Virus record (IMG/VR): IMGVR_UViG_3300022591_000461
Location: 1 to 28,595 of that record
Length of the DNA stretch: 28,595 nt
From: a virus
Direction: 5' to 3' (one strand)
Notes under the pieces: model-generated
Told to the model about the DNA's origin: nothing
Database searches by the model: none
Seen by the model: the letters and a program-made list of their open reading frames with translations, nothing else
Translations under genes and position numbers: made by a program
Part shown: piece after piece, positions 1 to 28,595 of the stretch
How the letters are laid out: every line of letters begins with the position of its first letter
Position numbering within the stretch: the first letter of the stretch is position 1

Positions 1-2
1 AA

Positions 3-524
3 TTATTTAGAAGAAAATTTAAAAGCTTTTGAAGAGCAACTTCCAAGAATTTTAGAAGAACAGGAAGGAAGATTTGCAGTAGTAGGAAGAAAATCTGAAA
101 AAGGTGTTTCAACAATTTCCGGTTTTAAATTTACTACCCAGGGAGTTTCTGCTTTGAATACATGGTCCTTGCAAAAGTCGTCAATTTGTCTTTTGCTTTC
201 AATATAAGGTTGAAACATTGGATCAACATTTAATTCAAGGTAGTCGCCGATAAAACTAGATATATTGACAATAGTTTTATTCTTTGATTTCCAAGCATCA
301 CAGTTTTTTTGTAACAACTCTAATTGACCTGTAGGATGCCAAGCATTGTGTATAAAAATATCAGCGTCACTAGATTCGGTAACAATTTTATCTTGTACTG
401 CATGATCGGAAATATCATGCCCGTTAGCTCTACTATACCCAATGCACTCATGTCCTTTAGACATAAAATGATTGAATATTGTTTGACCTATACCTTGTGT
501 ATGACCAGTAACGACTATCTTCAT
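3..524 (-). CDS. Short-chain dehydrogenase/reductase (SDR) family protein
   Basis: A probable NAD(P)-dependent oxidoreductase with a Rossmann fold; the substrate is unknown. The 173-residue product has the nucleotide-binding motif TGHTQGIG (residues 6-13), an NNAG-like HNAW (59-62), the catalytic-type NISS (87-90) and YIESK (Tyr107, Lys111). At 173 residues it is shorter than classical SDRs (about 250), and the usual PGxVxT after the active site reads KPEIVETP. The last 30 residues are Ser/Lys-rich and unlike an SDR core, so the C-terminal region is reduced. The stop lies at the window edge. It is the last visible gene of the early minus-strand unit, 2 bases after its upstream neighbour. SDRs are recurrent in marine T4-like phages; the role here is not known. 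The family call is secure, the function is not. Confidence 0.8.
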   Translation of the reverse strand: MKIVVTGHTQGIGQTIFNHFMSKGHECIGYSRANGHDISDHAVQDKIVTESSDADIFIHNAWHPTGQLELLQKNCDAWKSKNKTIVNISSFIGDYLELNVDPMFQPYIESKRQIDDFCKDHVFKAETPWVVNLKPEIVETPFSDFLPTTANLPSCSSKILGSCSSKAFKFSSK

Positions 525-526
525 AA

Positions 527-784
527 TCAGTTATCTCTGTTGTTATACCTAGGTTTATTTCCTTGGTAAGGTTTGCGATCACCACGATCCACCCAAGGGC
601 GACGTGGACGCTTACTTGCCAAGTAGGCACCGTAGTTTTGAGAATCTCTGCGATACAACTCAGCAGGATTGTAGTCGCGAAGCTCCATACGACAGAAATT
701 GTAATAACCTTCTAGATCGTCAAAGATTTTAACGATGTCTGGGCGGTTTTCGAAGTATGAATAATCTTTGTAATTCTTAGCCAT
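527..784 (-). CDS. Small hypothetical protein with Arg/Asn-rich tail
   Basis: An 85-residue protein I do not recognise functionally. The N-terminal half is aromatic and acidic (DYSYFENRPDIVKIFDDLEG) and looks like a folded helical segment. The C-terminal half is basic and low-complexity (KRPRRPW, DRGDRKPYQ, RYNNRDN), a composition often seen in nucleic-acid-binding tails. It sits in a run of tightly packed small genes, 12 bases after the QueD-like gene. Similar small proteins occur in marine T4-like phages from general recollection. Nucleic-acid binding is inferred from composition only. Confidence 0.65.
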   Translation of the reverse strand: MAKNYKDYSYFENRPDIVKIFDDLEGYYNFCRMELRDYNPAELYRRDSQNYGAYLASKRPRRPWVDRGDRKPYQGNKPRYNNRDN

Positions 785-796
785 TATAGCCTCTTA

Positions 797-1198
797 TTAG
801 TATTTGATAAATGAACCATTTTCTCCGTCTTCGGAGATCTCAATCCAAACCTCGCGGTCTGGGTACTTGTTGGAGATAGCGTCATACAAATCGTCTGACA
901 TCATCTCGCAACTCTTGTAATCCAGTTTAAGTGCGCCACCATCATAAAGACGTTCTAGCCAACGCTTAAACTGAATAAACTCAATGTCTCGATCATTGTG
1001 TGTAACATTGATCCAGACTTTAAAATGAAATGTATGGCGATGCGGATAACCTAAAAAACTTACATCATCCCACTCACCAGGCTTATTTAGGTTAGGATCT
1101 GTAAGTGCCGCAGGAAATTTGTGAATACCTTCCTTTTGAAAGGTAACCCAAATCATTTTAAGTGGGCGCCAGTCTTGTTTCATTGTCATTGGATTCAT
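797..1198 (-). CDS. QueD/6-pyruvoyl-tetrahydropterin synthase-like (T-fold) protein
   Basis: A 133-residue protein whose motif order matches the T-fold enzymes QueD/PTPS: FPAAL near the N-terminus, then HRHTFHFKVWI (compare HGHxYxVxV with zinc-ligand His), IEFIQFKRWLE (compare VxDFxxLK), SCEMMSDDL (compare PTxExLA), and VWIEISEDGENGSFIKY at the end (compare VxVxET...Y). In the family these residues bind zinc and a pterin; QueD makes CPH4, a precursor of preQ0. The catalytic Cys seen in bacterial QueD is not evident, so it may be a diverged or non-catalytic relative. It overlaps its upstream neighbour by ATGA, and the transcription unit also carries a TGT/DpdA-like gene, which fits a 7-deazaguanine role. 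The fold call is moderate; the pathway is inference. Confidence 0.5.
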   Translation of the reverse strand: MNPMTMKQDWRPLKMIWVTFQKEGIHKFPAALTDPNLNKPGEWDDVSFLGYPHRHTFHFKVWINVTHNDRDIEFIQFKRWLERLYDGGALKLDYKSCEMMSDDLYDAISNKYPDREVWIEISEDGENGSFIKY

Positions 1199-1440
1199 AA
1201 TATGTTCTTTGCTGAAATAGGGCCTTTGCTTTTAAGACCAAAATGTTCTTGAATAGCAGTACCGCATAAGGTTCTTTGATATGCTGCCTGCTCGCCGGGA
1301 CCTTCATTAGTAAATCGAAGCTCAAAACAAACTTTAGCACATTCGTTGATAAGTAGCTCGACCAGTTTGTTTGCACGTCCTGCAATTTCGGGAGCGACAT
1401 ATCCTGCTTGCGTCATTAGTTGGTTGATTCGTTCATTCAT
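1195..1440 (-). CDS. Small hypothetical phage protein
   Basis: An 81-residue protein beginning MNERINQLMTQAG and containing ELLINECAKVCFELRF and a near-C-terminal IQEHFGLKSKG. This layout (N-terminal MNERI, central ECAKVC helix, C-terminal xxHFG) recurs in small uncharacterised proteins of many tailed phages, but no function is known to me. It is predicted to be mainly helical. ATGA overlaps join it to the genes on both sides, so translation is probably coupled. No membrane segment or signal peptide is visible. Confidence 0.7.
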   Translation of the reverse strand: MNERINQLMTQAGYVAPEIAGRANKLVELLINECAKVCFELRFTNEGPGEQAAYQRTLCGTAIQEHFGLKSKGPISAKNIL

Positions 1441-1808
1441 GACTTTAATTGCTCCATGGTAATAATTTTGCTTAGTTCGCTACCGAGATCTTTATCATCA
1501 GTAACTACATGAAGGCTGTGACGATTTTCATCGTGCTTTCGATCGTAACGTGTAGTTTCAATAATAGTTCCGCCACTAGCGCCGTATACGTTTAATCGAA
1601 ATCCGTTTGACTGAAGAGATGGACTTTCAACATCTTCAGCAATGCTCAAAGCATCGTCAGGACCGTCATCGAATAACCAATTACGAATTTTTTGTTTAAA
1701 TGATAATTTCATTGTTCTTTCTTCTGTCCATCGTACTCTGTTAGATTTACTAAGGGATCCGCGAATTCTTGGAACCTTGGTTGCTACTGTTGCTCCATAA
1801 CCACTCAT
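1437..1808 (-). CDS. Hypothetical protein
   Basis: A 123-residue protein of unknown function. The start at 1808 is chosen because it forms an ATGA overlap with the upstream gene; an alternative ATG at 1712 (MKLSFKQKIRNWLF) would give a 91-residue protein, but its upstream purine stretch is weak. The first 32 residues are basic (KVPRIRGSLSKSNRVRW). The remainder has an amphipathic helix, an acidic linker and a beta-like segment SNGFRLNVYGASGGTIIETTRYDR. No catalytic motif is evident. The basic leader may contact nucleic acid, but this is a guess from composition. Confidence 0.65.
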   Translation of the reverse strand: MSGYGATVATKVPRIRGSLSKSNRVRWTEERTMKLSFKQKIRNWLFDDGPDDALSIAEDVESPSLQSNGFRLNVYGASGGTIIETTRYDRKHDENRHSLHVVTDDKDLGSELSKIITMEQLKS

Positions 1809-2356
1809 TTGATAATCTCATCTTTACCATATTGATCCCAACTAGTAAACTTATTTCTATCTAGCAGGTCATGGAGGTTATGGCACCACACTCCGTGATT
1901 TGTTGCGGCAAAATCTTTGTCGTCTAGCTTTATTGTAGCATTATATCCTAGTTGTGTCAAGTAGGGCAATTTTACCGAAATTTGAGGAATGAATTGACGA
2001 TGCTCAATCAAGGCGCTTTCGAGTACGCCTTCAACTTGTGCTACATCAAAATCTAAAGTACACCAGTAGCCTGCATCAAGACAGTCTTGAATCATGTATT
2101 CCCAAGGACCCCAACCGTCAGCATCGTTAGTTTCAAGTTTAGGAAAACTTTGATTAGCACCAAAATAGATATGTTTGATGCGCTTGCTCTCATCGAGAAA
2201 CGATTGTGAAGTGTCGGCAATGTGTAGGATTGTCTTAGGATCGTGGACACCAACTACAAATAGTGTTTTCATTCCATAGGCAGGAGTCTTTTCGATTTCT
2301 ATGCCTGTGAAGAATTCCACGGAGTTTGCTACACCGGTTGTATAATCACGCTTCAT
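1805..2356 (-). CDS. Hypothetical protein, 183 aa
   Basis: A protein I cannot assign. It has an alpha/beta-like pattern: a hydrophobic strand KTLFVVGV (about residue 30), then HIYFGANQSFP, EYMIQDCLDAGYWCTLDFDV, and a later FIPQISVKLPYL and GVWCHNLHDLL. Cysteines appear in CTLDFD and VWCHN, but there is no regular CxxC pair, so a metal site is unproven. The size and well-ordered hydrophobic pattern indicate a real globular protein. The gene starts one base after the stop of the upstream small zinc-finger-like gene and overlaps the next by ATGA. Confidence 0.7.
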   Translation of the reverse strand: MKRDYTTGVANSVEFFTGIEIEKTPAYGMKTLFVVGVHDPKTILHIADTSQSFLDESKRIKHIYFGANQSFPKLETNDADGWGPWEYMIQDCLDAGYWCTLDFDVAQVEGVLESALIEHRQFIPQISVKLPYLTQLGYNATIKLDDKDFAATNHGVWCHNLHDLLDRNKFTSWDQYGKDEIIK

Positions 2357-2357
2357 A

Positions 2358-2519
2358 TTATTTTGTAAATTTAAAAAATTTAAGGAGGTTGTAAAATCGA
2401 CTCTTATATGGGTCGGACAAGATTTGTTGAGCTAGACTAGGCTGATGTGGACATCTACCTTGATTCCAGTTGCATGTATTAGTTATCGGTTTGCGACAAA
2501 TAGCGCAAGATTGTCTCAT
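2358..2519 (-). CDS. Small Cys-rich (zinc-finger-like) protein, 53 aa
   Basis: A short gene with an ATG at 2519 that overlaps the upstream stop as ATGA, and a TAA at 2358-2360, one base before the next start. The product begins MRQSCAICRKPITNTC and continues NWNQGRCPHQ, giving a CxxC...C...CPH arrangement (Cys5, Cys8, Cys16, Cys23, His25) that could hold one zinc ion. The C-terminal third is basic and aromatic (KSRFYNLLKFFKFTK). The tight fit between two genes and the ordered Cys/His pattern support real coding. Function is unknown; nucleic-acid or protein binding is inferred. Confidence 0.7.
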   Translation of the reverse strand: MRQSCAICRKPITNTCNWNQGRCPHQPSLAQQILSDPYKSRFYNLLKFFKFTK

Positions 2520-3043
2520 TGATTGTCCTCAGTTGCAAAAGGCCATCTAGTAGGATTTTGTTCAAGCCATTTTTTATGTGCTTCTTCTAAATCTGCACGA
2601 GTGCGAAGTTTGACGTTTTCTTCAATAACTGTACCATCATCATCACACAGACTAACTTGATATGGAGCATCAATGACAAGATAGTCATCTTCTACTTGCC
2701 AATCATGTTCACCGTCAAACAACCAAGCCGCACCACCTTCGTGATAGGCTGTTTCAAATTCTTCTTTTTGTTCGTCTGTAAAGTCATCACTGTATTCAAA
2801 CCAACAAGCATGTTGGTCATCTAACTCTGAACCCCAACCGCAGTCTGTGCGAGCATGTGCTTGTACATCGCCTTCGATAGGCAAATTACATGCCATGTCT
2901 TCCTCGACAAACCCTTGACCCCACCGATAGTGATCATCAATATCGACCCAGCTAATTGTACCGTCCGCATTTTCGCGAAACATTTCAATGTGCCAGCAGA
3001 TACTTTTCTTATGTAGGGGTTTAATTAGATAAACTTTAGACAT
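2516..3043 (-). CDS. Acidic hypothetical protein, paralogue of its upstream neighbour
   Basis: A 175-residue strongly acidic protein (about 42 Asp/Glu) with many Trp and Tyr. The segment from ACWFEYSDDFTDEQKEEF to EHDWQVEDDYLVIDAP aligns with CWYDTEFEGLTLEEEEEL to DGWYNDETEWWIWGP in the gene just upstream, so the two look like diverged tandem duplicates. Its final part (RTRADLEEAHKKWLEQNP) is helical. Start and stop of the pair overlap by one base (TGATG). There is no catalytic motif, signal or membrane segment. DNA mimicry is possible on charge alone but untested; function unknown. Confidence 0.7.
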   Translation of the reverse strand: MSKVYLIKPLHKKSICWHIEMFRENADGTISWVDIDDHYRWGQGFVEEDMACNLPIEGDVQAHARTDCGWGSELDDQHACWFEYSDDFTDEQKEEFETAYHEGGAAWLFDGEHDWQVEDDYLVIDAPYQVSLCDDDGTVIEENVKLRTRADLEEAHKKWLEQNPTRWPFATEDNQ

Positions 3044-3543
3044 CAGTCTTCCTTAAAGTCTACTACGTTGCCATCTGCATCTGCGCAGATAATACGTACG
3101 GTTTCACCTGCTTCGTTTTTAATTTCAATTGGTCCCCAAATCCACCATTCGGTTTCATCGTTATACCAACCATCTTCGCGATCTTCTAATTCATAGATGC
3201 TGTTTTCTTCAATGAATTCTTCAAGCTCTTCTTCCTCTTCTAGAGTAAGCCCTTCGAATTCAGTATCGTACCAGCAACCGCCGTCAAACATTTCTACAAG
3301 TTCAACACTTTCAATATTGTTGATTTCGCAATCTAGCATATTGATGCTATCTTTCTTGCCATCACCACCGGGAACTTCTGTAAACTCAAACTCTGGAGGA
3401 TTGTCGTCACTTGTTTCTACAGTCCACTCACCATAACGGAAACCGTTAGTGACTGTAAGACGACCTTCGCCTTCACGTCGAACCCAATGCTCAACTTCCT
3501 GACAAGATTTTTTGTAATGTGTACTAACGGTCCATGTTGCCAT
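3043..3543 (-). CDS. Very acidic hypothetical protein (about 28% Asp/Glu)
   Basis: A 166-residue protein with about 47 acidic and only about 12 Lys/Arg residues. It starts with a strand-rich region (MATWTVSTHYKKSCQEVEHW), has a poly-Glu stretch LTLEEEEELEEFIEEN near residue 100, and ends with alternating aromatic and acidic residues (DGWYNDETEWWIWGP). It resembles the next gene downstream in its second half, suggesting tandem duplication. Such composition occurs in phage DNA-mimic inhibitors, but also in many uncharacterised cytosolic phage proteins, so no role is assigned. A purine-rich stretch precedes the ATG at 3543. Confidence 0.7.
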   Translation of the reverse strand: MATWTVSTHYKKSCQEVEHWVRREGEGRLTVTNGFRYGEWTVETSDDNPPEFEFTEVPGGDGKKDSINMLDCEINNIESVELVEMFDGGCWYDTEFEGLTLEEEEELEEFIEENSIYELEDREDGWYNDETEWWIWGPIEIKNEAGETVRIICADADGNVVDFKED

Positions 3544-3545
3544 AA

Positions 3546-3968
3546 TTATTCTTCCAATCCATTTTGTTTCATATATTCAGAACGTTTTTGGTCACGTTCT
3601 GCACGATGAGTTTCACATAATGTTGTAATCCAACCACTTCCACCACGCTCTCCAGGAGCACCGCATTCTTCACAAAGCATCATGCTCATTTGTTCAGCCA
3701 TATCAATGATACCGTTAGTATATTCATCTCCACCTTGTACGTAGAAACGTAAGCCGCCAAACTTTTCTTTAACTTGTTCAGCAACTACTTGCGGAGCAAC
3801 TTCACTGTCTTTGTTTTTCCAATCTAAATGACTTTGAATTAAACGGCAGGCTTGATTGAGTAAATCAAACCAACCTTTGCCTATAGCAATACCGCCGTAC
3901 CTGCCACTAAAAATTTTAGGATATACTTTTGGAAAGTAGTCCTGCATTTCTTGTTCTGTCATTTTCAT
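3546..3968 (-). CDS. Hypothetical protein with CxxC zinc-site-like motif
   Basis: A 140-residue protein. The N-terminal half is helical (YFPKVYPKIFSGRYGGIAIGKGW), the centre contains KEKFGGLRFYVQGG, and the second half has LCEECGAPGERGGSG followed by TTLCETHRAERDQ. The CxxC and the later C...H could bind one zinc. This architecture (KFGGLRFY followed by CExCG) is familiar from phage hypothetical proteins, none with known function to my knowledge. The gene lies 2 bases after the YdcH-like gene and 2 bases before the acidic pair. Confidence 0.7.
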   Translation of the reverse strand: MKMTEQEMQDYFPKVYPKIFSGRYGGIAIGKGWFDLLNQACRLIQSHLDWKNKDSEVAPQVVAEQVKEKFGGLRFYVQGGDEYTNGIIDMAEQMSMMLCEECGAPGERGGSGWITTLCETHRAERDQKRSEYMKQNGLEE

Positions 3969-3970
3969 TG

Positions 3971-4159
3971 TTAGATTACACCTGTGTGTAGTTCTTGTTT
4001 ATGCTTTAGTATAGCAATTTTATCCTTTAAGAGCAACCTTTCTTTCTTCAATTGCTCTAATTTTAGGTCTTCAAATAAGCCATTTTTTTCCAAAGTATCA
4101 ACTTGTTTGTCCAAAGCACGATGTGCTTCTTCTAAATGTGCAATTCGATTTTCATACAT
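3971..4159 (-). CDS. YdcH/DUF465-like small coiled-coil protein
   Basis: A 62-residue, highly charged and entirely helical protein. It follows the DUF465 (YdcH) pattern: an N-terminal His/Glu helix (RIAHLEEAHRALDKQV), a short turn after LEKNG, and a second helix with the hallmark LKKERLLLKDKIAIL. Such proteins form short antiparallel coiled coils; their cellular role is not established. A good ribosome-binding site (AAGGAG, 6 bases before the ATG) supports this start. It sits between the TGT-like gene and a run of small hypothetical genes. Confidence 0.7.
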   Translation of the reverse strand: MYENRIAHLEEAHRALDKQVDTLEKNGLFEDLKLEQLKKERLLLKDKIAILKHKQELHTGVI

Positions 4160-4169
4160 TGTATTCTCC

Positions 4170-5702
4170 TTAGAGGTCTGCTGCCAAACTATTCAACTCG
4201 TCATCATCTGGATTAGAAAAATCAATCTCGCCTGCTTTCTTACCGTCATCGAAATCAAACAAACTACCGAATGTATTTGCCGCTGGCCCACCTTGTAGTC
4301 GAGCACCTTCGAGACTCTTTAAGAATTGTGATGCATCACTAATTAAAGAAAATGCCTCGTCTTTAGTTTTAGTATTGAATAATTCTTCTACAAATGTACT
4401 AAAGTATAGAATCTTACGTGGAACCCAATCACTGAATTCAATTTCTTTCTTACCTTCAATACCCCATGCTCTCCAGTCTGGTTTATATTTTGCACATTCA
4501 ATATCCATCAATTGTTGAGCACGTTGAACAGCCTTGATATGACATTCAACATTATGACCCATCATCAATGCATAAGCAAAGCTATCCCAAGAAGTTTTAC
4601 CTTCTTTGCCAATCTTGTTTAACATGCCTGGAGCATACCAGCAGATGTCGCCCATTGTAAGTCTAGAACCAACTTCGCTTTCGAATGGAAAAGGAATGTC
4701 AGATTTAGAAAGAGCTTTAGTGTCCGGAGCCTTGTCCATAATAACTGACCAACGCTTGTTAGTATGTTGTGCGTTTGTATAAACTAATCCGTGAGCAGTG
4801 GCAATAAACGGACTTGCACAGTCAAAACTAATTGTAAGTTCTGGATTGATATGTTTGCGTAACTGACGTTGGATTTGTGTTAGATAGCAGGACCAATCAA
4901 GTTGTGCTGTACCCAAGAAGTGAATCCAGTTCTTGCCTGTAAGCATACCTTCGTCACGCATAGTCATTAAACGTCTAAGAGTGATATCCATCTTACACAT
5001 ATTAGCACCACCAAACGCCCAACCTTCTGCTTCACGCCCAGCGTATTTGCCTTTGGGATCACTAAACTCTTTAACACCGTTATACCATTTCTCAGCAGTA
5101 TCCCAGTCACTACCTTGTAGAACGTTCAACCACTTAGTTTGACCTAAACGATTCATCAAGAAGTAATCGTTATTGAAGCGTGTTTTATCTAAACAATCTT
5201 CAAATGTTTTTAATCCAGTCTTTGGACTATGAATATGGTCACAAGCCCAAGTAGGAACGTCAAGCATCATTGACCAATCAGCAGTAAGTTCAAGCCATTC
5301 TAAAATATTTTGACGTGTCTTGTTCGCGGCAGGACCTTCAAAGTTTAACCAATCAAATTTAAGAACACCTTTACCAATTTGATATCCACCAGAGTCACCT
5401 AAGATCATTGTATTGCCACGATCACGTTGTTGAATCATAGACTCTTGTGTCATACTCTTTTGTAAGTCTAACTGTGCGTGACCTGCAGAGTAAAGACCAT
5501 ATTTGTATGTAAAATATCCTTGTTCGGGATTTAAAAAGTTCATGCCTTCAATACCACGATCAAAACCTTTGGGAATACGATCATTGGGTACAAATTCTTC
5601 TAAACGTTGTTTAGCAACATATGTGCTATAAAAAGAACTGATAGCAGGTAAGTATACCGCATAGTCCTTTTGTAAGGGTGTTAAATCAATTGGTTGTTTC
5701 AT
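4170..5702 (-). CDS. TGT/DpdA-superfamily base-exchange enzyme with C-terminal clamp-binding-like motif
   Basis: A 510-residue protein with the ordered motifs of tRNA-guanine transglycosylases and the DNA-acting DpdA enzymes: GDSGGYQ (Asp103), MLDVPTW (146-152), NVLQGSDW (193-200), GWAFGGANM (227-235), IHFLGTAQLDW (260-270) and ISFDCASPF (Asp294 at the position of the nucleophilic Asp). These enzymes swap guanine for a 7-deazaguanine; DpdA does so in DNA. The Cys3His zinc site that follows the nucleophile in tRNA enzymes is absent, which favours a DpdA-like or otherwise diverged role. Residues 476-485 (NTFGSLFDFD) nearly repeat the C-terminus of the polymerase gp43, suggesting sliding-clamp contact. 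The gene lies downstream of gp43 and gp45, with a 17-base overlap to its neighbour. DNA as substrate is inferred. Confidence 0.7.
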   Translation of the reverse strand: MKQPIDLTPLQKDYAVYLPAISSFYSTYVAKQRLEEFVPNDRIPKGFDRGIEGMNFLNPEQGYFTYKYGLYSAGHAQLDLQKSMTQESMIQQRDRGNTMILGDSGGYQIGKGVLKFDWLNFEGPAANKTRQNILEWLELTADWSMMLDVPTWACDHIHSPKTGLKTFEDCLDKTRFNNDYFLMNRLGQTKWLNVLQGSDWDTAEKWYNGVKEFSDPKGKYAGREAEGWAFGGANMCKMDITLRRLMTMRDEGMLTGKNWIHFLGTAQLDWSCYLTQIQRQLRKHINPELTISFDCASPFIATAHGLVYTNAQHTNKRWSVIMDKAPDTKALSKSDIPFPFESEVGSRLTMGDICWYAPGMLNKIGKEGKTSWDSFAYALMMGHNVECHIKAVQRAQQLMDIECAKYKPDWRAWGIEGKKEIEFSDWVPRKILYFSTFVEELFNTKTKDEAFSLISDASQFLKSLEGARLQGGPAANTFGSLFDFDDGKKAGEIDFSNPDDDELNSLAADL

Positions 5703-6057
5703 AGTCTCTCGCTAATTTTGCCGTAATATCTAATTGTTGTCTTGCCTGTTCTAGATTGTCTAGTGCTATTTTAACGGCAGAGTTTTTCTCTGCCATTGCC
5801 TGCCATACTAATTCTTCGTCACGCTTTTTACGAGCCCAATCAAGCAATGATTCAGCTTCGCCGTTCAAGCCAACGCTAGCATGGGCCATGTTGAGTATGA
5901 CCCAAGTATTGCCGTCAAACACTTCCATGTTTTGACTAGAAGTATTGTATCTCATGTTGCCAACACCTTGTTGTCCTGAATAGCTGTTTACATAGGTGCT
6001 GGCATTACCATTCGTAACTGTTATATAACGGCCGGAAGGTGTAATGCCTTTAATCAT
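5686..6057 (-). CDS. Hypothetical protein with tail-fibre-like motif
   Basis: A 123-residue protein. The N-terminal half carries GITPSGRYITVTNGN and GNMRYNTSSQNMEVFDGNTW, a short motif (G-x-M-R-Y-N-x-x-x-x-x-x-E-x-x-D-G-x-x-W) common in phage fibre and bead-like virion proteins. The second half is a long charged helix (LLDWARKKRDEELVWQAMAEKNSAV..., LEQARQQLDITAKLARDYE). The start overlaps the clamp stop as TAATG. Its place between replication genes is odd for a structural protein, so the role remains open; a dual beta-plus-coil adaptor is possible. Confidence 0.65.
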   Translation of the reverse strand: MIKGITPSGRYITVTNGNASTYVNSYSGQQGVGNMRYNTSSQNMEVFDGNTWVILNMAHASVGLNGEAESLLDWARKKRDEELVWQAMAEKNSAVKIALDNLEQARQQLDITAKLARDYETTN

Positions 6058-6794
6058 TATACTGCTTGTGCTGGAATAATGTATTTGTATGATGCCAAAC
6101 CGCTGTCAAGCGTAATTTGAATAGCACCTTCGTTTGACAAACTCATCTTTGTGTTGTTTACATCTGCAATCTTCAAAATACTCAAGATTGGCAACACTGG
6201 CCAAGTCCAACCGCGATCAAGTTTACCTGCAACATTTTGTGCAAATACAAACTCACCACCGTGTGTTGATGCGTCACCAAAGATAAACTTTAAGTTACCG
6301 CCATCTGTCTTAGCAAGGAATGTTGGATGCTCATTGTTAGCACCTGCTTGGAAGTTGAAACGCTGTACTGCGGATACAGTTGGCTCCAATTCCACATCCC
6401 ACTTTACGCCACGGAATTTTACAGTTTTCATCTTTTCGTTGATGATTTCTGAATTCATAAAGCGGTAGTCGTTTTTAAAGTCGCCATCTTTGTTTTCAAA
6501 ATGCAAACCTGTTGGAATAGTTTCACCATTACGATCTGCTGTAGTGACGCTAATCTTAGCATCTTCTTTGTACTCTGCACCGTCTAACAAATATTTTAAT
6601 TTGTTTAATTGCGGCATACCAAACACACCAATCATATCTGGATATGGTGCCGATGTCTCAGCTTCCATAATAACTGAACGATCGTCAGCCATTGAATTGA
6701 TTGTAGTTTTTGTATCTGTGCCTGTAACTTTAACTGTAGTCAAGAACCCTAGGTTCTGTGTATGACTAACGATGTCTTGTAAAATGTCTTTCAT
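6057..6794 (-). CDS. gp45: Sliding clamp (DNA polymerase processivity factor, gp45-like)
   Basis: A 245-residue protein with T4-like DNA clamp features; T4 gp45 is 228 residues and forms a trimeric ring on DNA. It begins MKDILQDIVSHTQNLGF and has the repeated beta/alpha pattern of clamps, with LGFLTTVKVTGTDTKTTI, a middle FGMPQLNKLKYLL, a domain 2 segment GNLKFIFGDAS, and a C-terminal SYKYIIPAQAV. An upstream in-frame extension exists but is rejected because GGAG precedes the ATG at 6794. It lies directly downstream of gp43 and has its own promoter-like sequences. The T4 clamp also activates late transcription, which fits the late promoters nearby. It may serve gp43 and the TGT/DpdA-like protein. 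Confidence 0.85.
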   Translation of the reverse strand: MKDILQDIVSHTQNLGFLTTVKVTGTDTKTTINSMADDRSVIMEAETSAPYPDMIGVFGMPQLNKLKYLLDGAEYKEDAKISVTTADRNGETIPTGLHFENKDGDFKNDYRFMNSEIINEKMKTVKFRGVKWDVELEPTVSAVQRFNFQAGANNEHPTFLAKTDGGNLKFIFGDASTHGGEFVFAQNVAGKLDRGWTWPVLPILSILKIADVNNTKMSLSNEGAIQITLDSGLASYKYIIPAQAV

Positions 6795-6818
6795 TGAGAA
6801 TTCTCCGTGTTTAATATG

Positions 6819-6847
6819 ATTATATTTAGATCGTGAGTGAAAAGCAA
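6819..6847 (-). promoter_or_regulatory. Promoter-like region upstream of the clamp gene
   Basis: On the minus strand a TATAAT (6824-6819) lies 17 bp from a weak -35, TTGCTT (6847-6842). The same stretch also reads TCTAAATA (6830-6823), a CTAAATA-type late-promoter core. It could allow extra clamp expression early, late or both. Activity is inferred from motif spacing only. Confidence 0.4.
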
Positions 6848-6861
6848 GCCTCAAATCACTC
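6835..6861 (-). other. Hairpin spanning the gp43 stop codon
   Basis: GAGTGA and TCACTC, 15 bases apart, can pair; the gp43 TGA stop (6856-6858) lies in the first arm. No U-tract follows, so it is not a standard terminator. It may affect passage between gp43 and the clamp gene, or translation, but no function is demonstrated. Confidence 0.35.
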
Positions 6862-9525
6862 AAAATCAAATAGTTTTGCGAATGTGTTATCACTGCGTGT
6901 TTGACTGATGTCCCATTCCAAAACACCGATCAAGTTTTCTAACTTCTCGTCAATGACGGTATTTTCCATAGTGGCGTCATCAAACGGTAAGTCTTTAAAC
7001 CATTGAGGTAATCTAAGTTCATCTACAGGATATGCTACTGAAGTATATCCCATTGGATTATCTTTAACCTTACACACAATGACTTTTGCTCCGTCAACAA
7101 TACTCATAGAGTATTTGTCATTCATCATACGCTTTAAAGTATTCCAGTTTAGACTAGCACGAACGTGTCCGGGCATATTAGTCTTACCTGCTTTCTTTTC
7201 CTTTGCGGCATACTCAGTAATGTTGTTGGCTCGCTTGGGCGAACCTTTCTCCCATCCGGGTCTTGTTTTGAACTCTGTACGGAAATCAGTAATGTACTGT
7301 AATACATCCTCTTTAGCCGCACCATTTAGAACCTGTGTTAGAACTTCACTTAGGAAGTCTTGGATAACAACCGGGGTATCTGAACGCTTGAGGTCAAGCC
7401 CCATGGCTTTAATTTTGCCTGGCTTGCCGTCGATGTCGGCTCGTTTACCTTCTTTGTCGTAATAGAGAACTGCGTATCGCTTCTTAGTAATGAACAAACC
7501 TTTTGATGCGACAATTTCTCGTCCTGCTTTGATAACTTCGCCTCTGGTTTTTGGGCAGTGGAAAGCATCTTGCATGAATTTTGGGAAAGTTCCATTTACT
7601 TCTTCTCCTATGGTATCGTAAAGTTCAATAACTGCTTCTCTACTCCAAGGAATAAGACCTTTGTCGATCTCTTTCTTTAGTGTAGTGTATGCTGAGAAAT
7701 AACAAGAGTCTGTATCGCCATAGATAATTGCCTTACCTACGTGATCATTAGTTCCTGTAATAATTTCATTTACTTTACCGGCCATATGTTGAGCAATCGC
7801 TCTTCCGGTTAGTGTAGTTGATTGACCAATGCGGTTATCAAAAAAGCGACAACCTGGATTTAAAATAGCACCATATAGACTGTTCAAATTGATCTTCTTG
7901 ACCAACTGACGCTTGTCCCAATATTCTTCTTCGATTTTATTGCCAGCCGCAATACATTCTTTGAGTTTTTTCTGCATGTCTTTGCGTTCAGCGTACCAAC
8001 GCTTTAACAGACCTGGAATGATACCTTCTTTTTCGTAAGTAAAGATAGTACCGTTAGCACTAATCATCCAAGGTTGATTGCTTTCAAAGATTAAATCATA
8101 CACTTGTGCGCCACTTAGAGTATCTTCACCACCGCCTTCCCAATCGATAGTAATTTCGCGACCAACATCTCGATCCATAACAGCGGTATACTCTAAAGAA
8201 CCAAAGATACCTTCCCATGCACCAGCAAAGCTACGACCTTTAGCCATTTCTGCTTCAATAAATGCCTTTGTTCCGTCTTGACGTAACTGACCAACAATAG
8301 TTTCTGGGCCCATGTTCAGGGCACGAATAGCAGACGGATACAGTGAGTTGATGTCTAACGAACCAATCCACTCGTGAATTCCTTTCTTAGGAAACGCAAC
8401 ATACGCACCAGCTGCCGCAGTATCAACCCCTGCTTCACGAGAAATACGGTTTGGAACAATCATTCCACGCTTGTGAGCTTCGTTGATAATTGCCTGTTCA
8501 GTTACAGCAACAGCACCCATTGTAGTTTGTAGCAATACAGTACATTCATGTGCTAGTGTGTTAGCAAGATCCAAGAACTTTAACTTCTTATCAAGTTTTT
8601 CCAACAACATACAGTCTTGCCTGTTGTATTCAATAAACTTGCGGAAGTCATTGTTGTATAACTGATCAAGTGTGCCTTCGTAAACTGTTTTGTTCTCACC
8701 AATTTCCATTTCGCCGATAGCATCTAGTCGATATGTATGGCGTTCTTCATAGGTATACTTTCGATACAGCTCCAAACTATCCATATGCACACGACCTACA
8801 AAGTCGTAAGTGATAGCAGTCTTGCCGTACTTCTCGTATTCACGCTTCTTAGGAAATTGATTCCATAAGCAGAATCTACGAGTGTCTTCTTTACTTAGAA
8901 CCTTAGTAACACGATTGACTGTATACGGAATATCAAAGCCTTCTGAGTTCCAACCACTTAGCACATCTGCATCTTCAATAAGATTTAAGAATGTATCTAG
9001 CATCTCGCCTTCGGATTCGAATAGCATCGTGTTTGGAAATTCTGCAACTTGTTTAGTTGCTTCTTCCATTGACATTTTTTTAGGCGGGATAGCCAAACAT
9101 ACCATAGTTTCCATCCACTGTAGGTAGACAGCAATCGCGGTAATTGGCATGAATGCATCTTCGGGTGATGCGTAGCCACGTTCTGGATCGAAGTCTACCT
9201 CAATGTCAAACCATGCTACGTTTAGCTTTGGTGCATCTGCATTGAGATAATTATCCTCTAAACAACGATAAATTGGATTGATGTCGCTTTCGTAAAGTTT
9301 ACGATTGGAATGAATAGCAAGTTCTTTGCGATGTTCTTTAACATTCTTGCTTGTAACACGACTAAGGGGTTCGCCCTTGATTGAAAGGAATTTACCTTTA
9401 GGGTCTTGATAATAAAAGATATGACGAGCTGGATATTCTTTATAATGTCTATTGCCTTGAGCATCACGCTCAACGACATTGATCATATCCTGCTCTCTAT
9501 CATAGAAAGCGTCTACGTAACTCAA
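6856..9525 (-). CDS. gp43: DNA polymerase, T4 gp43-like family B, with 3'-5' exonuclease
   Basis: The replicative polymerase, 889 residues (T4 gp43 is 898). Exonuclease motifs: FDIEVDF (Asp107, Glu109), SGWNSEGFDIP (Asp198) and YNRQDC (about 300-305). Polymerase motifs: A, SLDINSLYPS (Asp391); B, KKINLNSLYGA (about 543-553); C, YGDTDS (Asp604, Asp606), followed by a KKRY motif. The last ten residues, NTFAKLFDFE, match the type of C-terminal peptide by which T4-like polymerases bind the sliding clamp. The start is a TTG at 9525: an AGGAGAAC ribosome-binding site lies 6 bases upstream and no ATG is closer to the conserved N-terminus. The clamp gene follows 61 bases downstream. All active-site residues look intact. 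Confidence 0.97.
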   Translation of the reverse strand: MSYVDAFYDREQDMINVVERDAQGNRHYKEYPARHIFYYQDPKGKFLSIKGEPLSRVTSKNVKEHRKELAIHSNRKLYESDINPIYRCLEDNYLNADAPKLNVAWFDIEVDFDPERGYASPEDAFMPITAIAVYLQWMETMVCLAIPPKKMSMEEATKQVAEFPNTMLFESEGEMLDTFLNLIEDADVLSGWNSEGFDIPYTVNRVTKVLSKEDTRRFCLWNQFPKKREYEKYGKTAITYDFVGRVHMDSLELYRKYTYEERHTYRLDAIGEMEIGENKTVYEGTLDQLYNNDFRKFIEYNRQDCMLLEKLDKKLKFLDLANTLAHECTVLLQTTMGAVAVTEQAIINEAHKRGMIVPNRISREAGVDTAAAGAYVAFPKKGIHEWIGSLDINSLYPSAIRALNMGPETIVGQLRQDGTKAFIEAEMAKGRSFAGAWEGIFGSLEYTAVMDRDVGREITIDWEGGGEDTLSGAQVYDLIFESNQPWMISANGTIFTYEKEGIIPGLLKRWYAERKDMQKKLKECIAAGNKIEEEYWDKRQLVKKINLNSLYGAILNPGCRFFDNRIGQSTTLTGRAIAQHMAGKVNEIITGTNDHVGKAIIYGDTDSCYFSAYTTLKKEIDKGLIPWSREAVIELYDTIGEEVNGTFPKFMQDAFHCPKTRGEVIKAGREIVASKGLFITKKRYAVLYYDKEGKRADIDGKPGKIKAMGLDLKRSDTPVVIQDFLSEVLTQVLNGAAKEDVLQYITDFRTEFKTRPGWEKGSPKRANNITEYAAKEKKAGKTNMPGHVRASLNWNTLKRMMNDKYSMSIVDGAKVIVCKVKDNPMGYTSVAYPVDELRLPQWFKDLPFDDATMENTVIDEKLENLIGVLEWDISQTRSDNTFAKLFDFE

Positions 9526-9602
9526 ATTGTTCTCCTATGCAATTTACGGCTTGCAAATACCAAACTTGCGGATTGTGGCCACGCCTACCTTCTAACTTAT
9601 AT

Positions 9603-9896
9603 TTAAGTAATTATCATCCTAACCAGGCCAAGACTGTCAATACTGACTAACAAGATGTAGTTAGCCAACATGCCAAATGATTTCCTAGTATAAGCGGCCC
9701 AAGCGTACATAGCACAACCGCAGATCCAAATAGGATACAAAGTAAGCAAAGGCGGATTAGGTACAGTAAGCGCCATAGTGATGCTGTTACCGATACTGAT
9801 AGCCCATGCAAGTAGTTCGACACAAAATCGAAACTTGTCGCTTTGCCAATCATCACGTATCCATTCTATTGTAGGTTTAAAAATTGTGTCAATCAT
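9603..9896 (-). CDS. Small integral membrane protein
   Basis: A 97-residue protein with an amphipathic N-terminus (IEWIRDDWQSDKFRF) and about three hydrophobic segments: ELLAWAISIGNSITMAL, PLLTLYPIWICGCAMYAWAA, and FGMLANYILLVSIDSLGLV. The topology resembles small channel or transporter-like proteins (PnuC-like in size and aromatic content), but no signature residue proves this. It overlaps the DsbA-like gene by ATGA and precedes gp43 in the early unit. Similar proteins occur beside replication genes in marine T4-like phages from general recollection. Function unknown. Confidence 0.65.
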   Translation of the reverse strand: MIDTIFKPTIEWIRDDWQSDKFRFCVELLAWAISIGNSITMALTVPNPPLLTLYPIWICGCAMYAWAAYTRKSFGMLANYILLVSIDSLGLVRMIIT

Positions 9897-10156
9897 TCTG
9901 GTAGACGTTTGGTTACGCCAAGAATCATTTCAATATCATTCCATTCTTGTTCGTGATCTTTCCAATTGTCTTTATGTGCGATTGCAATTGCTTTATTGAT
10001 AATGCTAGGTTTAATTTGGAGTTCTTCGGCTACTGCTTTAACTGTTTCTTTAAGACCTTCTTTAAGATCTTCAACTTCACGCAATACATTGCCGCCTTCG
10101 TTGATAAGACGTTCTAGTTTTGCTTTTTCTTCAGGGCCGTACATTCTTGTTGACAT
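9893..10156 (-). CDS. DsbA-like double-stranded DNA-binding protein
   Basis: An 87-residue, largely helical protein (RMYGPEEKAKLERLINEG, then LREVEDLKEGLKETVKAVAEELQIKPSIINKAIAIAHKDN). The layout resembles T4 DsbA-type proteins: a coiled N-terminal helix, a DLKEGLKxTxKxVAEEL centre, and a helix-turn-helix-like IKPSIINKAI. T4 DsbA binds DNA near late promoters and helps late transcription. It is first in an early unit behind a TTGACC-17-TATAAT promoter, with AGGAGAAC 5 bases before the ATG, and is coupled to the next gene by ATGA. The family call is by pattern and could be wrong in detail. Confidence 0.6.
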   Translation of the reverse strand: MSTRMYGPEEKAKLERLINEGGNVLREVEDLKEGLKETVKAVAEELQIKPSIINKAIAIAHKDNWKDHEQEWNDIEMILGVTKRLPE

Positions 10157-10176
10157 AATTGTTCTCCTATAGAACT

Positions 10177-10205
10177 ATTATATAGTCAAAGAAAAAGCCG
10201 GTCAA
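10177..10205 (-). promoter_or_regulatory. Sigma70-type early promoter for the DsbA-like/gp43 unit
   Basis: On the minus strand, -35 TTGACC (10205-10200) is followed after exactly 17 bp by -10 TATAAT (10182-10177). The predicted start lies about 7 bases downstream, leaving a short leader with AGGAGAAC before the ATG at 10156. The -35 box lies within the loop and descending arm of the terminator hairpin that closes the upstream late unit. Confidence 0.75.
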
Positions 10206-10220
10206 CTAAATTGCCGGCTT
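10195..10220 (-). terminator. Intrinsic terminator of the late unit
   Basis: On the minus strand AAGCCGG (10220-10214) pairs with CCGGCTT (10201-10195) around a 12-base loop and runs into a TTTTTC tract. It lies just after the stop of the gene at 10240-11112 and just before the next early promoter, whose -35 it shares. Confidence 0.8.
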
Positions 10221-10239
10221 TTGAGTGTAATTGGTTAAA

Positions 10240-11112
10240 TTACTTTGTTTCTGCTAGTACATCGTACATTTCAAAAACACCACCCATGCGCTCGTATACT
10301 AGACCTGCGTATACTTCTGCTTTGGTTGACTCGTTAAACTTAGCTTGAGCAACACGTTGAGCCCATGCAAACAACGCTGTGTCTACTGGATCAATTTGTT
10401 GTTGTCCACCGCTTTCCTGAACCAACTTGATCATTTCTTTGAATGTCAACTTACGCTCTACGGATTCTTTAACTGGTTTTTTCTGTGCTTTTTCGATGCC
10501 CTTCATACGGTTCATCATCTTGCCACCGTCTTTATCACCAGTAGCCATTTTACCAACGTCTGCTGATGCTTTCTTCACATATGATGATTTAGTTGCATCG
10601 CTAACTTCGTCAACTTTCTTTTTCTTTTTATCAGCAACTGCCTTCTTCATTGGCTCTTTCTTGTTGCCGTCTTTGTCCATATCTAAGAAGTCTGGCTTTG
10701 CACCTTCTTTAACTTCTTTCTTATCGCCTTTCTTCTTAGCAATCATTGCCTTGAATTTTTCTTGAGCCGCTTTTTTAGCATCGCTAGCTTCTTCGATTGA
10801 CTCGTCTTTCTTTTTAGATTCTTTCTCAGCGGCTTTACCACTGTAGTTGTTACCAGCTTTATGAACTACACCGGTTTTGGTTTTAGTTACAGTTCCGCCA
10901 GTTGATGTTTTCTTTGTATCGCCGACCTTAGCGTCTTTGTCAAAGGCTTCTTTCATCTTTGCAGATTCTGCAAGAATAGTTGATTGTCCTGCTAGTACAC
11001 GCATTTGTGCGCTTTCATCTAATTGCACAGACTTTGGCAATTCTGGAGCGGCAACGTGCTCTACAGGGTCATTTAATGTGCTAATTTTAGCAACGAGTGA
11101 TTTGAAATCCAT
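10240..11112 (-). CDS. Lys-rich late protein, possible prohead core/internal protein
   Basis: A 290-residue protein with an N-terminal MDFKSLVAKISTLNDP and a long, low-complexity, Lys/Glu/Ala-rich middle (KKAAQEKFKAMIAKKKG, KKKKKVDEV). Its ordered C-terminal domain, from FKEMIKLVQESG to FEMYDVLAETK, includes DTALFAWAQRVAQAKF. Several sites match the T4 prohead-protease rule ([LI]-x-E, then a small residue): QLDE|S, ILAE|S, SIEE|A, VLAE|T. This composition fits an internal or core-type head protein processed during maturation. A GATAAATA late promoter precedes it, and the intrinsic terminator follows. Its N-terminus differs from the tag shared by its six upstream neighbours. The head location is inference. 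Confidence 0.55.
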   Translation of the reverse strand: MDFKSLVAKISTLNDPVEHVAAPELPKSVQLDESAQMRVLAGQSTILAESAKMKEAFDKDAKVGDTKKTSTGGTVTKTKTGVVHKAGNNYSGKAAEKESKKKDESIEEASDAKKAAQEKFKAMIAKKKGDKKEVKEGAKPDFLDMDKDGNKKEPMKKAVADKKKKKVDEVSDATKSSYVKKASADVGKMATGDKDGGKMMNRMKGIEKAQKKPVKESVERKLTFKEMIKLVQESGGQQQIDPVDTALFAWAQRVAQAKFNESTKAEVYAGLVYERMGGVFEMYDVLAETK

Positions 11113-11144
11113 GTTAGTTTCCTTGACTTTTAAGGTTCATATTA

Positions 11145-11152
11145 TATTTATC
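11145..11152 (-). promoter_or_regulatory. T4-type late promoter, GATAAATA
   Basis: The minus strand reads GATAAATATAATATGAAC, with the 8-base late-promoter core 33 bases upstream of the ATG at 11112. It overlaps the stop codon of the preceding gene. The leader that follows contains AAGGAAAC before the start. T4 late promoters (TATAAATA) are read by gp55-gp33-clamp-modified RNA polymerase; that machinery is not seen here apart from the clamp. Confidence 0.65.
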
Positions 11153-11330
11153 TTTTGATAATAGATTCAGTAGGCTTCTTAGACTTCTTTTTAGTTGATG
11201 GCTGTTTGTAAGTTCCACCAAATAATGTTCCTACTTTAGAACCCCCACCGCCCATAGGCATAGAAGCAATACTACCTGCTCCTGTAGCGCCACCTGATGC
11301 TGATTCTGTTACTATTTCTGCAATTTTCAT
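11148..11330 (-). CDS. Small tagged protein (capsid-targeting-like N-terminus)
   Basis: A 60-residue protein starting MKIAEIVTE|S, one of six in this unit with the pattern M-[KR]-x-x-E-[FILV]-x-x-E that resembles T4 capsid-targeting sequences (T4 IPIII starts MKTYQEFIAE|A). After the putative cut comes a Gly/Ser/Met-rich stretch (GGATGAGSIASMPMGGGG) and a basic tail (KKKSKKPTES). If cleaved, it would leave a short basic peptide of the kind packed with DNA. A GATAAATA core lies only 4 bases before the ATG, so its mRNA could be nearly leaderless if this is the promoter used. No globular domain is visible. Confidence 0.6.
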   Translation of the reverse strand: MKIAEIVTESASGGATGAGSIASMPMGGGGSKVGTLFGGTYKQPSTKKKSKKPTESIIKR

Positions 11331-11334
11331 ACTG

Positions 11335-11342
11335 TATTTATC
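11335..11342 (-). promoter_or_regulatory. T4-type late promoter-like GATAAATA
   Basis: The minus strand reads GATAAATACAGTATGA, with ATGA the start of the 60-aa tagged gene. The extended match to the sequences at 17105 and 11152 favours a promoter, but the short distance means a transcript starting about 6 bases on would have almost no leader. Confidence 0.5.
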
Positions 11343-12402
11343 TTTGGGCTAATTGTATCTTGTAATCTTTAAACGCACTTTGTCTGCTATCAAGCCCACG
11401 TAACCCAGGGTTTATTACCTTAGTTACGGCTGTAGTATCGTTAAAATTATCAACTTTTGCCTGGACTCTATTCTTCCAAAACCATACTGCTACCTTGGCA
11501 GCAGTCATTGGATTTTCAACCATTTCTGGATGTTGTTCTAAAGGAAGTCCTAATGCTTCGCCCGCTCGTTTGTAGTTGTCACGCCCGGTAAGTTGTATAA
11601 ACCCACGCCCTGCGTATCTAGATCCATCGCCTGCTTTTGTGTTACCTAAGGCTTTTGCTTTTTTAGGAGCATGTTTTGGGTCGTATTTTTTGAAGTCTAA
11701 ACTACCACCAATTTCTTTCATCTTGGTAAAGTTTAATGTTTCGTGTTGACATTGTGCCATAAATTGTGCAAGTTCAGTTCCTTTGAGTCCTGATTTCATT
11801 GCTACATTTTTTAGTGTTGATTCTGCTTCAGCTGGACTAACTTTTTTAACAGGAGCCGCCACTGGCGCTTTTGCCTGATGTGGTGTTTGTTGTTTAACTT
11901 GTTGTACCGCTACTGGCTTTTCTTGATGTTTGTTTTTTGCTTCGGCATCACCTGCATGACCAAACGCTAGTCCAGTAGCAAGTGCGCCAGCGGCAGCGAT
12001 ATCTTTCCAGCCCTCTTCAATATCGTTATTAGCAATATCTTGTTCTAAATCTCTCACAATCAAATGAAGAAATTCTTTAGCGGCACCGTCACCCCATTCT
12101 AAACTTTTAATAATAGCGTGTGCGCCTTCGGTGCCAACTTGTTGTACAATATGTGTTAGTAATTCTTTAGTTATGTGTGGCAATCCTTCTGGATCGCCTT
12201 CGGACTCGTGTTTGGCACGACCAGCTTTCATATTAGCTAACCAGTGTGCCATACGAGCTTTTTCGCCGGTGCTATGTTTAGCAGTTTTACGTAAACTGCT
12301 TACACTGGCCTTTGTATTGACTCCGCTACGTTTAGCCAATCCCTTGCGACCAGGCTTCTTGCCATCAGCAAAGTTTTCTAGAATAACTTCATGAATTCTC
12401 AT
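11338..12402 (-). CDS. Tagged GH19 chitinase/lysozyme-like protein
   Basis: A 354-residue protein. The start at 12402 (MRIHEVILE|N) is preferred over an in-frame codon 12 bases upstream, because it forms TAATG with the upstream stop and gives the shared tag. Residues 11-66 are basic (KPGRKGLAKRSGVNTK, MAHWLANMKAG). A second prohead-protease-like site is NDIEE|G (128-131). Next come a hydrophobic Ala/Gly stretch, a Pro/Ala/Lys linker and a C-terminal GH19-type domain with QCQHETLNF (general-acid Glu221), SRYAGRGFIQLTG (261-273) and AVWFWKN. GH19 enzymes cut chitin or peptidoglycan glycan chains. Being tagged and in the late unit, it may be packed in the head or virion, unlike the lysis enzyme at 24028. 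Location is inferred. Confidence 0.75.
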   Translation of the reverse strand: MRIHEVILENFADGKKPGRKGLAKRSGVNTKASVSSLRKTAKHSTGEKARMAHWLANMKAGRAKHESEGDPEGLPHITKELLTHIVQQVGTEGAHAIIKSLEWGDGAAKEFLHLIVRDLEQDIANNDIEEGWKDIAAAGALATGLAFGHAGDAEAKNKHQEKPVAVQQVKQQTPHQAKAPVAAPVKKVSPAEAESTLKNVAMKSGLKGTELAQFMAQCQHETLNFTKMKEIGGSLDFKKYDPKHAPKKAKALGNTKAGDGSRYAGRGFIQLTGRDNYKRAGEALGLPLEQHPEMVENPMTAAKVAVWFWKNRVQAKVDNFNDTTAVTKVINPGLRGLDSRQSAFKDYKIQLAQR

Positions 12403-13010
12403 TAGCAGTTCCACTTACGTAGAGCCAGTGCTTTACGTGTTGGTTTACCGTTAGGCTTTTTCATCGGGCCTTTCATACCGCCCATTCTAGCACAGAATGA
12501 TTTACGGCGTTTAGCCGCCTTACTGCCTTTTTTAAGTTTGCTAGGTTTTGTAGTTACAGCAGTTTGTAAGTGACTACCAGGATGCTCTCTACGATAACTA
12601 GCAACACCTTTCTTGTTTAGACCACCATTCTTATTTTTACCAGCCTTACGATGCCATGCGGCAGATTCATCTAATAGTTCTAAGTCGTCTACAGTTTCAA
12701 AGTCTTCCCAGATAACTTCACTATCAACACCGTGAGCTTCTGCAAGACTTTCTACCATATCTTCGATAATATCAAATAGTTGATCTGCATCTAGGCTTTC
12801 ATTCTTAGGCTTCTTGTGGTGCTTCTTCATATTGATAGCAATAGCGGCCTGTTGCGCCGGACTACCTGCTTCTTCAACACTTTCGTTAGGCACACAGTTA
12901 TTGACTCTAACACCACCTTTGATCTTGGTGCCTTCTTTGTGCTTGCCTTTCCAGCATTTGGGATCTAAACGCTGTTTAACAGCTTCGGTAATAAATTCAC
13001 TCGCTCTCAT
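12402..13010 (-). CDS. Tagged basic protein (DUF6321-like C-terminus)
   Basis: A 202-residue protein with the clearest tag in the set, MRASEFITE|A. The N-terminal part has KQRLDPKCWKGKHKEGT, and the middle is acidic and helical (LFDIIEDMVESLAEAHG, with LAE|A as another cleavage-like site, and LLDE|S). The C-terminus is very basic with the pattern GLNKKGVASYRREHPGS, then RRKSFCARMGGMKG and TRKALALRKWNC, which matches my recollection of DUF6321 proteins of large phages. The basic domain suggests binding to DNA or RNA. AGGAGG lies 7 bases before the start; TAATG couples it to the GH19 gene. Packaging with DNA is inference. Confidence 0.7.
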   Translation of the reverse strand: MRASEFITEAVKQRLDPKCWKGKHKEGTKIKGGVRVNNCVPNESVEEAGSPAQQAAIAINMKKHHKKPKNESLDADQLFDIIEDMVESLAEAHGVDSEVIWEDFETVDDLELLDESAAWHRKAGKNKNGGLNKKGVASYRREHPGSHLQTAVTTKPSKLKKGSKAAKRRKSFCARMGGMKGPMKKPNGKPTRKALALRKWNC

Positions 13011-13107
13011 ACGGTATTCCTCCTAACCCACATCCAAAGCGGGCAAGACCTTCATAAAGTTGTTTACACAGGGCTGTAAGGGTTTCTTTTAGCATCGGTG
13101 CCATCAT
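12997..13107 (-). CDS. Possible small protein, 36 aa
   Basis: A short reading frame with tandem ATGs at 13107 and 13104 and a further in-frame ATG at 13095. It encodes [16 protein letters not shown] followed by LARFGCGLGGIPYESE. It overlaps the start of the next gene by 14 bases in another frame. The amphipathic helix and GCGLGG turn look protein-like, and it fills most of an otherwise empty gap, but no strong ribosome-binding site is seen. Function unknown. Confidence 0.35.
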   Translation of the reverse strand: MMAPMLKETLTALCKQLYEGLARFGCGLGGIPYESE

Positions 13108-13141
13108 CCTCTGGGTATACTGGATATTGATCGGGGTTCAT
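13064..13141 (-). CDS. Possible tiny protein, 25 aa
   Basis: The ATG at 13141 overlaps the stop of the A-type carrier gene as ATGA, the arrangement used by most real genes here. The product, [14 protein letters not shown] plus 11 residues, is Pro/Asp-rich with no motif. Its frame overlaps the 36-aa candidate that follows. It may be a real coupled peptide or just a spacer; evidence is weak. Confidence 0.3.
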
Positions 13142-13464
13142 ACTGAAAAGGAACTCCCACATCCACATGTTGTTGTTGCATTAGGGTTTTTAATAGTAAA
13201 ACTACTGCCCATCAATTCATCTTTGTAATCAATGGTTGCACCTTGTAGATATTGCATACTCATTGAATCAACAAGGACTTTAAATCTTTCGTCTAGCGCA
13301 AATTCAAAGTCGTCTTCGTTTTTTTCTTCGTCAAATGTAAAACCATAACTGAAACCGCTACATCCGCCTCCTTGTACAAAAGTACGTAATGCAAGGTTAG
13401 GATTATTTTCTTCGGCTAATAAATCTATGATTTTGTTTTTTGCTGTTTCAGTTATCTCGACCAT
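13138..13464 (-). CDS. A-type iron-sulfur cluster carrier (HesB/IscA/ErpA-like)
   Basis: A 108-residue protein with all the hallmarks of A-type carriers, which accept Fe-S clusters from the assembly machinery and deliver them to apo-enzymes. It begins [19 protein letters not shown], has [11 protein letters not shown] (Cys35), and ends TTTCGCGSS (Cys100, Cys102), giving the three invariant Cys. The length equals that of cellular homologues and nothing seems missing. It lies in the late unit among the tagged genes but lacks the tag itself, overlapping the upstream gene by 13 bases. With the ferredoxin at 26815 it shows that the phage invests in Fe-S chemistry. The client protein is unknown. Confidence 0.93.
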
Positions 13465-13760
13465 TCGTCATCTCCCACAGGCTTTTCGCCAGTCATATAA
13501 GGTAAACTAAACCAAAGTTTAAACCATTCTGGTGTTCCGGGCTGAATATTATGTTTATTCATCAACTCGCCTTTGGTGTTTCCAGTAGTACTTATGTTAC
13601 TACCTTCCATACCTTTGTATTCTTGCAATTTTGCAGGATGTCCTAGTCCTGCTAGGTATTGTAACGATTTTAATTCGTGAATAGGATCGCTAGGGTCAAG
13701 CTGGCAATCTTCATTGCTATCTTGATTTAGGTTATCAGTAGTGATCCTGTATTGTTTCAT
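13452..13760 (-). CDS. Hypothetical late protein, 102 aa
   Basis: A protein I cannot assign. The N-terminus is polar ([18 protein letters not shown]). A short helical motif, [12 protein letters not shown], is of a kind seen in many marine T4-like phage proteins. The C-terminal half has [20 protein letters not shown] and [18 protein letters not shown], an aromatic element also seen in other phage proteins. It lacks the capsid-targeting-like tag of its neighbours. The upstream gene ends at 13761, the next base, so the two are likely cotranslated. Confidence 0.6.
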
Positions 13761-14720
13761 TTACTTTCCAAATGGAAAAACTTGAACCCATTTAGTACCT
13801 TGTTTCTGTACCCATTTCTTAGGATCAAATTTGCTACGAATGATATTATGTACTCTAAGAGCATTCTCCATTCCATCTCGATAGCCGTCGGCTTTTGCCT
13901 GACGTTCTTCATGTCCGGCAATCATTCGTTGTTTAAGTCTGCCATCTGCAGGATCATATTTGTACCATAAGTTAGCTTCATCATTTCCACCGCGAAGATC
14001 ATTGCCATCACTGTCGTAATAATTTTTAAATCCGCCCTCGTCAATACCTTCTGCAGTTTTTTGTTTTTGCAGGTGGCGGTAAGCACTTACAGCATCGCTT
14101 GGAAAATCTTCGTCATAGTTTAATTCATAACTAGCACGTTTCTTGCCTAAGTCAGCGACCATAAAAGGCCAAGCCGCATTAAAGAATTCGTCAGCGCGAC
14201 CGTCAATCGGCAAGTCAGGATTTTCATCAAATACTTTTTGTGCTAGCTCTTCGGCGTAGTATGCACCAAACTCTGCACCTTCATCTTTCTTATGACTCTT
14301 ATAACCTTTGTTTTTCATTGACCACGCTAACGCATACGGATTATCGATTTCGTCATGCTTCTTCATAGCCTTTACAGTACCTTCCCAACCTTTTGGAGCC
14401 ACTTCATTGGCAATGCTTTCACCGCCTACTAGGTCGCCTGCTCTTGCTGGACGATTCTTACTAGGGCCATCGTTGCGCCATTGACCGGCTTTTCCGGACT
14501 TCTGTCCTACTTTAGCACCAGCAAACGGATAAGAACTTGCCTCGGCATGCATTGCGTCCCTTTTATGTTTAGGGTCAGCTTTCTTTTTATTAGTATGAGA
14601 TCCACTACCTTTGGCAACAGATTGCGCGGCATGAGCGACCGGGTTTCTAGGTTTAATAGAATGTTTTTTATCTCGGCGATTCTTTTTGCCTTCGATTACT
14701 GTAATTTCATGTGCTTTCAT
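13761..14720 (-). CDS. Tagged basic late protein, 319 aa
   Basis: Begins MKAHEITVIE|G, a slightly longer variant of the shared tag. Residues 11-70 are strongly basic and His-rich (KKNRRDKKHSIKPRNP). Then follow PKGWEGTVKAMKKHDEID and PYALAWSMKNKGYKSH, a motif frequent in phage structural or internal proteins. The rest is an acidic-to-mixed alpha-rich region with EFFNAAWPFMVADLG and a possible internal cleavage site GIDE|G, and the C-terminus is KKWVQKQGTKWVQVFPFGK. No enzyme motif is evident. The basic N-terminal region fits packing with DNA. It starts one base after the stop of the nucleotidyltransferase gene. Confidence 0.65.
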   Translation of the reverse strand: MKAHEITVIEGKKNRRDKKHSIKPRNPVAHAAQSVAKGSGSHTNKKKADPKHKRDAMHAEASSYPFAGAKVGQKSGKAGQWRNDGPSKNRPARAGDLVGGESIANEVAPKGWEGTVKAMKKHDEIDNPYALAWSMKNKGYKSHKKDEGAEFGAYYAEELAQKVFDENPDLPIDGRADEFFNAAWPFMVADLGKKRASYELNYDEDFPSDAVSAYRHLQKQKTAEGIDEGGFKNYYDSDGNDLRGGNDEANLWYKYDPADGRLKQRMIAGHEERQAKADGYRDGMENALRVHNIIRSKFDPKKWVQKQGTKWVQVFPFGK

Positions 14721-14721
14721 A

Positions 14722-15564
14722 TTATTTTCCTGCGTCCATAGCTTTCTTTAATTTCCACTGCTCTAATGCATGCCACTCGCGATCGGTCAGTTCAATGCCT
14801 CTTCTTCTCTTATCTAGTAAAAGTTTAACCCAAGCATCGTCGTCTTTCCTATTGCTGATAATTCTTGATTGTGATGGATCCCATTTCTTTTTTGGTGGCT
14901 CACCTTTAAGAAAACTTAAAAATCCTGCTTCGTCGATATCTTCAACTGGCTCTTTAACTTTTTTCTTAGCTAGTTTTGCCGCTTCTTTTTCTTTGGCTTT
15001 CTGTGCGTATGGTAACAAGTATTCTGCTACTACATCAAAGAAAGGTTTACCACCGACTAGTGTATCTGCTGGAACACCAGCGGCAGCCGCAAATGCTTTT
15101 CTATCGCCAGCTTCGACTGCGGCTCTTAGATCAGTTGCGCTAGAGATTCTCTTTGCTTTACGCCAAACAATATCTGCAAATTTGTAATAACCATGAGGAC
15201 CTTCGACGCCATTTGATTTTTGTAATCCTGGAACAAAAATCTTAGAATCGTTTTCGTCAGTTACAACATACAATACAACTTCGCCGTGCTTTTTATACAC
15301 CATAGTGGCCAATGTCCACCAACTTTGTTCTGCAACCAAATGCCCTTCAATTTCTGGCATTATAGTTTTCATTGCTTCTACTTTAATATCAAAAGGTAGC
15401 GGATCTTTAGGACCAACAGTACTTTGATTAGTACCAACGTACCAAATAGGACTTTCACTGGCAGTAGTCCATGCGGCTTTATGGCCCATATGCGGCGGAT
15501 TAAAACGTCCAAAGATTATGGCCGCTTCACTTGTTTTGGCTTCAAATAGTTCTCTTAGTTTCAT
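14722..15564 (-). CDS. Tagged HxGH-family nucleotidyltransferase (NMNAT/cytidylyltransferase-like)
   Basis: A 280-residue protein starting MKLRELFE|A. The start at 15564 is preferred over one 12 bases upstream because it makes ATGA with the upstream stop and gives the tag. The catalytic domain has GRFNPPHMGH (19-28, the HxGH signature) and RISSATDLR (139-147, the ISSTxxR signature), which bind and transfer a nucleotide in NMN, FMN, pantetheine-phosphate and glycerol-phosphate nucleotidyltransferases. The substrate cannot be read from sequence. An Ala/Lys-rich linker leads to DIDE|A (209-213), a second cleavage-like site, and a basic C-terminal domain. Placing such an enzyme in the capsid would deliver it at infection; that is inference. 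Confidence 0.8.
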   Translation of the reverse strand: MKLRELFEAKTSEAAIIFGRFNPPHMGHKAAWTTASESPIWYVGTNQSTVGPKDPLPFDIKVEAMKTIMPEIEGHLVAEQSWWTLATMVYKKHGEVVLYVVTDENDSKIFVPGLQKSNGVEGPHGYYKFADIVWRKAKRISSATDLRAAVEAGDRKAFAAAAGVPADTLVGGKPFFDVVAEYLLPYAQKAKEKEAAKLAKKKVKEPVEDIDEAGFLSFLKGEPPKKKWDPSQSRIISNRKDDDAWVKLLLDKRRRGIELTDREWHALEQWKLKKAMDAGK

Positions 15565-16703
15565 GCCGGAGTCCAACGTTTACGTGGTACTAGTTTAACA
15601 TTACCAAATTGCTTACCTTGATCAGCATAGCGTACACGACCTTCACCGTGTGTATCCCATACATCACCCTGCTCGCCTTCGACTTGATCAATAACTTGAT
15701 CTTTCATATCCATTATCATTTTTACCAATGTAAAGATAGCTTCTAATGAATTTTCATTTTGTTGTGCCAATGCTTTAATTTTTTCTTGTTTTGGTGCGGA
15801 TACTTTGCTAGTCCCTAGCCATGTATAAAATAAGTTAGCATCGATGCCGTCTAGTTTCTTGGCCTTGGCTGTTTGATTTACAAAAGTATAAATGATATTT
15901 TTAAGATCACTTAGTCCCGTGGTGCCTTGCAAGAACGAATCAATTTGTTTTGCGTGTTGTGATAGATATTTTTCTACGTTAGCAACAGCACTCATGTCAA
16001 CATTTACTGGTTTAGAATTGTATACAGGACCTAACACAATGAGAGCTGAATTACCATTGAACTTACTAAAGTCACTAATTGGTTTTTGTGAACTATCTGG
16101 CATACCAAACTCTGGAAAAAATGCATGACCAACAACCATAACCTGTGCACCTGCAATTCGTTTACCTAATTCGCTATCTGCTCTTACATGATAACATGTT
16201 TGTGAGTTGGGATTAGGGCAAAAATTGTAAACACCTTGTTGATCTAGTTCAGGACGTTTTAAAAATAATCCGTCGGCATATACAAATCCCACAAAGTCTT
16301 TAGGTGTTGCCGAATCAAATAATGGATATAAATTTGCAAACTCTTGTGCAAACTTTTCTCTTGCTGATTGTTCTTCTGGAGTTTTAGGATTACCGCTTTT
16401 GTTTTGAATAAAATCTTTTACTTCTTCTGGACTTGTACCTTTGGCACCACGAGCCCATCCGTTGTGGCCTGCAAGTATAAGAGGCCCACCTTTAGATTCT
16501 CTACCCCAATAAATTTGAGGATTACCATCCCATTTCATTCTAATACTGCCTGCACCTGTAGGTGTTGCAAAATCTTTAATATGAGATAATGCTTCTAGTG
16601 TACCTTGACTGCCGTGAAAAAATACTAGGTCTTCTAAGTGATTAAAAGCACGACCCAGTTGTTTCGGCGCATCAGCCTCATTTAGAAATTCAAATGCTCT
16701 CAT
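15561..16703 (-). CDS. Tagged DUF6267-like protein with KxDG motif
   Basis: A 380-residue protein starting MRAFEFLNE|A. It then has FNHLEDLVFFHG and SIRMKWDGNPQIYWG (Lys57, Asp59, Gly60), an arrangement I associate with DUF6267 proteins of T4-like phages. KxDG is also motif I of ATP-dependent ligases and capping enzymes, where Lys carries the nucleotide; VGFVYADGLFL (about 140-150) could be a later motif, but the full ligase set is not proven. The C-terminal third is helical and ends VKLVPRKRWTPA. TAATG links it to the upstream gene and ATGA to the nucleotidyltransferase. Enzymatic activity is plausible but uncertain. Confidence 0.65.
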   Translation of the reverse strand: MRAFEFLNEADAPKQLGRAFNHLEDLVFFHGSQGTLEALSHIKDFATPTGAGSIRMKWDGNPQIYWGRESKGGPLILAGHNGWARGAKGTSPEEVKDFIQNKSGNPKTPEEQSAREKFAQEFANLYPLFDSATPKDFVGFVYADGLFLKRPELDQQGVYNFCPNPNSQTCYHVRADSELGKRIAGAQVMVVGHAFFPEFGMPDSSQKPISDFSKFNGNSALIVLGPVYNSKPVNVDMSAVANVEKYLSQHAKQIDSFLQGTTGLSDLKNIIYTFVNQTAKAKKLDGIDANLFYTWLGTSKVSAPKQEKIKALAQQNENSLEAIFTLVKMIMDMKDQVIDQVEGEQGDVWDTHGEGRVRYADQGKQFGNVKLVPRKRWTPA

Positions 16704-17050
16704 TATTTGTTCTTTTTATAGTGGCCTTGTTTGATAAACTCTGCCTGTTGTCCTGCAATGCTTCTGGCTAGGTCTTCAACTTTGTGTATTGGGAAATTTT
16801 CTTCTTTTTCGTCGATGTCGAAAGTGTCGCAGTATTCGTCAATACAATGCATCAACGGTTTTAGATATACTTTATGTACTTCGGGATGATCTGCGTATTC
16901 TGTATGCTTATGAATAGCTGGCATCATATGATTGACCATTAAATCATGATTGTGATCGATGAAGAATTTTAGATCGTCGATCCAGTCGACGTCATGTTGC
17001 TCTTGCTTTGGACCAGCCAACGGGCTGAACATTTCAACTAATTTTACCAT
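16703..17050 (-). CDS. Hypothetical late protein, 115 aa
   Basis: First gene of the late unit that contains the tagged proteins. The ATG at 17050 is preferred over an in-frame TTG at 17065, because TTGGAG lies 9 bases before it. The product is helical and rich in His and acidic residues (FFIDHNHDLMVNHMMPAIHKHTEY, HPEVHKVYLKPLMHCIDEYC, KVEDLARSIAGQQAEF). The many His could bind metal, but no known motif is met. It lacks the tag. A GATAAATA promoter lies 48 bases upstream. Confidence 0.65.
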   Translation of the reverse strand: MVKLVEMFSPLAGPKQEQHDVDWIDDLKFFIDHNHDLMVNHMMPAIHKHTEYADHPEVHKVYLKPLMHCIDEYCDTFDIDEKEENFPIHKVEDLARSIAGQQAEFIKQGHYKKNK

Positions 17051-17097
17051 TATTTGCAACTCCAATATCTTGCATACAACCCCAAAAGGTCATACTG

Positions 17098-17105
17098 TAT
17101 TTATC
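17098..17105 (-). promoter_or_regulatory. T4-type late promoter, GATAAATA
   Basis: The minus strand reads GATAAATACAGTATGACC, 48 bases before the start at 17050, in a gap without a convincing gene. It shares the extended pattern GATAAATAYARTATGA with the sites at 11152 and 11342, and likely drives the tagged-protein unit. Confidence 0.7.
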
Positions 17106-17117
17106 TGCTGGTAAATG

Positions 17118-17474
17118 TTAGAAGTTATATTGAATTGACTGGATAGAACCGTTCTGTATGTTGTATGCGGCACGAATCCATACAAAATTTCCGCTGAAAT
17201 TGACGGTATGAGAGGTTTGTCCGTGTAGTGTTGCACTATCTCCGCCATATTCTGTATTATCAACATCAAACCAGTCTGCATCACTAGGGTCTAGTGCTAG
17301 TGTAGCCTGTAGTTTAAATAACCCCGAAAAGGTTTGAAATAGGTACACGGCAGTATGTAAACAATCAGGCTGATTATGATAACCAGCACCTGGACGTTTA
17401 TCGCTGAAAGAAAACGAATCATCAGCAGATACTGTGCTAATATTCGATAATAAGATAATAGTTTCGTTGGACAT
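17118..17474 (-). CDS. Bead-like putative virion protein, 118 aa
   Basis: A Ser/Thr/aromatic beta-rich protein with SLFLAS-poor, soluble character: SNISTVSADDSFSFSDKRPG at the start, DPSDADWFDVDNTEYGG in the middle, and HTVNFSGNFVWIRAAYNIQNG with IQSIQYNF at the end. The C-terminal motif (NFxGNFVWIRAAY) is typical of small virion or receptor-like bead proteins in marine phages from general recollection. A GATAAATA core ends 4 bases before the ATG, in line with late expression. No catalytic motif. Structural role is inferred. Confidence 0.6.
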   Translation of the reverse strand: MSNETIILLSNISTVSADDSFSFSDKRPGAGYHNQPDCLHTAVYLFQTFSGLFKLQATLALDPSDADWFDVDNTEYGGDSATLHGQTSHTVNFSGNFVWIRAAYNIQNGSIQSIQYNF

Positions 17475-17477
17475 CTC

Positions 17478-18149
17478 TTATTTATCGACTAAACGATACT
17501 CGTGTACCTTGCCCATAACTTCAGAATTACGAAGTTGCATCATAAACAACGTCTTGTCGTCTTCGACTAGTACGTATCTACGATCCCAATTCCAGTCAGT
17601 ATCTATAAACCACTTTTTAACAGCATCACTGATTAAAACTCTTGGACTTTGACTGTCTATCCAAGTTAAAAAACTTCTTTTCAGATCTATATCGTGTTTC
17701 AGCTTGTGGGGTAACAGATACACTTTAAATCGATATTTGTTATGCGGTAATTTTTTAGCAAATATCATGGTTGAGTTTAGGACATCATCTTCCATTCCTG
17801 GAAAAGGTTCAAACCCGTGGCGAACAATAGGTTCAAATACTTTGATCATATCCTGATAGAAGATTACATCATTGGTATAAAAATCTAAAAAATTGCCTTC
17901 AATACGTTTACCGTACTCTTTACCTTTGTTATTTGCTAGAAAACTGATAATTTCTAAAATTGTATCTTGATTTGCCAGAGCAAGTTTTTTATGATCATAG
18001 AAATGAAAGTTTGCAGGAGGAGTACCTAACAGGTACAGGCGGATATCATCGAAACTATGATTTCGAAATATATACCCTCCCTTGACTGTTAGGGTGACCT
18101 TATAAATCCATTTGTTATAAAATCTTTTATTTGTATACTTTTTAAGCAT
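17478..18149 (-). CDS. Hypothetical protein, 223 aa
   Basis: An aromatic- and Lys-rich protein of unknown function that overlaps the end of the ClpA-like gene by 8 bases. Visible segments are NKRFYNKWIYKVTLTVKGG at the N-terminus, a helical middle (TILEIISFLANNKGKEYG), NDVIFYQDMIKVFEPI, HNKYRFKVYLLPHKLKHD, and a C-terminal WNWDRRYVLVEDD with LMQLRNSEV-type strand and VHEYRLVDK. No signal peptide, membrane segment or known motif is seen. Its position suggests expression with the chaperone genes, but no link in function can be shown. Confidence 0.65.
   Translation of the reverse strand: MLKKYTNKRFYNKWIYKVTLTVKGGYIFRNHSFDDIRLYLLGTPPANFHFYDHKKLALANQDTILEIISFLANNKGKEYGKRIEGNFLDFYTNDVIFYQDMIKVFEPIVRHGFEPFPGMEDDVLNSTMIFAKKLPHNKYRFKVYLLPHKLKHDIDLKRSFLTWIDSQSPRVLISDAVKKWFIDTDWNWDRRYVLVEDDKTLFMMQLRNSEVMGKVHEYRLVDK
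17479..17486 (-). promoter_or_regulatory. T4-type late promoter-like GATAAATA
   Basis: The minus strand reads GATAAATAAGAGATG, where ATG starts the gene at 17474. It overlaps the stop codon of the upstream gene. AGAG could serve as a weak ribosome-binding site on a longer transcript, so both roles are possible. Confidence 0.45.
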
Positions 18150-19842
18150 CGTCTTGTTCAGCGGTTGCGGCCTCTAAAGCAAGTCCTCTCTTTAGAGCTT
18201 TCTTTTGTTGTTTAGTCAACAGCGGACTAATTTCAAAACTCAAATCATCATCAACAACAGTAACTTCAATAAGTCCGCCATCTTTTAATTCACCAAACAA
18301 CACTTTACGACTTAAAGGAGATTTGATCTTGTTATCGATAATCCTTGCCAGTGGTCGTGCGCCCATCTTTTTATCGTATCCTTTATCGGCAAGCCATTTA
18401 ACTTCTTCGTTATTGAGAACGATTTCGATGTTTTTATCTTTTAATTGGTTGTTTAATTCTGATACAAACTTTTTAACAATTTGACTTACAATAGCGATAG
18501 ATAGTCCTGTGAATTTAATAACAGCATCTAAACGATTGCGGAACTCTGGAGCAAAGAACTTTTTAATTGCTTTGTCATCCTCGCCATCCCTTGCTAGGTC
18601 ACCAAATCCGATTGTGTTATTTTCGTTATCACGTGCGCCTAAGTTTGATGTCATAATTAAAATACAGTTACGACCATCTGCTTGTTTACCATTGCTACCG
18701 GTTACAAAGCCATTGTCCATAAAGCCTAGCAAAATATTGCTAACATCTGGATGTGCTTTTTCAATTTCGTCTAACAATAAAATACAGTTAGGAGTTTCTT
18801 GTAACTTAGTGATCAATTGACCGGCGTTATCTTCGTAGCCAACATAGCCAGGAGGCGCACCAATTAAACGTGCAACACTATGCTTCTCTTGATACTCACT
18901 CATATCGAAACGAATCAATGGCATACTCATCTTATCTGCTAACTGTTTGGCAGTTTCAGTTTTACCACAGCCTGTTGGTCCAAGGAACAAGAAACTGCCA
19001 ATTGGTTTGTTAGGCGATTTCATACCAGCTTGTGCTACAAAGATCTTATCGAGCAATGTATCAACAGCGCCGTCTTGTCCATATACAGCACCTTTCATGC
19101 CGCCTTCTAGATCTGCAAGATTCTTGCTTTCTTTCTGAGCTACGTTTTCTAAAGGCATATTGATCATCTTGCTAAGTTCGTAGGTCACTTGCTCGATGTC
19201 AACAATTTGTTCAAAGCCTTCTTCAATATCCTCGTCTTTCAATTTATAACGAGCACAGGCACAATCGATAATATCAATAGCCTTGTCTGGCAATTTTTTA
19301 TCAGCCATATATTTGACAGATAGTTTAACTGCTTGATCAATTGCGGCATCAGTAATTTTAACATTATGATGCTTTTCATAATACTTACGAATACCTTTAA
19401 GAATTTTAATAGTTGTTTCTGTACTTGGCTCGTCAACACTAACACGTTGGAATCGACGCATCAACGCACGATCCTTTTCGAAGTACTTACGATATTCTTC
19501 CCAAGTAGTTGATGCAATAAGTTTAAGTGTGCCTTTAGTAAGAATCGGTTTCAACATGTTCGCCATGTCATTAGAACCTTGATTAGAAGCACCAGCGCCA
19601 CTCATCATGTGTGCTTCATCGATAAACAAAATAATTTTACCTTTTGCTTCTAATGCTTTCAACACGGCTTTTAATCTTTCTTCAAAGTCACCGCGATACT
19701 TACTACCTGCAAGTAACGCACTAATGTCTAGTGTATAAACTTGATGGTCTTGGATAAACTTAGGAACTTTCTTTTCAAAGATTTTGCGAGCAAGTCCTTC
19801 TGCAATAGCAGTCTTACCTACACCTGGATCACCAACTAGCAA
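18142..19842 (-). CDS. clpA: ClpA/ClpC-like AAA+ unfoldase, C-terminal part (after in-frame stop)
   Basis: Contains both AAA+ modules of a Clp unfoldase. D1: Walker A GDPGVGKT (4-11), Walker B LFIDEAH (72-78). D2: Walker A GPTGCGKT (288-295), Walker B LLLDEIEK, then FAPEFRNRLD and GARPLARIID. No ClpB-type middle domain, so ClpA/ClpC-like. IGF (411-413) sits where ClpA has its ClpP-docking IGL loop, so it may feed substrates to host ClpP. Homology continues upstream in the same frame, through KIDPVIGRDEEL, as far as the TAA at 19975-19977, and no ATG or GTG start precedes D1. The TTG at 19842 falls inside the P-loop region and is unlikely to be a true start. Probably one gene with the N-terminal part upstream, broken by a nonsense codon, read through, or miscalled. 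Confidence 0.85.
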   Translation of the reverse strand: MLVGDPGVGKTAIAEGLARKIFEKKVPKFIQDHQVYTLDISALLAGSKYRGDFEERLKAVLKALEAKGKIILFIDEAHMMSGAGASNQGSNDMANMLKPILTKGTLKLIASTTWEEYRKYFEKDRALMRRFQRVSVDEPSTETTIKILKGIRKYYEKHHNVKITDAAIDQAVKLSVKYMADKKLPDKAIDIIDCACARYKLKDEDIEEGFEQIVDIEQVTYELSKMINMPLENVAQKESKNLADLEGGMKGAVYGQDGAVDTLLDKIFVAQAGMKSPNKPIGSFLFLGPTGCGKTETAKQLADKMSMPLIRFDMSEYQEKHSVARLIGAPPGYVGYEDNAGQLITKLQETPNCILLLDEIEKAHPDVSNILLGFMDNGFVTGSNGKQADGRNCILIMTSNLGARDNENNTIGFGDLARDGEDDKAIKKFFAPEFRNRLDAVIKFTGLSIAIVSQIVKKFVSELNNQLKDKNIEIVLNNEEVKWLADKGYDKKMGARPLARIIDNKIKSPLSRKVLFGELKDGGLIEVTVVDDDLSFEISPLLTKQQKKALKRGLALEAATAEQDDA

Positions 19843-19974
19843 TACGTTGGCTTTATTCCTACGTGCTAATACTAATTGTACTTTTTCTAATTCTTCATCG
19901 CGGCCAATTACAGGATCGATTTTGCGTTGTTTAGCGGCTAGGCTAAGATTAGTACAGAATGTGTTTACAACTCG

Positions 19975-20457
19975 TTACATTTGGCTTGGGTTCACTATTG
20001 CGGTCTCAGTTTCGACTTCTTCATCGTTTACAATTTCTTGGAAATACTTTACAAATTTTTCTTTAGTTAGCCCGCCCTTGGTCAGGAAATAAAAGGCAAA
20101 TGAGTTCTTTTCTCCAAGTACACCGATGATAACATCAGCAACTTCGATACGTTGTCTTCCACTGAACAATACTTGTGTAAAACAGCGATTCAACACACGC
20201 TCTACTGCATGAGTTTTTCTAGGTTTGTCAACATTAGGATTTTTAATATCATTTAGATTATTTTTAATGTAATGATCTAGATTTGTTTTAATGAAGTTTG
20301 CATCCGCGCCAAACTTTTCCATCATCTCAAAACATTCTTTATCGCAGGTTATTGCATAAAGTAAATGCTCAATTGTAACGTACTCGTGGTCGTTTTGTTT
20401 AGCAAGGTGCATTGAATTTTCAAATACAACCTGTAGGTGCTGACTTGGTTCTATCAT
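19975..20457 (-). CDS. clpA: ClpA/ClpC-like unfoldase, N-terminal domain part
   Basis: A 160-residue reading frame matching the Clp N-domain, which binds substrates and adaptors: two helical repeats, MIEPSQHLQVVFENSMHLAK with YVTIEHLLYAI, then THAVERVLNRCF with IEVADVIIGVLGEKNSFAFYFL. It ends with an acidic linker, VNDEEVETETAIVNPSQM, followed by TAA. The D1 ATPase module continues in the same frame immediately after (FCTNLSLAAKQRKIDPVIGR), so the stop falls in the natural linker. It overlaps the deformylase stop by ATGA. As it stands it would make a free N-domain. Identification is firm; whether the split is biological is open. Confidence 0.8.
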   Translation of the reverse strand: MIEPSQHLQVVFENSMHLAKQNDHEYVTIEHLLYAITCDKECFEMMEKFGADANFIKTNLDHYIKNNLNDIKNPNVDKPRKTHAVERVLNRCFTQVLFSGRQRIEVADVIIGVLGEKNSFAFYFLTKGGLTKEKFVKYFQEIVNDEEVETETAIVNPSQM

Positions 20458-20951
20458 TTACTTTTTTTCCTTAGTTTCTTCATAGCAAATTGTAATTTCA
20501 ACGGTGATACTCTGTCAACAAAACATACACCGTTTAAGTGATCTAATTCATGTTGGAAGCATCTAGAAATTAGTCCATCAATTTCTGCTTCTATTGTATC
20601 ACCTTTTGAATTCTGGTATTCAACTGTAATTTTTTTTGGTCTAGCAACTGGCAACCATAGACCTGGATAACTAAGACATCCTTCTTGATCTATTTCTGTT
20701 TCTTTACTTGCTTCTAATATTCTAGGATTAAACACGGCAAACGGTGCAGGGAATCCTTCAATCTTATTACTGCCTATAACAAATACTCGTTTCCTAATAT
20801 CTATTTGATTTGCGGCTAATCCTATACCACTGTTTGCAACCATGAATTCGATCATGTCATGCTCTAGTTGTACTGCATCGCCATCATTTTCAAAGTCCCA
20901 GTCTGTGCTAATTTCAACAAGACTGTCGTGCGGTCCTAGTTTAAATTCCAT
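20454..20951 (-). CDS. def: Peptide deformylase
   Basis: A metal enzyme that removes the formyl group from the N-terminal Met of new proteins. The 165-residue product has all three motifs: GIGLAANQI (42-50), EGCLSYPG (Cys92, metal ligand) and QHELDHLNG (His134, Glu135, His138). Length is close to that of cellular enzymes and complete, ending in a basic tail (KKLRKKSK). Deformylases are known in cyanophages. It overlaps the DnaJ gene by 11 bases and the Clp gene by 4, so the three are likely made together for maturation and quality control of nascent proteins. Confidence 0.96.
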   Translation of the reverse strand: MEFKLGPHDSLVEISTDWDFENDGDAVQLEHDMIEFMVANSGIGLAANQIDIRKRVFVIGSNKIEGFPAPFAVFNPRILEASKETEIDQEGCLSYPGLWLPVARPKKITVEYQNSKGDTIEAEIDGLISRCFQHELDHLNGVCFVDRVSPLKLQFAMKKLRKKSK

Positions 20952-21792
20952 CTTGTATTTCTTGTATTTTCTTTAATTGATCAACTGTTAAATTTCTAGG
21001 AATGTCTACTTTAATTCTAATTAAAAGATTTCCTCTTATTCGTGTTCTCATATTAGGAACACCTTCGCCTTTACAGCTCAGTATATTATCTGGTTGTGTA
21101 CCGGATGGAATGTTTACGTTTAGTGTCTTATTATCGATTGTGCGGATAGCAATAGTAGTTCCGAGCATTGCTTGCCATGCATTTATGTGATGCTCATATA
21201 CTAGTTCATCACCTTCTCTTGAAAATAAAGGATGATGCCTTACGTGAACGTTTACAATTAAATCGCCTGGAGGAACATCGCGGAATTGATTATCACCCAT
21301 TCCTTGATATCTAATTTGTTGACCATGATTCACGCCGGGTGGAATAGTAATGTTTAATACCTTATTTTGTCCGCCTGGAATATTGATTTCGGCATTTAAC
21401 TCTTTGCCATTGATCACGTCTTCTAAAGTTAGTTCGACATTTACATTGACAGTACGATTTCTGCGCATTTGATTTCTAAAACCAAAGCCAAACTGATTAA
21501 AGATATCTTCCATTCCTGGAGCACTACCAAAATGGAATTCAAAAGGATTGCCACCGCCCTGATGATAAAATCCACCACCGCCACCGCCCTGTTGATTTGG
21601 GTCCATGCCAGCGTCGATCATTTGTTTCTTTTGTGGGTCGCTTAGAAATTCGTATGCTTGACTAACTTCTTTAAATTTCTTTTCGTCACCTCCGCGATCA
21701 GGATGGTGCTTCATAGCCATGCTACGATATGCTTTTTTAATTTCGGCGTCTGATGCGCCGCGTTGTAAACCGAGTGTAGAGTAATAATCCAT
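20941..21792 (-). CDS. dnaJ: DnaJ/CbpA-like J-domain co-chaperone
   Basis: A 283-residue co-chaperone that would stimulate host DnaK. The J-domain occupies residues 1-70 with YYSTLGLQ and HHPDRGG (HPD at 30-32), followed by a Gly-rich linker (QQGGGGGGFYHQGGGNPF). Two C-terminal beta domains follow (VELTLEDVINGKEL, NITIPPGVNHGQQIRYQGMGDN, DLIVNVHVRHHPLFSREGDEL). The CxxCxGxG zinc-finger region is absent, so it is CbpA/type II-like. The start at 21792 (MDYY) is preferred over one 15 bases upstream, which would lie inside the promoter's -10 box. The -10 ends just 6 bases before this ATG, so the mRNA may be leaderless. Confidence 0.95.
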   Translation of the reverse strand: MDYYSTLGLQRGASDAEIKKAYRSMAMKHHPDRGGDEKKFKEVSQAYEFLSDPQKKQMIDAGMDPNQQGGGGGGFYHQGGGNPFEFHFGSAPGMEDIFNQFGFGFRNQMRRNRTVNVNVELTLEDVINGKELNAEINIPGGQNKVLNITIPPGVNHGQQIRYQGMGDNQFRDVPPGDLIVNVHVRHHPLFSREGDELVYEHHINAWQAMLGTTIAIRTIDNKTLNVNIPSGTQPDNILSCKGEGVPNMRTRIRGNLLIRIKVDIPRNLTVDQLKKIQEIQDGI

Positions 21793-21798
21793 AGTTAT

Positions 21799-21827
21799 AT
21801 TATACAAGAAAAATAGGACTGTGTCAA
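21799..21827 (-). promoter_or_regulatory. Consensus sigma70 promoter for dnaJ-def-clp
   Basis: On the minus strand a perfect -35 TTGACA (21827-21822) and a perfect -10 TATAAT (21804-21799) are separated by 17 bp. The -35 lies in the loop of the upstream terminator hairpin. The expected start site coincides roughly with the dnaJ ATG at 21792. Confidence 0.85.
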
Positions 21828-21838
21828 GCAGTCCTATT
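21812..21838 (-). terminator. Intrinsic terminator of the lysis unit
   Basis: On the minus strand AATAGGACTG pairs with CAGTCCTATT (10 bp, 7-base loop CTTGACA), followed by TTTCTTG. It lies 25 bases after the last gene of the lysis unit. It overlaps the following early promoter. Confidence 0.85.
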
Positions 21839-21862
21839 ATTTACTACAGATTTACTGAGTGA

Positions 21863-22045
21863 TTATTTTTTCTTGGCTGGTGTTTTTGCTGGAGCCTTTT
21901 CTGGAACTTTTTCACCATCGAATTTTTTATGATGTTTAACTTCCTTCTTTGCGGCTACTGGTTTTTTAGCAGGCTCTGCATGAGCTACTTCAAAACAAAC
22001 TACTGACCAAATTACAATGTTTAAAGCTATTAAAAATTTTTTCAT
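21863..22045 (-). CDS. Small exported Lys/Pro/Ala-rich protein
   Basis: A 60-residue protein whose start at 22045 is supported by TAAGGAAA upstream. It has a clear signal peptide (MKKFLIALNIVIWSVVC, cut likely after VAHA) and a mature part that is basic and low-complexity (EPAKKPVAAKKEVKHHKK, then PEKAPAKTPAKKK). It would be a short, positively charged periplasmic peptide. It is the last gene of the lysis unit, before the terminator. It might act on the envelope during lysis, but no homologue is recognised. Confidence 0.65.
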   Translation of the reverse strand: MKKFLIALNIVIWSVVCFEVAHAEPAKKPVAAKKEVKHHKKFDGEKVPEKAPAKTPAKKK

Positions 22046-22055
22046 AATATTTTCC

Positions 22056-22616
22056 TTAAATTGGAGCCCCAAAGCCCCCAGTTGATGCTGGTCCTAATTT
22101 TCCGCTACTTGTTGTGATTGGAGACGCTGTAGATGCGCTTCCAAACCCGCCTCCGCCAAAGCTACTTGGTGCTGATGCTGGTGCACCAAAACTGCTTGGG
22201 GAACCGAATCCTCCTGCCGCAGGTGCGCCAAATGCTGGAGCCCCGCCTGTTGATGAACCGAATCCGCCATTGCCTGCTCCTCCGAACCCACTTGCTGGTA
22301 CACCGCTCATGTTAGTGTTAGTGGTCATTATTTGTGATGTTGTTGTTGGGTTAGCCGCAGTACCAGCTAACTTTTCTTGTGTACGACCAAATGCCGCAAT
22401 ACCTAAGACCGCACCCATTGCAATGTGGAATAGGCCAGCACCTTGTAGTGTTAGAGGATTCCATTGTGTAATAGGCACATGCATCATGGCTTGTAGCAGT
22501 GACCACAATACTGGAAATACTGCCATATCCAATAAACAGATTAGCATATACATCCAACCCATCATTGGACGCCATAAATTTTGCATCCACGCATTACTAT
22601 CTTTTTCTTTTGACAT
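22056..22616 (-). CDS. 3-TM holin-like protein with FG-rich tail
   Basis: A 186-residue protein. The N-terminal half resembles the '3TM holin' family: WRPMMGWMYMLICLLDMAVF, PVLWSLLQAMMHV, then LFHIAMGAVLGIAAFG, with an Arg-Pro before the first segment. Such proteins form holes in the inner membrane to start lysis. The second half is unusual: about 80 residues of Gly/Ser/Ala/Pro with eight FG dipeptides (GFG, AFG, SFG). The start follows AGGAGCGAA. The neighbouring endolysin, spanins and DUF4337-like membrane protein support a lysis role. Holin function is inferred by family resemblance and context. Confidence 0.65.
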   Translation of the reverse strand: MSKEKDSNAWMQNLWRPMMGWMYMLICLLDMAVFPVLWSLLQAMMHVPITQWNPLTLQGAGLFHIAMGAVLGIAAFGRTQEKLAGTAANPTTTSQIMTTNTNMSGVPASGFGGAGNGGFGSSTGGAPAFGAPAAGGFGSPSSFGAPASAPSSFGGGGFGSASTASPITTSSGKLGPASTGGFGAPI

Positions 22617-22642
22617 AGTTCGCTCCTATTTGTCTTATTTGT

Positions 22643-23206
22643 TTAGAACCACAAGAATAATCCATTTAAACTTAGTAGTATTCCAAATCCTGCTACTGCA
22701 AAACTGCCCCAGAACATGGCCATGCTGACTGCAAGGATACTTGCTGATAGAACAACAATAGCTAACTGGTATGCTGTACTAGCATAACCAATCCATGGAC
22801 TAGATTTTTTAGCAACTTCTCGCTCGTGTTCCATTGCTTTTGCTTCTGCGGCGATAGCGCCTTTATCGGCATCCATGCGCTCTTTCTCAGCCATGAACTC
22901 TGCTTTTAGTTTTGGATCATTGGTTGTCTTAGCCGCAATCTCATAGCTAACGCCACGACCTGCTTTAGCTTGATACTGTGCCCACTTGTTGTTAGCACCT
23001 AGTGTGTTGTTTAATACTGTGCTAGATAATTTGCCGCCGTACCATGCGTTTACTGCTAGTAACAATGCAAACACGGAAATAACCATACCTGCTTTGTCTT
23101 TTAGTTTAGCTTCACGCTCTGAACGTGATCCTACTGGAGGCTTTGGTGCATCCGGATCTTTTGGTTGTTTGTTTATTAAATTTAAAACTGAATCTATCAA
23201 TGCCAT
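22643..23206 (-). CDS. DUF4337-like membrane protein
   Basis: A 187-residue protein with a charged, Pro-rich N-terminus (KQPKDPDAPKPPVGS), a first membrane segment (MVISVFALLLAVNAWYGG), then NNKWAQYQAKAG, a helical periplasmic or cytosolic region (FMAEKERMDADKGAIAAEA), and two C-terminal membrane segments (AYQLAIVVLSASILAVSMA, AVAGFGILLSLNGLFLWF). The order of TM, W-x-x-YQAK, charged helix, and two TMs matches DUF4337, a family of unknown function. AGGAGCGAA precedes the ATG and a CTAAATA late-promoter core lies 27 bases upstream. It is probably co-expressed with the holin, and might regulate it. Confidence 0.7.
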   Translation of the reverse strand: MALIDSVLNLINKQPKDPDAPKPPVGSRSEREAKLKDKAGMVISVFALLLAVNAWYGGKLSSTVLNNTLGANNKWAQYQAKAGRGVSYEIAAKTTNDPKLKAEFMAEKERMDADKGAIAAEAKAMEHEREVAKKSSPWIGYASTAYQLAIVVLSASILAVSMAMFWGSFAVAGFGILLSLNGLFLWF

Positions 23207-23233
23207 ATTTCGCTCCTATGGATTATGTACTAC

Positions 23234-23240
23234 TATTTAG
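23234..23240 (-). promoter_or_regulatory. Late-promoter-like CTAAATA
   Basis: The minus strand reads CTAAATAG, 27 bases upstream of the DUF4337-like start and overlapping the stop codon of the tiny gene upstream. CTAAATA is a known variant type of T4-like late promoters in marine phages; here it could boost the membrane-protein and holin genes. Confidence 0.45.
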
Positions 23241-23293
23241 TTTTTTGGATGTTTTCCACCACAAATTGGGCAGTCTTCGTGTTCTTTACTCAT
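23237..23293 (-). CDS. Possible tiny CxxC protein, 18 aa
   Basis: The ATG at 23293 overlaps the o-spanin stop as ATGA and is preceded by GAGGA. The product is MSKEHEDCPICGGKHPKN, with a CxxC followed by His that could be half a zinc site. It is very short, but the coupled start, ribosome-binding site and compact motif argue for expression. Confidence 0.45.
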   Translation of the reverse strand: MSKEHEDCPICGGKHPKN

Positions 23294-23562
23294 TTTATAT
23301 CCTCAAATATTTTTTTCTGTGATGTATACCACTCTATCCAAGCATTATACTTTTCTCTAAGTTCATAGTATTTGCCAGCATTTTCGTTAGCATTTTCTAT
23401 AATATCGCTCAATTGTACTTTTTTGCTGGTATCTAACGGGGTTAGTTTTCCTGCTGGTTCTTGTAACACCGCCGGAGCTTCAGGAAATTTTACAGTAACC
23501 GGTGCAGTTGTAGAACATCCTGTTATAAAAGCAACGAGGAAAATTGCTAAAACTGTTTTCAT
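23290..23562 (-). CDS. Outer-membrane lipoprotein, putative o-spanin (Rz1-like)
   Basis: A 90-residue lipoprotein: signal MKTVLAIFLVAFITGC with lipobox ITGC (Cys16), then a Pro-rich region (VTVKFPEAPAVLQEPAG) and a C-terminal charged helix (NENAGKYYELREKYNAW). Spanin partners bridge the inner and outer membranes and fuse them in the last step of lysis. It overlaps the coiled-coil i-spanin candidate by ATGA, the usual gene order for a two-component spanin. The outer-membrane location is predicted from the lipobox and the lack of Asp after Cys. Confidence 0.75.
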   Translation of the reverse strand: MKTVLAIFLVAFITGCSTTAPVTVKFPEAPAVLQEPAGKLTPLDTSKKVQLSDIIENANENAGKYYELREKYNAWIEWYTSQKKIFEDIK

Positions 23563-24023
23563 TTTTTCTCCTCTGTTGGATCAGCAACCGCTTTGTTATA
23601 ATCTATTACTGCTATCTCGGGAACTTTACATTCTGCGTTGATAGCTTCTTTATCTTTTTCAATAATAGTTTTAACAACTTCGACTTTCTTCTCAACAAGT
23701 TTAACACGTTCTACAACCTTAGTTTGTATAACAGTATTGACTTCTTGTGACTTAGCTTCGGCTGCTTTTACTTTTTCTTCTAATTCTTTAACTCGTGCAT
23801 TCCACGCAGACTGAACACCGTATCCGCCGTAAAAATATGAACCCACAACTAAAAGAACGACTCCTATAAGTTCTGCAGGCAATTTGTATTGCCCCATCAT
23901 AGGAATCCATTTTACCATTTTACTAGCAACATACAGCCCTACACCTAAGGCTAGCATGATGTAATAAATCAAGATGAATATGCTGTCTGGTAAAAGACTA
24001 AGCAACCATCCTATCTGAGACAT
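23559..24023 (-). CDS. Inner-membrane coiled-coil protein, putative i-spanin (Rz-like)
   Basis: A 154-residue protein with two or three hydrophobic segments (SIFILIYYIMLALGVGLYVA, LPAELIGVVLLVVGSYFYGG) and then a long coiled coil (ARVKELEEKVKAAEAKSQEV, VVERVKLVEKKVEVVKT). It ends with a short Cys-containing tail (INAECKVPEIAVID). Membrane anchor plus periplasmic coiled coil is the i-spanin layout, although a single N-terminal TM is more usual. It lies 4 bases after the endolysin and overlaps the lipoprotein gene, supporting the assignment. Confidence 0.7.
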   Translation of the reverse strand: MSQIGWLLSLLPDSIFILIYYIMLALGVGLYVASKMVKWIPMMGQYKLPAELIGVVLLVVGSYFYGGYGVQSAWNARVKELEEKVKAAEAKSQEVNTVIQTKVVERVKLVEKKVEVVKTIIEKDKEAINAECKVPEIAVIDYNKAVADPTEEKK

Positions 24024-24027
24024 CTAA

Positions 24028-24654
24028 TTAGGCTCCAAACACTTGCAGAGCGTGTTGGTAGTGTGCTTGACGATCTGCAAGACCGATAGTACCGCCGTTG
24101 ATGCGTTTGGTCATTGTAAGAATGTCGCCACTGTCTGCGTATTGATTTAGATTGTTTGTTTCCCAAAACCAGCAAGCTGATTGAATAGCACCTTCAAATG
24201 TGCCTAGATACTCTGGGACATCTTCGACCGGTGTGTCAATGCTTTCTGCAAACTTGGTGTAATTTTGCTTGCCTGTAAGTTGGATAAGACCTCGACCACA
24301 ATAGCGGAATCCATCTCCGCTTTCTTCAGGGCCGTTGCCCATTCTATTGCCATAGACTCTGTTCGCGATTTTTTCTGGTTGATGTGCATATTGATTTGCC
24401 ACGTCCATGTTAGGAAAATATTTAGGGAATATTTTGCACAAACTTTCAGGACGATAATTTAAATTTTCGTGTAGTGCTGTAAAGCCGCCAGACTCATGAG
24501 CGCATTGTGCCAAGAACGCGGCCACACGCTGTGGTGTATCGATTTCATAATCTGGTAGAATTTCATTTAATGCTTTGTACCAATGATCAACATATGGATT
24601 ATTTCCAAGTAAGTGAGCTAATTGGTCTTGTGTAAAATCAAATTTAAAAGCCAT
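24028..24654 (-). CDS. Endolysin, GH19 chitinase/lysozyme type
   Basis: A 208-residue enzyme that would cut peptidoglycan glycan strands during lysis. It has FLAQCAHESGGF (catalytic Glu54), RYCGRGLIQLTGKQNY (about 117-132, substrate cleft) and SACWFWE, matching GH19. There is no signal peptide or membrane anchor, so release to the periplasm would need the holin. It overlaps the upstream virion-like gene by TAATG and is followed by both spanins, the gene order of a lysis cassette. It is a separate, shorter relative of the tagged GH19 protein at 11338-12402. Confidence 0.9.
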   Translation of the reverse strand: MAFKFDFTQDQLAHLLGNNPYVDHWYKALNEILPDYEIDTPQRVAAFLAQCAHESGGFTALHENLNYRPESLCKIFPKYFPNMDVANQYAHQPEKIANRVYGNRMGNGPEESGDGFRYCGRGLIQLTGKQNYTKFAESIDTPVEDVPEYLGTFEGAIQSACWFWETNNLNQYADSGDILTMTKRINGGTIGLADRQAHYQHALQVFGA

Positions 24655-25394
24655 TATTTTATCCTTTGAAGTAACATGGCAGCGTTGCCATTGTTGAATA
24701 CAAAATTATCTCCGAGCTTGTTGATATTGTAATCGCCTAATACTTTAGTTAGCCAGAAAATTTCACTGACTGATTGCTCGTCGACTGCTAATGCATCTTC
24801 GACGCCTTCTAAGATTGCATCAGTACTACCTTCTTTAATCATACGTAATTGAATTTTTTGATCGTATGGCTTATGGATAGTGATAATATCGCCATCCATG
24901 GTGAAGTCATCCATTAGCGTTTTAGTGAAGAATTTTTGAATACCTTCAACACGCACTTGATTCATTAGACCATCATACGCATTTGCATCTGTAGGAATAA
25001 CTGAGTTTAGTTCAGATTCGGTTACATCATAGATGTGATCTTTCTTATAATACTTAAATTTAAAATCATCAATGCCTGTAAGTTTCTTTACACCGTAAGT
25101 GATTTCTTTAATATGTTCTGCTAGCCTTGATGTTCTAGGAATTTCAACAAACACAGAGTATTCTCCGTTTTCGTTTTCACCAGATGATACGTCTGCATCA
25201 AGCACAAACATATAACCCTTCTCAATGAATTCCATTAGGTCTTTAGCAGGATTACGATCTTTGACGCCAAAACTTAAAACGCAAACGTCACGATCCTCGC
25301 CCATCTTTGATTTATAAGCATCGACTTCGAACAATGAATGAACCATGTCTTTGAGGTCTTCAGCTCTCAATCCTTCGTTTAATATATCACGCAT
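24654..25394 (-). CDS. Hypothetical late protein, probably virion-associated
   Basis: A 246-residue protein. The start at 25394 (MRDILNEGLRAEDLKD) is favoured over one 63 bases upstream that would overlap the previous gene deeply. Segments include MVHSLFEVDAYKSKMGED, a strand-rich middle (GYMFVLDADVSSG, YSVFVEIPRTSRLAEHIKE), DFKFKYYKKDHIYDVTES, and a C-terminal alpha/beta part (LGDYNINKLGDNFVF). MRDILNE|G faintly resembles the capsid-targeting tag of the other late unit but lacks its spacing. It shares the late promoter at 25920 and precedes the endolysin. Structural role is inferred from context. Confidence 0.6.
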   Translation of the reverse strand: MRDILNEGLRAEDLKDMVHSLFEVDAYKSKMGEDRDVCVLSFGVKDRNPAKDLMEFIEKGYMFVLDADVSSGENENGEYSVFVEIPRTSRLAEHIKEITYGVKKLTGIDDFKFKYYKKDHIYDVTESELNSVIPTDANAYDGLMNQVRVEGIQKFFTKTLMDDFTMDGDIITIHKPYDQKIQLRMIKEGSTDAILEGVEDALAVDEQSVSEIFWLTKVLGDYNINKLGDNFVFNNGNAAMLLQRIK

Positions 25395-25905
25395 TTGCTG
25401 TATCCTGTACTTCTTGCTCGCCTGCATCTGCCTGTGCCGCTGGCATTGCTGATGCATTTACAATATCTTCTATCTTATTGCTGTCAAGGTTTCTGTAACC
25501 GCGATTGACATCAGCCATAAGTTTCTTAGGCATTTTAATTTTGATCATCCATACTTCTTCACGGTCAATTTTGCCTTTCTTTGTGCCTGGACGAATATCG
25601 CTAGGCTTTTTAATTTTTCTTACTTTGGTAATATACGATTCTGCAATCTGCACCTGGCAGCCGTATTCAACTAAACGCAGTCCGCCTTTTGGCTCTGGCA
25701 TTTTATCTTCAGGCCACATAAAAGTACATTCTACAAAGTAGCGACTTTCAATAGGACCAGCAACTAGTTCGCCATCAATCCAATTGTCAAAAATGTAGAT
25801 GTCTAGTTCGTCAATAACACGCTCGAAATCTTTCAGTAGATTTAAGCTATTATTAGACCCGTAAATGTTTTCTATATTAGAAATTATGTCTTTTAGATCG
25901 GCCAT
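25387..25905 (-). CDS. Hypothetical late protein, probably virion-associated
   Basis: A 172-residue protein starting at 25905 (MADLKDIISNIENIYG). An in-frame ATG at 25917 is rejected because the GGGAGAA ribosome-binding site lies between the two. It has a helical N-terminus, a strand-rich middle (YIFDNWIDGELVAGPIES, YFVECTFMWPED, GLRLVEYGCQVQIAES), a basic loop (RKIKKPSDIRPGTKKGK), EEVWMIKIKMPKKLM, and a flexible Ala/Gln tail. It overlaps the next gene by 8 bases and has a GATAAATA promoter. Its place at the head of the late lysis unit suggests a virion or assembly role. Confidence 0.65.
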   Translation of the reverse strand: MADLKDIISNIENIYGSNNSLNLLKDFERVIDELDIYIFDNWIDGELVAGPIESRYFVECTFMWPEDKMPEPKGGLRLVEYGCQVQIAESYITKVRKIKKPSDIRPGTKKGKIDREEVWMIKIKMPKKLMADVNRGYRNLDSNKIEDIVNASAMPAAQADAGEQEVQDTANA

Positions 25906-25919
25906 GTTTTCTCCCATTG

Positions 25920-25927
25920 TATTTATC
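25920..25927 (-). promoter_or_regulatory. T4-type late promoter, GATAAATA
   Basis: The minus strand reads GATAAATACAATGGGAGAA, 14 bases upstream of the ATG at 25905, with GGGAGAA as ribosome-binding site in between. Spacing is ideal for a short-leader late transcript of the structural and lysis genes. Confidence 0.75.
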
Positions 25928-26049
25928 AGTCAAAAGATAAACGTAACTTATAATATTCTGTTCAGATCGTTAAATACTTTTGTGTTCGGACACGGGCACA
26001 ACGGTTGAAAGGTCCGTGCCTAACACGCTAAAAGGAGGGCTAACCTTAT
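25928..26049 (+). promoter_or_regulatory. phoH promoter and structured leader
   Basis: A divergent intergenic region. TATAAT (25949-25954) is a likely -10 with no good -35. GTTAAATAC (about 25969-25977) could be a weak late site. Downstream, GTGTT (25982-25986) can pair with AACAC (26022-26026), and GGCAC (25995-25999) with GTGCC (26016-26020), giving a nested stem. GTGT-TCGG-ACAC (25982-25993) is a competing small hairpin. AAAGGAGGG (26031-26039) is a strong ribosome-binding site just after the structure. Regulation by alternative folding is possible but untested. Confidence 0.45.
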
Positions 26050-26787
26050 ATGAAGCGAAAAAGAGCGGCAGTACTGAAAGCTAACACGCAGTATCAACAA
26101 GAGTCTAATGTTATCAATTTAGTTGAAAAACAACATCAAAAACGCACCAGGATTCAAATCTATCCTAAAAACCTAAACCAAGAAAGTTACTTACTAAAGC
26201 TAAATGATCAGAATAAAATGATTATTTTTGCTATCGGGCCAGCCGGCACGGGTAAAACTATGCTTGCGGTTCAATGGGCTATAGATCAACTGAAATATGG
26301 TTCTGCTGATAAAATTGTCATAACTAGACCAGCTGTTTCAGTAGATGAAGAACACGGTTTTCTTCCAGGCGACCTAAATGAAAAAATGGCACCATGGACA
26401 AGACCTATTATGGATGTGTTCGCAGAAAATTACAATGCTAGAGAAATTACTAACATGATAACAGAGGGGGTGATTGAAACCAGTCCTCTAGCATATATGC
26501 GCGGCCGCACATTTAAGAATGCTGTCATTATTGCAGATGAGATGCAAAATGCCACACCAAGTCAAATGAAGATGCTATTGACGAGACTAGGAACGGGATC
26601 AAAGATGGTTGTGACCGGAGACCTTCAACAGGCCGACCGTCCAAGCAACAATGGTCTTTTAGAATTCCTTGGGGTATATAATATCTTTGAAAATCATAGA
26701 TACGTTGACATCTGCCACTTTACTGTGGGAGATATTGAACGCCATGAGGCGGTAAAGGAGATACTAGCGATTTACGGAGATTCATAA
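26050..26787 (+). CDS. phoH: PhoH-like P-loop ATPase
   Basis: The only plus-strand gene. The 245-residue product has the PhoH core: YPKNLNQESYL, Walker A GPAGTGKT (63-70), ITRPAVSVDEEHGFLPG (91-107), LAYMRGRTF (147-155), Walker B IIADEMQN (160-167) and GDLQQADR. PhoH proteins bind and hydrolyse ATP and may act in RNA handling; phage PhoH is widespread in marine phages and is not always linked to phosphate. No PIN or KH domain is fused. Start follows AAAGGAGGG by 10 bases. The gene ends in a terminator shared with the opposing ferredoxin gene. Confidence 0.95.
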   Translation: MKRKRAAVLKANTQYQQESNVINLVEKQHQKRTRIQIYPKNLNQESYLLKLNDQNKMIIFAIGPAGTGKTMLAVQWAIDQLKYGSADKIVITRPAVSVDEEHGFLPGDLNEKMAPWTRPIMDVFAENYNAREITNMITEGVIETSPLAYMRGRTFKNAVIIADEMQNATPSQMKMLLTRLGTGSKMVVTGDLQQADRPSNNGLLEFLGVYNIFENHRYVDICHFTVGDIERHEAVKEILAIYGDS

Positions 26788-26790
26788 AAG

Positions 26791-26812
26791 AATGGGGGAG
26801 AAATCCCCCATT
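26791..26812. terminator. Bidirectional intrinsic terminator
   Basis: AATGGGGG and CCCCCATT pair with a 6-base loop (AGAAAT). A T-rich run follows in the plus direction (TTTGTTATT) and the reverse reading is followed by CTTTTAT. It lies between the convergent phoH and ferredoxin stops. Confidence 0.85.
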
Positions 26813-26814
26813 TG

Positions 26815-27138
26815 TTATTCTTCTAACAAATCGATTTTATTAGGAGCACCATTCCATTGCTCAGCATCGGGCAATGCAGGTTTTCTTTTGGTAATGACAG
26901 GCCACTTATTGCTTAGTCGTTGATTTAAATCAGTCCAAAATACTACATCAATATCGGTATTGTTGTCCGGAACAATAGCATCAATAGGACATTCTGGGAC
27001 ACATACTCCACAATCAATACATTCAGATGGATCAATACTTAAAAAGTTTGGACCTTCATGAAAACAATCAACAGGACAAACTTCAACGCAATCAGTATGT
27101 TTACACTTGATGCAATTTTCTGTTACTAGATAAGTCAT
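26815..27138 (-). CDS. 7Fe ferredoxin, [3Fe-4S][4Fe-4S] type
   Basis: A 107-residue electron carrier with the Cys layout of Azotobacter-type ferredoxin [18 protein letters not shown] supplies Cys9, Cys17 and Cys21, and [12 protein letters not shown] supplies Cys40, Cys43, Cys46 and Cys50. Thus Cys9/17/50 would hold the 3Fe cluster and Cys21/40/43/46 the 4Fe cluster. The C-terminal extension ([16 protein letters not shown]) matches bacterial FdxA proteins, not plant-type ferredoxins of cyanophages. The start overlaps the clamp-loader stop as ATGA. Redox partners are unknown; the phage's A-type carrier could help mature it. Confidence 0.93.
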
Positions 27139-28052
27139 TCAATCCTCGAGAGTCTAATCAAAGTTGCGGCTAAGTTGATTTCTGCATCTGCACAAAACGC
27201 TTGATCAGTTAGCCCTTGTTTAATAATAAGAACTGCGGTATCTTGATTTTTGCTATCGCCAAAGATACCAACATTGTCGTACAACCAACGATATACTTCG
27301 TCCATTTCTTCTACACGAATCTTTCCGCATAGGAGTTTGCGACCTTCTTGAATCTTACCGGCCTTAAACAATTCGACCATTTCAAACTTCCACTCCATTT
27401 GTCCACTATCTTCTTTAGTAGGAACATGAAGCTTGCCTTCGCTTACGTTTTGTTGTAACAAATTTATGCACTTACGCAGGTCCGGATATGCGCTTGACAC
27501 ATATAGATCAAGTGTTTCTAAATCAAACTCGATATTTTCTTCAACTAAGATAGTTGCCGCACGGGCTGTAAATTCTGTTTGATCTAGTTTAGTAAAGTGA
27601 AACTGTTGGCAACGACTGTGTAACGCTGGAACAATTTTATTGGGACTGTTACAGGTTAAAATAAATCTAGCATAACTTGAATATTCTTCAATGATGCCTT
27701 TTAACGAATCTTGGGCATTAGGACTTAGACGATCAGCCTCGTCTAGTAGCACAACCTTAAACGGTCCCCAAGCAATACTGCTAATAAAAGGAATAATCCT
27801 GTCGCGGATAAAATCAATACTAGTTTCACGACTAGCATTGACTTCTAAAACATCTGCGTCTTGAATTTCTAATTCATTCAACAATGCTTTTGCTAGAGTA
27901 GTCTTGCCAATACCTGGGCTGCCACTTAGCAACAGATGAGGAATTGATTTATCTTTGACCCAAGTCTCAACTTGTCTGCGTTGACTGTCATCACGCCAAA
28001 CATACCCGTTCAAATTTTTAGGACGATATTTTTCTACCCATAATTCAATCAT
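27135..28052 (-). CDS. gp44: Clamp loader large subunit (gp44-like AAA+ ATPase)
   Basis: A 305-residue AAA+ protein that opens and loads the sliding clamp. It begins [18 protein letters not shown], typical of loader subunits; 8 codons of upstream in-frame sequence are rejected because this ATG makes ATGA with the previous stop. Walker A is GSPGIGKT (44-51), Walker [12 protein letters not shown] (100-110), and the SRC motif with arginine finger is at 146-148 ([10 protein letters not shown]). A C-terminal helical collar follows. T4 gp44 is 319 residues. The small subunit gp62 is not recognised in the window. It lies far from gp43 and gp45, unlike T4. Confidence 0.93.
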
Positions 28053-28270
28053 ACAATTTTTCCTAATCCTAACCAAATAAGTTGGTCTAATTCAGTTTGG
28101 TAATCTTTACCAAGCCTACGTTTTTCATAAATTGATGCAAGTATTTCTTTTCCATCACCGTAGTCAGTGGCACCTGCTCCTCGGCTTTCTAATTCTTCTA
28201 CTAAATCATCTGTGTCAAACTCTGACAGATCAACGTCTACTTCAACTTCTGTGTAGATAGTTTTATACAT
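28049..28270 (-). CDS. Acidic hypothetical protein, 73 aa
   Basis: A small protein with an acidic N-terminal half (VEVDVDLSEFDTDDLVEELESRG) and a more basic helical end (SIYEKRRLGKDYQTELDQLIWLG). The stop overlaps the gp44 start as ATGA, so translation is coupled to the clamp loader. AAGGAAG precedes the ATG. No motif is recognised. Its position next to gp44 could mean a replication-related role, but nothing in the sequence shows it; gp62 is much larger and is not a match. Confidence 0.65.
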   Translation of the reverse strand: MYKTIYTEVEVDVDLSEFDTDDLVEELESRGAGATDYGDGKEILASIYEKRRLGKDYQTELDQLIWLGLGKIV

Positions 28271-28279
28271 TATACTTCC

Positions 28280-28420
28280 TTATAAACTATAGAGCAATGT
28301 GTGAATATTCCAACCTAGCAGGCCAGCCCAAAACATTCCGTGACCAAGACGATACTCATCGTACGCTTGTTTAGCAAAATACATGGAAACTAATGTTACA
28401 ATTAAATTGAGAATAAACAT
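28280..28420 (-). CDS. Small membrane protein, 46 aa
   Basis: The reading frame begins at 28420 after GGAGATTGTT. The product has one N-terminal membrane helix (MFILNLIVTLVSMYFAK), a charged loop (QAYDEYRLGHG) and a second hydrophobic segment (MFWAGLLGWNIHTLLYSL). It could form a hairpin in the inner membrane. It fits exactly between two other small genes with a proper ribosome-binding site. Function unknown. Confidence 0.6.
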   Translation of the reverse strand: MFILNLIVTLVSMYFAKQAYDEYRLGHGMFWAGLLGWNIHTLLYSL

Positions 28421-28432
28421 AACAATCTCCAA

Positions 28433-28576
28433 TTAGTTTGTGTTTTCACTTTTTAGTCCTTTGTTTATTTCGGCAGCGACTACACGCTGTCTTAGTTCAG
28501 TAGTTGAAAAACTGTGTCTACGCTGATTGAAATAAAGTTCCATTCCAAGCTGTGAGCCTGTAAACGATTTATTCAT
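28433..28576 (-). CDS. Small hypothetical protein, 47 aa
   Basis: The frame starts at 28576 after AGGAGAAG. The product is MNKSFTGSQLGMELYFN, then QRRHSFSTTELRQRVVAAEI, then a polar tail (KGLKSENTN). The TTELRQRVVAAEI helix is amphipathic and basic. The ribosome-binding site and spacing to the next gene support real coding. No function is recognised. Confidence 0.55.
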   Translation of the reverse strand: MNKSFTGSQLGMELYFNQRRHSFSTTELRQRVVAAEINKGLKSENTN

Positions 28577-28595
28577 ATATTCTTCTCCTAGTATG

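Follow-up and report, generated by a model that had tools for sequence, protein, structure and literature searches.

The question of how a DNA-modifying enzyme reaches its substrate during phage replication is raised by a locus in a 28,595-nucleotide stretch of viral DNA (the window; IMG/VR record IMGVR_UViG_3300022591_000461, positions 1 to 28,595). There, a TGT/DpdA-like guanine transglycosylase carries, in its C-terminal tail, a peptide resembling the C-terminal end of the gp43-type DNA polymerase. Does this peptide bring the enzyme to the sliding clamp? The relevant features are the following.

4170..5702, minus strand: TGT/DpdA-like guanine transglycosylase, 510 aa (DSGG and FDCASP motifs; TGT fold of a modelled homologue)
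4173..4247, minus strand: acidic tail end DGKKAGEIDFSNPDDDELNSLAADL following the TGT peptide, very variable among homologues
4248..4277, minus strand: clamp-binding-type peptide NTFGSLFDFD (TGT residues 476-485, within the C-terminal tail)
5686..6057, minus strand: small ORF (123 aa) separating the clamp and TGT genes; three PHROGs of unknown function match it weakly
6057..6794, minus strand: sliding clamp, gp45/PCNA type (phrog_12062; PCNA fold; homologues annotated as PCNA or sliding clamp)
6856..9525, minus strand: family B DNA polymerase, gp43 type (PF00136, PF03104, phrog_262; matches to T4/RB69 gp43)
6859..6888, minus strand: C-terminal clamp-binding peptide of the polymerase, NTFAKLFDFE, predicted from sequence
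27135..28076, minus strand: large subunit of the clamp loader, gp44 type (Pfam: AAA and Gp44_lid)

The clamp gene lies between the polymerase and TGT genes, as the initial annotation had it, together with the 123-aa ORF, which is missing from relatives whose clamp and TGT genes adjoin. The clamp probably starts at the ATG at 6794 and not at the GTG at 6926, because that is where phrog_12062 and the closest homologues start. The order polymerase-clamp-TGT is maintained in most loci.

Similarity of the two peptides

NTFAKLFDFE and NTFGSLFDFD are identical at 7 of 10 residues and at 21 of 30 nucleotides. Because conserved codons differ synonymously, we reject the idea that the TGT gene recently received a copy of the polymerase sequence. 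With a BLOSUM62 score of 41 against the polymerase end, the TGT peptide is far ahead of every other match among the window ORFs (the next scores 28). The probability of at least seven matches in ten to the polymerase end is 2.6e-7 per position, corresponding to approximately 1.3e-4 over the 510-aa TGT protein and approximately 0.005 over every ORF of the window; when the whole ORF set of the window was shuffled, seven matches were reached in 3 of 200 shuffles. The near-identity originally noted at TGT residues 476-485 is thus well beyond chance, and by its sequence the tail peptide is a polymerase-type clamp-binding motif.

Identity of the enzyme and its probable substrate

Fold comparison alone found solved relatives of the TGT and of the clamp; sequence profiles returned none for either, and the window protein has no TGT match in Pfam or PHROGs models at an E-value of 1e-3. 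The model of a homologue that is 82 per cent identical to the window protein (L061) has a TGT fold, with a Z-score of 20.5 to the Thermotoga maritima TGT (2ash; root-mean-square deviation 4.6 over 305 aligned residues, covering TGT residues of about 11-460). The aspartates of both TGT motifs (D103 in DSGG and D294 in FDCASP) are invariant in eight aligned homologues. The modelled clamp monomer has a PCNA fold (Foldseek E-values of about 1e-10 to PCNA chains).

As this fold is that of tRNA TGTs, the protein might be an ordinary tRNA-modifying enzyme with a tail unrelated to DNA modification. We regard this as very improbable, given that the tail bears a replisome peptide, that the gene lies beside those of the polymerase and clamp, and that Pseudomonas phage PA5oct, one of the distant relatives, is listed among DNA modifications with a deazaguanine synthesis/incorporation system (PMC7824862). 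The genomic context of precursor genes likewise supports DNA as the probable substrate, into which 7-deazaguanine would be inserted: FolE is encoded in all ten related genomes and a QueD-type PTPS in nine of them. The window protein resembles the phage DpdA and DpdA2 enzymes (PMC6884629) in being a TGT-fold protein of phages with deazaguanine synthesis genes; it differs from them in escaping the Pfam and PHROGs models, and the papers searched report no clamp link for those enzymes. The DpdA2 of KVP40 has no such motif, although KVP40 has a gp43-type polymerase, which counts against a clamp role of the motif; tblastn searches from three members (the window, Vibrio and Phosso proteins) found no phages with KVP40-type DpdA2.

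Conservation of the tail motif

The motif has a core of F-x-x-L-F; of the next two residues, the first is usually acidic or small and the second hydrophobic. Among complete phage homologues, a hydrophobic residue followed by x-x-L-F (φ-x-x-L-F) occurs in 123 of 151 distinct tails, versus 11.7 ± 3.3 in shuffled tails, and [LIMV][FY] in 143 of the 151. The F, L and F positions scarcely vary (0-0.6 bits), against a variation of mostly 2-3 bits in the residues that follow the motif. Across 224 loci, the polymerases have 61 distinct nine-residue ends, almost all of the NTFAKLFDFE type. A matrix derived from polymerase ends alone scored at least 12 in 101 of 232 TGT ORFs versus 31 of 5654 other ORFs, the latter mostly antisense (redundant loci are included in these counts).

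The peptide is retained in distant relatives, namely PA5oct, Vibrio phage 2.275.O and two MAG contigs. In PA5oct, the polymerase ends in HFDSLFGW and the TGT contains FNSLFDVD, and in Vibrio phage 2.275.O the polymerase ends in NNTDLFDW and the TGT in NNNDLFGW. The polymerase ends and TGT peptides of the deep relatives L156 and L157 are FNDLFDWN (end) and FSDLFDID (L156), and FDELFSFG (end) and MFDQLFTENG (end; L157). IMG/VR searches with the PA5oct and Vibrio TGTs returned no close relatives. The position of the TGT motif shifts, being either internal or at the extreme C-terminus, with the acidic stretch on either side of it (L208, L173, L195 and L243). Homologues encoded on bacterial chromosomes (L159-L163; n = 5) stop before the tail and have no such polymerase or clamp nearby.

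Had the motif been missing from close homologues, the proposed clamp connection would have been undermined; instead, homologues in hundreds of related phages keep it, very diverged ones included. Because F-x-x-L-F is short, and the motif is weakened in some members of the clade (NKSLVEFED, NISNSLFVEVD, STFNQHFYEE), chance similarity or a functionless relic is conceivable. That explanation is extremely improbable in light of the excess over shuffled tails and of the persistence of the motif in very diverged phages and at changed positions. Three observations do count against the clamp reading: the members with weakened motifs have canonical polymerase ends, the TGTs of Phosso and its relatives end only in GLF or GIFS, and a search for co-variation of each TGT peptide with the tail of its own polymerase found none beyond the shared F-x-x-L-F core.

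The probable binding partner of the peptide

AlphaFold models of read-through fusions were built from relatives that have polymerase, clamp and TGT in one frame. In these models, the clamp and the TGT folded well, into a PCNA and a TGT fold, whereas the tails of the TGT (742-763) and of the polymerase used as control (1-41) were mostly below a pLDDT of 50, and neither was placed with confidence. The TGT motif lies beyond the folded domain, on a flexible tail, as indicated by the pLDDT below 50 at 742-763 and by a TGT alignment that stops at about residue 460.

The unplaced tails leave room for a partner other than the clamp that would also bind the polymerase end, such as a single-strand binding protein, a helicase loader, or a capsid or packaging protein. 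Such a partner is highly unlikely: the end of gp43-type polymerases is an established clamp-binding site in T4 and RB69 (PMC2988020), and the clamp gene adjoins both genes in most relatives.

Phage T4 offers two comparisons. The clamp peptides of gp43, gp55 and gp33 are interchangeable, and an internal position works (PMC2988020). Like the TGT, gp55 and gp33 are factors that share the C-terminal peptide of the polymerase; they differ in acting in late transcription and not in DNA modification. The T4 motif is SLDFL[FY] (gp43 ends in KASLDFLFG and gp55 in SPSLDFLYEAND), versus FxxLF[DES][FVW] in phages of the window type. The second comparison is T4 alpha-glucosyltransferase, which binds gp45 (Sommer 2004, cited and confirmed in PMC13216743). 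It is likewise a phage DNA-modification enzyme bound to the sliding clamp and proposed to modify along with replication, but it places glucose on hmC and does not exchange bases. A polymerase-like C-terminal peptide was checked for in this enzyme and is absent (its end reads CFKEQFDIITK). The link between a DpdA/TGT enzyme and the clamp had been thought undescribed; the literature searched contains no such link, and T4 alpha-glucosyltransferase is a precedent for its kind.

These T4 systems also suggest that the peptide could bind the clamp for regulation, with the TGT competing with the polymerase or with modification coupled to late transcription in the manner of gp55 and gp33. Use of the same peptide for transcription coupling in T4 (PMC2988020) is consistent with this idea, as is the finding that clamp binding by T4 alpha-glucosyltransferase has little effect on how glucosylation is distributed (PMC13216743), which also counts against modification from the clamp. 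We nevertheless consider a regulatory role unlikely. The catalytic domain is complete, both catalytic-type aspartate motifs are in place and precursor genes are present, so a tether that keeps the catalyst on DNA would be the simpler role.

Proposed modification from the clamp

On the most likely reading, the enzyme works on DNA while held by the clamp, which would entail clamp binding, DNA and not tRNA as the substrate, and action behind the fork. Overall, we judge it probable that a DNA guanine transglycosylase docks on the clamp via a polymerase-like peptide and exchanges guanine on new DNA. The enzyme would carry a clamp-binding short linear motif on its flexible C-terminal tail; the peptide would dock into the phage clamp's hydrophobic patch, and the clamp would hold the enzyme on newly made double-stranded DNA, where guanine may be exchanged for a 7-deazaguanine base from the phage FolE/QueD/QueE-type pathway. 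The initial proposal that the enzyme rides on the clamp is upheld in part, as to the TGT fold, the PCNA fold, the polymerase-type peptide and its conservation, but not as to fine co-variation with the polymerase of the same phage; as to clamp binding and work at the fork it is a prediction. A parallel in eukaryotes is the methyltransferase DNMT1, whose PCNA-interacting peptide holds it on the sliding clamp at the fork. It modifies DNA on a short-peptide tether, as is proposed for the window TGT, and is unrelated to it in fold and chemistry.

The same peptide is also present on an FkbM methyltransferase, which ends in NQFESLFDFG, on a glycosyltransferase of Phosso, which ends in QLSDLFDFG, and on an amidoligase-like protein. 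A genome-wide scan for FxxLFxF returned mostly antisense chance matches, but it found the FkbM methyltransferase. Tentatively, the clamp of these jumbo-type phages might serve as a tool belt for DNA-hypermodifying enzymes, to which the base-exchange enzyme and these three proteins would all attach by the peptide, forming one moving assembly in which DNA would be made, its base exchanged and the new base decorated.

If clamp tethering is true, it would explain how phage transglycosylases get to their guanines ahead of cleavage by host nucleases, and host DNA would be spared, with modification restricted to DNA replicated by the phage replisome. Two purified proteins and one peptide suffice for a direct test of replication-coupled base exchange, and the motif provides a sequence signature for finding more clamp clients in large phages.

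A polymerase-like peptide in the TGT tail

The 28.6-kb IMG/VR viral fragment carries the following genes and peptide:

6856–9525, minus strand: family B polymerase, gp43-type
6057–6794, minus strand: sliding clamp (ATG start probable)
5686–6057, minus strand: 123-aa ORF
4170–5702, minus strand: TGT/DpdA-like guanine transglycosylase (TGT), 510 aa
4248–4277: NTFGSLFDFD in the TGT, residues 476–485
27135–28076: clamp-loader subunit, gp44-type

Both peptides reported in the initial annotation, NTFAKLFDFE at the C-terminal end of the polymerase and NTFGSLFDFD in the TGT tail, were recovered at the same positions. When the polymerase end was compared with all window ORFs, the TGT peptide was the top match by a wide margin, and the probability of at least seven identities is 2.6e-7 per position (approximately 1.3e-4 over the window TGT). 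The DNA stretches encoding the two peptides differ synonymously, which rules out a recent DNA copy of the polymerase end into the TGT gene.

Conservation in phage homologs

Homologous loci (L-numbers) came from IMG/VR (568 coding stretches confirmed in the first scan alone; 80 loci kept per scan), phage records (13) and prokaryote genome assemblies (8). Across 224 loci, the polymerases have 61 distinct 9-residue ends, which almost always take the form F-x-x-L-F-x-F/W plus 0–2 residues. As would be expected of a functional peptide in the TGT, homologs in other phages keep the motif. The 207 complete phage TGTs yield 151 distinct tails; [FMILVY]-x-x-[LIM]-F occurs in 123 of these, compared with 11.7 ± 3.3 (maximum 26) when each tail was shuffled over 200 rounds, and 143 of the 151 retain some [LIMV][FY].

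Within the window clade and within a second clade (L157 and L165–L244, approximately 38 per cent identical to the window protein), each taken separately, entropy at F, L and F of the motif lies between 0 and 0.6 bits and the stretch immediately N-terminal is likewise conserved; residues C-terminal of the motif mostly have 2–3 bits. Most TGTs continue past the motif with 15–39 mostly acidic residues, the motif is the very C-terminus in L173, L191, L195, L208, L212 and L243, and in L208 the acidic stretch precedes it. Such shifts of place within the tails are typical of a short linear motif. Some window-clade TGTs have YGNKDLFDWGD, resembling the Vibrio phage polymerase end, instead of NTFGSLFDFD. 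In a single case, a 196-aa ORF (L094:12233-12820) carries a TGT-tail peptide, EFNSLFDVEE, near its C-terminus.

Polymerase and TGT peptides in distant relatives ($, exact C-terminus)
PA5oct (L001): polymerase AHFDSLFGW$; TGT NSFNSLFDVD
Vibrio phage 2.275.O (L003): polymerase NNTDLFDW$; TGT NNNDLFGW$, final residues
L156: polymerase FNDLFDWN$; TGT VFSDLFDID
L157: polymerase TFDELFSFG$; TGT MFDQLFTENG$

The PA5oct polymerase gene (L001:8605-13831) is interrupted by a homing-endonuclease-like gene, and its second part begins with an apparent intein end; PA5oct gp170 (L001:13912-14658), annotated as a structural protein from mass spectrometry, is nevertheless a sliding-clamp homolog. Vibrio phage gene 204 (L370:714-938) encodes a 74-aa cysteine/histidine-rich protein ending in MLSSLFEW$, like the polymerase.

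Comparison with other ORFs and homologs

A scoring matrix built from polymerase ends only was applied to 5886 non-polymerase ORFs. With redundant loci counted, 101 of 232 TGT ORFs scored at least 12, versus 31 of 5654 others; these 31 are mostly on the antisense strand, and the best of the non-TGT matches is the N-terminus of the gene adjoining the Vibrio TGT. No motif was found in the DpdA2-type protein of the T4-like phage KVP40, which adjoins the preQ0 genes of that phage.

Five TGT homologs in Shinella, Rhizobiales, Ciceribacter and Azospirillum chromosomes lack a tail altogether, stopping right where the catalytic domain ends, and no gp43 or clamp homolog lies within about 10 kb of them. 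This contrast with phage TGTs may in part reflect subfamily history, because the nearest relative of the bacterial proteins is the TGT of Sinorhizobium phage Phosso, whose end (VEGLF$) is a weak motif at best and whose clamp gene is located far away. At L159, L160 and L163, the tail-less gene is divergent beside a large ORF (about 560–900 aa), possibly forming a separate bacterial system with it.

Predicted structures

At L061, whose TGT is 82 per cent identical to the window protein, polymerase, clamp and TGT share one frame with stops between them, which made it possible to model natural read-through fusions. In the clamp–TGT model (mean pLDDT 88.7), the clamp region resembles PCNA in fold (Foldseek E about 1e-10). 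The TGT region aligns over 305 residues with tRNA-guanine transglycosylases at Z 20.5, and this alignment spans model residues 257–706 (TGT residues about 11–460). The motif falls outside this fold, in the tail, where pLDDT is below 50; most of the polymerase tail in the control fusion is likewise at pLDDT <50.

Proposed function and inserted base

The T4 proteins gp43, gp55 and gp33 bind the clamp gp45 through their ends, which are exchangeable, and one is functional once made internal (PMC2988020). All three ends are closely alike; those of gp43 and gp55 read KASLDFLFG and SPSLDFLYEAND. By analogy with these exchangeable ends, the peptide in the TGT tail most likely serves for clamp binding. 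The polymerase would synthesize DNA and leave the clamp behind on it, and the TGT would dock onto this clamp; we infer that it would then exchange guanines in the new duplex.

The initial annotation knew of no earlier description of such a link. For a transglycosylase, we found no report of clamp binding in the literature searched. Another phage DNA-modification enzyme, T4 alpha-glucosyltransferase, is known to bind the clamp (Sommer 2004), and a pull-down in PMC13216743 confirms this. The share of glucosylation in T4 is set mostly by expression and not by clamp binding (PMC13216743).

Among ten related genomes (those behind L001, L002, L003, L028, L035, L062, L115, L144, L152 and L227), all encode FolE and nine a QueD-type PTPS. 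Because a convincing full QueC is confined to one, Vibrio phage 2.275.O, the TGT may insert a derivative of 7-carboxy-7-deazaguanine, or plain deazaguanine, rather than preQ0.

Other candidate clamp clients

In a 353-kb relative, an FkbM-type methyltransferase (PF05050, L283:4001-5062) ends exactly in NQFESLFDFG$, a peptide retained by nearly all legible homologs (L282–L321), and to judge from this end the family is probably another clamp client. Two Phosso proteins, a glycosyltransferase (QLSDLFDFG$) and a protein of no known function near folE (NLNDLFDFG$), encoded by genes 306 and 228 (L369:753-1625 and L368:1688-2095), have ends resembling that of the Phosso polymerase (FNDLFTF$). Directly after the Vibrio phage TGT, gene 469 (L003:13732-14844) begins with a polymerase-like MFNELFDFN; its product is amidoligase-like, with a Pfam match slightly below the curated cut-off, and could attach an amine to carboxy-deazaguanine. 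Taken together, these polymerase-like peptides hint that the clamp may be common to several modification enzymes.
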